NCBI GenBank assembly: GCA_024397875.1
Contig: CP073344.1
Span: forward strand, 1,603,001-1,667,000
Reading direction: 5' to 3'
Length of the DNA stretch: 64,000 nt
DNA from: Amphritea atlantica
Lineage (GTDB): Bacteria; Pseudomonadota; Gammaproteobacteria; Pseudomonadales; Balneatricaceae
The notes under the pieces are model-generated. The model was given only the letters and a program-made list of their open reading frames with translations. It made no database searches and had not been told where the DNA came from. Each line of letters opens with the position of its first letter. Positions within the stretch are counted from its first letter, which is position 1. A program made the position numbers and the translations under genes. Of this stretch, positions 1 through 64,000 are shown piece after piece.

Positions 1-361
1 CGCTGAAGTTGCCATCGTAGACTTCGAGGTTACCACATGAGGGGCTGCGGGATTTGAGCAGAGCGCAACAGCAATCTTCACGTTGTGCTATTTCCAGGGT
101 TTTCTCGGCGCCCGCGAGAAACTGCGGGGTCACATCTTCGCCCTCATTGCTGGTGATACGCAGGGGGAATTTATCCTGAATTTCTGCGGGAGCGCGCGGG
201 GTAGGGAGTCCACCTTCCTGCTCCGGGCAAACCGGTACCAGACGTTGTTGTTGCTGCATGCGTTGGATGAAATCGCTATCTATCAGATTGTCTCTGCCGT
301 CATAACGGACTTTGCAACCTAACAGACATGCACTGATCAGTATTTTATTTTTCTTATTCAT
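1..361 (-). CDS. DUF523 family protein, 3' end outside window
   Basis: Reading the complement from the ATG at 361 gives an uninterrupted 120-codon frame running off the window edge. It begins MNKKNKILISACLLGCKV and continues with VRYDG, then CPEQEGGLPTPR around residues 45-57 and a Ser-Pro-Ser-Cys-Gly segment near the edge. These are the conserved blocks of the DUF523 (YbbK-like) family, small cytoplasmic proteins with conserved cysteines and no settled function. No strong Shine-Dalgarno is visible before the ATG, but no better in-frame start exists. The gene is divergent from the acyl-CoA dehydrogenase operon, with about 270 bp between them. The family call is fairly sure; the role is not known to me. 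Confidence 0.8.
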   Translation of the reverse strand, partial: MNKKNKILISACLLGCKVRYDGRDNLIDSDFIQRMQQQQRLVPVCPEQEGGLPTPRAPAEIQDKFPLRITSNEGEDVTPQFLAGAEKTLEIAQREDCCCALLKSRSPSCGNLEVYDGNFS

Positions 362-558
362 AATTCAGTTGGTGCATATGTGTGACTGTTTATAACGGTG
401 CGGATTCTAACAGTTAATACTTTCAGGGCAATGAAACTAACGCTTAAAGGTGACATTAGTATGATCTGAGGCAGTTTCATTGCCGCATCAGGTCGTTTGA
501 AACACGAAAATTTTTCAATTTTTTGTTTACGAATCGCGCTTATTTGGGGTATATACTT

Positions 559-573
559 AGGGGAATACCCTTA
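559..573 (+). promoter_or_regulatory. Candidate operator GGGAATACCC upstream of acyl-CoA operon
   Basis: The stretch AGGGGAATACCCTTA lies just downstream of a TATA-rich -10-like segment (about 550-557) and 60 bp before the acyl-CoA dehydrogenase start. Its GGG-N4-CCC dyad resembles the GGGTAAACCC dyad found in the fixL/acyl-CoA synthetase intergenic region at 13867-13876. Seen directly: the dyad and its location. Inferred: that a regulator binds it. Short GC triplet dyads occur by chance, so this is weak. Confidence 0.25.
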
Positions 574-632
574 TTTGGTTCCGGATGATGATTTCCGGGC
601 GGGGTGCAGATAATAAAAACCAGGAATACCCG

Positions 633-1790
633 ATGGATCTGAATCTTACCGAAGAGCAGCAGATGATTCAGGATGCCGCCCGCCGCTATGCGGAGAGTGC
701 GCTGGCGCCTGTTGCTGAGCAGCTGGATCAAACCAAAGATCGAAACATTCTTACCGGCCACTGCAGAGAGCTCGCCGAGCTGGGCTTTATGGGGCTCAAC
801 ATCGATGCGCAGTATGGCGGCACTGAAGCGGGAACAGTGGCCTTCAGTCTTGCTATCACCGAGATCGCCCGGGCCTGTGCATCGACTGCTGTCACTATGT
901 CAGTGACCAACATGGTCGCTGAGGTAATCCAGGTGGTTGGCAGCGAAGAGCAGAAACAGCACTACCTGCCAAAAATCTGTAGTGGTGAATATCTGAGTGG
1001 CAGCTTCTGTCTGACTGAAGCCGGGGCCGGTTCAGACCCGGCTTCGATGCGAACCAAAGCGGTAAAAACTGACAATGGCTGGGCGATTAGCGGCACTAAG
1101 CAGTGGATCACCAGTGCTGAGTTTGCCGGTGTTTTTGTGGTGTGGGCTGTGACCGATCCTGAGGCAAAAAAAGGCAAAGGGATTACCTGTTTTCTGGTGC
1201 CTGCCGATGCTGCCGGGATCACAGTCGGACCTGCTGAGAAGAAGATGGGGCAGCATGGTTCGGCCACCAATGAAGTGCATTTTGATGGCTGTGAAGTCCC
1301 GGATAATGCCATTCTGGGTAAGCTGAATGATGGCTTCAGAATCGCCGTGGCTGAACTGGCAGGCGGACGTATCGGTATCGGATCTCTGGCACTTGGTGTG
1401 GCACAGGCTGCTATGGAATATGCGATCGCCTATACCAAAGAGCGTAAACAGTTTGGCAAGCCAATCGCTGATTTTCAGGGATTGCAATGGATGATTGCTG
1501 ATCGCATGACAGAGCTGGAAGCGGCAAGGTTGCTGTTGATGAGTGCCGCTGACCGGAAACAGCGGGGGCTGAGCTTCGCCAAAGAAGCATCGATGGCAAA
1601 ACTGTTTGCCAGTGAAAAAGCTAATCAGGCCTGTTACACCGCCTTACAGCTGTTGGGAGGCTATGGCTATATGCAGGAATATCCACTGGAGCGGATGACC
1701 CGCGATGTCCGGATCACCTCAATCTATGAGGGCACCAGTGAGGTACAGCGTTTGATTATCGCCCGTGAAATTCTTCAGGCGGCGGGTTGA
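633..1790 (+). CDS. Acyl-CoA dehydrogenase
   Basis: A flavoprotein that introduces the alpha,beta double bond into an acyl-CoA, passing electrons to ETF. The 385-residue product has the full family layout: N-terminal helical domain opening MDLNLTEEQQMIQDAARRYA, middle beta domain with CLTEAGAGSDPASM and WITSAEFAGVFVVWA, and a C-terminal helical domain with RKQFGKPIADFQGLQW. The catalytic base is probably Glu366 in IYEGTSEVQR. I chose the ATG at 633, preceded by AGGAA at 621, over an upstream ATG at 585 that would add a non-conserved tail. It is the first gene of a six-gene operon and abuts the CoA-transferase. Substrate chain type (short or branched) cannot be told from sequence alone. Confidence 0.93.
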   Translation: MDLNLTEEQQMIQDAARRYAESALAPVAEQLDQTKDRNILTGHCRELAELGFMGLNIDAQYGGTEAGTVAFSLAITEIARACASTAVTMSVTNMVAEVIQVVGSEEQKQHYLPKICSGEYLSGSFCLTEAGAGSDPASMRTKAVKTDNGWAISGTKQWITSAEFAGVFVVWAVTDPEAKKGKGITCFLVPADAAGITVGPAEKKMGQHGSATNEVHFDGCEVPDNAILGKLNDGFRIAVAELAGGRIGIGSLALGVAQAAMEYAIAYTKERKQFGKPIADFQGLQWMIADRMTELEAARLLLMSAADRKQRGLSFAKEASMAKLFASEKANQACYTALQLLGGYGYMQEYPLERMTRDVRITSIYEGTSEVQRLIIAREILQAAG

Positions 1791-1798
1791 GGTCGGTT

Positions 1799-2938
1799 TT
1801 GAAAACACCACTCAAAGGCCTGAAGATACTCGATCTTTCTACTCTGCTACCGGGTCCTTACGCGAGCATGCTGCTGGCTGACCTGGGGGCCGATATTTTG
1901 CGCGTGGAGTCGGCATCCCGGCACGATCTGGTGCGGGGCATGAAGCCTCAGGTCGATGGTCAGTCAGCAGCGTTCAGTTATCTGAACCGAGGCAAACAGT
2001 CGCTGGCTCTGAATCTGAAGCATCCCGCTGCTGTGGGTGTCATAAGTCAGCTGGTGGGTGAATACGATATTCTGCTCGAGCAGTTTCGTCCCGGGGTGAT
2101 GGCGCGTCTGGGGCTGGATTATGAGACGCTGAAGCAGGTTAATCCGCAGCTGATCTATTGTTCCCTTACCGGTTACGGACAGACCGGCCCCTATCGCGAC
2201 AGGGCCGGCCACGATATTAATTACCTGGCTCTGTCCGGCGCAGCCAGCCATATGGGGCGCAAAGCCTCAGGCCCGGCACCGATGGGACTGCAGGTGGCTG
2301 ATGTCGCTGCGGGTTCACATCCAGCCGTGATAGCGATACTGGCTGCAGTGATTGGTCGGCAGAACAGTGGTGAAGGCTGCTATCTGGACATTTCAATGGC
2401 CGATAACACCCTCGCGTTGCAGGCGTTGATGGTTCCCGCGGCGCTGAATGGCGGCAGTGATCCCGAACCGGAAGGAAACTTTCTCAATGGTGGCGGCTTT
2501 TATGATTACTACCGGACAGCAGACGATCGTTATATCTCGGTCGGCAGTCTGGAACCTCAGTTTCGCCAGCGGCTGGCGCAGGTTATGAACATTCAGGACA
2601 ACCCGCCACTGCAAGATCGCCAGTTTAAGACATTACTGCAACAAAAATTTATTCACCGTGATCTGGATAGCTGGTGCGAGTTGCTGGCCGGGCTGGATAT
2701 CTGCGTTGAACCGGTGTTAAGCGTATCTGAAGCGGCACAACACCCTCAGTTTATCGCCCGGAATATGATTGTCACCCGTGACAACGGCGAGCGGCAAATC
2801 GACTCTGCGCTGGGATTTGACAAACAACCGGTCAGGCCCGCGCCCCTGAGTGGTGAACAGGCAGAACAGATTATGCAGCGGCTGGGCTATAGCCGCAGCG
2901 AAATTGAAACCCTCAGAAATGATGGTTTGTTTGATTAG
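1799..2938 (+). CDS. CaiB/BaiF family CoA-transferase
   Basis: Family III CoA-transferases move CoA between a donor acyl-CoA and a free acid. The N-terminus after the TTG start reads MKTPLKGLKILDLSTLLPG followed by GADILRVE, the hallmark opening. The candidate catalytic Asp lies in the RAGHDINYLALSG segment (around residue 141), where this family has its conserved Asp. The TTG at 1799 is preceded by GAGG six bases upstream; an in-frame TTG at 1787, overlapping the previous stop as TTGA, is the alternative start. It sits directly behind the acyl-CoA dehydrogenase, so it probably activates or deactivates an acid of the same pathway. Alpha-methylacyl-CoA racemase (Amacr), in the same superfamily, is an alternative reading. 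Confidence 0.87.
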   Translation: MKTPLKGLKILDLSTLLPGPYASMLLADLGADILRVESASRHDLVRGMKPQVDGQSAAFSYLNRGKQSLALNLKHPAAVGVISQLVGEYDILLEQFRPGVMARLGLDYETLKQVNPQLIYCSLTGYGQTGPYRDRAGHDINYLALSGAASHMGRKASGPAPMGLQVADVAAGSHPAVIAILAAVIGRQNSGEGCYLDISMADNTLALQALMVPAALNGGSDPEPEGNFLNGGGFYDYYRTADDRYISVGSLEPQFRQRLAQVMNIQDNPPLQDRQFKTLLQQKFIHRDLDSWCELLAGLDICVEPVLSVSEAAQHPQFIARNMIVTRDNGERQIDSALGFDKQPVRPAPLSGEQAEQIMQRLGYSRSEIETLRNDGLFD

Positions 2939-3041
2939 ATTAAGATGATTTAAAAGTGCAAATAAAGGGATGAACCTGTGTGCGGGATAAATGTAGTTTT
3001 CCCTCAGCAGGGCCTTAATAAACATAATAATGAGGCAAGAA

Positions 3042-4697
3042 ATGACTATTGCTAACTATCAGGAATTCTACGATTCCTTTACTCCCTCCCTCATTGAGGA
3101 ACAACTGATCGGTGATCTGAAACAGGGGTTTAATGTCTGTGAAGAGATCTGTGACCGCTGGGCGGAAGACCCATCCAGAGTGGCGCTGAACTATGAAGGG
3201 GTCAGCCGGGCTGCTTCCAGTCACACGTTTGCGGAGCTTCAGCAAAGGTCTGCGCAGTTCGCCAATCTGCTGGCTGCCAGAGGTATCGGCAAGGGTGACA
3301 GAGTTGCCTGTCTGATGCCAAGGACGCCTGAACTGCTGGTGGTTGTGCTGGGGGTTCTGCGGGCGGGGGCGGTTTATCAGCCGCTGTTTACCGCGTTCGG
3401 TAGCGGGGCAATAGAGTACCGTGTCACTCAGGCAGAGACAAAACTGGTGGTCACAGACCCGGACAATGTCGCCAAACTGGATGCTGTAAATGGTTGTCCG
3501 CCCGTACTGCTGTTTAACCGCGCCAGTGCCGATGCGAAATATGCTGAGCTGGCCGATTTTGAAGCCGAACTGGCGGCGCAGGAGGCGGTGTTTGAGCCCG
3601 TAAGAATTGGTGCCGATGATCCTTTTTTACAGATGTTTACCTCGGGTACCGTGGGCAAAGCGAAAGGGGTAGCGGTACCTGCCCGGGCGCTGCTGTCCTT
3701 TTATGTGTATATGCGTTACGCCATTGGACTGCATCCGGAAGATCAATACTGGAACGTGGCTGATCCTGGTTGGGCGTATGGGCTGTATTATGCCGTTGTC
3801 GGGCCCTTGTTGCTGGGCAACACCACTCATTTCAATGAAAACGCGTTTACCCCGGAAACCACTTACGCAATGCTGCGTAAATATAAAATAACCAATCTGG
3901 CGGCAGCTCCCACGGCCTATCGTCTGCTGATGGCAAATGACAGTCTGCTGACAGCGGAAGACCGTTTCGATCTGCGTGTGGCGAGCAGTGCGGGTGAGCC
4001 CCTTAATCCCGAAGTGATCGGCTGGGTCGAACGCCGTCTGGGGTGTCCGGTGATGGATCATTACGGTCAGACCGAAACCGGTATGACCGCATGCAACCAC
4101 CATGATCTGGAACAGCGAATTGTGCGGGTGGGTTCAATGGGTTTCTCAATGCCGGGACACCGGGTTGTAGCCCTGGATAACGATCTGAATGAGCTGGGCG
4201 AAGGGCAGATAGGTGAGCTGGCAGTGGATATGGAAAAGTCACCGCTGTTTTTCTTCCCGGGCTATACCTGGGGCGAGAAAAACCCGTTCCGCGGCAAATA
4301 CTATCTGACCGGCGATGTGGTAATCAGTCACGGTGATGGCAGCTACTCGTTCAACGGGCGTGACGACGATATCATCACTACGGCGGGCTACCGGGTCGGG
4401 CCATCGGATGTTGAGAGCACACTGCTGGAGCATGAGGCGGTTGCTGAAAGCGGCGTGATCGGTAAACCGGACCAGGAGCGGGGGGCGATCATCAAAGCCT
4501 ATGTGGTGCTCAAATCACAGTATGATCCCAGTGATGAGCTGGCAGCGGAGCTGAAAAACCATGTTCGCAGCCGCTTGTCGACCCATGCCTTCCCACGCGA
4601 GATCGAGTTTATGGCGGAACTGCCGAAAACCCCCAGCGGTAAGATTCAGCGGTTTATCCTGCGTAACCGGGCCAAAGATGAAGCGGATGGTTTGTGA
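3042..4697 (+). CDS. AMP-dependent acyl-CoA synthetase/ligase (ANL superfamily)
   Basis: Activates a carboxylic acid through an acyl-adenylate to its CoA thioester. The phosphate-binding loop is FTSGTVGKAKGVAVP, followed by the A5-type motif DHYGQTETGM, the TGD hinge region YYLTGDVVISHGDGSYSFNG, GYRVGPSDVEST and the C-terminal catalytic-lysine motif PKTPSGKIQR. The 551-residue length and motif spelling fit the acetyl/medium-chain (Acs/MACS) branch. Start chosen at ATG 3042, with GAGG at 3032-3035; the ATG at 3030 lacks a site. A 103-bp gap separates it from the CoA-transferase, and it overlaps the next gene by 4 bp. Substrate unknown; the neighbours point to a short, branched or aromatic acid. 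Confidence 0.9.
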   Translation: MTIANYQEFYDSFTPSLIEEQLIGDLKQGFNVCEEICDRWAEDPSRVALNYEGVSRAASSHTFAELQQRSAQFANLLAARGIGKGDRVACLMPRTPELLVVVLGVLRAGAVYQPLFTAFGSGAIEYRVTQAETKLVVTDPDNVAKLDAVNGCPPVLLFNRASADAKYAELADFEAELAAQEAVFEPVRIGADDPFLQMFTSGTVGKAKGVAVPARALLSFYVYMRYAIGLHPEDQYWNVADPGWAYGLYYAVVGPLLLGNTTHFNENAFTPETTYAMLRKYKITNLAAAPTAYRLLMANDSLLTAEDRFDLRVASSAGEPLNPEVIGWVERRLGCPVMDHYGQTETGMTACNHHDLEQRIVRVGSMGFSMPGHRVVALDNDLNELGEGQIGELAVDMEKSPLFFFPGYTWGEKNPFRGKYYLTGDVVISHGDGSYSFNGRDDDIITTAGYRVGPSDVESTLLEHEAVAESGVIGKPDQERGAIIKAYVVLKSQYDPSDELAAELKNHVRSRLSTHAFPREIEFMAELPKTPSGKIQRFILRNRAKDEADGL

Positions 4698-5173
4698 GAA
4701 TGGCCGTTGAACAGGACTCTTTACCGACGGAGTACCGGATACGCAATCCGGGCTTCGCGGCGGAGGTCGAACGGGTTTTTTACCAGGCGCCGTTTGTCAG
4801 GGATCTTGGCTTTAAGCTGATCAGCTTTGAAGCCGGGCGCTGTGAAACGGAACTGCTACTGCAGGAAAAACATCTGCAGCAGGACGGCTATGTGCATGCC
4901 GGGGTGCAGGCCACTCTGGCGGATCATTCTGCCGGTACCGCCGGGGCAACGTTGCTGGCACCGGGCCAGATCGTGCTGACAGCAGAGTTTAAAATTAATC
5001 TGCTGCGGGCGGCTAAAGGTGAAAGTTTACGCTGCCGCGCCTGGGTACTGAAACCGGGTAGGAGTCTGATCATCGCCGAATCGGAGATTTACTGTCTTAA
5101 TAAAGAAAGGGCAGAGCTGGTTTCAAAGGCAACAGTGACGCTGGCGGTGGTCGAGGCTGCAAAGAAAACATAA
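4694..5173 (+). CDS. PaaI-type hotdog thioesterase
   Basis: A 159-residue single hotdog domain. The segment DGYVHAGVQATLADHSAGTAG is the PaaI/4HBT pattern in which an H-G-G/A turn and an Asp/Glu on the central helix form the active site; the strands QIVLTAEFKINLLR and LRCRAWVLKPGRSLIIAESEIY complete the sheet. The GTG at 4694 overlaps the synthetase stop (GTGA), typical of translational coupling; an ATG at 4700 two codons later is the alternative. Likely role: hydrolysis of acyl-CoA intermediates to recycle CoA in the operon. It differs from the second thioesterase downstream, so the two are not a recent duplication. Confidence 0.83.
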   Translation: MRMAVEQDSLPTEYRIRNPGFAAEVERVFYQAPFVRDLGFKLISFEAGRCETELLLQEKHLQQDGYVHAGVQATLADHSAGTAGATLLAPGQIVLTAEFKINLLRAAKGESLRCRAWVLKPGRSLIIAESEIYCLNKERAELVSKATVTLAVVEAAKKT

Positions 5174-5200
5174 ATAATAATAACGAGGCGGAGTATCTCT

Positions 5201-5632
5201 ATGCCTGTAATGACCATTGAACAGATGAGCCGCTTTCTGGCTGAGCATTTTCCTCAGGGTGAAAAATTCGGTGTGCTGACCGGATTGGGGGATAACTGGG
5301 CTGAGATGAAGCTGCCGGTAGATGATGAACATCTGCGTCCCGGGGGCACCGTCTCCGGACCGTCGATGATGGCGTTAGCGGATGTCTGCATGTATGCCGC
5401 GTTGCTGGGACGGATCGGTCCGGTAGCACTGGCGGTGACCACCAACCTGAATATCAATTTTATGAGCAAGCCCCGGCCCGATGCTGATCTGCTGGCTCGC
5501 TGCAGTCTGATGAAGGTGGGCAAACGACTGGCCGTCGGCGAAGTCTGGATTCGTTCTGAAGGCAGCGATGAGCTGGTGGCGCATACCACGCTGACCTATT
5601 CGATACCGGCGTCAGCATCTGCGGAGTGCTGA
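5201..5632 (+). CDS. PaaI-type hotdog thioesterase (second copy)
   Basis: A 143-residue hotdog-fold protein with RPGGTVSGPSMMALADVCMYAALLG in the active-site loop and central helix, then AVTTNLNINFMSKPRPDADLLARC. GAGG at 5184 lies upstream of the ATG. It reads on directly into the hydrolase gene, overlapping in the GGAGTGCTG region. In this copy the usual H-G-G turn is replaced by P-G-G-T-V-S-G-P, so catalytic residues may differ from the first thioesterase; a non-hydrolytic dehydratase-type role is possible but less likely. Its place in the acyl-CoA operon supports an acyl-CoA substrate. Confidence 0.8.
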   Translation: MPVMTIEQMSRFLAEHFPQGEKFGVLTGLGDNWAEMKLPVDDEHLRPGGTVSGPSMMALADVCMYAALLGRIGPVALAVTTNLNINFMSKPRPDADLLARCSLMKVGKRLAVGEVWIRSEGSDELVAHTTLTYSIPASASAEC

Positions 5633-5634
5633 TC

Positions 5635-6438
5635 ATGGATGATATCAGGTGGCAGGAAAGGCTGCTGACACTGGATGATGGTACCGAGATATTTGCCGTG
5701 CACGGGCAGCATCACCATAACGAAGGGTGGGACCGGCCCACGCTGGTATTACTGCATGAAGCGCTGGGTCATATCGATATGTGGAAGGACTTTCCGCAAC
5801 AGCTGGCGGATCAAACCGGGCTGGATCTGTTGGTCTATGAACGCCGTGGTTATGGCCGTTCATCACCGATTACCCTGCCACGCCCCGATGATTATCTCGA
5901 GCAGGAGGGACGTGACTGGCTGGCGCCTGTGCTGGATGCTGCCGGATTGGATGAGGTTGTACTGGTGGGCCACAGTGATGGTGGTTCCATCGCTCTGGTC
6001 GCTGCGGCCTGTCTGCCGGACAGGGTGGTAGCCATTATTACCGAAGCGGCCCATATCCGTATCGATCCATTAACCACCGCCGGTATTCATGAGGCAGTTG
6101 CACTTTATAACAGCACCGATCTGCCGCAACGTTTGGCCCGCTATCATGGTGAACGCACCGATCTATTGTTCCGCGCCTGGCATGAAACCTGGCTGCGGGA
6201 ACGGTTTCAACCGCTGGATCTGAGCGGTTATTTAAACGATATCCGCTGCCCGGCGCTGATTATTCAGGGGGAGGGTGATCAGTATGGCGAACGGTCACAG
6301 GTTGAGGATATTGTCAGCGGCATAGGTGACAAGGCCGGGGCGCTGTTTATACCTGATTGTGGTCATGTGCCACACCTGCAGGCGAGAGACGCAACGCTGC
6401 AAGCGATGAAAGAATTTATCGAGTCGCTGGCTATCTGA
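5635..6438 (+). CDS. Alpha/beta hydrolase
   Basis: A 267-residue soluble alpha/beta hydrolase. The nucleophile elbow is GHSDGGSIAL with Ser114; the oxyanion strand region is LVLLHEALGHIDMW; the acid is probably the Asp in QGEGDQYG and the base the His in PDCGHVPHLQ. Start chosen at ATG 5635, eight bases after GGAG at 5623; a GTG at 5626 is in frame. The protein resembles meta-cleavage product hydrolases and esterases of aromatic or terpenoid catabolism more than lipases (no signal peptide). It ends the acyl-CoA operon and its 3' end overlaps the convergent DUF1772 gene by 8 bp. Substrate not identifiable. Confidence 0.85.
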   Translation: MDDIRWQERLLTLDDGTEIFAVHGQHHHNEGWDRPTLVLLHEALGHIDMWKDFPQQLADQTGLDLLVYERRGYGRSSPITLPRPDDYLEQEGRDWLAPVLDAAGLDEVVLVGHSDGGSIALVAAACLPDRVVAIITEAAHIRIDPLTTAGIHEAVALYNSTDLPQRLARYHGERTDLLFRAWHETWLRERFQPLDLSGYLNDIRCPALIIQGEGDQYGERSQVEDIVSGIGDKAGALFIPDCGHVPHLQARDATLQAMKEFIESLAI

Positions 6439-6904
6439 TGTGCTGTGTCAGCGCCAGTAAGTAAAGCAGACAGGCGGTCAGTGAGCTAAGGGTGCGAATA
6501 TGGTTCCAGCGGGTCCAGTAGATGAGGTAATGCTGCCAGACCTGCGATGAATTATCTGTAGCCATATCCCGCAGTTGGTTATTCAGCGGGACGTTGAATA
6601 CTATTGTGCAGGCCAGCATACCCAGCAGATAAACACCCCCAGCACTGGGTACCCACGGCGATACAGAGCTGGCAAACAGTATCAGCAATAGTGCAAGTCC
6701 GCTTGAGCCAAAAAACAGCGGTATAAATGCGGACTTTATAATCACCCGGTTGATGCTATTCATAGCGGCTATACCCATTGGATAGGGAAGTGCCTGTAAA
6801 GCCGTCATAACAAACATGGAAAACGCGAAATAGATGCCTGCCATCAATCCAGTACTGATGGCGGCCGCCCACAGGGCCGGTTCGATAATAGATTCAGATA
6901 TCAT
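6431..6904 (-). CDS. DUF1772 (anthrone oxygenase-like) membrane protein
   Basis: 157 residues with four predicted hydrophobic helices (about 10-30, 55-80, 85-105 and 135-155). The order of conserved residues, including GIYFAFSMFVMTAL, FNVPLNNQL and a W-x3-Y-x5-WNHIRTL C-terminal block, is that of DUF1772, the family containing fungal anthrone oxygenases and many uncharacterised bacterial membrane proteins. It follows the NmrA-type gene by 76 bp on the same strand, so the two are probably co-transcribed. No enzymatic activity can be claimed for the bacterial branch. Confidence 0.75.
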   Translation of the reverse strand: MISESIIEPALWAAAISTGLMAGIYFAFSMFVMTALQALPYPMGIAAMNSINRVIIKSAFIPLFFGSSGLALLLILFASSVSPWVPSAGGVYLLGMLACTIVFNVPLNNQLRDMATDNSSQVWQHYLIYWTRWNHIRTLSSLTACLLYLLALTQHIR

Positions 6905-6980
6905 TATGGTTACACCTTCTGACTTAACCCTTGGTTGTTATTTATCAGCGTTTATCCCTCTTGTTTTTTACATCAGCTAC

Positions 6981-7823
6981 TCAGCTTGTTTCTTTTGCAT
7001 GTGCCCAGGCTCCACTCGCAACCGTTCTTAATACGTAATCACGGAATGAGCCTGGCTGACGCCCCAGTGCCTGCTCAACCCCCTGCGTTGTGTGGCTGTT
7101 GCGGCCATCCATTACCACTGTAAAGAGTTCATTCATCAGCCACAGCTCGTCATCTGCCAGGCCTTGATGTCTGAGTGCCTGCAAAAATTGTGTAATAGTA
7201 ATCGGGACAAAATTAACAGGTCTTTGAATTGCACAGGATATGATTCCGACACAATCACTGAAGGTTAAAAGTTCCGGCCCGGTGACTTCGAACAGCTGAT
7301 TATTCAGTTGTGGCTTTGTCAGGCAGGCAAAGGCCACCTCGGCAATATCTTCGGCGTCGACAAAAGGTTCAGGGATATCGCAGCCAGGGAGGGCAACCTG
7401 GCCGTTCATAATGCTTTCAATCAGAAAACCTTCACTGAAATTCTGGTCAAACCAACTGGCGCGCACTACGTTCCAGTTCAGACCACTATTGATCAGCAGC
7501 TGTTCTGCTTGCTGTGCGCCATCTTCACCGCGACCTGAGAGCAGTACAATATGGTGAATGCCTGCTTCTCTGGCCAAACGAATGAAGTTCGAAATCGCCT
7601 GACGGGCAGGGGGGATAGCAAGATCGGGCTGAAAACAGACATAGGCTGACTGGCAACCCTGCATCGCTTCAGGCCACCCTTCGGGGGATTGCCAGTCAAA
7701 GGCGGGAAGTGTTGAACGGGATACTGCGCGGGTCTGATAACCTGCACGTTGCAACTGAGCGTTTACTCTGCGCCCGGTTTTACCATGTTTACCAATGATT
7801 AGTGTGGTATGGGGGTTCATCGG
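6981..7823 (-). CDS. NmrA-like NAD(P)-binding atypical SDR
   Basis: The 280-residue protein starts MNPHTTLIIGKHGKTGRRV, giving the Rossmann GxxGxxG motif, then QTRAVSRS for cofactor phosphate binding. Conserved NmrA/atypical SDR blocks follow: HHIVLLSGRGEDG, NWNVVRASWFDQNFSEGFL and DAEDIAEVAFACLT. Start chosen at 7823 because AAGGAAC lies just upstream and the family begins immediately before the first strand; an upstream frame adds only a non-conserved 16 residues. Relatives are quinone or azo reductases, redox sensors and epimerase-like enzymes; which applies here is unclear. It is divergent from the AraC regulator, which is the obvious candidate controller. Confidence 0.82.
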   Translation of the reverse strand, partial: PMNPHTTLIIGKHGKTGRRVNAQLQRAGYQTRAVSRSTLPAFDWQSPEGWPEAMQGCQSAYVCFQPDLAIPPARQAISNFIRLAREAGIHHIVLLSGRGEDGAQQAEQLLINSGLNWNVVRASWFDQNFSEGFLIESIMNGQVALPGCDIPEPFVDAEDIAEVAFACLTKPQLNNQLFEVTGPELLTFSDCVGIISCAIQRPVNFVPITITQFLQALRHQGLADDELWLMNELFTVVMDGRNSHTTQGVEQALGRQPGSFRDYVLRTVASGAWAHAKETS

Positions 7824-7992
7824 ATTGTTCCTTTTAAGTATTTGGGTTTCAGCTTGTGTTTTAATCAACACTGACAGTATTGTGTAATTTGGATGGATAT
7901 TTAATGCTTTTTTGGCTATATAAATTGATTATTCGTCCAGGCTTGGTCCTTGGGATTTACCCTTAGACTCAGGCCGTTCTTAGGAGGCCACC

Positions 7993-8955
7993 ATGGATAT
8001 CCCTTCAATATTGTTCCCCGAGGCTAATGATCCTTTAGGAGGAGCGCTGCACCAGTTGCGTCTGAATGGCAGCCTTTACTGTCGCTCGGAGCTGAGTGGT
8101 GACTGGTCGCTGGAGATGCCGCGACTGCCCGGGAAGATGATGTTTCATATCATTACTTCAGGTCAGTGTTGGTTGCAGGTGGAGGGTGAAGCCGCAGTAT
8201 TGTTGCAGCAGGGATCCCTTGCTCTGGTGACACAGGGGCAGGGGCATATCATCAGCAGTGACCCGGAACTACCAGCAATCCCCCTTTTTGAAGCGGGCGT
8301 TCAGCAGGTCAGTGAGCGCTATGAAACACTGCAGATCAGAGGTGATGGCGCGGTCACAGAGCTGACTTGCGGAGTGATGGATTTCGATCAGGTCGCCGGA
8401 CGGAAACTGATTCAACAGCTGCCTGCGGTATTATTACTCGACCAGCTGGATCAGCCAGGTCAGGGCTGGCTAAACAGTACGCTGGCATTTATTGCGACCG
8501 AAGCACGGCAATTGAAGTCCGGAGGTGAAACCATTATCACCAACCTGGCAGATATTCTGATTATCCTGCTGATTCGACACTGGCTGGAACAGTCTCCAGA
8601 TGCACAGCGGGGTTGGCTAGGGGCTCTGCGCGACAAGCAGATCGGCACTGCGTTGCGTGCTATTCACCATCAACCTGAGAAAAACTGGACGGTTGATTCG
8701 CTGGCCCGAGAGTGCGGAATGTCGCGTTCAGGCTTTTCAGCACGGTTCTCGCAGCTGGTGGGTAATAGTGCAAAGTATTATCTGACTGAGTGGCGCATGA
8801 AGCTTGCCTACCAGCGACTCAGGCAGAGCCGTGTACCGCTGATTGTGCTGGCCGAAGAGCTGGGATATAACTCGGAAGCTGCGTTTTCCCGTGCTTTTAA
8901 ACGGGTGATGGGTATTTCACCGGGAGAGGTGCAGGACTCTGTATCGAGTGGTTAA
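7993..8955 (+). CDS. AraC family transcriptional regulator with cupin sensor domain
   Basis: 320 residues: an N-terminal AraC-type cupin (AraC_binding/Cupin_6, about 1-190) with PGKMMFHIITSGQCWLQVEG and LALVTQGQGHII, and a C-terminal pair of helix-turn-helix motifs (about 215-310) with ENWTV-like entry, LARECGMSRSGFSARFSQLVG and LAEELGYNSEAAFSRAFKRV-type segments. A strong TAGGAGG site precedes the ATG. It is transcribed divergently from the NmrA gene with 169 bp between starts, the usual arrangement for a local activator. The effector is not predictable. Confidence 0.9.
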   Translation: MDIPSILFPEANDPLGGALHQLRLNGSLYCRSELSGDWSLEMPRLPGKMMFHIITSGQCWLQVEGEAAVLLQQGSLALVTQGQGHIISSDPELPAIPLFEAGVQQVSERYETLQIRGDGAVTELTCGVMDFDQVAGRKLIQQLPAVLLLDQLDQPGQGWLNSTLAFIATEARQLKSGGETIITNLADILIILLIRHWLEQSPDAQRGWLGALRDKQIGTALRAIHHQPEKNWTVDSLARECGMSRSGFSARFSQLVGNSAKYYLTEWRMKLAYQRLRQSRVPLIVLAEELGYNSEAAFSRAFKRVMGISPGEVQDSVSSG

Positions 8956-9304
8956 GAGTCAGGGGCTGGCGTATTGGATTGGACTGCCCCTCATGTTTCC
9001 ACTTACTGTTTTTACAAAGTCTATTCCATAGTGATTGTTTCTATGTAAACATCGAGTGGCAAGGAATAAGCACAACTGATCCAGGGAATTAGAACGATGA
9101 TGAATCGTATTAATGGTCATTTCAAAGATTATCTGCAGATAGACGACAGGTTGTCGTATTTCTCCATACTGAAAAAATCAGTCCCGAAAAATAGCGCCCT
9201 TAATATCAGTGCCTTAGAGCAAGAGCACATTTTTCAAAATTCAATTGAACATAATAGACGCCAACTTGTTGCATTTTTCCAAATGCCTTGTCGTCTATTT
9301 AGCT
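8956..9304. other. Region between araC and first cassette; weak 70-codon frame
   Basis: This 349-bp stretch precedes the integron cassettes. A frame of 70 codons (9097-9309, ATG-ATG start) is preceded only by AGGGAA at a plausible distance, its product matches nothing I recognise, and its 3' end runs through the hairpin described at 9250-9311 and stops inside the core site TGTTAG. It may be the remnant of an additional, truncated cassette. A 6-bp inverted repeat AGGGGC...GCCCCT (about 8962-8994) follows araC but has no T-tract. No integrase gene is present here. Confidence 0.35.
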
Positions 9305-9311
9305 GTTAGGC
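9250..9311 (+). other. Candidate degenerate attC at left end of cassette array
   Basis: A perfect 8-bp inverted repeat, AATAGACG (9253-9260) and CGTCTATT (9292-9299), encloses an inner stem GCATTT/AAATGC (9271-9286), and the structure ends at the core site GTTAGGC (9305-9311), the recombination point for the MAPEG cassette. A clear left-hand R'' box is lacking: CGCCAAC at 9259-9265 or ATTGAAC at 9244-9250 each miss the RYYYAAC consensus by one base. Neither has a matching GTT start upstream, so the cassette it once closed is incomplete. It could alternatively be a relic of the platform attachment site. Confidence 0.4.
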
Positions 9312-9330
9312 AGACAAAAGGAGAATCAGC

Positions 9331-9732
9331 ATGGCTTTGCCAGTCACTTCATTACTAGCGGGCATCTTTACGTTACTGATGGTGCCTTTGAGTCTTCAAA
9401 TCTCGATGAGCCGCGCAAAGATCGGCGGTATTTCTGGAGGTCTCACATTCGGCGATGGTGGGGATGAAACTCTGCGCCGCAAGATCAGGGCACATGGCAA
9501 TTTCATCGAGTACGCCCCCGCGGCGCTTATTGCACTCGGCCTCGTTGAGTACGGCGGAGGAGAAAAAACTCTCGTGCTCGGTCTTGCTGGTGCCTTCCTC
9601 ATCAGTCGGCTGATACATGCTGGAGGAATGCTCTATACGTCCACACCGCTCCTTCGAGGTATAGGCATGCTCATACAACACATCGCTTTTATTATCGCTG
9701 GAGGTTGGCTTGTACTGCAAGTGGCTGCCTAA
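9331..9732 (+). CDS. MAPEG family membrane protein (cassette gene 1)
   Basis: 133 residues with about four hydrophobic segments. The block RRKIRAHGNFIEYAPAALIA, followed by LGLVEYGGG and a C-terminal LIHAGGMLYTSTPLLRGIGM region, is the MAPEG signature (membrane-associated proteins in eicosanoid and glutathione metabolism). Bacterial members are poorly characterised; some are glutathione transferase-like. AAAGGAG lies 9 bases before the ATG. The gene starts 26 bp into the cassette and its stop codon TAA lies inside the attC R'' box, a compact cassette layout. MAPEG genes are recurrent integron cassette cargo to my knowledge, which fits the setting. Confidence 0.88.
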   Translation: MALPVTSLLAGIFTLLMVPLSLQISMSRAKIGGISGGLTFGDGGDETLRRKIRAHGNFIEYAPAALIALGLVEYGGGEKTLVLGLAGAFLISRLIHAGGMLYTSTPLLRGIGMLIQHIAFIIAGGWLVLQVAA

Positions 9733-9814
9733 CAAAGCCAAGCACAATCGGCCATACCAAAAGCACATGGGCTGGACCTCGCTGACGCTCGGCCTTGTGT
9801 TGGCTGCGTTATGT
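9727..9814 (+). other. attC site 1 (88 bp)
   Basis: Begins with R'' GCCTAAC (9727-9733) and ends with the core site GTTATGT (9808-9814). The inner arms CCAAGCACAA and TTGTGTTGG pair with one unpaired base on the left arm, the extrahelical base expected of attC hairpins. The central region carries the familiar GGACCTCGCTGACGCTCGG segment. R'' is the reverse complement of GTTAGGC at 9305, the start of the same cassette. Confidence 0.88.
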
Positions 9815-9822
9815 TCAGAACC

Positions 9823-10230
9823 ATGAATGATGCGAAACTAGTAACGGTTGCCTCATATTCGTTCCCGTATGAGGCGCATATGGCAAGGGCCAGGTTGGAG
9901 GCCAGTGGTATTCCGGTATTTGTTGCGGACGAATATACGGTGAATATGCAGTGGCTTTATTCGAATGCGATCGGCGGGGTAAAAGTACAGGTGCCACTCC
10001 GTTTCGCCAATCAAGCCAAGGCTATTTTGGCGCAAGACTATTCCGATCTTTTGGACGAAGAATTTGGAAAAGACGAGGTTGTGTGCCCCAAATGCGGTAG
10101 TGCAGACGTTGAGCCATTTACTAAAGGTAAAAGGCCCGCATTCGTTGTCTTTCTGTTGCTGGGTTTTCCTCTGTTCTTTTGCCGACACGGAATAAGGTGC
10201 AAGTCATGCGGGCAATTCAGTCAAACATAA
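9823..10230 (+). CDS. DUF2007 protein with membrane hairpin and zinc ribbon (cassette gene 2)
   Basis: 135 residues. The N-terminal half (VTVASYSFPYEAHMARARLEASGIPVFVADE to IGGVKVQVP) is the DUF2007 ferredoxin-like domain, annotated as a putative signal-transducing domain. The C-terminal part has CPKCGS, a hydrophobic segment FVVFLLLGFPLFFC and CKSCG, forming a split zinc ribbon around a membrane-inserting stretch. I chose ATG 9823; an in-frame ATG at 9811 lies within the recombination core and leaves no leader. No clear Shine-Dalgarno is visible, common for cassette genes that rely on upstream signals. The TAA stop overlaps the R'' box of attC 2. Confidence 0.8.
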   Translation: MNDAKLVTVASYSFPYEAHMARARLEASGIPVFVADEYTVNMQWLYSNAIGGVKVQVPLRFANQAKAILAQDYSDLLDEEFGKDEVVCPKCGSADVEPFTKGKRPAFVVFLLLGFPLFFCRHGIRCKSCGQFSQT

Positions 10231-10302
10231 CTATCGGCACCAGGCGCCCCCTCAAATGCGGCGCGGCTGCTTTTGGGGGATGCCTGAGCCGAGCCGTTAT
10301 AA
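10225..10302 (+). other. attC site 2 (78 bp)
   Basis: R'' is ACATAAC (10225-10231), exact complement of GTTATGT opening the same cassette at 9808. The core at the right end is GTTATAA (10296-10302). Between them ATCGGC/GCCGAG, AGGC/GCCT and CCCC/GGGG arms form a long imperfect hairpin. It is more GC-rich than its neighbours. Confidence 0.85.
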
Positions 10303-10324
10303 CTTTACATGGAGGTATCGAGAA

Positions 10325-10759
10325 ATGAATTTCAGAGTAATACTGTTAGCTACGGTTTTATTTGCGTCAACCCCTGGTTTCGCTGGATTTAGTAGCTACG
10401 AAAGCTTCAGCAGTGATGGTGGTGTAGTAGCCCCGATCGTTATCAATGATCAAGGGTTCTTTAACCTGGCGGTATCAGTTCAATTCGTCAGAGAACCCTA
10501 TGAAAAATCTCCTTATGAGTCTGATGAATACCACGCATTGATCTCAAGGCTAAGTGTTGAGTGGCAAGGCTTAGCGATTCAAAATATCCTTGATACTCCG
10601 CCAATAGAACCCGCAGCTCTCAGTAACTTAAAGAAAGCGATTGAGACTGCTATCAATAAGTTAATAAAAGATACTAAATCTAAATATGGTATTAAAGATT
10701 CCACCGAAGTCGTGTACTCGATAGATAATTTTTACCTCATTGAAGCAGCCCGAGAATAA
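10325..10759 (+). CDS. Secreted hypothetical protein, possibly FliL-like (cassette gene 3)
   Basis: 144 residues beginning with a clean Sec signal peptide, MNFRVILLATVLFASTPGFA, so the product is probably periplasmic. The mature part has INDQGFFNLAVSVQFV, then helices around RLSVEWQGLAIQNIL and KKAIETAINKLI, and ends VVYSIDNFYLIEA. The order (strand, long helix, second helix with IN, final V-Y-x3-F-x-I strand) recalls the periplasmic domain of FliL/stomatin-like proteins, but motif identity is weak. GGAGG at 10311-10315 fixes the ATG at 10325; a longer upstream frame would read back through attC 2. Base composition is AT-richer than the flanking core genes. Function unknown. Confidence 0.75.
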   Translation: MNFRVILLATVLFASTPGFAGFSSYESFSSDGGVVAPIVINDQGFFNLAVSVQFVREPYEKSPYESDEYHALISRLSVEWQGLAIQNILDTPPIEPAALSNLKKAIETAINKLIKDTKSKYGIKDSTEVVYSIDNFYLIEAARE

Positions 10760-10763
10760 AAAA

Positions 10764-10850
10764 TTATAACAAGGCGGTTCAAAACCGAGCGCTTTGCTCA
10801 CTGGGACCTCCACTGCTACGCAGCTCCGGCCCCTAAATTAGGCGTTAGTA
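10764..10850 (+). other. attC site 3 (87 bp)
   Basis: R'' is TTATAAC (10764-10770), exact complement of the GTTATAA that opens this cassette at 10296. The right core is GTTAGTA (10844-10850). The centre has the GGGACCTCCACTGCTACGCAG-type arm seen in many chromosomal cassette arrays, and ends AATTAGGC before the core. Confidence 0.87.
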
Positions 10851-10884
10851 GTTCATATCAAGCAATGAGTGTGAAAGGAAACAC

Positions 10885-11364
10885 ATGAGCATAGTCAAAT
10901 CTTCGATCAATGATGCTGAAGCTCTTTCAAGGATAATCAGCGAATCAAATAAGGATGTTGCGAAAGAGTTTGGCCTCAATATTGATAACAACCCAAAGCA
11001 TCCCTCATTTTGTAATAAAGACTGGGTCTTGGCTGATTTTGATCGTGGTGAAGAGTATTTTATATACAAAAGTGGAGGTGCTGGTATTGGGTGTGTAGCT
11101 TTTGAAAACCCTAAGCCTGGTGTTACCTACTTGAATCGTCTTTCCGTGCTTCCTCAATATCGGTTCAATGGAGTAGGAGAAGAGCTGGTAAGGCATGTAT
11201 TTAGCTATGCAGAAACGAAGAATATTCAAATAGTAAGCATCGGTATTATTGCTGAGCATATAAGGCTTAAGAGCTGGTATCTGAGACTAGGGTTTATAGA
11301 AGGGGAAATAAAGACCTTCCCACATCTTCCATTTGATGTTCAGTACATGAGTTTTGGGTTATAA
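10885..11364 (+). CDS. GNAT family N-acetyltransferase (cassette gene 4)
   Basis: 159 residues. The GNAT core runs from AGIGCVAFENPKPGVTYLNRLSV into the acetyl-CoA-binding loop LPQYRFNGVGEELVRHV (the Q/R-x-x-G-x-G/A pattern), then VSIGIIAEHIRLKSWYLRLGF, the family's typical final helix and strand. AGGA five bases before the ATG is a good ribosome binding site. Base composition is visibly AT-rich relative to the flanking core genes, in line with an imported cassette. GNAT enzymes are frequent integron cargo; the acceptor (antibiotic, toxin, protein or small metabolite) is not predictable. Confidence 0.87.
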   Translation: MSIVKSSINDAEALSRIISESNKDVAKEFGLNIDNNPKHPSFCNKDWVLADFDRGEEYFIYKSGGAGIGCVAFENPKPGVTYLNRLSVLPQYRFNGVGEELVRHVFSYAETKNIQIVSIGIIAEHIRLKSWYLRLGFIEGEIKTFPHLPFDVQYMSFGL

Positions 11365-11367
11365 AAC

Positions 11368-11441
11368 TACTAACAAGTTGCAGCAGCATCGGCCCTTTGG
11401 ACCTGGACTTGCTAACGCTCGCCGCTGTGCCGGCGTTAGGC
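11368..11441 (+). other. attC site 4 (74 bp), right end of array
   Basis: R'' is TACTAAC (11368-11374; extended CTACTAAC), exact complement of the GTTAGTAG opening the GNAT cassette at 10844. The right core is GTTAGGC (11435-11441). The interior carries GGACCTGGACTTGCTAACGC. No partner GCCTAAC box follows before the response-regulator gene, so this is the last recognisable attC; the following 170 bp hold no gene I can support. Confidence 0.87.
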
Positions 11442-11609
11442 GTCCTCGTAATGAAAAAAGGGATTTAAAGAGCAGCGCAGCATCGAAGAGTCTTTGAAAA
11501 GCGCCAGAGATCATCTGACTTGAGACCAGGGCTTCGGGATGCTTCACAGCAACAGATCTTTTAACGCCGTTGCAGTTTATCTCGTTGGTTTTCTAGCCGA
11601 CGAAAACGC

Positions 11610-12218
11610 TCAGCCTTCCAGCTGTGATGCCTGATTCACCAGTTCTGGCAGACTCTCTGCGCGCATTTTGCTCATCACCCGGGAGCGATGCACTTCAACG
11701 GTTTTCGGACTGATACCCAGCTCTTCGGCGATCTCCCGGTTGGCTTTGCCACTGACGACCAGTGACATTACCTCACGCTCGCGCCGACTCAGGGTTTCGT
11801 ACTGCTTGCGAACCTGCTCCTGTTGCTGGCGGTCGGCAAACATCTCATCCGCCTTAATCAGTGCATTCTGCACCAGCGGGATCAGTACTTCATCGTCGAA
11901 TGGTTTTTCGAGAAAGTCGATGGCACCGTTTTTCATTGCGGTCACCGCCATGGGAATATCACCATGACCGCTGAGCACCACGATCGGCAGACGGATATCC
12001 CGTTCCAGCATTATTTGCTGTAGTGCGAGACCGTTAATTTCTGGCATACGCACATCCAGCAGCATACAGCCCTTATCGCCTTTATAGTTGCTGAGAAAGT
12101 CCCGGGCGGAGGAAAAGCTCTGGACCGGAAGGTCGTCACTTTCTAATAGCCACTGCATGGAGTCGCGAAAGTCATCGTCGTCATCAACAATAAAAACAGT
12201 GCCGCTGTATCTGGTCAT
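11610..12218 (-). CDS. FixJ/NarL-family response regulator
   Basis: 202 residues. Receiver domain (about 5-120) with the acidic cluster VDDDDDF, phospho-acceptor Asp in MLLDVRMPEING, the Thr/Ser position LSGHGDI and Lys in FLEKPF. C-terminal LuxR-type helix-turn-helix (about 138-200) with LSRREREVMSLVVSGKANRE, GISPKTVEVHRSRVM and KM. The closest layout is FixJ/TodT/DctR. It is 11 bp downstream of the histidine kinase gene on the same strand and is its evident partner. The targets probably include the divergent acyl-CoA synthetase gene (inference from position). Confidence 0.92.
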   Translation of the reverse strand: MTRYSGTVFIVDDDDDFRDSMQWLLESDDLPVQSFSSARDFLSNYKGDKGCMLLDVRMPEINGLALQQIMLERDIRLPIVVLSGHGDIPMAVTAMKNGAIDFLEKPFDDEVLIPLVQNALIKADEMFADRQQQEQVRKQYETLSRREREVMSLVVSGKANREIAEELGISPKTVEVHRSRVMSKMRAESLPELVNQASQLEG

Positions 12219-12229
12219 GTTTGTAGGTC

Positions 12230-13744
12230 CTAGCCTTTCGCTGGAATTTTAATATAAAACTGAGTGCCTGATTTACCGTCGCTTTCCGCCCACAACTGTC
12301 CTCCGTGGGCCTCAATAATCGTGCGGGATATCGACAGGCCCATACCCAGACCGGTCGATTTTGAGGTAAAGAACGGTTCAAACAACTTACTTAAAATCTC
12401 GGTGCTGATGCCATTAGCATGGTCCGAAACGGATATGTAGACATAATCTTTAGCTCTCCGGGTGCTTATGATAACGGGACGATGACTTTTTTCACAGTCG
12501 TTATAAGCTTCGATTGCATTGCGGATCAGATTGACCAGCACCTGTTCGATCTGAATTTTATCCGCCAGGATCGGCAGGTCACCATGTTCCAGTTCAAACT
12601 GAAATGTTGTGTTGTGATCCAGCGCTTCCTGTTTGAGAAATTCGGCGATCTCCTGACAGCTTTCATTAAGGGAGAACTCCATTCGCTGGTATTCAGTTTT
12701 TTTGACGAAGCTGCGCATCCGCTTGACGATCTCGGCGGCGCGTTTGGCCTGCCGGGTGATCAGTTCCATCGATTTACCGATCTCTTCGACGGTGGTGATG
12801 CGACCCTCTTCAATACGCCGCATTGATCCACGGCAGTAATTGAGAATGGCGGCCAGCGGCTGATTGATCTCATGGGCCAGTCCTGAGGCCATCTCACCGA
12901 CGGAAAGCAGGCGGGCGATGTGAGCCATCTCCAACTGGTTACGCTTCATCTCCTCTTCGGCTTTACGGCGCAGGGTAATATCCCGGCCAATGATTGAGTA
13001 GTACTCCACCTGCATATCATCGTTAAGGTTGCGGTGGGCGATAACTTCACGGATCTCAGCGGTACGGTCCCGCCCTGAGGGCAGCTGCATCTTGATACTG
13101 CCATACCAGGTGCCATGAGCCGCCGCATGACTAAGCGCATCCTGTACCAGGGTGGCAAATATCCTCGGTTCAAACATCTGCTCCAGATAGAACACCATCG
13201 GGTTTTCTTTCTCGGTACCGAGGGTGATATAGGTCGCCTCATTCATATAGGTCAGCTGCATGGTCTTATGGTTGCAGAACATGATCATATCGGACGATGC
13301 TTCTACCACCCGTGCCAGTCGGCGGGTTGCCTGCTGGGCCAGTGTCTGTTCGGTCACATCGCGGGAAACACACACCACTTCAATCGGTTTGCCGTCTGAA
13401 TCCCGCAGGGTGCGGCTGGTGGTTTCCAGCCAGATATAGTGGCCGTTTTTATGCTTATAGCGAAAAACATTGGTGTACATTCCTTTACGGTAACGTACCG
13501 AATCTGAGCGCTTGATAAGGTTGTCGGCATCTTCCGGGTGAAACAGATCATAGCCCGCGGTGCCGATCATCTCTTCAACGGTATAGCCAAGCATCCGTTC
13601 AACCGCCGGGCTGACATCGAGAAACGTCCATTCAGGTGTCGGCGTGTGGCGGGAGATCATATCGGTGGACTGTTCAACCAGAAAGCGGGAGCGTTCTCCC
13701 TCATCCATTTCGCTGATCGCTTTCAGTTCTTGTTCTATACTCAT
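12230..13744 (-). CDS. Two-PAS sensor histidine kinase (FixL/TodS-like)
   Basis: 504 residues without membrane segments: PAS 1 (about 22-130), PAS 2 (about 145-265), a DHp domain with phospho-acceptor His in ASGLAHEINQPLAAILNY (about 290) and an ATPase domain with NLIRNAIEAYND (N box), FEPFFTSK (F box) and GLGMGLSIS (G2). The G1 box reads SDHANGI, where most kinases have D-N/G-G-x-G, so one glycine position is Ala. A heme-binding PAS as in FixL cannot be confirmed. First gene of the kinase-regulator pair, divergent from an acyl-CoA synthetase gene with 223 bp between them; a cytosolic signal, such as a metabolite or redox state, is likely. Confidence 0.9.
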   Translation of the reverse strand: MSIEQELKAISEMDEGERSRFLVEQSTDMISRHTPTPEWTFLDVSPAVERMLGYTVEEMIGTAGYDLFHPEDADNLIKRSDSVRYRKGMYTNVFRYKHKNGHYIWLETTSRTLRDSDGKPIEVVCVSRDVTEQTLAQQATRRLARVVEASSDMIMFCNHKTMQLTYMNEATYITLGTEKENPMVFYLEQMFEPRIFATLVQDALSHAAAHGTWYGSIKMQLPSGRDRTAEIREVIAHRNLNDDMQVEYYSIIGRDITLRRKAEEEMKRNQLEMAHIARLLSVGEMASGLAHEINQPLAAILNYCRGSMRRIEEGRITTVEEIGKSMELITRQAKRAAEIVKRMRSFVKKTEYQRMEFSLNESCQEIAEFLKQEALDHNTTFQFELEHGDLPILADKIQIEQVLVNLIRNAIEAYNDCEKSHRPVIISTRRAKDYVYISVSDHANGISTEILSKLFEPFFTSKSTGLGMGLSISRTIIEAHGGQLWAESDGKSGTQFYIKIPAKG

Positions 13745-13832
13745 TATTGCTCGCTGATCAGGGAAAAACCCCTAAAAATATTATCCGGTGCTGAGTCTTG
13801 CGCTGCTTTCGACTTAAGACTAGCTTGTTTAG

Positions 13833-13872
13833 TCAGGGTAATTACGTATTATAACCGATGCAATCAGGGTAA
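13833..13872 (+). promoter_or_regulatory. Direct repeat TCAGGGTAA, candidate response-regulator operator
   Basis: In the intergenic region between the sensor kinase and the acyl-CoA synthetase gene, the nonamer TCAGGGTAA occurs at 13833-13841 and 13864-13872, 31 bp apart (three helical turns). The second copy is also part of a dyad AGGGTAAACCCT, and a related TCAGGGAAA lies at 13758 near the kinase start. The phasing suggests a dimeric regulator binding the same DNA face. Which regulator, and which of the two divergent promoters it controls, is inference. Confidence 0.35.
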
Positions 13873-13967
13873 ACCCTAGTCTGTGAGTATTTAATATAGG
13901 TTTATAAAATAATATTACTGCGCCTGCTGGAAGAACCCGGACGCGGTATGCTTCAGGGCTAACTATT

Positions 13968-15599
13968 ATGTCAGAACACGCGAATCCCTATCAGTTCGGG
14001 CTGGATAAAAACAGCGCGAATTTCTCAGCGATGAGTCCATTGAGTTTCATTGAACGCTCTGCCTGGGTGTATCCAAACCATCTTGCGGTGGTTCACCAGC
14101 AAACCCGCCGAACCTGGTCAGAGACCTATAACCGCTGTCGTCAGCTAGCCAGTGCGCTGAGCCAGAAAGGGATAGGCGAGGGTGATACGGTGGCGGTGAT
14201 GGCACCCAACCTGCCAGAACTGTTTGAAGCCCATTTTGGGGTGCCGATGTGTGGTGCAGTCCTGAATGCATTGAATGTCCGCTTAGACGCTGAAGCGATC
14301 GCCTTTATTCTGCAGCACGGTGAAGCGAAAGTGGTGATGGTCGATCGGGAATTCTCCGACGTGATTGCAAAGGCGCTGAAAATGATTCCTCACAAGCCGT
14401 TGGTGATCGATATCGATGATCCCTATTACGAAGGAGGCAGCCTGATCGGCAGTTGTGATTATGAAGCCTTTATTGGTACAGGTGATCCTGAGTCTGACTG
14501 GCAGATGCCGGATGATGAGTGGAACGCGATCAGTCTGAATTATACCTCCGGTACCACTGGTAATCCGAAAGGGGTTGTCTATCACCATCGCGGCGCCTAT
14601 CTGAATGCGATGAGTAATATTGTCTGCTGGGATATGGGGCATCACCCGGTCTATCTCTGGACCCTGCCGATGTTTCACTGTAATGGCTGGTGCTTCCCCT
14701 GGAGCCTTGCGGCATCCGCTGGAGTGAGCGTCTGTCTGCGGCATGTGCGGGCTGATGATATTTATGCTGCTATTAAGCAGGAGAAAGTGAATCATTTCTG
14801 CGGCGCACCGATTGTACTGAATATGTTGAATAACGCCCCGGATGAGATGAAATCGGGTATCGGTCACGCGGTCAAAGTGATGACGGCGGGGGCCGCTCCT
14901 CCGGCTGCGGTGATTCAGGGGATGGAGAAGATGGGCTTCACGGTCACCCATGTGTATGGACTGACCGAGACTTATGGTCCTTCGGTGGTGTGTGAGTGGC
15001 ATCAGGAGTGGAATGATCGCACCGATGATGAGATCGCCAGGCTTAAATCCCGTCAGGGGGTAAGGGCGCCGATGCTGGATGGTCTGATGGTTGCCGATCC
15101 GGTGACTATGGAACCCGTGCCTCAGGATGGCCTGACCATGGGGGAGATTTTTATGCGCGGTAATCTGGTGATGAAGGGCTATCTGAAAAACCCAACGACC
15201 ACGGAAGAAAGCTTTTCCGGTGGCTGGTTCCATTCCGGTGATCTGGCGGTGTGGCACCCGGATGGCTATATCGAGATCAAGGACCGTTCTAAGGACATCA
15301 TCATTTCCGGTGGCGAGAATATCTCCTCTATCGAAGTGGAAGATGTGCTGTATCGCAACAGCAGCGTAATGGAAGCGGCGGTTGTTGCCCGTGATGATGA
15401 AAAGTGGGGCGAGGTGCCCTGTGCCTTTGTCAGCCTGAAAGAGGGCGCCGAGGTCACCGAGCAGGAGATTATTGACTTCTGTCGCGAAAATATGGCGAAC
15501 TTTAAAGCGCCCAAAAAGGTTGTGTTTGGTCCGTTACCGAAAACCTCTACCGGTAAAATTCAGAAGTTTGTGCTGCGGGATAAAGCTAACGATAAATAA
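13968..15599 (+). CDS. Acyl-CoA synthetase (AlkK/DmdB-like AMP-binding enzyme)
   Basis: 543 residues. P-loop YTSGTTGNPKGVVYHHRG, A5 motif YGLTETYGP, hinge/TGD-equivalent GWFHSGDLAVWHPDGYIEIKDR, A8 region SKDIIISGGENISSIEVED and the catalytic lysine in PKTSTGKIQKF. The segment MFHCNGWCFPW is typical of the AlkK/DmdB group of medium-chain or methylmercaptopropionate CoA ligases. It is only distantly related to the synthetase at 3042. AGGG precedes the ATG by nine bases, a moderate site. It stands alone, ended by a terminator, and divergent from a two-component system. DMSP-derived substrates are possible for a marine host, but the sequence alone does not show this. Confidence 0.9.
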   Translation: MSEHANPYQFGLDKNSANFSAMSPLSFIERSAWVYPNHLAVVHQQTRRTWSETYNRCRQLASALSQKGIGEGDTVAVMAPNLPELFEAHFGVPMCGAVLNALNVRLDAEAIAFILQHGEAKVVMVDREFSDVIAKALKMIPHKPLVIDIDDPYYEGGSLIGSCDYEAFIGTGDPESDWQMPDDEWNAISLNYTSGTTGNPKGVVYHHRGAYLNAMSNIVCWDMGHHPVYLWTLPMFHCNGWCFPWSLAASAGVSVCLRHVRADDIYAAIKQEKVNHFCGAPIVLNMLNNAPDEMKSGIGHAVKVMTAGAAPPAAVIQGMEKMGFTVTHVYGLTETYGPSVVCEWHQEWNDRTDDEIARLKSRQGVRAPMLDGLMVADPVTMEPVPQDGLTMGEIFMRGNLVMKGYLKNPTTTEESFSGGWFHSGDLAVWHPDGYIEIKDRSKDIIISGGENISSIEVEDVLYRNSSVMEAAVVARDDEKWGEVPCAFVSLKEGAEVTEQEIIDFCRENMANFKAPKKVVFGPLPKTSTGKIQKFVLRDKANDK

Positions 15600-15700
15600 T
15601 GTCTGATTAGTCGCTGCTATTCGAGCACTGAATCTTGTCAGAGGCCAGAGGGTAAGTCTCACTGTTGTTGGCAGCGCATAGCTTAGCAATAGCTAATTTT

Positions 15701-15727
15701 AAAAGAGATCTTCGGATCTCTTTTTTT
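15701..15727. terminator. Rho-independent terminator, acyl-CoA synthetase gene
   Basis: AAAAGAGATC, a TTCG tetraloop and GATCTC followed by seven T residues. The A-run on the left arm lets it work in both directions, which suits its position between the convergent synthetase and CBS-protein genes. Confidence 0.9.
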
Positions 15728-15751
15728 ACCGAGACTATTCATATCTGGCAC

Positions 15752-16357
15752 TCAGCTCCAGATACTCAGAGGTGGGTCATTCGAGACTGCTGACACGATA
15801 CTTTTGCAGGTGACAATGCCTACGGTAGCTCCATAATTATCGACCACGGGCAGTGTTTCAAGGTTGTAATGATGCATCACCTGGGCTGCCCGACGAATAC
15901 TGGTAACCGGTTCGGCAGTGATAACATCGCCTGCAAGATATTGCTGTGCTGTGGTTATTTTCAGGAAGCCCAGCTCTTCACCGGTTTGCGTTAACTGAGC
16001 GAACACGGAGGCGTAGGATATCATCCCAATAATGCAGTTATGTGTATTAACTACCGGAAGTTCATTAAAGGGACTTTGCTGTATTTTTAAAAGGGCGCTG
16101 TAGGCTGAGATATCCGCTGGCAGGTTGGTGAACGCCCGGCTCATCACCTCGTAAAGGTGATGAAGTTCATCTTTTGGCTGAGCATGGATCAGCTCGCGAT
16201 AGGCATCAAGTGCGTTCTGGTTAATTTTGTCAGTGGCCGGGCTCCGCGTGGTTGATTGCTGGCTGGCACTGTCGTTAATCACGGCGGATCGGGCTTTGTA
16301 CAGGACTTCGAGTGTGTCGTGAAATGTCCGCCCGTTGGAGCTATATATTGAGAACAC
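15752..16357 (-). CDS. CBS domain-pair protein
   Basis: 201 residues with no membrane segment. After a variable N-terminal 60 residues come two CBS domains: VMSRAFTNLPADISAYSALL through ELPVVNTHNCIIGMISYASVF, and AGDVITAEPVTSIRRAAQVMHHYNLETLPVV through GIVTCKSIVSAV. Such pairs bind adenine nucleotides and tune an attached or partner protein; none is attached here. The gene is monocistronic, convergent with the acyl-CoA synthetase. No further role can be assigned. Confidence 0.82.
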   Translation of the reverse strand: MFSIYSSNGRTFHDTLEVLYKARSAVINDSASQQSTTRSPATDKINQNALDAYRELIHAQPKDELHHLYEVMSRAFTNLPADISAYSALLKIQQSPFNELPVVNTHNCIIGMISYASVFAQLTQTGEELGFLKITTAQQYLAGDVITAEPVTSIRRAAQVMHHYNLETLPVVDNYGATVGIVTCKSIVSAVSNDPPLSIWS

Positions 16358-16443
16358 TGGCTACCTCCGCAGACAACTTATAAAGTGTATGTCACCGGAC
16401 GATGTTACGGGCTTGGCTCCGTTTCAGATCAGCTAATGCCCGT

Positions 16444-17874
16444 TTACAGTGAGTTTTTGATCTGATCCCTTATCGCTTCCGCTTCTCTTTTGCGCTCTTC
16501 AAGTTGAGCGATATCGCTGCTGGTGAGGCCTTTTTCACGCAATGCGAAGTCTATCTGCCGCAGCGCTTTATCGGTTGCACCGATGAGCAGGAAGTATTCG
16601 ATGCGGGCTTCGTGAACGCCCAGAGTATTGCCGGCCAGTCCCTGAGTCTCAGCCAACTGATACCAGATGTAGCTGTTTGACGGATGTTGCTGGCTCAGCT
16701 CGGTGAGAATCCGGGCTGATTTTTTAAACTGGTTATTCGCTCTGAGTGCTTTGGCGTACAGTTGGCGAACCGGGTAACTGTCCGGATAGAGTTTGTTGAG
16801 TAACTCCAGTCGTTGCAGGGCCTTCTCCGGCTCAGCGGCAGCCAGCTCCAGTTCGGCATAACTGAGACGGACATACAGGTGTTGACGGAGGTTATCCGGC
16901 AGACCGTTCAGGGTCTGGGTTGCCTGTTGGAAATCTCTGTTCTGCATCAGCGCCAGAGCCAGACCATATCGGCTCATAGGGTTACTCTCGGCACTTTCCT
17001 GATAGGTTTTGATTAGCTGTCTGAGGTCGCTGGTATAGTGCACTTCGATCCGCTTTCTGATCAGCTGAAAATTGTATCGCTGGGGTTTGAACGCCGGTTT
17101 TGGTAACTGGCTGGCACGGTTTTCAGCATCGGCAATCCGCGATTCTGTGACCGGGTGGGTAAGCAGAAACTCCGGAGGTTTCTGGCCTATGAAGCGCCCT
17201 GAACGCTGGATACGGGAGAACATCCGTGACATTGCGTAGGGATCAAAGCCTGAGTTAACCAGATTTAGCATGCCGATACGGTCTGCTTCCTGCTCATTCC
17301 TACGGGTGAAATTTATCCCGGCCTGCTGGCCGGCAGCCATTGATGAGGTGATACCAGCCATACCCGCCTGAGCGTCTGCGGAGGCGACCAGAATACTGGC
17401 GAGAATGCCGGCCAGCATCAGTGGTGTGTTGCGGCGGCTTTCCTCGAGTTGCTGAGCATAGTGGCGCTGAGACAGGTGCGCCAGCTCATGGGCGATTACG
17501 GAAGCCAGCTCCGCCTCGTCTTTGGCTCCGAGAAGCAGGCCGGCATTGATGCCGACGACGCCCCCGGGGACCGCAAAAGCGTTAAGCGCCGGGTTGTCGA
17601 GGACAATCAGTTCGAGGCGGTGATCCTGCAACTGACTGCTGGCTGCAATCTGCCATAGCAGGCCATCAATATAGTTGACGATGAGCGGGTCGCCATATTC
17701 AGGCGCCTGGCCACGCAGCAGTCGTGCCCAGGTACGGCCCAGCTGGAACTCCTGCTCGAGGGAGATGGTGCCGGAGCTGCTGGCGATAAGGGGCAGGTCG
17801 TCGGCCTGAGCAGGTGTGACTGGGTTGAGTGCCAGGATCCCTGCCAGCAGATAACATGAAAGTCCGGTTCGCAA
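16444..17874 (-). CDS. bepA: Periplasmic M48 metalloprotease/chaperone BepA (YfgC)
   Basis: 476 residues with a signal peptide ending TPAQA, a zinc metalloprotease domain with SVIAHELAHLSQRHYAQQL (HExxH) and a downstream Glu in RNEQEADRIGM, and a C-terminal TPR region from about residue 290. This is the arrangement of BepA, which assists or degrades stalled LptD and other outer-membrane proteins at the BAM complex. The start is a TTG at 17874 with AAGGA eight bases upstream; no ATG fits the signal peptide. It is divergent from tusA and a few kilobases from bamC, the order seen in Pseudomonas. Confidence 0.92.
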   Translation of the reverse strand: MRTGLSCYLLAGILALNPVTPAQADDLPLIASSSGTISLEQEFQLGRTWARLLRGQAPEYGDPLIVNYIDGLLWQIAASSQLQDHRLELIVLDNPALNAFAVPGGVVGINAGLLLGAKDEAELASVIAHELAHLSQRHYAQQLEESRRNTPLMLAGILASILVASADAQAGMAGITSSMAAGQQAGINFTRRNEQEADRIGMLNLVNSGFDPYAMSRMFSRIQRSGRFIGQKPPEFLLTHPVTESRIADAENRASQLPKPAFKPQRYNFQLIRKRIEVHYTSDLRQLIKTYQESAESNPMSRYGLALALMQNRDFQQATQTLNGLPDNLRQHLYVRLSYAELELAAAEPEKALQRLELLNKLYPDSYPVRQLYAKALRANNQFKKSARILTELSQQHPSNSYIWYQLAETQGLAGNTLGVHEARIEYFLLIGATDKALRQIDFALREKGLTSSDIAQLEERKREAEAIRDQIKNSL

Positions 17875-17995
17875 ATCGTTGATCCTTATACTTAGATTAC
17901 CACTGTAACAAAAACAGTTAAGCGTAATTGTGGATTATAATAACCCGGTTTTTGGTATATATTGCAGACCTCTTATCTGTATCAGGAATAATTCC

Positions 17996-18232
17996 ATGAC
18001 TGAGACCCACTGGGATGAACAACTCGATGCCCGCGGCCTGAATTGCCCGCTGCCGCTGTTGAAAGCGAAGCAGGCGTTACATAAGCTGGAACCGGGTAAA
18101 GTCCTTAAAGTGGTCGCGACCGATGCCGGATCGCAGCGGGATTTCAAGGCTTTTGTTGATCAGTCTGACCATCAGATGCTGGAATCGTTCAGCGCTGATG
18201 GTCAGTATACCTATATTATCCAGCGCGGCTAA
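17996..18232 (+). CDS. tusA: TusA family sulfurtransferase
   Basis: 78 residues: the motif DARGLNCPLPLLKAKQAL carries the active-site Cys17 within CPxP, the hallmark of TusA/SirA proteins, followed by the two-layer alpha/beta core ending YTYIIQRG. Delivers persulfide sulfur for tRNA thiolation, molybdenum cofactor or related pathways. ATG 17996 follows AGGAA; an upstream in-frame ATG at 17930 adds an unconserved tail. The gene precedes perM by 14 bp, so they are probably co-transcribed. Confidence 0.9.
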   Translation: MTETHWDEQLDARGLNCPLPLLKAKQALHKLEPGKVLKVVATDAGSQRDFKAFVDQSDHQMLESFSADGQYTYIIQRG

Positions 18233-18246
18233 ACAGGGAGCAGAGC

Positions 18247-19332
18247 GTGAGAAAAATTTTCAGCAAATGGATCGACAATTACTTCTCAAACGAGGAGGTA
18301 ATGCTTTTGTTGGTGCTGCTGGCAGGTGCATTGGGGGTTATTCTTTATCTGGGTCAGGCGTTGACCCCGGTGTTTACCAGTATCATCCTGGCGTTCCTGA
18401 TGCAGGGAATGATCGTCTGGTTAAAAGAGCACAATGTTCCCCATCTGGCATCGGTAATGCTGGTTTTTACTCTGTTTATCAGTGTGTTGCTGTCTCTGCT
18501 TCTGTTTATTATCCCGCTGGCCTGGAAGCAGTCGGTTAATCTGTTTAACGAGTTGCCGGGGATGGTGAGTCAGGCCAAGAAAGTCCTGTTATTGCTGCCA
18601 CAGCAGTATCCGGATATCTTTTCAGAGCAGCAGATTACCCAGATCATTGATCTGGCGACCACCGAGTTGAGAAAAGTGGGGCAGATGGTGGTGACCTACT
18701 CCCTGAACTCCATCACCGGGCTGGTTGCGCTGCTTATCTATGTGGTTCTGGTACCTATTCTGATCTTTTTCTTTCTTAAGGATGGCAGCAGTCTGGTGCG
18801 CTGGTGGGTTTCATTTCTGCCACAGAAGCGGGAGATGCTGACTCAGGTGTGGACCGAAATGGATCAGCAGATTGCCAACTATGTACGGGGTAAAGTGATT
18901 GAGATCTTTATCGTCGGTTCGGTGACCTATATTGCTTTTGCCCTTCTCGGGATCGACTATGCAGCGCTGCTGGGAATCATGGTCGGTTTATCAGTGCTGA
19001 TCCCCTACATCGGGGCGGCACTGGTGACTTTGCCTGTGGCGCTGATAGGCTTTTTTCAGTGGGGCTGGACCAATGAGTTCTGGTACCTGATGCTGGCCTA
19101 CGGCATTATTCAGGCGCTGGATGGCAACGTACTGGTGCCACTGCTGTTTTCTGAAGCGGTTAACCTCCACCCGGTCTCAATTATTATTGCGGTCTTGGTG
19201 TTTGGCAGTATCTGGGGATTCTGGGGGGTATTTTTTGCAATACCACTGGCCACCCTCATCAAGGCCATACTTAACGCCTGGCCTAAAAGCCACTCGTTTA
19301 TTCAGGATAGCGGCGGTACAGGGCAGGGTTGA
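18247..19332 (+). CDS. AI-2E family transporter (PerM-like permease)
   Basis: 361 residues, with seven or eight hydrophobic helices. N-terminal pairs lie around residues 18-40 and 60-90, a soluble insertion around 100-150, and the C-terminal helices contain GLSVLIPYIGAALVTLPVALIG and the late LVFGSIWGFWGVFFAIPLATLIKAI block, which is the diagnostic DUF20/AI-2E signature. Family members are annotated as autoinducer-2 exporters or Na+/H+-linked permeases, but function is experimentally thin; PerM here follows genomic context next to bepA and tusA. Start GTG at 18247 with GGGAGCAG upstream. Confidence 0.88.
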   Translation: MRKIFSKWIDNYFSNEEVMLLLVLLAGALGVILYLGQALTPVFTSIILAFLMQGMIVWLKEHNVPHLASVMLVFTLFISVLLSLLLFIIPLAWKQSVNLFNELPGMVSQAKKVLLLLPQQYPDIFSEQQITQIIDLATTELRKVGQMVVTYSLNSITGLVALLIYVVLVPILIFFFLKDGSSLVRWWVSFLPQKREMLTQVWTEMDQQIANYVRGKVIEIFIVGSVTYIAFALLGIDYAALLGIMVGLSVLIPYIGAALVTLPVALIGFFQWGWTNEFWYLMLAYGIIQALDGNVLVPLLFSEAVNLHPVSIIIAVLVFGSIWGFWGVFFAIPLATLIKAILNAWPKSHSFIQDSGGTGQG

Positions 19333-19339
19333 TTACAGG

Positions 19340-19364
19340 AAAAGCCGGCATCAGCCGGCTTTTT
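19340..19364. terminator. Bidirectional terminator between perM and bcp
   Basis: AAAAGCCGGC, loop ATCA, GCCGGCTTTTT. A-run on one side and T-run on the other, placed between convergent genes. Confidence 0.92.
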
Positions 19365-19394
19365 CTTTCTGAGATTCAGGTATTTAACTCCTGA

Positions 19395-19862
19395 TCAGAG
19401 CGTCTGGGCTGCGGCTAATACCTCTGCGACATGCTCTTTTACTTTGACTTTACGCCACTCCTTTCGCAGTACACCCTGGGCATCAATAAGGAAGGTGCTG
19501 CGCTCGATACCCATATGCTCCTTGCCATACAGTTTTTTAAGTTGGATCACATCAAACAGTTTACACAGTGCTTCATCGGGATCACTGATCAGTTCAAACG
19601 GGAATGACTGTTTGGCTTTGAAATTTTCATGGGCGCGCATGCCGTCGCGGGAAACGCCGAACACCTGTGTGTTGGCCGCCTGGAACTGGGCGTACATATC
19701 GCGAAAGTCCTGACCTTCTGTGGTGCAGCCAGGCGTGCTGTCCTTTGGATAGAAGTAGATGACCACGTTGGAACCTTTCAGTTCTGACAACGTCACAGTG
19801 GTATTACTGGTGGCTGCTGCGGTGAAGTCGGTTACTGGTTGATCAATCGTTGGCTGGCTCAT
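19395..19862 (-). CDS. bcp: Thioredoxin-dependent thiol peroxidase Bcp
   Basis: 155 residues of the AhpC/TSA BCP subgroup. The peroxidatic site is YFYPKDSTPGCTTEGQDF, with the peroxidatic Cys in PGCT; the next Cys follows at EALCKLFDV. It reduces hydroperoxides in the cytoplasm with thioredoxin. The genome order bcp-dapA-bamC with dapA divergent matches pseudomonads. No oxidative-stress operator is evident. GAATAAG-type weak ribosome binding site precedes the ATG. Confidence 0.93.
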   Translation of the reverse strand: MSQPTIDQPVTDFTAAATSNTTVTLSELKGSNVVIYFYPKDSTPGCTTEGQDFRDMYAQFQAANTQVFGVSRDGMRAHENFKAKQSFPFELISDPDEALCKLFDVIQLKKLYGKEHMGIERSTFLIDAQGVLRKEWRKVKVKEHVAEVLAAAQTL

Positions 19863-20087
19863 ACTTATTCCTTAAAAATCTGACTTAAAAACTACGCTTA
19901 TCTGACCGAGATCAGTTAGAATGATACGCTTTTTATACGATAACAGATTACACAGTTTTGGCAGCCTCTTAAAACATCGTTTTTTGAATATTCAGATTAC
20001 GCTAACGTATTGAGCTTAAATGGGTTGAGCCGCATATCGCAGGCAAGTACCATAGACCATTCTGTATACCTCTTGATGGAGACCATG

Positions 20088-20963
20088 ATGATTACTGGCA
20101 GCATTGTTGCTCTTGTTACCCCGATGAATACTAACGGTGATGTCGATTGGGATGCACTGGATAAACTGGTAGATTTTCATCTGGAAAAGGGTACCGATTC
20201 CATAGTCGCAGTCGGTACCAGCGGCGAATCAGCAACGCTGAGTTGTGATGAGCATTGTCAGGTAATCAAACGGGTCGTCGAGCGTGTTGGGGGAGCAATC
20301 CCGGTTATCGCCGGCACCGGTGCTAACTCAACCCGGGAAGCGATTGAGCTGACTGAAGCGGCGAAGGGTGTTGGTGCGGATGCCTGCCTGCTGGTGACTC
20401 CCTATTACAATAAACCAACCCAGGAAGGTTTGTATCAGCACTTTAAAGCCATCGCTGAAGCCGTTGATATCCCACAGATACTTTATAACGTTCCCGGACG
20501 TACGGCCTGCGATATGCTACCGGAAACCGTTCTGCGCCTGGCTGAGGTATCAAATATCATCGGAATCAAGGAAGCGACGGGGAATCTTGAGCGTGCCAAA
20601 GCGTTAATCGAGGCTGCTCCAAAAGAGTTCGCGATCTACTCTGGTGATGATGAAACCGCGGTTGAGCTGATGTTGCTGGGGGGCGATGGAAATATATCTG
20701 TGACTGCAAATGTTGCTCCGGCGCAGATGGGTGAGCTTTGCCGCCTGGCTATTGCCGGTGAGACTGAAGCTGCCCGTGCGATTCAGGCTTCGCTGATGCC
20801 TTTGCATAAAGCGATGTTTGTTGAGTCCAACCCGATTCCGGTTAAATGGGCTGTCGCTGAGATGGGGCTGATGGGGCAGGGTATTCGGTTACCGCTGACC
20901 GTTCTGTCTGAGCAGTATCACACTCAGGTGCGTGACGCCCTGAAAACCTGCGAAATTATCTGA
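20088..20963 (+). CDS. dapA: 4-hydroxy-tetrahydrodipicolinate synthase
   Basis: Condenses pyruvate with aspartate semialdehyde in the diaminopimelate/lysine pathway. The 291-residue TIM barrel starts [20 protein letters not shown], has [11 protein letters not shown], the tyrosine in [14 protein letters not shown] and the Schiff-base lysine in [10 protein letters not shown]. Start chosen at ATG 20088, six bases after GGAG, which aligns with the E. coli N-terminus; ATG 20085 is adjacent, and an upstream frame reaching 20010 lacks conservation. It is followed after 18 bp by bamC, as in many gammaproteobacteria. Confidence 0.95.
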
Positions 20964-20981
20964 AACTAACGGACGAGCATA

Positions 20982-22370
20982 ATGAGAATAATTGCCTTGT
21001 TGCCTCTGGCGGCAGCTGTATTGAGTGTTGCCGGATGTGGTTCATACTCAAACCCGATTTACGGCGAGAATGGACTTATCAACGATCGTAGCCAGAACTA
21101 TGAAGAGGCTAAGGCAACCAAACGGCTGGAACTGCCACCGGCGATGCAGTCCCGCTCTAAAGCGATGCAGGATATACTGGAAATTCCGAGTGCGGGTCAG
21201 ACCGCTTCGGAGAGAACCGCTGAGTTTATTGTGCCTCGTCCTGAGTTTTTCTATGCCGATGCCGGTAGCAGCACCGTTAACCTGAAACGTCAGGGTGATG
21301 AAAAAGTTCTGATTGTCGACGAGCCTGTTGGCGATGTCTGGGTGCAATTGCAGGACTTCTGGCGTTTTAACAATGTTGCTCTGGCAAAGTCTGCACCTCA
21401 ACAGGGTGTGATGGAGACAGACTGGGTCGATACAGAAGGTGAAGAGTTAAGCTTCGTCGACAGTATGATCAAGCATCTGACATTCCAGGATATTGAGGGT
21501 CCGGTCAGTGATAAACTGCGGGTATCGGTGCGTCCGGTGGCTGATAATTTTGACCGTACTACTATCTCGATGCAGCATATACGGGTTCCTCAGGAACAGA
21601 AGAACCAGCCGGTTAACTGGTCAACTGATGCCGCGGATGTTGGTTATAAAAGTGATATGATGTTCGAAATGCTGCGTTACCTGAGCAAATCGACCAATAA
21701 TACCGCTACCAGTCTCAGTCTGCTGGAGATGCAGCGTCAGCGTAGTGATCAGCCACAGATGGGCCGCGACTCCAAAGGTTTCCCGGCGCTGAAGATTACC
21801 GTGCCGGTTGATCAGGCCTGGAATCAGATCAACAGCGCGATCGATAAAACGGCGCTGGATGTTGGTACCCGGGATCAGCAAACCGGTGTTATCTATATGA
21901 CCTACACCACCTCAACGCCGTTTGACGAGACTGAAAAGATGGGCTTCTTTGAGTGGCTTCACTCTGACCGTAAGGCGATTACTTTCGATTCCGGTCGTGT
22001 CGGCGAGGTGCTAGGCTTTGGTGGTAGTGAGGATCCTGATGAGCCTTCGTACAGTTCCAAGCAGTACTCTGTAGAGGGGGCTGAAGCTGTCGATGGCGAT
22101 CAGCAGTACACTATTGATGATGAAACTGATGATGCCAACCGCAAGGGATTCAAGGTCTGGTTGGGCGGAGAAGTGATCTATATCTTCGGTGATAATCAGG
22201 ATGGCGTCTATAATGACAAGTCAGGAAAGTATGAACATGTTGGCCAATATCAGCTGCATATGAATCGTACCTCTGACGGTGTGTTCCTGACCGTTAAGAC
22301 TCCGGATGGTTATTCTGCGCCAGCGGTGATTGCAGATGAGATCCTCTGGGAGATCAAAGAACAGATCTGA
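20982..22370 (+). CDS. bamC: Outer membrane protein assembly factor BamC
   Basis: Lipoprotein of the BAM complex. The N-terminus MRIIALLPLAAAVLSVAGCG is a lipobox signal with Cys19 as the lipidated residue; an unstructured stretch with NYEEAKATKRLELPPAMQ follows, as in BamC, then two helix-grip domains (about 100-220 and 260-460). At 462 residues it is much longer than the roughly 344 of E. coli, chiefly through an acidic insert around residues 345-395 (SEDPDEPSYSS, DDETDDANRKG). Placement behind dapA confirms the identity. Two stem-loops follow the stop. Confidence 0.92.
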   Translation: MRIIALLPLAAAVLSVAGCGSYSNPIYGENGLINDRSQNYEEAKATKRLELPPAMQSRSKAMQDILEIPSAGQTASERTAEFIVPRPEFFYADAGSSTVNLKRQGDEKVLIVDEPVGDVWVQLQDFWRFNNVALAKSAPQQGVMETDWVDTEGEELSFVDSMIKHLTFQDIEGPVSDKLRVSVRPVADNFDRTTISMQHIRVPQEQKNQPVNWSTDAADVGYKSDMMFEMLRYLSKSTNNTATSLSLLEMQRQRSDQPQMGRDSKGFPALKITVPVDQAWNQINSAIDKTALDVGTRDQQTGVIYMTYTTSTPFDETEKMGFFEWLHSDRKAITFDSGRVGEVLGFGGSEDPDEPSYSSKQYSVEGAEAVDGDQQYTIDDETDDANRKGFKVWLGGEVIYIFGDNQDGVYNDKSGKYEHVGQYQLHMNRTSDGVFLTVKTPDGYSAPAVIADEILWEIKEQI

Positions 22371-22376
22371 TTTCAG

Positions 22377-22397
22377 AACCGGGCAGAGCCCGGTTTT
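22377..22397 (+). terminator. Stem-loop after bamC (first of two)
   Basis: AACCGGGC, loop AGA, GCCCGGTTTT, starting six bases after the bamC stop. The T-run is short (four). Confidence 0.75.
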
Positions 22398-22411
22398 CAG
22401 AGCGAAAATAC

Positions 22412-22446
22412 AAGGGACCTTCTGAAGAGCAGGTCCCTTTTTTTTT
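22412..22446 (+). terminator. Strong terminator after bamC (second of two)
   Basis: AAGGGACCT, ten-base loop, AGGTCCCTT and a run of eight or nine T residues. Tandem with the preceding stem-loop, it should end the dapA-bamC transcript and insulate the dehydrogenase gene downstream. Confidence 0.9.
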
Positions 22447-22509
22447 AAGAGATTTAATATAAGCTTTTAGTTGAAAGCTTTTATATCTGAAAAATAAGGG
22501 TGAATAGCA

Positions 22510-23463
22510 ATGAAAGCAGTATTTCTTGATCTGCACAGCCTTGATTGTGATGATCTGAATCTGACGGCACTGGAAGCTCAGTTCAGTAGTTTTCAGGCAT
22601 ATCCGGCGACTGCTTCTCAACAGGTAGTCAAGCGGATCGCCGGTGCTGATGTAGTGATTACCAATAAGGTGGTTCTGGATAGAGAGATGCTTTCTGCGAC
22701 CACTCAGCTGAAACATGTCTGTATTGCCGCGACCGGCACCAATAATGTCGACCTGCAGGCGGCCTCAGAGTTGGGAATTACGGTGTCGAACTGCCAGGCC
22801 TATGGTACGGAGTCGGTTTCTCAGCATGTTATGGCGCTGATGCTGGCGTTGCACACTAATCTGATTGCTTACAACGAAGCGGCTCGCAACGGTCGCTGGG
22901 CCCGTGCTGAACAGTTTTGCCTGCTTGATTATCCGATTCAGGAGCTCAGCGGCAAGACACTGGGCATTGTTGGCTATGGCAATCTGGGATCCGGGGTGGC
23001 GCAGCTGGCGGGTGCTTTCGGTATGAATGTTGTTGTCGCGCAACGTGCCGGAGGCGATACGGTCGGTGGTCGGTTGTCGATGGAGGAACTGTTGCCGCAG
23101 GTTGATGTGTTGAGTTTGCACTGTCCGCTGAACGAGCAGACCCGTGATCTGATCGATGCGAATGCCATCGAGAAAATGAAAACCGGTGCCTTTCTGATTA
23201 ACGCGTCCCGTGGTGGAATTGTTAATGAAAGGGATCTGGCGGATGCATTGCGCCGCGGCAAGCTTGCCGGGGCGGCCACCGATGTATTGAGCGAAGAACC
23301 ACCTGTGAATGGTAATCCGCTACTGGCGGATGATATCCCGAATCTGATTATTACCCCGCACTGCGCCTGGGGAAGTATTCAGGCGCGTCAGCGAATTGTT
23401 GATCAGGTGGTTGAAACCATTGCCGGGCTGAAAGCCGGAGAAAAGATCCGGATGGTAAATTAG
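22510..23463 (+). CDS. D-2-hydroxyacid dehydrogenase (hydroxypyruvate/glycerate dehydrogenase-like)
   Basis: 317 residues, two-domain D-isomer-specific dehydrogenase. NAD-binding GIVGYGNLGSGVAQLA; catalytic Arg in NASRGGIVNE, Glu in TDVLSEEPP and His in ITPHCAWGS, complete. The C-A-W after the His is typical of HprA-type glycerate dehydrogenases, which interconvert hydroxypyruvate and D-glycerate, so this is the best guess; other 2-ketoacids are possible. It stands alone between a terminator and convergent rluA. Confidence 0.88.
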   Translation: MKAVFLDLHSLDCDDLNLTALEAQFSSFQAYPATASQQVVKRIAGADVVITNKVVLDREMLSATTQLKHVCIAATGTNNVDLQAASELGITVSNCQAYGTESVSQHVMALMLALHTNLIAYNEAARNGRWARAEQFCLLDYPIQELSGKTLGIVGYGNLGSGVAQLAGAFGMNVVVAQRAGGDTVGGRLSMEELLPQVDVLSLHCPLNEQTRDLIDANAIEKMKTGAFLINASRGGIVNERDLADALRRGKLAGAATDVLSEEPPVNGNPLLADDIPNLIITPHCAWGSIQARQRIVDQVVETIAGLKAGEKIRMVN

Positions 23464-23481
23464 ACCGGCCCGTTAGCGCCA

Positions 23482-24120
23482 TTAAAAGGGAACCGGTGAG
23501 GTGAACTTGACCGTCTCGCCACTGACCGGGTGGCTGAAACTGAGAGTCTGTGCATGCAGCAGTAAGCGTTCAGAGCGTGCGATCTGGGGGGCTGAAGCAT
23601 AGAAGCGGTCACCCAGAATCGGGTGGCCGAGAAACTGCATATGAACCCGTAGTTGATGTGAGCGACCGGTAACCGGAGTCAGTTCGACCCGGCTGGCATC
23701 GTCTAGCCGTTCAATTACCCGCCAATGGGTCAGCGCCGCCTTGCCCTGCTGATGATCGATTATCTGCAGCGGGCGGTTATCCCAGTCACACCGTAGTGGC
23801 TGGTTGACACTGCCTGATTGCTGCTGCAGGTTGCCGGCAATAACTGCCTGATAGGATTTAGCGGTTTTGCGATCCTGAAACTGGATGCTGAGGTTGCGAT
23901 GACTTTGCGCGTTCAGGGCTAACACCATAACCCCTGAAGTCGCATAATCGAGCCGGTGGACAATTCTGGCTGTTGGGAAGTGCTGCTGAACTCTGCGCCA
24001 GAGGCAGTCCTGCTTTGCCTCACCACGACCGGGGACCGATAGCAGGTCAGCTGCCTTATTAACAACTACGATCTCATCATCAGCAAAGAGGATGTTACTC
24101 GCTTCAGTTCCGGCGTTCAT
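23482..24120 (-). CDS. rluA: RluA-family rRNA/tRNA pseudouridine synthase
   Basis: 212 residues, catalytic Asp58 in RIVHRLDYATSGVMVLA, then GRSHQLRVHMQFLGHPILGD near the C-terminus; no S4 domain, as in RluA proper (E. coli 219 residues). RluA modifies U746 of 23S rRNA and U32 of several tRNAs. Start at ATG 24120; the rlmD stop is one base upstream on the same strand, so the pair is translationally coupled. A longer frame upstream overlaps rlmD and is not conserved. Confidence 0.88.
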   Translation of the reverse strand: MNAGTEASNILFADDEIVVVNKAADLLSVPGRGEAKQDCLWRRVQQHFPTARIVHRLDYATSGVMVLALNAQSHRNLSIQFQDRKTAKSYQAVIAGNLQQQSGSVNQPLRCDWDNRPLQIIDHQQGKAALTHWRVIERLDDASRVELTPVTGRSHQLRVHMQFLGHPILGDRFYASAPQIARSERLLLHAQTLSFSHPVSGETVKFTSPVPF

Positions 24121-24121
24121 C

Positions 24122-25516
24122 TCAGCGGCTGATACCCTTGCCGGCAAACAGTTTCTTTTTCCGGGCTTTCTTTTTCCCGCGGACAAACAGTGCCATCGAC
24201 TCGATGTGGTGGGTTTGTGGGAACATATCCATTACCAGAAATTCCCTGAGATGATAGCCTTCTTCGCCGAGTAGCCGGCTGTCCCGCGCGAGAGCACCCG
24301 GATTGCAGGAGATGTAGAGAATCAGCTCCGGCCTGAGGCTACAGATCTGTGGTATCAGTGTGGCGGCACCGGTGCGCGGTGGGTCGAGAATGATTTTGTT
24401 GTAGCTCTGTCTGAACCACTGTAAACCCTTCAGATTATCTGCCAGGTTGGCGCAGAAGAAGCGGCAGTTCTGCAGTTGATTGTGTAGCGCGTTGCGTTCG
24501 GCTTGCTCTACCATCGAGAGGCTTCCCTCGACACCCGTTACCGATGCGCCGGTGCGCGCCACCGGAAGTGAAAAGTTGCCCAGGCCACAAAACAGATCGA
24601 GTACCTGGTCTTCCGGCTTCAGCTCCAGCAACTGGCAGGCTTTGTGCAGCATCTGCTGATTGATTTCGGCATTTACCTGAATGAAATCACCGGGACGAAA
24701 CTTAAGTTCCAGCTGATTCAGCGTGTAGCTGGTTAAGCTGTCAATGTCCGGGTCTGAATCCGATCCGATCACCTGCAGCTGTAAACTCAGCCCGTAATGT
24801 GTGGCCAGCGCGGTGAAAACATCCCGATGTTCATCGCTGAGTTGTTTTTTTAATCTTAGTGACAGATAGCCACCCTGATCGCCCAGATCGACATCCAGCT
24901 GAGTAATATACTTAATATCACCCGTGTCTCTGAGTGCCTCTCTGACCCGGCTGAATATATCGGCTACCCGTGAATCGAGCACTGCGCAGCTGTCAATCTG
25001 GCAGAGCAGGTGGCTGCCACGCCGGCGAAAACCGACAATGGGTTCGCCATCAAATAGCTGATTGATACCGATGCGGGCGCTGCGACGATAATTCCAGTTG
25101 GTTGCAGTCAGCGCAGTGCTGATCTTCTCTGGCTGGGTATGGCCGATGCGCTGCAATTGTTCCAGTACCTGAGTCTGTTTCAATTCGATCTGGGCATCGT
25201 TATCCAGGTGTTGCAGGTCACAACCGCCGCACTGTTGATAATGTGGGCAGGCCGGATCAATCCGGTGGCTTGAGGCGGCAACAACTGTTTCGGTGTATCC
25301 CAGATAAAAGCGGGCTTTCTCTTCGCTCAGTCGTGCCAGAACCTGTTCGCCAGGGAGTGCATTGTCGATAAACGCTGCTTTACCCTGATAGCGCCCAACA
25401 CCGCGGCCATCATAGCTGAGGGATTCGATACTCAGCTCTACCGGCTCAGTCGGTAAAGGGTGAGCGGACTTACGGGCCGGGGGCTGGTTTGGGGTATGGG
25501 AACGGTTCTGTTTCAT
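24122..25516 (-). CDS. rlmD: 23S rRNA (uracil-1939-C5)-methyltransferase RlmD
   Basis: 464 residues: N-terminal TRAM domain (about 25-85), 4Fe-4S cysteines in CPHYQQCGGCDLQ plus a fourth in QIDSCAVL, SAM-binding VLDLFCGLGNFSLP and the catalytic motif ILDPPRTGA with ISCNPGALARD carrying the nucleophilic Cys. That set is diagnostic of RlmD/RumA rather than TrmA. The C-terminus is unusually basic (GKKKARKKKLFAGK), perhaps aiding RNA contact. Followed immediately by rluA. Confidence 0.94.
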   Translation of the reverse strand: MKQNRSHTPNQPPARKSAHPLPTEPVELSIESLSYDGRGVGRYQGKAAFIDNALPGEQVLARLSEEKARFYLGYTETVVAASSHRIDPACPHYQQCGGCDLQHLDNDAQIELKQTQVLEQLQRIGHTQPEKISTALTATNWNYRRSARIGINQLFDGEPIVGFRRRGSHLLCQIDSCAVLDSRVADIFSRVREALRDTGDIKYITQLDVDLGDQGGYLSLRLKKQLSDEHRDVFTALATHYGLSLQLQVIGSDSDPDIDSLTSYTLNQLELKFRPGDFIQVNAEINQQMLHKACQLLELKPEDQVLDLFCGLGNFSLPVARTGASVTGVEGSLSMVEQAERNALHNQLQNCRFFCANLADNLKGLQWFRQSYNKIILDPPRTGAATLIPQICSLRPELILYISCNPGALARDSRLLGEEGYHLREFLVMDMFPQTHHIESMALFVRGKKKARKKKLFAGKGISR

Positions 25517-25735
25517 GTGCTTCTCCTGACGAAGCGCGGATTCTACCAGTGAAGAGAGATTAAAGCATTAAAGTCGGCCGAAAGCGCCGAGGCGACAGGG
25601 CTTCCCCCGGACGAAAGTTATTTTTATTAAAACTTATGGTCATAATATCATTTTTTAAAGCGGTTAACGCTTCATACGGCTGCCTGTCCGGGTATAAAAT
25701 TGTGCTAACTACTATCAATTGAGCAGAGCAGGTTT

Positions 25736-26719
25736 ATGTCACAGGAACATCCGTTTGCCCCCTTTGTGCGAATTCTGGGAAAAGGAAAGCAGGGCTCCCG
25801 CTCACTGAGTCAGGCTGAGGCTCGCGAGGCGATGGAGATGATTTTAGACGGTCAGGTAGAGCCAGAGCAGTTGGGTGCGTTTCTCATGCTGTTGCGGGTG
25901 AAAGAGGAGTCTCCTGAAGAGCTGGCCGGGTTTATCGAGGCTGTGAGGGGGCGTTGTGCAGCTCCGCAACAGTTGAAAGTGGATCTGGACTGGTCGACTT
26001 ATGCAGGCAAGAAACGTCAGTTGCCGTGGTTTATTCTGGTTGCGTTGATACTGGCTGAAAACGGTATCCGGGTATTTATGCATGGTGCCCGGGGGCATAC
26101 ACCGGAACGGATCTATACCGAAGACTGTCTGACACTGTTTGGTATCACTGCCTGCAACAACTGGAGTGAGGTCGCTGAGTCGCTGGAGGCCTCGCAGTTT
26201 GCCTTTATGTCGATCAATACGCTCAGCCCGGAGATGGGTCGAATCATCAACCTGCGTCCGGTGCTTGGACTCAGGTCGCCGGTACACACGCTTTGCCGGC
26301 TGATCAATCCCCTGCACGCGCAGCACACAGTTGATGGTGTTTTTCACCCGGCTTACGGCCCGATGCATCAGAAAACATCCCAGCTGCTGGGGGTTGAGAA
26401 TGGCCTGACAATTAAAGGCGATGGCGGTGAAGCTGAGGTGAAACCGGATGCTGAGTGTGATTTGCAGTGGACTCGCAGCAGTGAGTACAGCACCTCTCAG
26501 TGGCCGCGCTACTACCCACGCCGCCTGGTTAAGCAAAATCTTAATCCGGATGATCTGTTAGGGCTATGGCGCGGTGAAACAGCTCATGAATACGGTGAAG
26601 GTGCGGTCATCTCAACTCTGGCACTGATACTCAAGCTACTGAACAAAGCCGATGATGATGGCGGATGCTTCGAACTGGCAGAGCAGATGTGGCAAGGGCG
26701 GAATAAGGGACGATTCTGA
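25736..26719 (+). CDS. ybiB: TrpD2/YbiB-type glycosyltransferase-fold nucleic-acid-binding protein
   Basis: 327 residues of the anthranilate phosphoribosyltransferase fold (NP-like helical N-domain and Rossmann-type C-domain). The phosphoribosyl-binding site is not TrpD-like: where TrpD has GTGGD, this protein has STYAGKKRQLPWF, and HGARGHTPERIY and ARPL-type NLRPVLGLRSPVHTL follow. This is the YbiB/TrpD2 pattern, whose E. coli member binds DNA non-specifically and is SOS-induced. No LexA-type box is visible upstream. The start ATG 25736 has only a weak AGGT site. Confidence 0.85.
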   Translation: MSQEHPFAPFVRILGKGKQGSRSLSQAEAREAMEMILDGQVEPEQLGAFLMLLRVKEESPEELAGFIEAVRGRCAAPQQLKVDLDWSTYAGKKRQLPWFILVALILAENGIRVFMHGARGHTPERIYTEDCLTLFGITACNNWSEVAESLEASQFAFMSINTLSPEMGRIINLRPVLGLRSPVHTLCRLINPLHAQHTVDGVFHPAYGPMHQKTSQLLGVENGLTIKGDGGEAEVKPDAECDLQWTRSSEYSTSQWPRYYPRRLVKQNLNPDDLLGLWRGETAHEYGEGAVISTLALILKLLNKADDDGGCFELAEQMWQGRNKGRF

Positions 26720-26780
26720 GATCGGGAAGCATGCTTTTCTGGCTAGACGTCACTGGGTGGCTTGCTAGCGGTTAAACTCG

Positions 26781-26850
26781 GCAGAGCCGCCAGCAGGGTC
26801 GCAGACTTCGTTCTGGCAAGCAGCGAAGTTGCGACTGGTGGCTGCTCTGC
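26781..26850. repeat. Long imperfect inverted repeat between convergent genes
   Basis: The two arms GCAGAGCCGCCAGCAGGG...TCGCAGACTTCG (26781-26810) and its near complement (26824-26850) pair over about 25 bases with three small bulges, around a 13-base loop. It lies between the ends of ybiB (plus) and the CPA2 antiporter (minus). There is no T-tract, so it is not a classical terminator, but as an RNA it would form a stable hairpin in both directions. It is not an attC: no RYYYAAC/GTTRRRY pair frames it. Confidence 0.6.
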
Positions 26851-26854
26851 TGCT

Positions 26855-28024
26855 TCAATCTCTTCTGAGCTTATCCGATACAGCAATCGGGCTTGGGAAG
26901 TTGAATATCACTACGTATGTAGATAGCAGGAAAGTCAGAATGGCTGTTGCCTGAATAACGTGGGAGGCTTCCTGGCCTATCATTGCGGCGCTGGTTGCCA
27001 TGTAGGCGATCAGCAGTGAGAATTCACTTATCTGGCCCAGCCGGAAACCCACTTCCCAGGCGAGCCTGTTGCTTTCACTGATACTCTGTAACAGAAAGCG
27101 AAACACGACAGGTTTAATTATCAGAACCAGGGCCGCCAGTATCATTGCCGGGATAATGATCTGTCCCAGAAGTCCCAGATTAAAGCTGGCGCCAATAGAA
27201 AAGAAAAACAGAATCAGGAAAAAGTCACGTAACGGCCGTAAACTGGTGGCGATATACTGAGAAATTGGGCTGGTTGCAAGGCTGACTCCCGCGATAAAGG
27301 CACCGATCTCTGCCGACAGTCCCGCCGTATGGGCCAGTTCAGCAAGGCCGAGACACCAGCCAATAGCGACCAGAAAGATATACTCATGGAAACGGTCAAA
27401 TTTCTGAATCAGTGGCAGTAGTATATAGCGGACAAACAGCAGTGCGGCGCCGATAATCAGGGGTAAAGCGATAGCTGTTTTAAGGAAGGTTGTGAGCTGA
27501 TCGGTACCGTCGTCTCCGCTATTGAGAAACAGCAGTACCAGAATCGCAATGACGTCCTGCAGTAGCAATAAGCCCACTACAAGTTCCCCGGTATGTTTGT
27601 GGTGCAGTACTGTAGTTGGCAGCAGTTTTATACCGATAATGGTACTGGAAAACATCAGTGCGACACCGATAATAATCGCTTCTGTGCGGGTAAAGCCAAA
27701 CGCGATGCCCACCACATAGCCGATAGCCATAAAGATGATGGCGCTGAAAATTGCCACCAGTGTGGCTTTTTTTAGCATATGGACAAGATGGCTGGGCTGC
27801 ATATCGAGTCCCAGCAGGAACAGCAGGAAGATGATGCCTATATGGGATATATCTGAAAGCAGCGCGGTATCCTGGATAAAGCTATAACCGTAGGGACCCA
27901 GTGCTGCACCCAGCACAATATATGCAACAAGGAGTGGCTGACGTGTATAGAGTGCAATCGAGGCGAGTACAGCTGCCCCGGTAAAGATAAGAAAGAAAGA
28001 GAACACCAGACTTTGTTGCATCAT
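26855..28024 (-). CDS. CPA2-family cation:proton antiporter (KefB/RosB-like membrane domain)
   Basis: 389 residues, all membrane: 11-13 helices, no RCK/TrkA-N domain. Conserved blocks GLDMQPSHL, VALMFSSTIIGIKLL, GLLLLQDVIAILVL (the QD of antiporter site) and GLSAEIGAFIAGVSLA. Probably exchanges K+ or Na+ for H+. The Kef C-terminal nucleotide-binding domain is absent, so it is either a short CPA2 form or has its regulator elsewhere. Downstream of the MATE gene on the same strand by 78 bp. Confidence 0.87.
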   Translation of the reverse strand: MMQQSLVFSFFLIFTGAAVLASIALYTRQPLLVAYIVLGAALGPYGYSFIQDTALLSDISHIGIIFLLFLLGLDMQPSHLVHMLKKATLVAIFSAIIFMAIGYVVGIAFGFTRTEAIIIGVALMFSSTIIGIKLLPTTVLHHKHTGELVVGLLLLQDVIAILVLLFLNSGDDGTDQLTTFLKTAIALPLIIGAALLFVRYILLPLIQKFDRFHEYIFLVAIGWCLGLAELAHTAGLSAEIGAFIAGVSLATSPISQYIATSLRPLRDFFLILFFFSIGASFNLGLLGQIIIPAMILAALVLIIKPVVFRFLLQSISESNRLAWEVGFRLGQISEFSLLIAYMATSAAMIGQEASHVIQATAILTFLLSTYVVIFNFPSPIAVSDKLRRD

Positions 28025-28102
28025 AAATAAGAAAACATCCTGTACATTAAGGCTGGATTGATCGGTTGAGCTGATTCGGATTACCCCTTCAGTCTAACCA
28101 AT

Positions 28103-29431
28103 CTATATGTGGATATGAACCCAGTTACGCTGCTTCCAGATATAAATAAAAATCAGCGAAGAGCTTGCCCGGTGAAAAACCTGTAACAGCCAGATCCCGA
28201 TGAGCCCGTAACCCAGCCATGGACCGATCAGCCAGGCCAGAGGCAGATAAAAAAACCATTGCCCTGCAGTACTGATGAGTAGGACAGACCGGTTTGCACC
28301 CGCCCCCAGCAGTGCCTGTGTTAAGACAATGGCGGCGGCATCCAGACAGATGGCCAGTGCCGTGAGCATCAGCGGGGTATGTGCTTGATTAATGGCTTTA
28401 TCGGTAGCCAGAAACAGACTCAGCAGCTGATCCGGGTATAGCCACATTGGCAGGCTGAACAGGAAAATGATGACAACCGCCGTGATAATCACATCCCATC
28501 CCCAGCGGCTGGCCAGTGCGGGGTTGTGTTGCCCCAGCGCATGACTGACCAGCGTGGTGGAGGCTACACCCAAGCCGACGGCCGGCAGAATCAGGAGCAG
28601 TGCCAGATTTATCAGCACATGTCCGATTGCCTGTTCGGCGGTTCCCAGTAGTCCGATAATCCAGAACAGAACCATAATTGAAACGGCAAAGAAAAATTGC
28701 TGTATGGAGTGAGGAATGGCCAGGCGCAGTAGCGATCTTAGCTCGTTAAGTGTGGTGTGCTTGAAGCTGAATAAGCCGTTTCTGGCCGCAGATGGCAGTG
28801 TTACCAGCGCGAACATAGCCGAGCCCAGGTAGAGTGAAATGGTTGTTCCCAGGCCAGCCCCGGGAGCACCCATGGCCGGAATACCAAAATGACCAAAGAT
28901 AAGAATGTAGCTGATCAGCACGTTGAGAACTTGCACCATCAACAGGATGCGCAGATAAACGATCGGTCTGTTGGTGCCGTTCCAGTAGCCGCGAAAACTG
29001 AGATTCAGTCCGACCGCCAGAAGTGCGAGAACACGGTAGCTGAAGTAGTTATCAGCAATGGTCTGGGCCTGAATGTCATCACTCAGTAGCGTCATTAACC
29101 ACTCTGAGTTGATATAAAACAGGATGCTTAGTGGTATAGCGGCGCAAAATGCGACAACGACTCCCCAGCTCAGTGGCGCAGCTGTTTCTGAGTCGAGTTG
29201 TTGTCCACGGCGGCGGGCAACAAGTGCCTGAACACCGGATGAGAGGCCCAGTATCAGGCTGACTGCAACGAAGTTGGTATATCCCCCGATACCCACGCCC
29301 GCCAGCGCAGTTTCACCCAGGCGGCCCACCATCGCGGCGTCTACCAGATTGAGAATGCTTTGTGACAGCATGCCGCCAATAATTGGCAGCCCCAGGACGA
29401 GAATGGTTTTAATGCGTTGCAGGCGATTCAA
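28103..29431 (-). CDS. MATE family multidrug/Na+ efflux transporter (NorM-like)
   Basis: About 442 residues with 12 hydrophobic helices in two symmetrical halves. N-terminal motif LGLPIIGGMLSQSILNLVDAAMVGRLGETALAGVG is the DinF/NorM hallmark; the second half repeats it as AIPHSIQQFFFAVSIMVLFWIIGLLGTAEQAIGH. It exports cationic drugs coupled to Na+ or H+. I chose TTG 29431 (AGGGAA upstream, family-length N-terminus); the frame stays open to a TTG at 29563, which would add 44 unconserved residues. Confidence 0.85.
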   Translation of the reverse strand: MNRLQRIKTILVLGLPIIGGMLSQSILNLVDAAMVGRLGETALAGVGIGGYTNFVAVSLILGLSSGVQALVARRRGQQLDSETAAPLSWGVVVAFCAAIPLSILFYINSEWLMTLLSDDIQAQTIADNYFSYRVLALLAVGLNLSFRGYWNGTNRPIVYLRILLMVQVLNVLISYILIFGHFGIPAMGAPGAGLGTTISLYLGSAMFALVTLPSAARNGLFSFKHTTLNELRSLLRLAIPHSIQQFFFAVSIMVLFWIIGLLGTAEQAIGHVLINLALLLILPAVGLGVASTTLVSHALGQHNPALASRWGWDVIITAVVIIFLFSLPMWLYPDQLLSLFLATDKAINQAHTPLMLTALAICLDAAAIVLTQALLGAGANRSVLLISTAGQWFFYLPLAWLIGPWLGYGLIGIWLLQVFHRASSSLIFIYIWKQRNWVHIHI

Positions 29432-29630
29432 AAATCCCGATTCCCTGTTGTCGAAATGGGCTGCAAAATGCCCATCATAATGTTGTGCGGACTGCCACAA
29501 AGGTGTAAAACGGGGCAGTTTAACAGAATTGAATAGGCGATGTTCTGGATAATAACTGAGCAATTTACTCAGGTTTAGAAAACGTGTATCCTTTCAGTCA
29601 TATTGAGACAGTGATTTAACAGGAATTTTA

Positions 29631-30224
29631 ATGAATATTACAGTCACCGAGTCAGCTGAAATCTACCTTGCTGAGCTGCTTGAGAAACAGAATGTTGAAG
29701 GTATTGCTGTGCGGATGTTCGTCACCCAGCCGGGAACGCCGTACGCTGAAACCTGTCTGGCTTACTGCCGTCCTGATGAAGTGGTCGAAGATGACGTTGT
29801 GATGAAGAAGGAGAAGGTGACGTTTTATTTTGAAAAAAACAGTCTGCCATACCTTGAAGAAGCAACCGTTGATTTTGCAACTGACAGAATGGGCGGTCAA
29901 CTGACGATCAAGGCACCGAATGCTAAAGTGCCTAAAGTCTCTGACGACAGCCCGATGGAAGAGCAGATAAACTATATTCTATACGCTGATATAAACCCGG
30001 GACTCTCTTCTCATGGCGGTGAAGTAAAGCTGATTGAGCTGGTTGAAGAGGAGGCGGGTCATATTGCTATTCTGCAGTTTGGCGGTGGTTGCCAGGGGTG
30101 CAGCGCCGTTGATATGACGCTTAAGGATGGTGTTGAAAAAACACTGGTTGAGCGTATACAGGGACTGGCAGGTGTTCGCGATGTAACCGACCACACAGTA
30201 ACCGACAACGCTTACTACAAGTAA
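29631..30224 (+). CDS. nfuA: Fe-S biogenesis protein NfuA
   Basis: 197 residues: an N-terminal degenerate A-type (IscA-like) domain (about 1-95, [17 protein letters not shown]) and a C-terminal Nfu domain with the cluster-binding [14 protein letters not shown], CxxC. It carries [4Fe-4S] clusters to client proteins, protecting them under stress. AGGAATTTTA upstream of the ATG. Monocistronic; a terminator follows 16 bp after the stop. Confidence 0.95.
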
Positions 30225-30239
30225 GGCTGATCTGCCCCG

Positions 30240-30264
30240 AAGCCCGGCCTGTCCGGGCTTTTTT
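30240..30264 (+). terminator. Terminator after nfuA
   Basis: AAGCCCGG, loop CCTGT, CCGGGCTT with six T residues. Confidence 0.92.
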
Positions 30265-30383
30265 GATTGTAAAACTGATACCCGCCAGACAGCCCACCAT
30301 TTTGGTACGTTGTTAGCCTCAGGATGAACTGATATAACGCTAACAATGATTATTGCTTTTTTATGTAAGTTTTACTGGGGCAT

Positions 30384-30410
30384 GGTTGTTTTTTGCCGTC
30401 TAAACCCCAT
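30384..30410 (+). promoter_or_regulatory. Candidate heat-shock (sigma-32) promoter of lon
   Basis: CCCCAT at 30405-30410 matches the sigma-32 -10 core, followed by TA; a GTTGT element at 30385-30389 lies 15 bases upstream but only partly matches the CTTGAA -35. lon is heat-shock controlled in other gammaproteobacteria, so the location is right while the -35 match is poor. Confidence 0.3.
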
Positions 30411-30492
30411 TAATCATTAAGAACGATATGTTATACAGCCCGTAACTGCTGTCTCTCCCGCAGTTTCTTTCGAAAAAGGAGTAAGGTCCATT

Positions 30493-32922
30493 ATGGCACC
30501 ACTCGAGAATGATAAAGAGATCACTACCACCACGTTGCCGGTTTTGCCGCTACGTGATGTTGTTATATACCCTCATATGGTGATCCCGCTGTTTGTAGGC
30601 CGAGAAAAATCTATTCAGGCCCTTGAAGCCGCGATGCTGCAGGATAAGGAAATTCTGCTGATTGCTCAGAAAAATGCCTCGGATGATGAGCCTGTAGGCG
30701 GTGATCTGTTTTCTATCGGCACAGTCGCGAGCGTGCTGCAGATGCTGAAGCTCCCGGATGGCACTGTAAAGGTTCTGGTTGAAGGTGATTATCGTGCGCG
30801 TATAGAAACCCTGCATACCACTGATACCCACTTCACTGCAGATGTAACTGTTTTACCGGTCAGCGAAGTCAGTGACAGTGAAGCGGAGATTTATAAACGT
30901 ACTGCACTGGATCAGTTTGAGCGTTTTGTTCAGGTGAATAAAAAGATTCCGGCTGAGGTTCTGACCTCGCTGGGTTCGATTGATGAGATTGGCCGTCTGG
31001 CGGATACGATTGCCGCGCATATGTCTCTCAAGCTGGATGAAAAACAGAAAATATTAGAAATTCTGGATGATAAGCTGCGTCTGGAACATCTGATGGCGCT
31101 GATGGAATCTGAGATCGACCTGGTTGAAGTTGAAAAACGGATCCGTGGCCGGGTTAAGAAGCAGATGGAAAAAAGCCAGCGAGAGTACTATCTGAATGAG
31201 CAGATGAAAGCGATTCAGAAAGAGATGGGCGACCTGGATGAAAACGGCAATACCGATATCGAAGAGTTGAAAAAACGCATCGATGAAGCGGGTATGCCGA
31301 AGGAAGCGCTAGATAAAACTCTCAATGAATACAACAAGTTGAAGATGATGTCTCCGATGTCAGCTGAAGCGACTGTTGTGCGTGGCTATATCGACTGGAT
31401 GCTGCAGATCCCATGGTCGAAGCGTTCTAAACTGCGTCATGATATGAAGCGTGCAGAGGTCATTCTCAACGAAGATCATTACGGCCTCGAAGAGGTCAAA
31501 GACCGCATTCTTGAATACCTGGCGGTACAGCGCAGGGTGCGTAAGCTTAAAGGGCCTATCCTTTGTCTGGTGGGGCCTCCGGGTGTGGGTAAAACCTCTC
31601 TGGGTCAATCGATCGCACGGGCAACTAATCGTGAGTATGTGCGTATGGCGCTGGGTGGCGTCAGGGATGAAGCCGAAATTCGGGGACACCGCCGTACCTA
31701 TATCGGTTCGATGCCAGGCAAGCTGATTCAGAAGATGTCTAAAGTGGGGGTTAAAAACCCGCTGTTCCTGCTCGATGAGATCGATAAAATGGGTATGGAT
31801 CAGCGTGGCGATCCGGCTTCAGCACTGCTGGAAGTACTCGACCCTGAACAGAACAGCACTTTCAATGACCACTACCTGGAAGTCGATTACGACCTCTCAG
31901 ATGTGATGTTTGTCTGTACCTCAAATTCCATGAATATTCCCGGCCCGCTGCTGGACCGTATGGAGATCATTCGTATTCCGGGTTACACCGAGGATGAAAA
32001 ACTTAATATAGCGCGTAAGTATCTGATACCTAAGCAGATTAAGATGAATGGTCTGAAGAAAAATGAACTGACGATCGAAGATGAAGCGGTTACCGATCTG
32101 ATCCGCTATTACACCCGCGAAGCAGGTGTTCGGGGACTGGAGAGAGAGCTCGCTAAGATCTGCCGGAAGGTGATTAAAGAGATCGCACTGGGTGACGATA
32201 AGAACGCTTCGATTGTCGCTAATAGCGGGAATCTGGAGCATTATTCGGGTGTACGCAAGTGCAACTTCGGTGTTGCCGAAGAGCAGGATCGTATCGGTCA
32301 TGTGACCGGTCTGGCGTGGACCTCAGTCGGTGGTGATATCCTCACCATTGAGTCCGCTGTCGTGCCTGGTAAAGGTCGTCAGATTCGCACCGGTTCCCTT
32401 GGCGAGGTGATGCAGGAATCGATTCAGGCCGCTATGACTGTGGTTCGCAGCCGGGCGGAATCGCTGGGTATTAATCCTGATTTCCATGAGGAAAACGATA
32501 TCCATATCCATGTGCCTGAAGGTGCAACACCAAAAGATGGACCAAGTGCTGGTATCGGGATGTGTACTGCATTAGTATCTGTCCTGACAAATATTCCGGT
32601 CCGCTCCGATGTAGCGATGACCGGAGAGATCACCTTGCGTGGGCAGGTACTGCCTATCGGTGGCTTGAAAGAGAAGCTGCTGGCAGCCCATCGTGGTGGA
32701 ATCAAAACAGTTATTATTCCGGATGAGAACAAGCGTGATCTGAAGGAAATTCCTGAAAACATCAAAGCAGACCTTGAAATCTGTCCGGTTAAATGGATAG
32801 ACGAAGTATTGCAAATTGCCCTGAAATACAGTCCTGAACCGCTGACTGAGGAGCAAAAAGCAAGCTTTTCTGAAAAGAAAAAGCAAGCAAAAAATGAGCG
32901 GGGACAAATAAAACCACATTAA
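30493..32922 (+). CDS. lon: ATP-dependent protease La (Lon)
   Basis: 809 residues: N-terminal substrate-binding domain (about 12-205, opening [20 protein letters not shown]), coiled-coil linker (205-300), AAA+ module with Walker [10 protein letters not shown] (Lys367) and Walker [12 protein letters not shown], and the C-terminal serine protease with catalytic dyad Ser685 in [11 protein letters not shown] and Lys728 in [11 protein letters not shown]. It degrades misfolded and short-lived regulatory proteins. The upstream 268-bp intergenic region ends in GAAAAAGGAGTAAGG. hupB follows, the conserved lon-hupB-ppiD order. Confidence 0.97.
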
Positions 32923-32955
32923 CACAAAATAGTGGCAAATCTGGCTGCAACCCGC

Positions 32956-32985
32956 TTGACACCTGATTTGCAGGCTTGGTATAAA
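32956..32985 (+). promoter_or_regulatory. Sigma-70 promoter of hupB
   Basis: TTGACA at 32956-32961, an 18-base spacer and TATAAA at 32980-32985. Start of transcription would lie near 32992, leaving a leader of about 58 bases before the hupB GTG. Confidence 0.65.
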
Positions 32986-33049
32986 TTGTCCGTCAACTTG
33001 CTGGGCATGGGCTACAGAATATAAAAACGATTCATATAAGGGGAACAAT

Positions 33050-33325
33050 GTGAATAAATCTGAACTAATCGACGCAATCGCAGCTTCTGCGGATATTCCA
33101 AAAGCTGCTGCTGGCCGCGCACTGGATGCTACACTGGAATCTATTTCCGGCGCTCTTCAAAAGGGTGATTCTGTTGCACTGGTAGGCTTCGGTACTTTTG
33201 GTGTGAAGGAGCGTGCTGCACGTACTGGTCGTAACCCTCAGACTGGTCAGCCTATTCAGATCGCTGCTGCGACTCTGCCTACTTTCAAGCCTGGTAAGGC
33301 ATTGAAAGACGCTGTAAATAAGTAA
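33050..33325 (+). CDS. hupB: DNA-binding protein HU-beta
   Basis: 91 residues: [21 protein letters not shown] through the beta-arm [30 protein letters not shown], the complete HU fold. Nucleoid-associated histone-like protein. The start is GTG at 33050 after AAGGGGAAC; the ATG two bases earlier is out of frame. The codon use (GCT, CTG, GGT) is that of a highly expressed gene, and its own sigma-70 promoter lies upstream. Confidence 0.96.
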
Positions 33326-33364
33326 GAAAAGCTAGCGCCTGATCCGTAAGGATCGCTGGCACCC

Positions 33365-33441
33365 GGAGCGGTAGTTCAGTTGGTTAGAATACCTGCCTGT
33401 CACGCAGGGGGTCGCGGGTTCGAGTCCCGTCCGTTCCGCCA
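33365..33441 (+). tRNA. tRNA-Asp(GTC)
   Basis: 77 nt including an encoded CCA. Acceptor GGAGCGG pairs with CCGTTCC; the anticodon loop CTGTCAC holds GTC at the Asp anticodon; T arm GCGGGTTCGAGTCCCGT. Nearly identical to E. coli tRNA-Asp. It lies between hupB and ppiD, where many gammaproteobacteria carry tRNA genes. No integration at its 3' end is seen. Confidence 0.98.
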
Positions 33442-33522
33442 AATGTGAGATCGCTGACAGTTATGGTTAGTGTTCTCTGGGTAACGAAAACCGGTCAAAC
33501 GGTTCCGTATTGCCAAACATAT

Positions 33523-33556
33523 AAAAGGCGCATCCTGTCAGGATGCGCCTTTTTTT
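33523..33556 (+). terminator. Terminator after tRNA-Asp
   Basis: AAAAGGCGCATCC, loop TGTCA, GGATGCGCCTTTT plus further T residues, a 13-bp perfect stem. It separates the hupB/tRNA transcript from ppiD. Confidence 0.93.
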
Positions 33557-33591
33557 CTATTTGTACATTACCTTAGAGGCCAAGAGGCATC

Positions 33592-35472
33592 ATGCTTCAG
33601 AATATCCGAGATAACTCCCAGGGAATCGTTGCCAAGATCATTGTTGGTCTGATCATCGTCACCTTTGCACTATTTGGGGTGGAGTCCCTGGTCAGTCTGA
33701 CCTCAGGTTCAAACGCCCCCGCTACCGTGAATGGTGAAGAGATTAGCGAGCGGGATGTGTTGCAGGGAGCTGACCTGCAACGTCGTCAGCTATTGGCGCA
33801 GATGGGTGAAAATGCAGATCCAACCCTGCTGGATGATAATCTTATTCGTAAGGCGACACTGGACAATCTGATCCAACAGGAGATTCTGCTGCAGTCTGCA
33901 ACCAGTCAGGATATGCAGATCGCTGATCAGGCACTGGATCAGATGATCGTCAATACCGAGGATTTTAAAGTCGATGGTGTATTTAATCCCGATCGGTACC
34001 AGGCGGTACTGCGAAATGCGGGGCTGACGCCAATGATGTATAAGAATCTGCTGCGTAAAGAGAGTCTTATCAGCTATGAGCGCTCCGGATATATGCTGTC
34101 TGCATTTGTTCTGGATAGTGAAGCGGAAAGGGTTATGGCGCTGGATCGGCAAACCCGTGACATCGCTTATGTTACTGTGGGACTGCAGGATTACATGGAA
34201 GGGGTTTCTCTCACTCCGGCGGATCTGAGCGAATACTACGATGCTCATCAGCAGGACTTTATGACCGATGAGCAGGTTGCTATCGAGTACCTGTTGATCA
34301 ATAAGGCGGACCTTCTAAAAGAGGTAACCATCGATGATGCTGAGTTGCAGTCGCAGTTTGAGCAGCTGAAAGCGGTATTCAAATCTGAAGAACAGCGCAT
34401 GGTATCCCATATCATGATCGAAGTTTCTGACAGCGTTGATGATGCCGCTGCGCTGGCTAAGGCGCAGGATCTTGAAAAGCGGTTAGCGGCAGGTGAAGAT
34501 TTTGCTGAATTGGCAAAGGCTGAGTCTGATGATCCTGGTTCAGCTCCTGCCGGTGGTGATCTGGGGGTTTATCAGCAGGGCATGCTCGACGGTCCGTTTG
34601 AACAGGCTGTCTACGCTCTGAAAGCTGGAGAGGTGTCTGAGCCAGTGCGTACTGCATTCGGTTATCACATCATCAGGCTTACCGGTCTGACAGTGTCAGA
34701 GGCTCCGGAATTCGAGGAGGTTAAGGACCAACTTATCGCTGAGCAGATGGAAAATAAAGTTGAGCAGATCTACGTTGAGCAGGTTGGACAGCTGACCGAT
34801 CTGGCATTCTCATCTGGTGATCTGCAGGAACCGGCTGCTGAGCTGAAGCTGAATATTGTCGAAGCGGCTCCTTTTAGTCGTCAGGGCGGAAATGATGATA
34901 TCACTGCCAATCCACGGGTTATTCGCGCCGCCTTTAATGAGGAGCTGATTCGGGATGGCCTGAACAGTGATCCGATCGAGCTGGATTCGGGTCGTACGAT
35001 GGTGTTGCGTGTTAAAGAGCATATCCGTCCGCGTCAGCTGAGTGAAGAGGAAGTTAAGCCGCAGATCACTGATATCCTGACGCTACAAAAAGCAGGCGAA
35101 GCGTTGCAGGCCTCTCTGGCGTCAGAGCTTGAAAAGCTGCAGCAGGGTGCTGAGCGCAAGCCCATCAACGGAACTGAGTGGCAGATGGCAGAGGCTGTTG
35201 GTCGTGGGGATCGCGATCAGCCTGCAGAAGTTATGGCTGCAGCGTTTAAGCTGCCTAAGCCGGAGCAGGGCGCATCCTACTCTTTGATCGCACTCAATGA
35301 TGGAGCCCGGGCAATCGTTGCGGTAACTGCGGTTAACGAACCTGATCTGTCTGCGGTATCGGATGATGAGAAAAAAGCGATGCGTAATATTCTCAGTCAG
35401 CGTGCTGGCCAGTTTGATTACCAGGCGATGACGGAAGCACGCAAAGAGGCTGCCGAGGTTGAAAGGCTCTGA
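33592..35472 (+). CDS. ppiD: Periplasmic folding chaperone PpiD (peptidyl-prolyl isomerase)
   Basis: 626 residues: cytoplasmic N-tail (MLQNIRDNSQGIVAKI), single membrane anchor IVGLIIVTFALFGVESLV, SurA-like N-domain (40-225), one parvulin domain (about 265-365; VSHIMIEVSDSVDD, GGDLGVYQQGM, AFGYHIIRLTG) and a C-terminal region. Anchored at the SecYEG exit, it assists exported proteins. Lies in the lon-hupB-ppiD block, ended by a strong terminator. Confidence 0.94.
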   Translation: MLQNIRDNSQGIVAKIIVGLIIVTFALFGVESLVSLTSGSNAPATVNGEEISERDVLQGADLQRRQLLAQMGENADPTLLDDNLIRKATLDNLIQQEILLQSATSQDMQIADQALDQMIVNTEDFKVDGVFNPDRYQAVLRNAGLTPMMYKNLLRKESLISYERSGYMLSAFVLDSEAERVMALDRQTRDIAYVTVGLQDYMEGVSLTPADLSEYYDAHQQDFMTDEQVAIEYLLINKADLLKEVTIDDAELQSQFEQLKAVFKSEEQRMVSHIMIEVSDSVDDAAALAKAQDLEKRLAAGEDFAELAKAESDDPGSAPAGGDLGVYQQGMLDGPFEQAVYALKAGEVSEPVRTAFGYHIIRLTGLTVSEAPEFEEVKDQLIAEQMENKVEQIYVEQVGQLTDLAFSSGDLQEPAAELKLNIVEAAPFSRQGGNDDITANPRVIRAAFNEELIRDGLNSDPIELDSGRTMVLRVKEHIRPRQLSEEEVKPQITDILTLQKAGEALQASLASELEKLQQGAERKPINGTEWQMAEAVGRGDRDQPAEVMAAAFKLPKPEQGASYSLIALNDGARAIVAVTAVNEPDLSAVSDDEKKAMRNILSQRAGQFDYQAMTEARKEAAEVERL

Positions 35473-35492
35473 TTGGTTTCGGAATCCATAGT

Positions 35493-35519
35493 AAAAAGGC
35501 TGCGGATGCAGCCTTTTTT
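35493..35519 (+). terminator. Terminator after ppiD
   Basis: AAAAAGGCTGC, loop GGAT, GCAGCCTTTTTT: an 11-bp stem and T-run 20 bases after the ppiD stop. Confidence 0.93.
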
Positions 35520-35970
35520 ATTGCACCGGGTTATTGTTTATAAGTATGGAGTTACAATAATAGGTCAATTGTGTAATATTAAAATCACGCCAAGGAGATC
35601 AGATGGCAACCACAGACTATGGAAGGTTTGTTTTAAGTCCTGCAGCATTCAGTCTTTCAGCTAAATCATAAAGCGTGATGAGTTCGAAAACTTAAGCTCC
35701 GTGATTTTTACTGACAGTGAGTTTCAATAAAACTCTCCCAAAGGGAAAGACACAACTTGAAAGCTTTGGATATGCGGATTCAGTTGCTGCGATGGGCTGA
35801 AATCAAACGGATTTAACTAAACAGGCAAAGCCCCGGTCCTCTGATTACATTGTAGTAACACTGTTTATCGCAGCGGTCCTTTGTCAGGACAAATTAACAG
35901 ACGGCCTGATTTCTAAAGATCTAAGACTAATATGGATCAACCGCTTTTATAAAAGGAGTTTATTCTGAAA
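35520..35970 (+). other. 450-bp leader of the glycosyltransferase island
   Basis: No full-length gene is present. Seen in it: the 22-codon frame at 35603-35671 (separate entry); a 27-codon GTG frame at 35717-35800 without a ribosome binding site; a small hairpin GTCCT/AGGAC (35877-35891); and AGGAG at 35954 upstream of the first island gene. The region is AT-rich and has no recognisable riboswitch. Its length, after a terminator, suggests an untranslated leader or the site of a regulator-controlled promoter; I cannot place -10/-35 elements with confidence. Confidence 0.5.
35603..35671 (+). CDS. Candidate small peptide, 22 residues
   Basis: ATG with AAGGAG five bases upstream, the best Shine-Dalgarno in this stretch, opens a frame of 22 codons: MATTDYGRFVLSPAAFSLSA, then Lys-Ser and TAA. 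It begins about 80 bp after the ppiD terminator and 300 bp before the glycosyltransferase gene on the same strand. It could be a leader peptide, a precursor of a modified peptide, or the decayed N-terminus of a lost gene. No homolog comes to mind. Translation is inferred from the ribosome binding site only. Confidence 0.3.
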   Translation: MATTDYGRFVLSPAAFSLSAKS

Positions 35971-37038
35971 ATGGAAACAATTAGCGGCATTGCATTAGAA
36001 AAAAACACAGCGCTGAATAATGTGGCAAGTCAAACAGCGCTCGTATTAGAAACCAATAACCTGCGCGGCGGTGAAAATTATGAACAGGTGGTGAGCAGCC
36101 TGAAACGGGTGACCGGACTACTGACACAACAAAGCATTCCAATGACGGCACTTGCGCAAATAGTCATTACACACGATGGTTTGGATGAGTCTTCCCGTGG
36201 AGTTCTGGAAGATATAGCCGGGCGTCACATCGATTTTGTGCTGATAGATTCAAGTACAGGCTACTATCATGCTAAGAATGCGGGGTTTGCTGCCACGAAT
36301 CCTGAACGCTGTAAATGGGTCGTTTTTGCTGATGCTGATTGCGTGCCGGCACCGACCTGGTTAACTGAGCTGTTGTCTCCATTTATAGATGATAACACTC
36401 TGGGTGCGGTGGCAGGCCGTACCAGCTACGCATCTAATCTTGCTGGCACAGCACTGACAACGCTTGATTTTATGTATTTTCCAAGCCCTCTGGCAGAGGG
36501 CGCCACACGTAATTTCTACGCCAATAACGTTGTCTTTCGCCGTGATGTTTTTGCTGAATATCATTACCAGGATTTAGACAGTGTCTACCGGGCTCATTGT
36601 CAGGTTCTCGGTCTGCAGCTGCAATCGCAGGGTATAACGCTACATTACGCGGCTAAAGCTCACACTGTTCATCGCTTTCCCGATAGTTTGAGTGACATAC
36701 TTAAATTGAGATGGTTGCGCGGGCAGGACACCTGTGGGCTCACACCATTCCTGGTGCAAAGCTACATGCCTGCAGGTCTGCAATGGTTGTCGCGAAGTGG
36801 CCCTATCGGACCGTTATGTGCATTGATTGCCCGATTGGGTTTTAGCATGCGAGCCCTCAATAATCAGGATCAACCAGCGGTATCCGGGCTTCGCTGGATA
36901 GCTGCAATATTCTTAATTATCTGCTTCTCCGCCCTGGATATGAGTGGTGCTCTGATGCGCGGTTTGGGGTTGCGCCTTCCGCGTGGCAAAGACGGTGGTG
37001 ACGTTCAGGCTTTATCCTATCATGGTCCATCTAAATGA
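35971..37038 (+). CDS. Family 2 glycosyltransferase
   Basis: 355 residues: GT-A fold. After a 25-residue N-tail, TALVLETNNLRGGENYEQVV begins the domain; the nucleotide-sugar/metal motif is WVVFADADCVPAPTW (DxD as D-A-D), with YHAKNAGF upstream and GAVAGRT after it. A C-terminal hydrophobic segment (about 310-335, LRWIAAIFLIICFSALDMSG) suggests membrane attachment. AGGAG precedes the ATG, though 12 bases away. First of a three-gene run with a ferritin-like protein and a second glycosyltransferase. Sugar and acceptor unknown. Confidence 0.83.
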   Translation: METISGIALEKNTALNNVASQTALVLETNNLRGGENYEQVVSSLKRVTGLLTQQSIPMTALAQIVITHDGLDESSRGVLEDIAGRHIDFVLIDSSTGYYHAKNAGFAATNPERCKWVVFADADCVPAPTWLTELLSPFIDDNTLGAVAGRTSYASNLAGTALTTLDFMYFPSPLAEGATRNFYANNVVFRRDVFAEYHYQDLDSVYRAHCQVLGLQLQSQGITLHYAAKAHTVHRFPDSLSDILKLRWLRGQDTCGLTPFLVQSYMPAGLQWLSRSGPIGPLCALIARLGFSMRALNNQDQPAVSGLRWIAAIFLIICFSALDMSGALMRGLGLRLPRGKDGGDVQALSYHGPSK

Positions 37039-37104
37039 GCTTGAAACACAAAGTCGCGAGTCCGCTAGATGAATTTACGTTGGCATATTTGGAGCCTGAT
37101 GCTT

Positions 37105-37842
37105 ATGAATACTGATACTTCACCGTTATTGCAAGATAGCTTCGCCCCGCCCGCGTTACCCGGATGGCCACGTTTGCAAGCTCAATGGGTAAACGACATC
37201 AAACGAGCGGCGCTACGCCAGCTTCATTCAAGTAACGCAGGTGAGCGGTTGTTGCTGCGTATCTATCTTATTGGTGAACAGGCAACTGAGATAGCGCTTC
37301 AGCGTGATCTCGTCACCGAGCCACCAGACTGGTTGGTGCAGCAAATGGATCAGCACTTAGCTGAAGAGCAGGAGCATGTTCGGGCCTTTGGTGCGGCACT
37401 GGCTGAGCGTGGTGAAGATAATGAGGCTTACAGTCATGCGCAGCCAGACTGGTTAAGTCGCCGCAAAATAGCCCAATGGCATGCTATAGCCCGTTGCTAT
37501 GAGGCGTCATTCGCTAACGGCTTGCTGGTACCCGCATTTGCCATCGGGTTGTGCGCGGAACAGATGGCGACTCGCGTGCTGGAGCGTCATGTCCTATTGC
37601 TCAATGAAATGCCCGAATCACACCCTTTGCAGCCGTTATTGGTTCGCGTCCTGGCGGACGAGGGCAGGCATGTTCGACTTTGCAGCGATACTTTAACCCG
37701 CCTGATAGAGCCCTATGAGCAATTGGCATTTAAAAAGATGTTGGATGAGATCCGTACTATTGATCGTTCCTGGTCAGTGACTGGCGCTATTGGACTGCTT
37801 TTAATCGGGTTGATTTTTAGACTGCGGCCGGACAGGAGTTAA
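37105..37842 (+). CDS. Membrane-anchored ferritin-like diiron protein
   Basis: About 245 residues, with carboxylate ligands in the order of a four-helix diiron site: Glu58/Glu62 (LIGEQATEIAL), ExxH at Glu88-His91 (AEEQEHVRAFG), a Glu on the third helix (GLCAEQMATRVLERH) and a second ExxH in VLADEGRHVRLCSD. The final helix SVTGAIGLLLIGLIFRLRP is hydrophobic and basic-ended, consistent with a membrane tail. This is the architecture of COQ7/MiaE/AurF-type oxygenases and related oxidases. Start chosen at ATG 37105 (alternatives 37099 and 37069); GGAG at 37091. It lies between two glycosyltransferases, 66 bp and 4 bp from its neighbours. Substrate not known. Confidence 0.72.
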   Translation: MNTDTSPLLQDSFAPPALPGWPRLQAQWVNDIKRAALRQLHSSNAGERLLLRIYLIGEQATEIALQRDLVTEPPDWLVQQMDQHLAEEQEHVRAFGAALAERGEDNEAYSHAQPDWLSRRKIAQWHAIARCYEASFANGLLVPAFAIGLCAEQMATRVLERHVLLLNEMPESHPLQPLLVRVLADEGRHVRLCSDTLTRLIEPYEQLAFKKMLDEIRTIDRSWSVTGAIGLLLIGLIFRLRPDRS

Positions 37843-37846
37843 GTGT

Positions 37847-38971
37847 ATGCGTATTGCCTACCTGGCCACAGCCGATGCCAGAGGTCATCTGATGCGGTCA
37901 CAGTTGCTCACTCATGCACTGCAAGCCCGGGGAGTCAGCGTACAGCTCATTACCACATCAGATGAAGGTCAGTTGTTTTTAGCTGGCTTTGGCCTGACTG
38001 CGACAGTGTTGTCGCGTCATTACTCTGTGCAGTTTGATATGCAGCAAAATATGTTGCGTGATGCAACAGATGCTAATGTAGCAGGCTATATCTTTCACCC
38101 TAATCGCATGGTGCGAGACATATTTAAACTACGCCATGTGCTTCGTGAAAATGACCTCGTGCTCAATGACTCATTTCATCCAGCCCTGTTGTTTATGGGA
38201 TGTTTACCCATTTGGCGGCACAAGGTAGTTCACATCTATGGCGCCAGTCTGCGGCAGGCATTGGAAACTAACTTTGATGGGCGTATTCCAGCTATTGTAG
38301 CGAGGCTGTACAGCCGTATTATTGCGTTCCAAATTAATCGTGCCAGAGCGCGTCTGGAACATGATTTTGCATACTGCCCCACGGCAGAGCGGGTAGGAAA
38401 CACCATTCGTATACCTACCCCAGTTGCTGTGGTAAAGCCGGGAAATATTCAATCTGATCAAACCCCAGTGCACGTTGCGGTGTATCTGAATCCGCATTTT
38501 TGCGATGCCGCACTAGCCGCAGCGTTGGAGCGGGGCATTGCTGATACAGGTCTCACTGCTCACTTTGTTGGCGAAGGGATGGCTAACCGGCCTGGCTGGG
38601 TGGCTCAAGATGCTGACTGGGCAACCCGCGCTGCCAGCAGTTCACTGATCATTTCAGCACCGGGTATGGCAGCCTTATCGATAGCTCAGGTCTATGATCG
38701 TCCAATCATTCTGGTGCTGACAGATCAGCCCGAGCAACAACGTAATGCCGCGCGTGCTAAAGAGCTTGGCTTGCGGCACCGCACTGTCGTTTGGCAGGGT
38801 GATTCAGAAATGTTTGCGGCCAGTATTTATGCCGCATGCGAAGCCTTGTATACAGATGTGGAGTTTGCTGCAAGTGATAAGGCTGATAGTCGTGGTTATG
38901 ACATGGCGGTCAGACGGCTTGAAATATGGCTGGACGAGCTTGTTTTTCCGGACTCCAGTGGTGACTCCTAA
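37847..38971 (+). CDS. GT-B type glycosyltransferase (UDP-glycosyltransferase/MurG-like)
   Basis: 374 residues. N-terminal Rossmann domain opens MRIAYLATADARGHLMRSQ, with the G-H-x-x-R loop of GT1/GT28 enzymes; the C-terminal donor domain has IISAPGMAALSIAQVYDRPIILVLTDQPEQQRNAARAKELGL, matching the donor-binding G-M-x(n)-E-Q-x-x-N-A pattern. The start follows the ferritin-like gene stop by 4 bp, so the genes are translationally coupled. No signal peptide or membrane segment. Probably adds a sugar to a small molecule or lipid made or oxidised by its partners. Confidence 0.8.
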   Translation: MRIAYLATADARGHLMRSQLLTHALQARGVSVQLITTSDEGQLFLAGFGLTATVLSRHYSVQFDMQQNMLRDATDANVAGYIFHPNRMVRDIFKLRHVLRENDLVLNDSFHPALLFMGCLPIWRHKVVHIYGASLRQALETNFDGRIPAIVARLYSRIIAFQINRARARLEHDFAYCPTAERVGNTIRIPTPVAVVKPGNIQSDQTPVHVAVYLNPHFCDAALAAALERGIADTGLTAHFVGEGMANRPGWVAQDADWATRAASSSLIISAPGMAALSIAQVYDRPIILVLTDQPEQQRNAARAKELGLRHRTVVWQGDSEMFAASIYAACEALYTDVEFAASDKADSRGYDMAVRRLEIWLDELVFPDSSGDS

Positions 38972-39174
38972 TTGATAGATTAAGCAATCCATCAGATATA
39001 AGCAGAATTTCTTTAAACGTCAGGTCTGAGTAAAATAGATATCGCTTAACGGATATCGGTCGTTTTGGATCCCGACAATAACAGAGCCCTGTCCGTATGT
39101 GGTAGGGTAGTTCAAAAACGTAATCGGTACTCTGGAGTTAGTCTGTTCTTCGTTATGGAATCAGAGCGTTGCGT

Positions 39175-40773
39175 TTAGCCTGTAGCAAAGGCGGCCTCGA
39201 GTAGCCGGCGGGTATAGCTGTGGGTCGGGTTGCTGAAAATGTCAGCGGCGGCTCCCTGCTCAACGACATCACCCTGCTGCATCACCAGCAGGTCATGGCT
39301 GAGGGCTTTGACGACGGCCAGATCGTGACTGATAAAGATATAACTGAGCTTGTATCGCTGTTGCAGTTCACGCAGCAGTTCGATTATCTGCGCCTGTACG
39401 GTGCGATCCAGTGCAGAGGTTGGTTCATCAAGGATAATCAGTTCCGGTTTAAGGATCACGGCCCGGGCGATTGCAATCCGCTGTCGCTGTCCGCCGGAAA
39501 ACTCATGGGGGTAGCGGTGCCGGTCGTCAGGTTCCAGGCCGACCTCCCGCAGAGCATCAATAATCAGTTGCTCCCGTTCTGTCGGTAAACCAATGTTATG
39601 AATCTCCAGGCCTTCGCTGAGTGACTCTGATACCGACATGCGCGGGCTGAGGCTGCCGTAAGGGTCCTGAAACACGATCTGCATTTTGCGTCGAAGTGGT
39701 TTGATCTCGCTCTGGTTGAGCTGATCAATCGCGGTACCGTCGAACTGTATGCCGCCTTCTGAGTGGAGCAGTCGGAGTATTGCCAGTCCCAGCGTGGTTT
39801 TGCCTGAGCCGCTTTCACCAACCACGCCCAGAGTGCGGCCGGTATGCAGCTGGATGTTGCAGGGGTTAACCGCTTTGATATGGTCAACGGTGCGCTTTAG
39901 TATGCCCCGCTTAACCGGAAACCATACTTTAAGGTTATCTGTCTGCAGTATTGGCGTGCCGCTCTTCGCCACAGGCGGAGGCTGGCCGGTAGGCTCGGCA
40001 TTGAGCAGTTTAAGGGTATAGGCGTGTTGAGGATCGGCAAACAGCTTAGTGGTGCTGTTCTTTTCAACAATTGAGCCCTGATACATAACGCAGACATCAT
40101 CACTATAGCGGCGGACGATATTCAGATCATGAGTGATCAGCAGTACCGACATGCCCAACCTTTGCTGCAGCGATTGCAGCAGCTCGAGTATCTGTTCCTG
40201 GATGGTAACGTCCAGTGCGGTGGTGGGCTCATCTGCAATCAGTAGTTCGGGATCGTTGGCCAGTGCCATGGCGATCATGACCCGCTGACGCTGGCCTCCT
40301 GAAAGCTCGTGAGGGTAGCTGTTAAGACGTTTCTCCGGTTCTTTAATACCGACAAGGTTTAGCAGCTCAAGTGTTCTCTCGCGGGCCTGTAGGCCTGTCA
40401 GTCCCTTATGTAACAATAATGTCTCGCCAATCTGGCGGGCGATATTGTGCAGCGGATTGAGTGAGGTCATCGGTTCCTGAAAAATCACACTAATCCGGTC
40501 GCCGCGTAGCGCGCGCATCTCAGTCTCGCTGTTCTGTAACAGGTTTTTACCCCGGTATAAAATTTCCCCACCGGGATGGCTGGCTTTAGGGTAGGGCAGC
40601 AACTTGAGAATCGACATCGCGGTGACGGATTTGCCCGAGCCGGATTCGCCGACCAGCGCCATAATTTTACCCGCCTTAATGTCAAAGCTGACCTGTTTTA
40701 CAGCATCAACCCGGTGGTTGTTCTGGCCAAAACGGACGGACAGGTTACGTACCGAAAGCAGGGTCTCAGTCAT
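39175..40773 (-). CDS. yejF: Peptide ABC transporter dual ATP-binding protein YejF
   Basis: 532 residues with two complete ABC ATPase modules: Walker [11 protein letters not shown] and [10 protein letters not shown], signature [10 protein letters not shown] and [10 protein letters not shown], Walker [10 protein letters not shown] and LIILDEPTS. Energises uptake of oligopeptides through YejBE with YejA as binding protein; related systems import microcin C. The Met start overlaps the yejE stop region by 8 bp. Last gene of the yejABEF operon. The convergent island gene ends 200 bp away, with no evident terminator between. Confidence 0.94.
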
Positions 40774-41818
40774 TCATCACCTTCCGGGGATCAAAAGCGT
40801 CGCGAACCGCCTCGCCGATAAATATCAGCAGCGTCAGCATCACTGACAGTGATATAAAGGCGGTTAGTCCGAGCCAGGGGGCATGCAGGTTGGCTTTTCC
40901 CTGTGCGACCAGCTCGCCCAGTGATGCCGAGCCTGGCGGCAAGCCAAAACCGAGAAAGTCGAGTGCGGTGAGGGTGACCAGCGAGCCATTGAAGATAAAC
41001 GGCATAAAGGTCAGTGTTGCTACCATGGCGTTGGGTAGTATGTGACGGAACATAATCAGTCGGTTGCTCAGGCCCAGTGCTCTGGCTGCGCGGACATACT
41101 CGAGATTACGGCCGCGCAGAAATTCAGCGCGTACCACATCAACCAGTTGCATCCAGGAAAACAGCAGCATAATTCCCAGAAGCCACCAAAAGTTGGGCTG
41201 CACAATGCTGGCCAGAATGATCAGTAGGAAGAGCACCGGCATTCCCGACCAGATTTCGATAAAACGTTGAAAAAACAGGTCTGTCTTGCCTCCATAAAAG
41301 CCCTGAACGGCGCCGGCGGCAACCCCGATTACTGAGCTGATCAGGGTCAGGGTGATGGCGAATAGTACCGATACCCTGAAGCCATAGATCACTCGGGCAA
41401 GTACATCCCGCCCCTGATCATCGGTGCCCAGCAAATTGTCCATGCTGGGTGGTGATGGAGCGGGAACCGGCAGGTCGTGATTGATTGTCTGGTAGCTGAA
41501 GCGAACCGGAGGCCAGAGAATCCAGCCCCCCTTATCGGCGATCAGGTCCTGTATATAGGGGTCTTTGTAATCAGCGAAGCTGTCGAACTCTCCTCCGAAG
41601 GCGAGTTCTGAGTAATTTACCAGCACCGGATAATAGAAACTGTTATCTGCGCGGATCAGTAACGGCTTGTCGTTGGCGATCAGCTCGGCAAACAGGCTGA
41701 GCAGAAAGAGTGTGAGAAATATCCATAGCGCCCAGTAGCCGCGCCGGTTATTGCGGAAGTTTTGTAATCTGCGCTGGTTAACAGGGCTGATCTTTCTGGT
41801 TTTGAACCGCTTCAGCAT
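40766..41818 (-). CDS. yejE: Peptide ABC transporter permease YejE
   Basis: 350 residues with an N-terminal membrane helix at about 30-50, a periplasmic loop (about 60-130) and five further helices. The EAA loop is ARALGLSNRLIMFRHILPNAM, the ATPase contact site of Dpp/Opp-type permeases. The extended loop, with WILWPPVRFSYQTIN, is characteristic of YejE. It overlaps yejF by 8 bp and follows yejB by 5 bp. Confidence 0.93.
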   Translation of the reverse strand: MLKRFKTRKISPVNQRRLQNFRNNRRGYWALWIFLTLFLLSLFAELIANDKPLLIRADNSFYYPVLVNYSELAFGGEFDSFADYKDPYIQDLIADKGGWILWPPVRFSYQTINHDLPVPAPSPPSMDNLLGTDDQGRDVLARVIYGFRVSVLFAITLTLISSVIGVAAGAVQGFYGGKTDLFFQRFIEIWSGMPVLFLLIILASIVQPNFWWLLGIMLLFSWMQLVDVVRAEFLRGRNLEYVRAARALGLSNRLIMFRHILPNAMVATLTFMPFIFNGSLVTLTALDFLGFGLPPGSASLGELVAQGKANLHAPWLGLTAFISLSVMLTLLIFIGEAVRDAFDPRKVMND

Positions 41819-41823
41819 ACTGC

Positions 41824-42927
41824 TCAGTTCTCTCTGCTTTCAAAATCGATTCGGGGATCAACCGCAACATAGGTCAGATCGCTGACCAGTTTAAGCAACA
41901 AACCAATCAGTGTGAAGATGTACAGCGTGCCAAAGATAACCGGATAATCCCGCTTAATAACGGCTTCGTAACCCAGCAGACCGATGCCATCGAGGGAGAA
42001 TATCACTTCGATCAGCATCGATCCGGTGAAAAAGATACCGATCAGTGCGGCTGGCATGCCGGCAATAATCAGGAGCATTGCGTTGCGGAATACATGGCCA
42101 TACAGAACCTGGTTCTCTGTCAGCCCCTTTGCCCGTGCGGTGATAACATACTGCTTGTTAATCTCATCGAGAAAGGAGTTTTTGGTAAGCATCGAGAGGG
42201 TGGCAAAGCTGCCAATCACCGACACCAGTACCGGCAGGGTGATATGCCAGAAATAGTCTTTAACCTGTCCCCAGAGAGTGAGTTGGTCGAAATCCGGTGA
42301 AGTCAGCCCTCTGAGTGGGAACCAGCTGAAGTATGTACCTCCGGCGAATAATACGATCAGCAGGATAGCGAAGAGGAAATTTGGGATCGCGTAACCAACG
42401 ATAATCATCGAACTGGTCCAGACATCGAACGGTGTGCCATCACGCACCGCTTTTTTAATCCCTAAAGGCACCGCAACCAGATAGGTTATAAGGGTTGTCC
42501 AGAGTCCGAGGGAGATAGAGACCGGTAACTTCTCAATAATCAGGTCGGTGACTTTCTTGCCACTGAACAGACTCTCTCCGAAATCGAACACCAGATAGTT
42601 TTTCAGCATCTGAAAGAAGCGCTCATGAGCCGGTTTATCGAAACCGAACTGGGCTTCAATCTGTTTGATCAGTTGCGGATCAAGCCCCCGGGCTCCCCGG
42701 TAGGTGCTGTTGTTATCCGATGAAGATGATGTGGTTGCGCTGCTCAGATCCGACTGTGACGATCCATCAAAGCGAGAGGTGGCGCTGGCATTCAGTCCCT
42801 GCAGGTTGGCAATGGTTTGCTCAACCGGGCCGCCCGGAGCGGCCTGGACGATCAGGAAGTTGATGGTCAGAATACCCAGCAGTGTAGGAATTATCAGCAG
42901 CAGACGCCGCAGGATATAAGCTGCCAT
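41824..42927 (-). CDS. yejB: Peptide ABC transporter permease YejB
   Basis: 367 residues, six membrane helices; opens [20 protein letters not shown], the DppB-type N-terminus. The EAA loop is [23 protein letters not shown]. The Ser/Thr-rich periplasmic stretch at about 50-80 ([19 protein letters not shown]) before YRGARGLDP corresponds to the variable loop in E. coli YejB. Second gene of the operon, 5 bp behind yejA. Confidence 0.93.
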
Positions 42928-42932
42928 TCAGA

Positions 42933-44753
42933 TTACGGCTCCATTTTTTCCGGTTTAACCCACCAGGTATCAAACCCAAGAGAGTATTTGGGGCGGACGC
43001 TGGGAAAATCGAACTTATCCCAGTAAGCGACCCGGTAGCTGTTGATGTGGTACTGCGGAATGACATAGTGATTCCATTGAAGCACCCGGTCCAGCGCACG
43101 GGTGCGAAGTACCAGTTGCTCCCGGTCGGGTGCCTGGATTATCTGCTCTACCAGATAGTCGACTGCCGGGTTTTTAATGCCGATCAGGTTACGGCTGCCC
43201 TGCAGGTCCGCTGTTGAAGAGTGCCAGTACTCCCGTTGTTCGTTACCGGGGGAGGTCGACTGTCCGAAACCGCTGACAATAATATCAAAATCAAAACTGC
43301 GCACCCGGTTAATGTACTGCGAAGCATCAATGATACGGATTGTGGGCTTTATTCCCATGCGTTCCAGATTGCGGGCAAAGGGTGCTACCACGCGCTCAAA
43401 AGCCGGTTGAATCAGCAGAATTTCAAACGTCATCTGCTGTCCGTCCGGCCCCAGCAGGAGGCCATTTTTCAGTTCCCATCCGGCGCTTTTCAGCAACCGC
43501 AGAGCGGTACGAAGTTGTCGGCGAAAATTGCCTTCGCCGTTGGTTGAGGGCGCTTTGTAGACTGTTGTGAATACCTCTTCAGGCACCTTGTCACGGATTG
43601 GTTCAAAAATTTGTAGCTCTTTTTCCGTCGGTAGCTCAGTTGCCGCCATTTCCGAATTGGAGAAAAAGCTATGAGTGCGGGTATAGGCGTTATAGAAGAT
43701 ATTCTGGTTGGTCCATTCGAAATCAAAGGCGTATGCCAGTGCTTCTCTTACCCGGGCGTCTGAGAAGTAGGGCTTACGGGTATTGAGTATAAATGCCTGC
43801 ATCCCGGTTGGATTTTCATGCACCAGATTGCGGGTGATAATCTTTCCTTCATCAAACACAGCACCGGTATAACCGGTAGCCCACTGCTTGGATGAGGTTT
43901 CCTGGCGGAATTCGTATTCACCAGCTTTGAATGCTTCGAGGGCTACGTTGCCGTCTTTGTAATAGTCATAGCGGATACTGGCGAAGTTAAACCGACCGCG
44001 GTTAACTGGCAGGTCTTTACCCCAGTAATCAGGGTTTCTGCGATAGGTGATGGTTCGTCCGGCATCGAAGCTGTCGATCAGATAGGGCCCGGAACCTACC
44101 GGGATATCCAGTCCTGGCTTGCTGAAATCACGCCCTTCCCAGTAGTGCTTGGGTAAGATGCTGACCTCGCCGACAATCATTGCCAGTTCACGGTTTTCGC
44201 TTACGCTGAAACTGAATTTAACCCGCTGTTCGGAAAGCGCCTCGATGTTGGATATGTCACGGTAGTAAGACTGATAAAAAGGTGCGCCCTGTTCCCGCAG
44301 CAGTTTAAACGTATATACCACGTCCTCAGCGGTAACTGGTTGACCATCGCTGAAGCGGGCTTTGGGGTTCAGATTGAAAATAATCCAGCTGCGATCATCT
44401 GCGACTTCCAGTGATTCAGCCAGCAGACCGTAGAGTGAAAAGGGCTCATCCTGAGCTTTGCTCAGCAGTGAATCATAGATCAGACCAATACCGTCGGCAG
44501 CCGCTCCTTTGATGATAAAGCCGTTAAAGCTGTCGAACGTGCCCAGGGCATTTTCAGAGACACTGCCGCCTTTGGGCGCATCGGGATTGACGTAATCAAA
44601 GTGCGCAAACCCGGGGGGGTACTTCAGGTCGCCATACATGGAGATACCATGTTGCGGTGTGGCCGCCTGTAGCGGAGTTGAGAGAGTGTAGATCAGAGAT
44701 GCAGATAACAGGCAAAGCGTTGATATCTGCTTAGATAACTGTTTGAAATTCAT
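42933..44753 (-). CDS. yejA: Peptide ABC transporter periplasmic binding protein YejA
   Basis: 606 residues with a Sec signal peptide (cleavage near TPLQA), then the family 5 solute-binding (SBP_bac_5) fold: HGISMYGDLKYPPGFAHFDYVNPDAPKGGSV, FSDGQPVTAEDVVYTFKLL and RRNPDYWGKDLPVNRG. The YDYYKDGNVALEAFKAGEYEFR block is typical of YejA/HbpA-like proteins. The first gene of the Yej transporter, preceded by the small membrane protein gene. Confidence 0.94.
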   Translation of the reverse strand: MNFKQLSKQISTLCLLSASLIYTLSTPLQAATPQHGISMYGDLKYPPGFAHFDYVNPDAPKGGSVSENALGTFDSFNGFIIKGAAADGIGLIYDSLLSKAQDEPFSLYGLLAESLEVADDRSWIIFNLNPKARFSDGQPVTAEDVVYTFKLLREQGAPFYQSYYRDISNIEALSEQRVKFSFSVSENRELAMIVGEVSILPKHYWEGRDFSKPGLDIPVGSGPYLIDSFDAGRTITYRRNPDYWGKDLPVNRGRFNFASIRYDYYKDGNVALEAFKAGEYEFRQETSSKQWATGYTGAVFDEGKIITRNLVHENPTGMQAFILNTRKPYFSDARVREALAYAFDFEWTNQNIFYNAYTRTHSFFSNSEMAATELPTEKELQIFEPIRDKVPEEVFTTVYKAPSTNGEGNFRRQLRTALRLLKSAGWELKNGLLLGPDGQQMTFEILLIQPAFERVVAPFARNLERMGIKPTIRIIDASQYINRVRSFDFDIIVSGFGQSTSPGNEQREYWHSSTADLQGSRNLIGIKNPAVDYLVEQIIQAPDREQLVLRTRALDRVLQWNHYVIPQYHINSYRVAYWDKFDFPSVRPKYSLGFDTWWVKPEKMEP

Positions 44754-44832
44754 CCGTAATTATCCAGCCAGATTGATAACCTGTTAATTTATAACAGGCG
44801 GAATTGGTTATAGCTAGTTATATGAGTACGGA

Positions 44833-45081
44833 TCAGCTGTTTTGTTCAAATTCTGCGGCCAGTTCAGTCAGCAGCTGATGCTGTCGTTTGCGTTTTACTT
44901 TATTGTCTTTCATCTGCTTCAGTTGCCCGGTAAGAAAGCGATGCTTGTCACTGTTACCGGCCGCCAGGCCGGAGATCAGGTCCTTATCCATCCAGTTGCA
45001 GATCTTATGATAGAGAATAAATTTGAAAAGCAGTGCAGTCACCGTTGCGAAGATAATGATTCCGATACTGAGTGCATCCAT
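44833..45081 (-). CDS. Small single-pass membrane protein, unknown
   Basis: 82 residues: one N-terminal membrane helix (about 3-25, IGIIIFATVTALLFKFILY) and a charged cytoplasmic tail rich in Lys and Gln (QLKQMKDNKVKRKRQHQLL). A very strong GGAGG sits seven bases before the ATG, which argues that it is truly translated. It lies between mltD and yejA on the same strand, 23 bp after the mltD stop. No family recognised; it may be a small accessory component in the envelope. Confidence 0.7.
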   Translation of the reverse strand: MDALSIGIIIFATVTALLFKFILYHKICNWMDKDLISGLAAGNSDKHRFLTGQLKQMKDNKVKRKRQHQLLTELAAEFEQNS

Positions 45082-45104
45082 GTCCTGCCTCCAGAGGTGC
45101 TGTA

Positions 45105-46697
45105 TTAACGGGCCTTGGTGATATCAACATAGAGTGTCAGCCGCTGTCCTGGCTGTAGGTATTTGCTCTTTTCGAGCTTGTTCCAGCGCTTTATATCGTT
45201 GATGGACACCCGGAAGCGGTCGGCAATGGCAAACAGAGAGTCGCCGCTGCGAACCGAATAACCGATCCGGCGGATTAGCTGCTGATCGCTCCGACTGAGG
45301 CCCTGCTGAGTCTCAGCCTTCCAGATTGACAGGGTTTGTCCCGCCCGCAAGGGATCCCCCGGAGCCATCTGATTCCATGACGCGAGCTCACGCACACTGA
45401 CGTTGTTATTCTTCGCGATCTTCCAGAAGCTATCGCCCTGTTTAACCTGATAGCTGACCTTATTGCGGTCACTCTGTGCCAGCTGATTTTGTTTGCGGTT
45501 GAAGCGTTGTGACTGGCTCAGAGAGTATTCGCTTGACTCATGCTTAGCGCTTGGAATCAGCAGATACTTGCCGGCACGAATATTATTGCCGCTGAGCTTG
45601 TTGGCTTCGCGAATGACGGAAGAGGTCGTTTTATAGTGCTGGGCGATGGTGCTGATGGTTTCGCCTTTGCTTATTTTGTGTCGCGTCCAGTTGACCCGCT
45701 GCTCCGCCGGGAGTGCTGCCAGCCGGTTGCGGAACTGCTCTGCCGTGTTGGCCGGAACAAGCAGAAGGTGTGGGCCATCTGGATCGGTTGCCCAGCGATT
45801 AAAGCCCGGGTTTAGCTGGTACAGCTCCTGAGTCGTGATGGCGCTGAGCTTAGCGGCCTGCGCCAGATCGATCTGGCTGTCCAGTTCAACCTGTTCAAAA
45901 ACTGGTTTGTTGGCCAGAGGCTCAAGGACGAGATTGTGTTGCGCTGCATCCCGGATAAGTCGTGAAACAGCTAAAAGTTTGGGCACATATGCACTGGTTT
46001 CTTTTGGCAGGTTCAGTGACCAGAAATCAGTGGCAAGTCCCTTTTCTTTGTTGCGCCGTATCGCTTTTGAAACATTACCGCCGCCGCAGTTGTAGGCGGC
46101 CAGGGCCAGTTCCCAACTACCGAAGCGCTTGTGTAGCTGCTGAAGGTAGGTGAGGGCGGCATCGGTAGACGCGACAATGTCGCGACGCCCGTCATACCAC
46201 CAACTGGTTTTCAGCCCGAAATGTTTAGCTGTGCCGGGGATAAACTGCCAGGGACCTGAGGCTCGTCCGTGGGAGTAGGCAAAAGGATCATATGCACTTT
46301 CAACGATGGGCAGCAGTGCAACCTCAGCGGGCATGTCACGCTTGAGAACCTCGCCGAGAATGTAGTAGTAATAGCGGCTCGCACGGCTGGCGACCCGTTG
46401 CATATATTCCGGATGTTTTTTATACCAGTTGAATTGTGCCTGCAACCGTGGTTCATCATAGTCCAGGTCGAGTTGCATATGTTGCCGTGTGAGTTGCCAG
46501 AGATCGGCTGTGTACGCCGCTTGTTCCTGCTGCGAAGTGCTTGGGGTAGAGGCCGCCGGTTTGAGTGCCTGGGTTTGTTGCAGTTGCTGAGCAGAAACGC
46601 TTTGCTCCGCCTGCTGGCTGATAAGCTGGTTTGTCTGACAGCCGGCTAGGATAAACCCGGCAGTGGTGAGTACAACAAATTTTCTGACCCGCTGCAT
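45105..46697 (-). CDS. mltD: Membrane-bound lytic murein transglycosylase D
   Basis: 530 residues. Lipoprotein signal MQRVRKFVVLTTAGFILAGC (lipidated Cys20), a GH23 transglycosylase domain (about 95-240) with VESAYDPFAYSHGRASGPWQFIPGTA (catalytic Glu) and AYNCGGGNVSKAI, then three LysM repeats (about 345-390, 420-460, 485-525; ISKGETISTIAQHYKTT, VKQGDSFWKIAKNNNV, VRSGDSLFAIADRF). It cleaves glycan strands to anhydro-muropeptides. Start chosen at the lipobox Met 46697 rather than an upstream frame to 46760. Downstream of gloB, as in many relatives. Confidence 0.94.
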   Translation of the reverse strand: MQRVRKFVVLTTAGFILAGCQTNQLISQQAEQSVSAQQLQQTQALKPAASTPSTSQQEQAAYTADLWQLTRQHMQLDLDYDEPRLQAQFNWYKKHPEYMQRVASRASRYYYYILGEVLKRDMPAEVALLPIVESAYDPFAYSHGRASGPWQFIPGTAKHFGLKTSWWYDGRRDIVASTDAALTYLQQLHKRFGSWELALAAYNCGGGNVSKAIRRNKEKGLATDFWSLNLPKETSAYVPKLLAVSRLIRDAAQHNLVLEPLANKPVFEQVELDSQIDLAQAAKLSAITTQELYQLNPGFNRWATDPDGPHLLLVPANTAEQFRNRLAALPAEQRVNWTRHKISKGETISTIAQHYKTTSSVIREANKLSGNNIRAGKYLLIPSAKHESSEYSLSQSQRFNRKQNQLAQSDRNKVSYQVKQGDSFWKIAKNNNVSVRELASWNQMAPGDPLRAGQTLSIWKAETQQGLSRSDQQLIRRIGYSVRSGDSLFAIADRFRVSINDIKRWNKLEKSKYLQPGQRLTLYVDITKAR

Positions 46698-46822
46698 TGC
46701 CTGTGGCACCCTGTAAAATATAAAAGGGTGCATTTTATGGGGCCAGTTGCAGAGGGTCAACAGTTATTGGGGGCTGGCTGCGGTAGATCAAGGCCTGGCC
46801 TCATTCAGGAGGCCGAGAGGGA

Positions 46823-47596
46823 TCAGAATTGGTTTTTCCACTCCCGGATCATCGCGAAGATGGCGACTTCCGAGGTGAGCGGTTTACCGGCAAACTGCTC
46901 TGCTGACTGTCTGATGGGAGCTTCACTGTAGCGCAGAAAGGGGTTGATCTGCTTTTCTGTGGCGATGTCTGTCGGCAGCGTCGGTTGACCTGATTGGCGC
47001 AGTTGGGTGCAGTGCTGTATCGCTTCTTTAATGTGGTTGTTTGTGGGTTCAACCGCTGCCGCAAAGGCCAGATTGGCCAGCGAATACTCATGGGTACAGT
47101 AGACCTGAGTTGAATCGGGCAGATGTTTGAAATATTCCATTGCCCGGTGCATCTGTTCAGCACTGCCTTCAAATAGTCGGCCACAACCTGCCAGGAACAG
47201 CGTGTCGCCGCAGAATAGCTGTGGCTCATCGCCTGGAAGATAGTAGCTGATGTGGTCTAAGGTATGCCCCGGCACTTCACGGATATTCAGGGTCAGGCCC
47301 ATCAGGTTGATCTGCTCACCATCGCGCAGTTTGTGTGTGATACCCTCAAAGGGCGAATTAGCAGGGCCGTAGACAGTAACTGAGTGCTCAGCGCAAAGCT
47401 GGGCAACTCCGCCGGTGTGATCGTGATGGTGATGAGTAATAAGGATGGTAGTTAACTGCAGGTTATTTTCGTTCAGAAAACGACTGACGGCTTCAGCATC
47501 GCCGGGGTCTACTACGGCGACTTTGTCGCTACCGGGTACAGTCAGAGCCCAAATATAGTTATCATTAAAAGCTGGAATCGGCATGACATTAAACAT
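46823..47596 (-). CDS. gloB: Hydroxyacylglutathione hydrolase (glyoxalase II)
   Basis: 257 residues of the metallo-beta-lactamase fold, with metal site ILITHHHHDHTGGVAQL and C-terminal HAMP-like HAGH_C domain (about 165-257). The invariant AFNDNYIW opening and VPGHTLDHISYYL, GDTLFLAGCGRLFEG and YCTHEYSLANLAFA blocks confirm GloB. It hydrolyses S-lactoylglutathione to D-lactate. Divergent from the methyltransferase, 130 bp between them; precedes mltD. Confidence 0.95.
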   Translation of the reverse strand: MFNVMPIPAFNDNYIWALTVPGSDKVAVVDPGDAEAVSRFLNENNLQLTTILITHHHHDHTGGVAQLCAEHSVTVYGPANSPFEGITHKLRDGEQINLMGLTLNIREVPGHTLDHISYYLPGDEPQLFCGDTLFLAGCGRLFEGSAEQMHRAMEYFKHLPDSTQVYCTHEYSLANLAFAAAVEPTNNHIKEAIQHCTQLRQSGQPTLPTDIATEKQINPFLRYSEAPIRQSAEQFAGKPLTSEVAIFAMIREWKNQF

Positions 47597-47724
47597 TTTA
47601 GGCCTCGGCTGTATCGGTTTTGTCAGATATAGTAGTGCATATTGAGCAGAGTAAGGGGCTAGTGTGCATCCCGTTGACTATAAGATTAACCTATTCAAAC
47701 CGGAGCGTTAAGGGTCAATGATGT

Positions 47725-48510
47725 ATGGGTTTTAAACAACAGCCGCCGCTCGGAGAGTGGTTGCCGGCATTACGCAGCTGGTTTGATACAGAACTGGGCC
47801 AGCAGTTGCTGGCATCTGAGCGGGAGTTGCTTGATCGTCTGCTCCCCACCATGTTTGGTTATCATTTGCTGCAAATAAGTTTTGATAACCGGCTCGATCT
47901 CGCCCGGGAAAGCCCGGTGCGTCACCAGATCCCTGTTAATCCGGTCACTGAGCTGGGGTTATCGGACAGTGCTGTGATCGCCCGGAACGAAGAGCTGCCA
48001 TTCGAACATAACAGTATCGACGTGGTGCTGCTGCACCACGGACTCGATTTTGCGCAGAGTCCGCATCAGGTGCTGCGTGAATCTGCCCGGGTTTTGCGCC
48101 CCGGGGGGTATCTGTTGAACATTGGTTTTAATCCGATCAGTTGGTGGGGAGTCTATCGCGCTCTCAAACTGAATAAGGAAACGGTGCCCTGGCAGGGGCA
48201 TTTTATCGGTTCGCAGCGCATGCATGACTGGCTGGCGCTACTCGAATTAACGGTGGTCAAGGAGCTGTCTGATTACTATCGGCTGCCATTTGAGAAAGAG
48301 TCCTGGCGTCAGCGGAGCCGGTTGATTGATGCGATCACCCGACGTTGTTCATCACATTGCGGTGCCTTTATGTTGCAGGTTGCCCGCAAGGATGTCGGTG
48401 GGATGACGCCGATTGAGCCTGTATGGAAGAAGCGAAAGCTGATTAATTTGCCGCTGGTTGAGCCAACAACCCGCGGTGCCCGAGGAAGAATGAGTGAAGA
48501 AAAAAATTAA
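47725..48510 (+). CDS. Class I SAM-dependent methyltransferase (YafS-like)
   Basis: 261 residues, Methyltransf_11 type. The usual motif I is degenerate; [45 protein letters not shown] carries motifs III-V. It overlaps rnhA by 17 bp on the same strand and is divergent from gloB, the same neighbourhood as E. coli yafS. Because motif I (G-x-G-x-G) is not visible, SAM binding may be weak or use a variant site. Substrate unknown. Confidence 0.82.
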
Positions 48511-48940
48511 TATTTATACCGATGGTGCCTGTAAGGGAAACCCTGGCCCGGGTGGGTGGGGCGCCGTGCTGCAATATGGTGATCATTCCAAAGAACTGTT
48601 TGGCGGAGCGTTAGACACCACCAATAACAGAATGGAGCTTATGGCTGCCATCGAAGCGCTCGCTGCGCTGAAAGAGTCCTGTGAGATTGTTCTGACGACT
48701 GACTCACAGTATGTCCGTAAAGGGATTACTGAGTGGCTGGCAGGGTGGAAACGTAATGGCTGGAAAACTTCGGCTAAGAAACCGGTTAAAAATGATGATC
48801 TGTGGAAGCGTCTTGATGAACAGACTGCGCGTCACCAGATTCAGTGGAAATGGGTTAAGGGTCATAGTGGTCATCCGGGTAATGAACTGGCTGATGAGTT
48901 GGCGAACCGAGGGGTCGAACAGGCCCTGCAACAGGCGTAA
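48494..48940 (+). CDS. rnhA: Ribonuclease HI
   Basis: 148 residues with the full acidic active site: Asp in [17 protein letters not shown], Glu in [12 protein letters not shown], Asp in [10 protein letters not shown] and Asp in GNELADELA. The basic protrusion [11 protein letters not shown] is present. Degrades the RNA strand of RNA-DNA hybrids (R-loops, primers). The start is GTG 48494, with GAGGAAG just upstream inside the methyltransferase gene; dnaQ follows 15 bp later, on the same strand rather than divergent as in E. coli. Confidence 0.96.
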
Positions 48941-48955
48941 GTGAACAGATAAGTT

Positions 48956-49675
48956 ATGAGACAAATTGTACTGGATACGGAAACCACCGGCATAGACCCG
49001 AAAGAGGGGCACCGGATTATTGAGATCGGTTGTGTCGAGATGGTAGGCCGCCGACTGACAGGGCGTACCTATCACCGCTACCTGAAGCCTGATCGTTTGA
49101 TTGATGAAGAAGCGATTCAGGTGCACGGTATCACCAATGAGTTTCTGGATGATAAACCGCGCTTTGAAGAGATTCAGGATGAGTTTCTGCATTTTATTCG
49201 CGGAGCCGATCTGGTTATTCATAATGCAGCGTTCGATGTTGGCTTTATCGATAACGAACTGAGGTTGAATAATCACCAGGAGCGTGTCCACGATTTTTGC
49301 CAGGTGACCGATACTCTGGCTATTGCCCGTAAGAAGCATCCCGGCCAGAAAAACAATCTTGATGCCCTGTGTCGTCGCTACGGTATCGATAACAGTCATC
49401 GGGAGCTGCACGGAGCCTTGCTTGACTCGGAGATTCTTGCCGATGTTTATCTGATGCTCACCGGTGGTCAGAAAAATCTAATGCTGGCTGGTGAGGAAGA
49501 TGGTGATGACGGTGTTGATCAGATACGGCGTCTTGATACCTCAGCTATGAATTTGAGCGTTATACGGGCTGATAACCAGGAGCTGGAGGCTCACAGTGGT
49601 TATATCGGGCGCCTCGATAGCAAGGGCGGCAGTATCTGGAGTCAGATAGGGGAGCAGCCCCCTGAGGCCGGTTAG
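48956..49675 (+). CDS. dnaQ: DNA polymerase III epsilon subunit (3'-5' exonuclease)
   Basis: 239 residues. ExoI VLDTETTGIDP, ExoII IHNAAFDVGFIDNEL, ExoIII-epsilon HRELHGALLDSEILADVYL, giving the DEDDh active site. The C-terminal ~60 residues (after LTGGQKNL) are a linker and clamp/alpha-binding segment, as in DnaQ proper. Proofreading subunit of the replicative polymerase. Co-transcribed with rnhA, with a terminator 18 bp after the stop. Confidence 0.95.
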   Translation: MRQIVLDTETTGIDPKEGHRIIEIGCVEMVGRRLTGRTYHRYLKPDRLIDEEAIQVHGITNEFLDDKPRFEEIQDEFLHFIRGADLVIHNAAFDVGFIDNELRLNNHQERVHDFCQVTDTLAIARKKHPGQKNNLDALCRRYGIDNSHRELHGALLDSEILADVYLMLTGGQKNLMLAGEEDGDDGVDQIRRLDTSAMNLSVIRADNQELEAHSGYIGRLDSKGGSIWSQIGEQPPEAG

Positions 49676-49693
49676 GGGTCTGTGTTGGACACT

Positions 49694-49722
49694 AAAAAGC
49701 AGGCTTTAAGCCTGCTTTTTTT
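49694..49722. terminator. Bidirectional terminator between dnaQ and nhaB
   Basis: AAAAAGCAGGC, loop TTTAA, GCCTGCTTTTTTT, with A- and T-runs on opposite sides. The adjacent genes are convergent. Confidence 0.93.
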
Positions 49723-49754
49723 GTATCAGTATGTCCTGATGCTTACTGGCTTGT

Positions 49755-51254
49755 TTACAGGAAGTGTGTCACTGCAAGATAGCCGGTAACGCTCATGACC
49801 ACCGTATAGGGCAACGCCATCCATACCATGGTGCCGTAAGAGAGCCGAATCAGCGGTGCCAGCGCCGAGGTTAGCAGGAACAGGAATGCGGCTTGTCCGT
49901 TAGGGGTCGCTACGCTCGGGATATTGGTACCGGTATTGATTGCGATCGCCAGCAGGTCAAAATGCTCACGACTGATCGAGCCCTCATTCAGAGCCGCCAT
50001 CACTTCATTGATATACACCGTTGCGACAAAGACATTATCTGAGATCGCTGACAGCACGCCATTGGCAATAAAGAAGATGCCCGGTTGAACCTGAGTATCC
50101 ATTGCCAGTACAGAGGCGATAATAGGCTGAAACAGGTGTTGCTCGTGGATCACCGAAACAATTGAGAAGAAAACCACCAGCAGAGCGGTAAATGGCAGCG
50201 CTTCTTCAAAGGCTTTACCAATCTGATGCTCCTCTACAATGCCGTTAAATGCAGTCAGTAGAATGATCACCGTCAGTCCGATCAGGCCAACGGCAGCAAG
50301 ATGGAAAGCCAGGGCCAGTACCAGGAATATAGCTACCAGAATCTGAACAAACAGCGCCAGTTTGTCAGACTTGGTTAATTTCTTGTCCTGCTCCGCCGCA
50401 AAGTCTTCGAGGATTGTTCGTACAGAGAGAGGGATATCGGCGCCGTAACCAAACCATTTCACTTTTTCCAGTAGCATGCAGGTTATCAGGCCGGCAGCAA
50501 GAACGGGCATCGTTACCGGAGCCATCAGTACAAAAAACTCGACAAAATCCCAGCCCGCCTTTTGTGCGATTAGCAGGTTCTGTGGCTCTCCGACCAGTGT
50601 GCAGACGCCACCCAGCGCTGTGCCCACTGCACCGTGCATCAGCAGGCTGCGCAGAAATGCCCGGAACTGTGCCAGTGCTTCATGATGATCCATATGTACG
50701 GTTTCATCATCGCCATGATCGTGCGCTTCATGGTGGAACTGCTTGCCTGATGCGACTTTGTGATACACCGCATAGAAACCAACACCAACACTGATCAGCA
50801 CAGCTGTAACGGTCAGAGCATCAAGAAAGGCTGACAAAACCGCAGCAAACAGCGAAAACATCAGTGACAGCAGCATTTTGGATTGGATTTTCAGCAGGAG
50901 TTTGGTAAATACCCAGAGGAGCATATTCTTCATAAAGTAGATGCCCGCTACCATGAACATCAGCAGCAGGATTACTTCAAGGTTTGCTTCAACTTCATGG
51001 TATACCGTCTCTGTGCTTGCCAGTCCGATAATAATCGCTTCAAGGGCGAGTAAGCCGCCGGGCTGAAGCGGGTAACACTTCAGCGCCAGCGCCAGAGTGA
51101 AGATAAATTCGAATATCAGCATCCAGCCTGTGATCACAGGCCCGACGGTATAGAGTAGAATCGGGTTTAGAATAAGAAAAAGTACAATGGCCTGTTTGTA
51201 CCAGATAGGTGAGTTGCCAAGGAAGTTCTTTATAAGAGCCTGGGTTGTGGTCAT
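49755..51254 (-). CDS. nhaB: Na+/H+ antiporter NhaB
   Basis: 499 residues with 10-12 helices. N-terminus [20 protein letters not shown] aligns with E. coli NhaB, so I chose ATG 51254 over a TTG at 51275. Conserved features include [61 protein letters not shown] and [21 protein letters not shown] His-rich cytoplasmic loop ([18 protein letters not shown]) lies around residues 178-195. Electrogenic Na+ extrusion, consistent with a marine host. Monocistronic. Confidence 0.95.
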
Positions 51255-51501
51255 CGATACGGGGTCCTGTGCCAATTCGGGCCTATGGAAAGTTTCTGTA
51301 CATCATGTTATTTCTAGTGATTACAGTCTTTCCAATGCAAGTAAAGTAGTGATAGTTATTATGATTTTGACGTAGGTTAGCAGGAGTTGTGTTAAATCAA
51401 AAGTCTGCTTAACCTGTTAAGAATACCTTAGTTTTCAGGTGGCTTATATGCCTGAAATCACTGTTTATTGGTTTGTTTTTGTTTAGGTTCTGCAAAATGT
51501 T

Positions 51502-52275
51502 ATGAAAATTGAATATATATATTCAGCAGGGGGACAGATTTGGTCTGACCTGCAAGGGTGCTGGTTATTTGCTCAACCCTGCTGGGATCATCGGCTCGCG
51601 CTGGAAGAGTATGATCTGACTTTGTTGCCGGAACGTCAGGTAAGGCTGGTTGTTATGCCGGATGACCAATTGCGACATGAGACCTCGGGTTTGAACCTGC
51701 GGCAGCTGTTATCGCGCTGCGGCGAATCGATGTTTCCATTGCTTTCTAGGGCTGTCCAGGTAGTGACCTGGAGCCGGGACCACAGCTTCTGCCCCCGCTG
51801 TGGAGGGGCTTTATCCCACCACCTTCAGGATCTGGCTAAGCAGTGTAATGGTTGCGGTCTGATTCAGTACCCAAGGTTATCTCCCTGTATTATTACGCTG
51901 GTGATTCGTGGCGAGTATTGCATTCTGGCTCAGGGTATACGCTTTACAGAGCCCCGGTACAGCACGCTTGCGGGGTTCATTGAGGCGGGTGAAAGTGCGG
52001 AAGATGCGCTGGCGCGAGAGGTTAGGGAGGAGGTCGGTGTCGAAGTAACCAATATCCGCTATCAGTGCAGTCAGTCCTGGCCTTTTCCCCATTCGCTGAT
52101 GCTGGGGTTCTTTGCAGAGTATGTGTCCGGGGATATCGTGCCGGAGCCCGGTGAAATTGTTGATGCGCGCTGGTTTCATTACAGTGAGCTTGATGAGACG
52201 CCGATTCCGCCGCCCTTTACTATCTCCCGTCATCTGATTGATGAGTTCAGGAGTCGCTGGGAAGTGGAGGGTTAG
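51502..52275 (+). CDS. nudC: NAD+/NADH pyrophosphatase and RNA deNADding Nudix enzyme NudC
   Basis: 257 residues: N-terminal dimer domain, zinc ribbon with CPRCGG and CNGCG, and a Nudix box GFIEAGESAEDALAREVREEVG. The NudC-specific motif downstream reads SQSWPFPHS, with Ser where most members have Pro (SQPWPFPxS). It hydrolyses NADH and removes NAD caps from RNA. Its 3' end overlaps the convergent SCP2-like gene by 4 bp. ATG 51502 has only a weak ribosome binding site. Confidence 0.93.
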   Translation: MKIEYIYSAGGQIWSDLQGCWLFAQPCWDHRLALEEYDLTLLPERQVRLVVMPDDQLRHETSGLNLRQLLSRCGESMFPLLSRAVQVVTWSRDHSFCPRCGGALSHHLQDLAKQCNGCGLIQYPRLSPCIITLVIRGEYCILAQGIRFTEPRYSTLAGFIEAGESAEDALAREVREEVGVEVTNIRYQCSQSWPFPHSLMLGFFAEYVSGDIVPEPGEIVDARWFHYSELDETPIPPPFTISRHLIDEFRSRWEVEG

Positions 52276-52607
52276 CTCCGCTTCTCTTTGCTGAAATACT
52301 TGCCCAGTTGTGTTGCCAGCATCACATTGCCTTCGGCCCTGAGTTTGCCTGTCAGGTAGGCGCTCATGCCATCTTTTTCACCGGTTACCACGCGAATAAA
52401 GGTATCGCTATTGGTAATCAGCGTAATATCAGGGTCCTGATGCTCTCCATGGGCGACAGTGAGTTGCTGGTCGGCGATGGTGAAATAGAAATCATCGGCA
52501 TCGCTGAGTAAGAACTGAAAGGTGGCCACTACTGCGACGGTGTTTTCCGGAATAAAACGACTGGAAAGCTTCTCGATAACCCGGGTGACAGTGATTACAT
52601 CAGACAT
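52272..52607 (-). CDS. SCP2 sterol-binding domain protein
   Basis: 111 residues with the SCP2 fold pattern: TVAVVATFQFLLSDADDFYFTIADQQL, then LITNSDTFIRVVTGEKDGMSAYLTGKLRAEGNVMLATQLGKYF. The family binds lipids or acyl chains; bacterial single-domain members have no established role, although some (UbiT/UbiJ) serve ubiquinone synthesis. It is convergent with nudC and divergent from sohB. Confidence 0.82.
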   Translation of the reverse strand: MSDVITVTRVIEKLSSRFIPENTVAVVATFQFLLSDADDFYFTIADQQLTVAHGEHQDPDITLITNSDTFIRVVTGEKDGMSAYLTGKLRAEGNVMLATQLGKYFSKEKRS

Positions 52608-52731
52608 GTTTGATTCAGCTCTCCAATTTTACATTCAGTGATATTGCCTCAGTGGGTTGTATGGTACATTACCCGACCATAAATCAATATATTGAATTGC
52701 CCAAAAAGGGCTTAAACATCTGGAGTGTTAG

Positions 52732-53808
52732 GTGGTCGATTTTCTGGCAAGTTACGGATTGTTTCTGGCGAAAGCGCTGACGGTGGTTGGTGCGTTTATC
52801 CTCGTTATTGTTGCAGTAGGGGCGGTAGCATCGCGGAATAAAAAAGACAGTAAAGAAGGGTATCTCAGTATCCATAGTATGAATGAAACGCTGGAGGATA
52901 TGGAGCACGCACTGAAAGAGGTAGTGCTGGACAGCGAGGTCTATAAACAGCAGCTGAAGGCTGAAGAGAAGCAGGAAAAGCAGGCTGCTAAAGCGCGCAA
53001 GAAAGCCCTGAAAAAAGGTCAGGTGCAGCCGGAATCTGAGCCGGAGCGGAAACGGGTGTTTGTGCTGGATTTTGATGGAGACATTAAAGCTTCGGAACTT
53101 GAGCCGCTGCGAGAGGAGATTAGCGCAGTGCTGACAATGGCGACTGAGAAGGATGAAGTGGTTATTCGTCTGGAAAGCCCTGGCGGAATGGTTCACAGCT
53201 ATGGTCTTGCTTCGTCTCAGCTTGAGCGTATCAGGCGTCAGGGTGTGCCACTGACTGTCTGTGTCGATAGGGTGGCAGCCAGTGGTGGCTACATGATGGC
53301 CTGTCTGGCTGATAAGATTGTTGCGGCACCATTCTCTATTCTTGGATCGATCGGTGTTGTGGCGCAGCTGCCTAACTTTCACCGGTTGCTGAAAAAACAT
53401 GATATCGACTATGAAGTGCTTACCGCGGGTGAGTATAAGCGCACCCTGACGGTGATGGGCGAAAATACCGAAAAGGGACGGCAGAAGTTTATTGAAGATC
53501 TGGAAGATACACACAGCCTGTTTAAAGAGTTTGTTGGCGAGTTTCGGCCGCAGGTTGATCTGGAAAAAGTTGCTACTGGCGAGGTTTGGTTTGGTCGCCG
53601 GGCTCTGGATGTGAATCTGATTGATGAAATCTCTACCAGCGATGAATACCTGACCCAGGCATGTGAGGACGCTGATGTCTATACGGTTCGGTATGAGTAT
53701 AAGAAAACGCTGCAAGATCGTATTTCAGATCTGTCGATTAAAACAACTGACACTCTTTTTACGAAGTGGGCAGGGCGTATTTTAAATTCCCATTTATTGG
53801 CTAAGTAA
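52732..53808 (+). CDS. sohB: Inner-membrane protease SohB
   Basis: 358 residues: N-terminal membrane helix (about 5-35), SohB_N cytoplasmic/charged region with Lys-rich coiled stretch (about 75-110), and an S49 protease domain with the nucleophile Ser in DRVAASGGYMMA and the downstream Lys in the EVLTAGEYKRTLTV region. The start is GTG 52732 with GGAG six bases before. SohB is a putative envelope quality-control protease. It precedes the PsrA-like regulator by 130 bp. Confidence 0.92.
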   Translation: MVDFLASYGLFLAKALTVVGAFILVIVAVGAVASRNKKDSKEGYLSIHSMNETLEDMEHALKEVVLDSEVYKQQLKAEEKQEKQAAKARKKALKKGQVQPESEPERKRVFVLDFDGDIKASELEPLREEISAVLTMATEKDEVVIRLESPGGMVHSYGLASSQLERIRRQGVPLTVCVDRVAASGGYMMACLADKIVAAPFSILGSIGVVAQLPNFHRLLKKHDIDYEVLTAGEYKRTLTVMGENTEKGRQKFIEDLEDTHSLFKEFVGEFRPQVDLEKVATGEVWFGRRALDVNLIDEISTSDEYLTQACEDADVYTVRYEYKKTLQDRISDLSIKTTDTLFTKWAGRILNSHLLAK

Positions 53809-53941
53809 CCAAATTGGTAGGGGAAAATCCAGTATTTCCCTGATTGTTACCTATAATGTGATTGTAAAAGTTTCAAACATATGAAGCTGTTTTTATTTGA
53901 GTGATTCTGCTGAGATTCACAACCCGGATATGGGAGCATCA

Positions 53942-54601
53942 ATGCGACAGTCAGTGACCGCAAAAAAGATATTGTTGTCTGCAGAAGTTCTGTTTGCCGA
54001 GCAGGGCTTTGCTGAGACAACGATGCGGGAAATTACAAGCGCTGCAAACGTTAACCTGGCGGCGGTAAATTATCACTTCGGTTCTAAGAAGGGTCTGATT
54101 GCCGTGGTCGCCGAAAAGTATATCGCGCCATTGATGGCTGATTTGCAGCGCTTGTTGAGTGAGCGTCAGGCGGATGAGAAGGGCGGTACTATAACCTCGG
54201 AAGAGCTGTTAGAAATGCTGATGCGCACGTTGCTTCAGTTAGGTAAGGCCAGACAGTATGCGCTACCTGTATTTATGCGGTTACTGGAGCTCATCTATAT
54301 GAAGAATCAGGAGGAGTTGCGTGATGCGATGGTCACCCGTTACCGCGGTTCTTTTGCAGAGTTTATTGAGCTGTTGCGAAAAGACAGCGCAGTGATGGGC
54401 GATGATGAGTTCTTCTGGAGGTTGCATTTTCTGATGGGGTCAGTCATTTTTACCCTGTCTAATTTCCAGACGCTGGTCGCAATTGAAATGCGTGAATTTG
54501 AGCGGTCGGCTGAGATTGAACTCACGCTGCATCGCATGATTCCAGTGCTGGTGGCAGGCCTGCAAGCGCGTGCAGAACATACTCCATTCAGCCGTCTTTG
54601 A
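53942..54601 (+). CDS. TetR family regulator, PsrA-like
   Basis: 219 residues: helix-turn-helix in ILLSAEVLFAEQGFAETTMREITSAANVNLAAVNYHFGSKKGLI, the wording of the PsrA subgroup (fatty-acid-responsive regulators of Pseudomonas), and a C-terminal domain with FFWRLHFLMGSVIFTLSNFQTL, also PsrA-like. Start chosen at ATG 53942 with GGGAG five bases upstream; a TTG at 53897 gives a longer frame. The same neighbourhood in Pseudomonas has psrA next to nagZ and mfd. The upstream region has small palindromes (GTTTCAAAC at about 53869), possible autoregulatory sites. It overlaps the next gene by 4 bp. Confidence 0.82.
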   Translation: MRQSVTAKKILLSAEVLFAEQGFAETTMREITSAANVNLAAVNYHFGSKKGLIAVVAEKYIAPLMADLQRLLSERQADEKGGTITSEELLEMLMRTLLQLGKARQYALPVFMRLLELIYMKNQEELRDAMVTRYRGSFAEFIELLRKDSAVMGDDEFFWRLHFLMGSVIFTLSNFQTLVAIEMREFERSAEIELTLHRMIPVLVAGLQARAEHTPFSRL

Positions 54602-55098
54602 CGGATACTGAAAGCCGGTTTATGTGTTATATCCGGATATCAATAAACCGTCAGAGCCTGGAGCTGTGGCGGGACTCTGTATGTCTTCTTCGCTACCCTG
54701 TTTCAACTGCTTTGAATGGGGCAGGCGAGCAAAAAAACAGCGGCTGCACCCCCCGGGGTAAGCATCTGATTCGTGCAAAGATAGGTGCGAATAAGCCTCT
54801 GAATACCGTCTTTGTGGCTCGTCGTGATACGGGTGAGATCTATTCTGAGAAGTTATCCCTGCGTTATCCTCAGCGTGACTGGATATTAACCCGCATTCTC
54901 TGGTTGTCTGGCTGTGAAATAGGTCGCAATCGGTTGTCCAGCGTTGATACAATGCAACGCTATATATACATTCACGGTACGCCGGACAGTGAGCCGATGG
55001 GGCAGCCGTTGTCCCATGGTTGTATCCGTATGCGCAATAGCGATATTGCCGATCTGTTCGAGCGCGTGAGCGTTGGTACCTGTGTCGTAATCGAATAG
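54598..55098 (+). CDS. YkuD-domain L,D-transpeptidase, no signal peptide
   Basis: Up to 166 residues, the YkuD catalytic core with YIHGTPDSEPMGQPLSHGCIRMRN, nucleophile Cys142 and partner His in HGTPD. Such enzymes make 3-3 cross-links or attach Lpp. Neither the TTG start at 54598 (TTGA overlap with the regulator) nor ATG 54622 provides a signal peptide, and the N-terminus begins directly with the first domain strand (YIRISINRQSLELW), so export is unexplained. It sits before nagZ, and in related genomes similar short transpeptidases occur in this place. Confidence 0.8.
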   Translation: MTDTESRFMCYIRISINRQSLELWRDSVCLLRYPVSTALNGAGEQKNSGCTPRGKHLIRAKIGANKPLNTVFVARRDTGEIYSEKLSLRYPQRDWILTRILWLSGCEIGRNRLSSVDTMQRYIYIHGTPDSEPMGQPLSHGCIRMRNSDIADLFERVSVGTCVVIE

Positions 55099-55122
55099 TT
55101 TTAACAGAAGAGTAAAATACCA

Positions 55123-56139
55123 ATGTCTGGAGCATTGATGCTGGACATCGCCGGTCTGAGTCTGACGGAGGAGGATAAACACCTTCTGCAGAACCCTCAG
55201 GTGGGTGGTCTTATCCTGTTTAGCCGAAATTATCAGTCCCCTCAGCAGTTATCCGACTTGGTGCATGAGATTCGTCTCTGTGCTCCGCAGATACTGATCG
55301 CCGTTGATCAGGAAGGAGGGCGGGTGCAGCGGTTTCGTGAGGGGTTTGTGCGTTTGCCGCCGATGGCTGTTTTGGGGGGGCTGTACAGTGAAAACAGGGA
55401 TCATGCGCTGGAGGTAGCGACTGAGCTGGGCTGGTTGATGGCTGCTGAGCTGGTTGCTTATGGTATTGATATTAGTTTTGCTCCGGTGCTTGATCTTGAT
55501 TTTGGTGTTAGTCAGGTGATTGGTGATCGGGCGTTTTCTGCCAGGCCTGAAGAGGTGGTGGCGTTAGCCGGCGCATTTATTAAAGGGATGCGGCAGGCGG
55601 GAATGGCCTCAACCGGCAAACATTTTCCGGGGCATGGCTGGGTAGCGGCGGATTCACATCTGGATATTCCGGTTGATGAGCGCAGTCTGGCTGACATTGA
55701 GGCTCAGGATCTGGTTCCATTTGCCAGCCTGATGCAGCAGGGGCTGGATGCGCTGATGCCTGCTCATGTGATCTATCGGCAAGTTGATGATCGGCCAGCA
55801 GGCTTTTCGCCTTACTGGATTGGTCAGCGGTTGCGTCGGGAAATGGGCTTTGATGGTGTTGTTTTCAGTGATGACCTGACCATGGAGGGGGCCAGCGTAG
55901 CGGGCGGCTATGAGGCACGTGCAGCACAGGCACTGGAGGCTGGTTGCGACATGTTGCTGGTGTGCAATAATCGCTCCGCAGCCCTTCAGGTGTTGAGGTG
56001 TCTGGAAGAGGCCGGTCATCCGGGATCGAATCGAATTCAGCGGATGCGTGCAACAGACCATTATACTATTGATGAGATTCGCGGCACTGAGCGCTGGCAG
56101 CGTGCATCAGGTTTGGCTCATCAGTTAACAAATATTTAA
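55123..56139 (+). CDS. nagZ: Beta-N-acetylhexosaminidase NagZ
   Basis: 338 residues of glycoside hydrolase family 3: SGALMLDIAGLSL, NPQVGGLILFSRN, VDQEGGRVQRF, KHFPGHG-x-V-AADSHLDIP and the nucleophile Asp in GVVFSDDLTMEGA. The His-containing loop (SHLD) contributes the acid/base His-Asp pair of NagZ. It removes GlcNAc from anhydro-muropeptides in murein recycling. The start ATG 55123 mirrors the E. coli N-terminus (MGPVMLD); ATG 55138 is the alternative. Confidence 0.95.
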   Translation: MSGALMLDIAGLSLTEEDKHLLQNPQVGGLILFSRNYQSPQQLSDLVHEIRLCAPQILIAVDQEGGRVQRFREGFVRLPPMAVLGGLYSENRDHALEVATELGWLMAAELVAYGIDISFAPVLDLDFGVSQVIGDRAFSARPEEVVALAGAFIKGMRQAGMASTGKHFPGHGWVAADSHLDIPVDERSLADIEAQDLVPFASLMQQGLDALMPAHVIYRQVDDRPAGFSPYWIGQRLRREMGFDGVVFSDDLTMEGASVAGGYEARAAQALEAGCDMLLVCNNRSAALQVLRCLEEAGHPGSNRIQRMRATDHYTIDEIRGTERWQRASGLAHQLTNI

Positions 56140-56160
56140 TAGACGTTTCGGAGCGATATA

Positions 56161-57267
56161 ATGCAGGAGCAGCTTTCGCAGATTTTCACACAACTGGGTT
56201 TGTCCGGTTATGCTGATGCCTGGGTTTTACAGGTGTTTGTTGTCGTTTTTCTCACTATGCTGGCAAATTTTATCTCTAACCGGGTGTTTCGCCGTCTAGA
56301 AGCGCAGCTTGTAAAGACCAGCAATGTCTGGGATGACATTTTACTTCATGCTGCGCGTCGCCCAATCGCCCTGCTTATCTGGGTGTTGGGTCTTAGTCTG
56401 GCATTCGAGCTGACGGATCCGGGTGCAGACACCATTGTGGTGAGTGTGGTCGAACCGCTACGCAGGGGGTTGGTGATTGTGATGATCGCCTGGTTCCTGA
56501 TCCGCTTTATCCGTCAGGCTGAAGGGGCCTTGGTGAGTGAAGAAAAAGTCAAGAACCCGATGGACGAAACGACCGTTGGTGCGTTGGGTAAATTGCTGCG
56601 GCTTTCCATCATCATTACGTCTGTTTTAGTCGTGCTGCAGACGTTTGGTTACAGTATTTCCGGTGTACTTGCCTTTGGCGGAATCGGCGGCATAGCAGTG
56701 GGCTTTGCCGCCAAAGATCTGCTGGCCAATTTCTTTGGTGGCCTGATGATCTACCTCGATCGGCCGTTTAAAGTCGGTGACTGGGTGCGTTCACCCGACA
56801 AAGAGATTGAAGGTACGGTAGAAAGTATTGGCTGGCGACTGACCTGTATCCGGACATTTGATAAGCGTCCCCTCTATGTGCCTAATGGCACGTTCGCGAG
56901 TATATCGCTGGAAAACCCCTCACGGATGACCAATCGCCGGATCTATGAAAAGATCGGTCTGCGTTATGAGGACTCCGCGTTGATCGAAGCGGTTATTAAT
57001 GATGTCAGGGATATGCTGATTAATCACCCTGAGATTGATGAGCGTCAGACGCTGATTGTAAACCTCAACAGCTTTGCCGCCTATTCGCTGGAGTTCTTCG
57101 TCTATACCTTTACCAAAACCACAAACTGGGTGCACTTTCACGAAGTGAAACAGGATGTGATGGGTCAGATAATCAGGATTGTTCATGAGCACGGGGCTGA
57201 TTTTGCCTTTCCTACTCAGACGATTCATCTCGAAAGTGCTGAGCCTCAGACTGAGCCGGCGCAATAA
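56161..57267 (+). CDS. MscS family mechanosensitive ion channel
   Basis: 368 residues with four N-terminal helices and the pore-lining helix GVLAFGGIGGIAVGFAAKDLLANFFGGLMIYLDRPFKVGDW, the MscS TM3/beta-domain signature, then WRLTCIRTFDKRPLYVPNGTFA. A C-terminal domain of about 80 residues follows (FFVYTFTKTTNWVHF). Jettisons solutes in hypo-osmotic shock; the helix count puts it in the YnaI/YbdG-like rather than MscS-short class. Downstream of nagZ by 21 bp. Confidence 0.9.
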   Translation: MQEQLSQIFTQLGLSGYADAWVLQVFVVVFLTMLANFISNRVFRRLEAQLVKTSNVWDDILLHAARRPIALLIWVLGLSLAFELTDPGADTIVVSVVEPLRRGLVIVMIAWFLIRFIRQAEGALVSEEKVKNPMDETTVGALGKLLRLSIIITSVLVVLQTFGYSISGVLAFGGIGGIAVGFAAKDLLANFFGGLMIYLDRPFKVGDWVRSPDKEIEGTVESIGWRLTCIRTFDKRPLYVPNGTFASISLENPSRMTNRRIYEKIGLRYEDSALIEAVINDVRDMLINHPEIDERQTLIVNLNSFAAYSLEFFVYTFTKTTNWVHFHEVKQDVMGQIIRIVHEHGADFAFPTQTIHLESAEPQTEPAQ

Positions 57268-57329
57268 TATTTACAGTAGCACCCCAGTCAGGTGCTTCTT
57301 TGTTTGCCCGACAGGGCGTTGGAGGTTGT

Positions 57330-57734
57330 GTGGCTGTTGAGCAGAATGAGCTGGACCGGATTGCCGGACTGGATGCGGAGCAGCGCTTCGATTATTTGAT
57401 TGGTCGGGTGGTTGAAACCGGAGAGCTGTGGATCCTGACGGATGAGCATGGCAGTGTAATGCTGAATACCGATGATGAGGATTGTGTGCCGGTGTGGCCT
57501 GATTTGGCGTTTGCAGAGCAGTGGGCAACCGGCGAGTGGTCTGAGTGTGAGGCGATGTCAATCACGCTTAAACAGTGGAATCACCGCTGGACTCCGGGTC
57601 TGGAAGATGATGGCTTTGCAGTCGTCGTTTTCCCGCTGCCGGATGGCGGAGAGGATGAAGATGGCTTGGTGGTCTGGCCGGAGGAGCTTGATATGATGCT
57701 CACCCGGGAGGTAAAACGCTCGCGGAAAAAATAA
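57330..57734 (+). CDS. DUF2750 family protein
   Basis: 134 residues, no membrane segment. The core RFDYLIGRVVETGELWILTDEHG and the PVWPDLAFAEQWATGEW block, then ITLKQWNHRWTPGLEDDGFAVVVFP, fit DUF2750, small cytoplasmic proteins of unknown role. Acidic overall. The start is GTG 57330 with GGAGG just four bases upstream (unusually short spacing); a longer ATG frame to 57300 is possible. It lies 62 bp after the MscS channel gene and may be on its transcript. Confidence 0.75.
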   Translation: MAVEQNELDRIAGLDAEQRFDYLIGRVVETGELWILTDEHGSVMLNTDDEDCVPVWPDLAFAEQWATGEWSECEAMSITLKQWNHRWTPGLEDDGFAVVVFPLPDGGEDEDGLVVWPEELDMMLTREVKRSRKK

Positions 57735-57783
57735 TCTGGACTGTCGGTTGGTGTGCTGAATAATTGAAATTACTCAGGCAATA

Positions 57784-57813
57784 AAAAACGGAGCATCTTA
57801 ATGCTCCGTTTTT
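57784..57813. terminator. Bidirectional terminator between DUF2750 gene and csiV
   Basis: AAAAACGGAGCAT, loop CTTA, ATGCTCCGTTTTT. A 13-bp stem with flanking A and T runs between convergent genes. Confidence 0.93.
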
Positions 57814-57814
57814 G

Positions 57815-58558
57815 TTATTCAGCTGGCGATATCATTACCAGCATGCCAAATAGCGGGTGATCAAGGTAGTGTAACTCGTTTCTGCGCATCCGCCGGGCGC
57901 TTTCCATCTCTACGGTGATAAAATCCGGTATGCGGGTCTGAGTCAGGTAGCGGTTGCCATTGGTGCTGCTGTCTTGTAGTTGCGTGACTGGCATTCCGGT
58001 GATGGTCTCAGGGCTTGTTTCAGTATTGGTTGTAAGAGTCGGGCCGGGTGAGGGCTTTAGCAGCATCAGGCTTTCTTCTGGACTGAGTCGGCGGCTGTGG
58101 AACAGATCGCTGCGAAAATGCAGGTAGCGGGCTTTATCAATGGAGATGTAGCCATCCAGTTCATATAGTCCATTGTCGAGAATCTCGCCGCCATTGAGTC
58201 TGACCACGTGCTCTCCCTTTGTCTCGCCGATGGGCTGGATCCAGGCTTCATGAAAAAGTACCCGGTACAGTGAGCTACGTCTGAGGCTGGCCTGTTTGTT
58301 GCTCAGCGACAGTGCTGATTTTGGCAGGCGAGTGAAATACGCGCTGTTCTGGCCCTGCTGATTGTACTTCAGAGAGCGGCTACGGCGTTGTGGGATTGAA
58401 TCGATGTCCGGCCAGATCTCATCACTCAATGCATCTGAAGATTTATGGCTGAAAATCAGCAGTTCGACCTTATAGTCTGAGGTATCGGCCTGAACAGTGC
58501 TGCTGTTGAGCAGAATCAGGGTCAGAGCCAGTACAATCCCTGAAGTGAGCTTGGTCAT
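57815..58558 (-). CDS. csiV: CsiV family periplasmic protein
   Basis: 247 residues with a Sec signal peptide (cleavage near VQADTSD). The mature N-terminus DYKVELLIFSHKSSDALSDEIWP and the HVVRLNGGEILDNGLYELDGYISIDKARYLHF block are the CsiV family; its V. cholerae member binds peptidoglycan and protects against D-amino acids. The gene lies 2 bp after mfd on the same strand, the conserved mfd-csiV pair. Its Ser/Thr-Pro stretch around 165-185 (TNTETSPETITG) looks like a linker. Confidence 0.82.
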   Translation of the reverse strand: MTKLTSGIVLALTLILLNSSTVQADTSDYKVELLIFSHKSSDALSDEIWPDIDSIPQRRSRSLKYNQQGQNSAYFTRLPKSALSLSNKQASLRRSSLYRVLFHEAWIQPIGETKGEHVVRLNGGEILDNGLYELDGYISIDKARYLHFRSDLFHSRRLSPEESLMLLKPSPGPTLTTNTETSPETITGMPVTQLQDSSTNGNRYLTQTRIPDFITVEMESARRMRRNELHYLDHPLFGMLVMISPAE

Positions 58559-58560
58559 TT

Positions 58561-61500
58561 TTAATTCCCGGTCAATTGCTGAAGTAGCTGTTCCACAGCT
58601 TTAAAGCGCTGCTCTATTTTATCCATCTTTATCGTGAACTTCAGCTGACTGGCGCCGCCAAACTGAAATTTTTGTGGCTGTTGTTGTACCAGTTGAACCA
58701 GTTTGAATGGATCTACCGTGGTGTCAGCTTCGAAATCGACTCGTCCTCCGGTGTCTCCGGCGTCAATTTTACTGATACCTAGCTGCTCGCAGTGGAGTTT
58801 CAGTAGTGTCTGGCGGAACAGGTTTTTGGTTTGCTCGGGGAGTATGCCGAAGCGGTCGATCATCTCGATCTGCAGCTCTTTCAGTTCGGTCTCGTTTTTG
58901 CCGTTGGCGATCCGTTTATACATGATCAGACGGTTGTGGACATCTGGCAGATAGTCGTCCGGAATCAGAGCGGGAACGCGTAGGTTGATCTCTGTACCCT
59001 GTTTTAGTGGGGCTTCAAGGTTGGGCGTTTTTCCTTCCCGTATCGCTTCAACAGCCTGCTCCAGCATCTCAAGATAGAGGGAGAAACCTACATTTTGAAT
59101 CTGGCCGCTCTGGCCTTCACCCAGCAAATCACCGGTGCCGCGAATCTCCATGTCATGGGTCGCAAGGGTGAAGCCGGCACCCAGCTCATCGGCGCTGGTA
59201 ATCGCCTCCAGCCGTTTAGCTGCGTCGGTGGTCATCGCTTTAGGGTGGGGGGTCATCAGGTATGCATATGCCTGATGGTGGGAGCGGCCAACCCGTCCCC
59301 GTAGCTGGTGAAGTTGTGCCAGACCGAACTTATCGGCCCGATCGATGATGATCGTATTAGCATTCGGTACATCGATACCGGTTTCGATAATCGTGGTGCA
59401 GACCAGCACATTAAAGCGTTTGTGGTAAAAGTCTGACATCACCTGTTCAAGTTCACGCTCGCGCATCTGTCCGTGGCCGATACCTACCCGGGCCTCGGGC
59501 ACCAGTTCATTTATTTCGGCAGCACTCTGCTCGATATCCTTAACTTCGTTATGCAGGTAGTATACCTGTCCGCCACGCAGCAGTTCTCGCAGAATCGCTT
59601 CCTTCTTCAGTGCTTTATCAGCCTGGCGTACAAAGGTTTTAACCGACAGGCGCCGGGCGGGAGGGGTGGCGATAATCGACAGATCCCGGATGCCGGACAT
59701 TGCCATGTTGAGTGTCCGGGGGATCGGTGTAGCGGTCAGAGTGAGAATATCAACCTCCGAGCGGAGTGATTTCAGTCGCTCTTTCTGTTGTACGCCAAAG
59801 CGGTGTTCCTCATCGATGATCAGCAGTCCGAGATCGCTGAATTTGATATCACCCTGCAGTAGCTTATGGGTTCCGATAACAATATCGGTTTTCCCCTCTT
59901 TGAGAGATTCTATGACCGCGTTGCTCTGTTTGCCGGAGCGAAACCGGGAGATTAGTTCTACATTCACCGGCCAGTCGGCAAAGCGATCGCGAAAATTCTC
60001 ATAGTGTTGTTGTGCCAGAAGGGTGGTGGGTACCAGTATGGCCACCTGTTTGTTGCTTTGTACTGCTATAAACGCAGCGCGCATTGCGACTTCTGTTTTA
60101 CCGAAGCCTACGTCGCCGCAAATCAGCCGGTCCATAGGCTGTTCCGATTGCATATCTTTTATGACAGCCTGGATGGCGGTGGCCTGGTCCACGGTCTCCT
60201 CAAAAGGGAATGCGGCGCTGAAGCTGGCATAATGTTCGTCCGGTGAATCGAACTGGTGGCCTCGGCGTGCTGCGCGACGGGCATAAATGTCCAGTAACTC
60301 TGCAGCGGTATCGCGAACCTTTTCGGCGGCCTTGCGGCGCGCTTTGCTCCATTGTTCTGTACCCAGTCGGTGGAGGGGGGCGAGCTCGTCGCCAGCACCG
60401 GAGTAGCGGCTAATCAGGTGTAGCGAGGTGACCGGAACATAGAGGTTGGCTTCGTTTGCATATTCAAGTTTAAGGAATTCTGAGGTTTGCGCGTCGAGAT
60501 CAAGCGTAACCAGGCCCCGATAACGACCGACGCCGTGATCAATATGGACGACCGGTGCTCCGATACTCAGTTCGGTCAGGTTCTTGATTATCTGATCTGA
60601 TTGCTCCTGCTCTCTGGAGCGGCGGCGGCGCTGAAAGACCTGGTGGCCAAACAGTTGTGTTTCGGTGATCAGATGGAATTTGCCCGGTGCGCTGAGGCCC
60701 TGTTCCAGTGGGAAGATACAGATGTTGACCGGATAGCCATCACTGAAAAACTGTTGCAGGCTATCAACCGGGTGGGGTTTGATGTTGATGCGTCCGAGCA
60801 GCTCGATCAGTGCTTCGCGGCGTCCGGCGGATTCGGCGCAAAACAGTACCCGGTCACGGGTTTTCGACAGGAAGTTGTTGACCGCAGACAACGGACTTGC
60901 CGCCTGGGCATTGATGGTGAGTTCGGGTGGTTCTGACAGGCTCAGGTTGTAGCGGCCGGACTCCGGTCTTGCCTGGGTTTTGTTCTGTTGCAGCTGAATG
61001 CGCTGCATTTTTTTCAGCGTGCCAAACAGCTCATTGGCGGGTATAAACAATCTGTCAGGCGGCAGAATGGGGCGCTCTATATCATAGCGCCGTTCCTCGT
61101 AGCGCTCCTGTACTTCCCCCCAGAACTGAGTGCAGTGATCCTCCAGATTGGTTTCGGTGAGAATCAGGACATTATCCGGCAGGTAATCAAACAGGGTTGC
61201 GCTGACATCAAAGAATAGTGGTTGGTAATACTCGATGCCGGGCGGGCTGATACCGTCATTTACATCCTGATATACGGAGCAGCGTTTATAGTCTACGTCG
61301 AAGGTTTCCCGCCAGCGCTGCTTAAAATTACGAATTGAAAGTTCATCGAAAGGAAACTCTTTTGCAGGCAGTACGCGAATCTTGTCGACTTTATCTACTG
61401 AGCGCTGGCTTTCAGGATCGAAGCTGCGCAGAGTGTCAACCTCATCATCAAACAGTTCGATCCGGTAGGGGGTGCTACTACCCATCGGAAAGATATCAAT

Positions 61501-62016
61501 GATTGAGCCGCGGATGGCGAACTCGCCATGTTCATAGACGGTTTCTGTGAGACGATAGCCGGCATCGGAGAGCTTGCGGCGCATCTCGTCCAGATTGAAT
61601 GACTGGCCCTGATCGAGGATCAGGGAGTTGCTATCGAGGAATTGTTGTGGGGCCACTCGCTGCATCAGCGTGCTGGCTGGAATAATCAATAGACCGCGCT
61701 GCATCTGCGGCAGTCTGTACAGAGTGTTGAGTCGCTCTGAGATGATATCCTGATGTGGCGAAAAGTTATCGTAAGGCAAGGTTTCCCAGTCGGAAAACAG
61801 CATGCATTCGGCATCGTTGTTGCTAAAGAATCGTATCTCAGATTCAAGCCGTGTGGCGCTGTCACTGTCATTGGTGATACAGAGAATCAGTCCTGAGTGC
61901 TGACTGGCAATCTCTGTGGCCAGCATGCCGCGGCCGCTACCAGAGAGGTTGCCGATCCGTCGGATGTCACCGGCTGACTTGGGTAACTGATATTCATCTT
62001 TAAACACTGACAACAA
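58561..62016 (-). CDS. mfd: Transcription-repair coupling factor Mfd
   Basis: 1151 residues: UvrB-homology N-domain, RNA polymerase interaction domain (about 470-560; GAPVVHIDHGVGRYRGLVTLDL), a RecG-type helicase core with Walker A GDVGFGKTEVAMRAA and LLIIDEEHRFGVQQKE, motif VI region QLRGRVGRSHHQAYAYL, and the C-terminal TRCF domain. It displaces stalled RNA polymerase and recruits UvrA. Long intact frame; the following csiV begins 2 bp on. Confidence 0.97.
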   Translation of the reverse strand: MLSVFKDEYQLPKSAGDIRRIGNLSGSGRGMLATEIASQHSGLILCITNDSDSATRLESEIRFFSNNDAECMLFSDWETLPYDNFSPHQDIISERLNTLYRLPQMQRGLLIIPASTLMQRVAPQQFLDSNSLILDQGQSFNLDEMRRKLSDAGYRLTETVYEHGEFAIRGSIIDIFPMGSSTPYRIELFDDEVDTLRSFDPESQRSVDKVDKIRVLPAKEFPFDELSIRNFKQRWRETFDVDYKRCSVYQDVNDGISPPGIEYYQPLFFDVSATLFDYLPDNVLILTETNLEDHCTQFWGEVQERYEERRYDIERPILPPDRLFIPANELFGTLKKMQRIQLQQNKTQARPESGRYNLSLSEPPELTINAQAASPLSAVNNFLSKTRDRVLFCAESAGRREALIELLGRINIKPHPVDSLQQFFSDGYPVNICIFPLEQGLSAPGKFHLITETQLFGHQVFQRRRRSREQEQSDQIIKNLTELSIGAPVVHIDHGVGRYRGLVTLDLDAQTSEFLKLEYANEANLYVPVTSLHLISRYSGAGDELAPLHRLGTEQWSKARRKAAEKVRDTAAELLDIYARRAARRGHQFDSPDEHYASFSAAFPFEETVDQATAIQAVIKDMQSEQPMDRLICGDVGFGKTEVAMRAAFIAVQSNKQVAILVPTTLLAQQHYENFRDRFADWPVNVELISRFRSGKQSNAVIESLKEGKTDIVIGTHKLLQGDIKFSDLGLLIIDEEHRFGVQQKERLKSLRSEVDILTLTATPIPRTLNMAMSGIRDLSIIATPPARRLSVKTFVRQADKALKKEAILRELLRGGQVYYLHNEVKDIEQSAAEINELVPEARVGIGHGQMRERELEQVMSDFYHKRFNVLVCTTIIETGIDVPNANTIIIDRADKFGLAQLHQLRGRVGRSHHQAYAYLMTPHPKAMTTDAAKRLEAITSADELGAGFTLATHDMEIRGTGDLLGEGQSGQIQNVGFSLYLEMLEQAVEAIREGKTPNLEAPLKQGTEINLRVPALIPDDYLPDVHNRLIMYKRIANGKNETELKELQIEMIDRFGILPEQTKNLFRQTLLKLHCEQLGISKIDAGDTGGRVDFEADTTVDPFKLVQLVQQQPQKFQFGGASQLKFTIKMDKIEQRFKAVEQLLQQLTGN

Positions 62017-62199
62017 ACTCCATGAACGGGCACGCGCTTCTGTGCGAAATACTGGTGTGATATGGCCGCTTATCTTACGGCGCGTGGGGCAAAAGTACAG
62101 CCTATAATCTCACCGTCCTGCGGTGAGGTGGATTTGTCTTAATACGACATGTTTGTGACATTAATCTGAAATATAGCCCTAAAGTGTAGTGTTTCTGAT

Positions 62200-62228
62200 T
62201 TGCTCACGGAGGGTTAAAAGGTGATAAT
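62200..62228 (+). promoter_or_regulatory. Candidate sigma-70 promoter of the GAPDH gene
   Basis: TTGCTC at 62200-62205, a 17-base spacer and GATAAT at 62223-62228. The transcript would start near 62236, giving a leader of about 46 bases ending in the GGAG site before GTG 62282. Alternative TTGACT boxes at 62242 and 62254 have no good -10. Confidence 0.45.
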
Positions 62229-62281
62229 GCGCCCAGCAAAAATTGACTGCTATATTGACTACTACCTTTTTGGAGTGAGCC

Positions 62282-63718
62282 GTGAGCCAAGATAAAGTGT
62301 TAGCTGACTGGAAAGGTCGCGAAGCATTAGCTGAAGAGATGATCCCTTTGGTTGGTCGTCTGTACCGTGACAAGAACGTTGAGACATCTGTATATGGTCG
62401 TCTTATCATCAAGCGTTCCGTTGTTGATGTGATAAAAGCACACCGCTATGTGCGTCAGGTTGAAGAGCAGGAGCTGTCAGTCATTGATACGCATCCTATT
62501 CTGACTGCTCTGGATAAGATTGATGTTAAGAATGCACACGTTGACGTGGGTAAGCTGGCGGTCAAATTCCAGCAGGAAGCCAATGGCGTATCTGTAGAAG
62601 ATTTCCTGGCAACTGAACTGGCGCCTGCAATTGGTGGTGCTGCTTCAGAACCTACGGATGTTGTTCTTTACGGTTTTGGCCGTATCGGTCGTCTGCTCGC
62701 CCGTCTGCTGATTGAGCGTACCGGTGGCGGACAGTCTCTGCGCCTGCGTGCTATCGTTGTGCGTAAGGGTAAGGCTTCCAATGATCTGGAGAAGCGTGCC
62801 AGCCTGCTGCGCCGCGACTCTGTTCACGGTTCTTTCCGCGGAACGATTCAGGTCGATGAAGAGAATCAGGCGATTATCGCTAACGGCAATCTGATTAAGG
62901 TTATCTACTCTGACGGTCCTGATCAGGTTGATTACACTCAGTACGGTATCGATAACGCACTGGTGCTGGATAACACTGGTATCTGGCGTGATGAAGCAGG
63001 TCTGTCACTGCATCTGAAATCTAAAGGTGTTGCCAAGGTTGCCCTGACTGCGCCGGGTAAAGGCATTAAGAATATCGTTATGGGTGTTAACCATGGCGAT
63101 ATCGACGACAGTGATACCATTCTGTCTGCCGCTTCATGCACAACTAACGCTATATCGCCTGTACTGAAAGCGATCGATGCTAAGTATGGTGTGACCAATG
63201 GGCACGTTGAGACTGTTCACGCGTATACCAATGATCAGAACCTGATTGATAACTATCATAAAGGTGATCGTCGTGGTCGTGCGGCCGGTCTGAACATGGT
63301 TATTACCGAGACGGGTGCTGCAAAAGCGGTTTCCAAGGCGTTGCCTCAGCTTGAGGGTAAGCTGACCGGTAATGCGATCCGTGTTCCTACACCAAACGTT
63401 TCAATGGCGATTCTGAATCTGAATCTTGATTCTGAGACCAATAAAGAAGAGTTGAATGAGTATCTGCGTGAGATGGCATTGCACTCTCCTTTGCAGAAGC
63501 AGATCGATTACAGCAACTCTCCGGAAGCGGTATCTTCTGACTTTGTTGGCTCTCGTGCTGCGGGTGTTGTTGATGCTCTGGCAACTATCGGTGAAGGCAA
63601 TCGTTGCGTACTTTATGTATGGTACGACAATGAGTTTGGTTACAGCTGTCAGGTGATTCGTATGGCTCAGCGTATGGCTAAATGCACCCTGCCTGCGTTC
63701 CCTAAAGCCAAGGTCTGA
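62282..63718 (+). CDS. Glyceraldehyde-3-phosphate dehydrogenase with long N-terminal extension
   Basis: 478 residues. A 125-residue N-terminal domain (MSQDKVLADWKGREALAEEM...) precedes the Rossmann domain (VVLYGFGRIGRLLARLL), and the catalytic Cys286 lies in SAASCTTNAI with the His in VHAYTNDQNLID. Canonical GAPDH is about 335 residues, so this is the long form carried by many Pseudomonas-like genomes next to mfd. Starts at GTG 62282, with GGAG 5 bases upstream. The long form is often assigned a gluconeogenic role, but cofactor preference is not deducible. Confidence 0.93.
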   Translation: MSQDKVLADWKGREALAEEMIPLVGRLYRDKNVETSVYGRLIIKRSVVDVIKAHRYVRQVEEQELSVIDTHPILTALDKIDVKNAHVDVGKLAVKFQQEANGVSVEDFLATELAPAIGGAASEPTDVVLYGFGRIGRLLARLLIERTGGGQSLRLRAIVVRKGKASNDLEKRASLLRRDSVHGSFRGTIQVDEENQAIIANGNLIKVIYSDGPDQVDYTQYGIDNALVLDNTGIWRDEAGLSLHLKSKGVAKVALTAPGKGIKNIVMGVNHGDIDDSDTILSAASCTTNAISPVLKAIDAKYGVTNGHVETVHAYTNDQNLIDNYHKGDRRGRAAGLNMVITETGAAKAVSKALPQLEGKLTGNAIRVPTPNVSMAILNLNLDSETNKEELNEYLREMALHSPLQKQIDYSNSPEAVSSDFVGSRAAGVVDALATIGEGNRCVLYVWYDNEFGYSCQVIRMAQRMAKCTLPAFPKAKV

Positions 63719-63737
63719 TAAGACTTTAGGCTAACGG

Positions 63738-63763
63738 AAAACCGCCCTAAGAGGCGGTTTTTT
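63738..63763 (+). terminator. Terminator after the GAPDH gene
   Basis: AAAACCGCC, loop CTAAGA, GGCGGTTTTTT, 20 bases after the stop. The remaining 237 bp of the window, AT-rich up to about 63900, contains no gene I can support. Confidence 0.92.
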
Positions 63764-64000
63764 ATTGGTTTTTTCTTCATATGCATAAAAAGAATATTTA
63801 TATATCTTAAAGTTCTATCAATGCTTTGCGATTAATGACCTAAAAGTCACCTTTAATGGTCGCTCTTGTAGAAAAATTACCTCCCGATCTTTATACTTAA
63901 CCGGTTTTTGGGTTGGGGTTATCCCGTGCTTTGTAGGGTTTTTGCTTTGGTTTGTGACATCAGGGGACAATGTTGCAGAGTCGGAGGCATCGTGCTTTGC

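Follow-up and report, generated by a model that had tools for sequence, protein, structure and literature searches.

A cassette array in Amphritea atlantica without a nearby integrase gene begins at a predicted attI site of a dispersed family

Introduction

How does a cluster of integron cassettes come to stand where there is no integrase gene? The question was raised by an array at 9305-11441 of a stretch of Amphritea atlantica DNA of 64,000 nucleotides (the window; C1:1603001-1667000, the genome being 4.55 Mb long and divided into 2 contigs). Cassette clusters without a nearby integrase, or CALINs, are common in Shewanella. They are described as outnumbering intI-bearing integrons in bacteria (PMC9668308) and as mobilisable in trans (PMC12444791, PMC9668308). 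The initial annotation had classed the array as a CALIN.

Results

The array consisted of four tandem single-gene cassettes on the plus strand, located where they had first been placed, and the last attC terminated at 11441.

9305..9807, plus strand: cassette 1, ORF 9331-9732, MAPEG family, 133 aa
9808..10295, plus strand: cassette 2, ORF 9811-10230, DUF2007, 139 aa
10296..10843, plus strand: cassette 3, ORF from ATG 10325 to 10759
10844..11434, plus strand: cassette 4, ORF 10885-11364, GNAT acetyltransferase, 159 aa
9727..9814, plus strand: attC1, R'' GCCTAAC, score 16.0, bottom-strand z -0.73
10225..10302, plus strand: attC2, R'' ACATAAC, score 14.4, bottom-strand z -2.79
10764..10850, plus strand: attC3, R'' TTATAAC, degenerate L boxes, score 7.4, bottom-strand z 0.07
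11368..11441, plus strand: attC4, R'' TACTAAC, score 10.0, bottom-strand z -1.77, last R' box GTTAGGC at 11435-11441

The R' box at the end of an attC is part of the next cassette. The first 7 bases of each cassette were the exact reverse complement of its own R'' box in 4/4 cases, as had been claimed, and in 0/12 cases when the boxes were rotated among the cassettes. The ORF of cassette 3, searched as the longer frame 10256-10759, had no Pfam or NCBIfam match. A plasmid search with the cassettes gave a single weak match, of the DUF2007 protein, in a Vibrio plasmid. The G+C contents of cassettes 1-4 were 53.3, 50.4, 41.6 and 41.3% (window 51.0%), a spread compatible with several donors.

The attC sites were scored with a home-made scorer rather than the published covariance models. 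A MAFFT alignment of attC sites was of too low quality to build a covariance model on. In shuffled DNA (228 kb, both strands) the scorer returned 8 matches of at least 10, and 4 more reached that score elsewhere in the real window. Against this background attC3 would be rejected if judged by score alone, and attC4 was borderline. The expectation that the bottom strands would fold as attC hairpins held for attC1 and attC2; attC4 preferred another fold and attC3 folded poorly, and in comparison with shuffled sequences only attC2 was clearly better than chance. A CALIN has at least two clustered attC sites: the cassette rule gave four, three scored at least 10, and two folded well. Rfam searched at gathering scores over the whole window returned one tRNA and nothing else.

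No intI was present in the window, which agrees with the initial annotation; the genome was searched with the TIGR02249 cut-off. Two places in the genome exceeded that cut-off, with attC-bearing cassettes following each. The nearest, C1:1514670-1515608, is ~97 kb from the array and contains one in-frame TGA; C1:2028104-2029045 is an open frame ~414 kb away. Both IntIs fell outside the clade described below (clade P), and their attI sites ended in CTATAATTTACTG^TTA and GTATTAAAATG^TTA. Because neither resident intI belongs to clade P or has this type of attI, the proposal that the array lies far from its platform was unsupported. The attI end at C1:1514670-1515608 resembles the Shewanella-type attI given in PMC9892861.

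The sequence before the first cassette had the following features.

9003..9308, plus strand: predicted attI region (leader) of the IntI clade P type, own intI missing; sequence model R1 matches 9034-9308
9006..9021, no strand: candidate LexA box, decayed, from the promoter of the missing intI (CTGT, 8 bases, AGTC for ACAG)
9097..9309, plus strand: 70-aa open frame within the attI region, no family match
9139..9160, no strand: first palindromic half-site block of the attI, with repeats, conserved among 13 copies
9254..9298, no strand: second palindromic half-site block, an inverted repeat adjoining the crossover, with arms that covary among copies

The crossover G^TT is at 9305, and the four cassettes were inserted there. 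Leader ORFs occur in attI1, and the 70-aa frame is perhaps one. The candidate LexA box, with 3/8 fixed positions changed, lies 303 bp from GTTA, and a search allowing 1 mismatch did not recover it. The distance from a LexA-like box to GTTA is 207-210 bp in the type of G003, G043, G108 and G137, and an intact box lies 290-299 bp from GTTA in three other Amphritea copies. The box at 9006-9021 is a possible, weak candidate for a remnant of the lost intI promoter.

Model R1, built from 13 copies of the leader, matched 9/17 genomes of the genus, 22/116 of the family (in 3/16 genera) and, with stricter filters (E 1e-4), 5/390 genomes drawn evenly from the order. At seven places (G003, G101, G105, G107, G043, G108 and G137) the leader homologue adjoined and diverged from an intI gene. 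The seven linked IntIs formed one clade, P (support 1.000), and all except that of G043 exceeded the TIGR02249 cut-off. Three of the linked genes were partial (G043, G108 and G137), and the G137 gene contains a stop. By homology to these intI-linked sites, 9003-9308 is the predicted attI of a clade-P integron minus its intI. The leader had earlier been considered as a transposon end, a MITE or an attC-like hairpin; these candidates were dropped after the intI-linked homologues appeared. By eye, the leader stem lacks a constant R'' and, in most cases, an extrahelical base.

The CALIN designation therefore stood as far as a cassette cluster without a nearby integrase is concerned; what it overlooked was the attI region before 9305. 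A complete integron has an intI beside the array and an attI at its head. Here no intI lay beside the array and the left flank was without intI homology, while an attI at the head was recognised by homology to intI-linked attI. This homology indicates that the insertion point of the block was not random and that the block is an integron minus intI.

Leader copies in the genus nearly all ended in ...TTTAGCTG^TTA and were followed by a different gene each; exact TTAGCTGTTA was found in 32/40 of the first copies. We compiled 60 copies from 3 genera and one genome of another family, most of them selected by the end motif (up to 3 mismatches). Antisense self-matches of the palindromes, hits lacking a right end (L154, L156, L162, G001:C14 and G001:C10:237513), the partial attI within the G001 array (L170), a repeat hit on a single site (L167 with L161) and chance motif hits (L158 and L184) were left out. 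GTTA stood at the end of 57/60 copies, a count that the end-motif selection favours. Homology to intI at 1e-2 was found in 11/60 left flanks (1.7 kb; 1.2 kb in one), comprising the 7 linked genes plus 4 remnants (139, 87, 64 and 41 aa). Three of the four remnants were in Amphritea and were nearest to the G101 IntI. The left flanks of the other 49 copies, including both copies in the genome of the window, held no intI trace at this threshold.

Cassettes followed many of these copies. An exact match between cassette start and own R'', sought in the first three attC-like sites downstream, was found behind 33/60 copies; shuffled 7-mers gave a mean of 4.3 and a maximum of 11 in 1000 rounds. The match was missing in 27 copies, some of which are at contig ends. 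Behind the second copy in the genome of the window, C1:1749572-1749842, stands one full cassette, then another with an R'' box but an undetected attC. In the G010:C11 copy (L133:13710-13750) the core CTGTTAG is tandemly repeated before the cassette, and the R'' of that cassette, CGCTAAC, agrees with the last repeat; repeated exchange of cassettes may have left this trace.

Several leader-bearing genomes lacked a matching integrase. Among the 9 of the genus, 8 had no clade-P IntI at 1e-60 (one, G011, is 75% complete), and G010, G008 and G002 had no intI whatever at that threshold. G109, a single-contig genome of another genus, had four attI places (C1 966052, 1900027, 2115089 and 2451657) and no intI at 1e-60.

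Conservation of the attI peaked in the palindromes and the core. Among 13 copies the majority fraction was 0.88 and 0.90 in the palindromic blocks, 0.74 in the 5' part and 0.66 in the middle. The arms of the second palindrome covaried, with 348/400 pairs in 40 distinct rows against a shuffled mean of 314.9 (sd 4.8) and maximum of 337; none of 2000 shuffles, in each of which the offset was re-chosen, reached the observed value, the kinship of the copies being left in. Genomes with a linked attI held 16 unlinked copies, of which 8 were nearest to their own linked attI, 5 tied with the linked attI of a sister genome (G043 / G108), and 3, all in G107, were nearer to others (0/3 there near their own). 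This likeness fits co-evolution with the resident IntI, as well as plain recent duplication. The leader tree grouped copies by species lineage (support 0.961 and 0.933) and not by locus, with G001_C13 as an exception; orthology may thus be blurred by gene conversion or spread.

The window array occupies a slot that could be compared across genomes.

5626..6438, plus strand: left anchor gene of the slot, present in 15/16 slot loci
6981-7871, minus strand: NmrA-like gene, between left anchor and attI in the window
7993-8955, plus strand: AraC-type gene, between left anchor and attI in the window
11610-12218, minus strand: right anchor, fixJ-like response regulator gene, right border of the slot
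12230-13744, minus strand: right anchor, fixL-like kinase gene, beyond the fixJ-like gene

At 1e-40 the AraC-type protein had at best matches of 32-36% identity, in five further genomes of the genus. For a FixJ-like protein of this genome the closest named records came from Amphritea (A. pacifica 96%, A. atlantica 95%), and a MAG reached 98%. Among the 16 slot loci, the window included, 5 held 20-60 bp and 1 was without the left gene. Leader and cassettes were present in 6 (the window, G001, G008, G010, G011 and A. pacifica). The slots of G014, G006, G002 and G007 (L056, L059, L060 and L062) held 1.3-7.7 kb of other DNA and no leader. The fixJ-side slot is a generally variable place. The six leader-bearing slots had no cassette protein in common (blastp at 1e-4; plus-strand ATG frames of at least 50 aa, taken from the leader to the fixJ-like gene). 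In G010, where the distance from anchor gene to attI end is 463 bp in all, the protein encoded in the first cassette region (L055:16538-17449) has a CAP12/Pycsar TIR effector domain and likely serves phage defence; an RND-type efflux operon lies further along.

The slots of G001 and A. pacifica formed the most informative pair. Their leaders were 96% identical, and left flank and leader together were 91.9% identical over 1625 bp, the likeness stopping at the last base of GTTA. Past GTTA the two were unrelated until the right flank, save for a 73-bp partial attI in G001 and a 28-bp piece. The distance from the end of the left gene to GTTA was 438 bp in G001 and 401 bp in A. pacifica; because ~275 bp of each is attI, no room is left for an intI. 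Most simply, the common ancestor of the pair would already have been without intI, and the cassettes would have been exchanged later by precise recombination at the attI. Such an exchange would require an IntI that acts in trans. The partial attI inside the G001 slot array (L057:12703-12770; G001:C10:100699-100769) is followed by a further gene.

Discussion

We consider the array probably to be an integrase-less integron whose attI was used, after loss of intI, by an IntI acting in trans. A clade-P integron would have lost its intI and kept the complete attI at 9003-9308. The same attI stands at several places in the chromosomes of Amphritea and related bacteria, in most cases with no intI. 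Cassettes would still have been inserted or excised at such sites after local loss of the gene. The trans-acting IntI may have come from another locus, another clade or incoming DNA. This account draws on comparison of sequences, namely leader homology, dispersal, absence of intI, precise junctions and differing cassettes at orthologous sites; from these we infer IntI binding, action in trans and the identity of the acting IntI. Because the genome of the window has no clade-P IntI, its attI is probably frozen or weakly used at present. The presumed server is likewise now absent from most leader-bearing genomes of the genus, given that 8/9 are without clade-P IntI at 1e-60.

A wider form of this reading can be offered only tentatively. 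One integrase may serve many scattered attI sites, which would evolve with the half-sites of the resident IntI, stay usable as reservoirs after intI loss and be serviced again when a compatible IntI arrives.

It seems rather unlikely that the copies are dead remnants, each once a complete integron of its own that lost intI separately, with nothing moved since and no action in trans. The intI remnants of 41 to 139 aa at 4/60 copies are what such decay would leave, as are the exact LexA boxes at promoter distance in several unlinked copies and the present lack of clade-P IntI in most leader-bearing Amphritea. However, the left side common to G001 and A. pacifica is without intI, yet the two carry unrelated cassettes exactly at the crossover; a longer ancestral array that lost different parts in each would still call for precise excision at the attI.

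Spread of attI and cassette blocks by homologous recombination or transfer, with whole arrays swapped at slots, is improbable. It would account for leaders that group by lineage and not by locus, and the several copies per Amphritea genome could recombine, but the likeness of G001 and A. pacifica ends at the last base of GTTA, where homologous exchange need not end. Insertion at a secondary site outside att sequences (attG) is described (PMC12444791, PMC12901181), and two other IntIs are encoded in the genome. That one of them made such an insertion here is highly improbable, because an attG is unrelated to attI or attC, whereas this flank is homologous to the attI found at 7 places beside intI and is repeated, with an almost constant end, at many loci.

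Like known CALINs, the array has several attC-bearing cassettes and no intI nearby; unlike them, it starts with a full predicted attI of an identifiable IntI clade that is multi-copy in the genus. The complete integrons at C1:2028104 and C1:1514670 of the same genome share with it an attI and cassettes at G^TT but have the intI that the 9305 array lacks. In the CALIN of Shewanella prophage M16-3, as described in PMC9892861, an attI likewise heads an intI-less array, and the same attI also heads a complete integron there. That is one prophage case, whereas here there is a 60-copy family with different cassettes at orthologous loci. The Xanthomonas CALINs likewise occupy conserved chromosomal places across species of one genus; the passages of PMC12444791 that describe them mention no attI and stress the same cassettes for X. 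citri pv. citri. In cassettes of the delta-attI type (PMC12901181), which the internal partial attI of G001 resembles, an attI likewise lies away from intI, but it replaces the attC at the 3' end of a cassette in mobile integrons and does not lie upstream of whole arrays as here. In the open-licence literature we found no dispersed attI family heading CALINs across a genus, the cassettes differing between orthologous sites, nor 'orphan attI' alongside integron, attI and integrase, and in the text found there Amphritea and integron occurred together in ballast-water work alone. CALINs, mobilisation in trans and a single attI-headed CALIN were thus known; the dispersed, genus-wide family of putative attI sites heading CALINs appears to be new.

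Whether CALINs originate by loss of intI or by insertion at odd sites can be answered where an attI heads the array; since one does so here, its origin points to intI loss. The orthologous slots provide natural pairs for testing cassette exchange at an intI-less attI. If service in trans is true, the integron would be a network of sites and not one locus.
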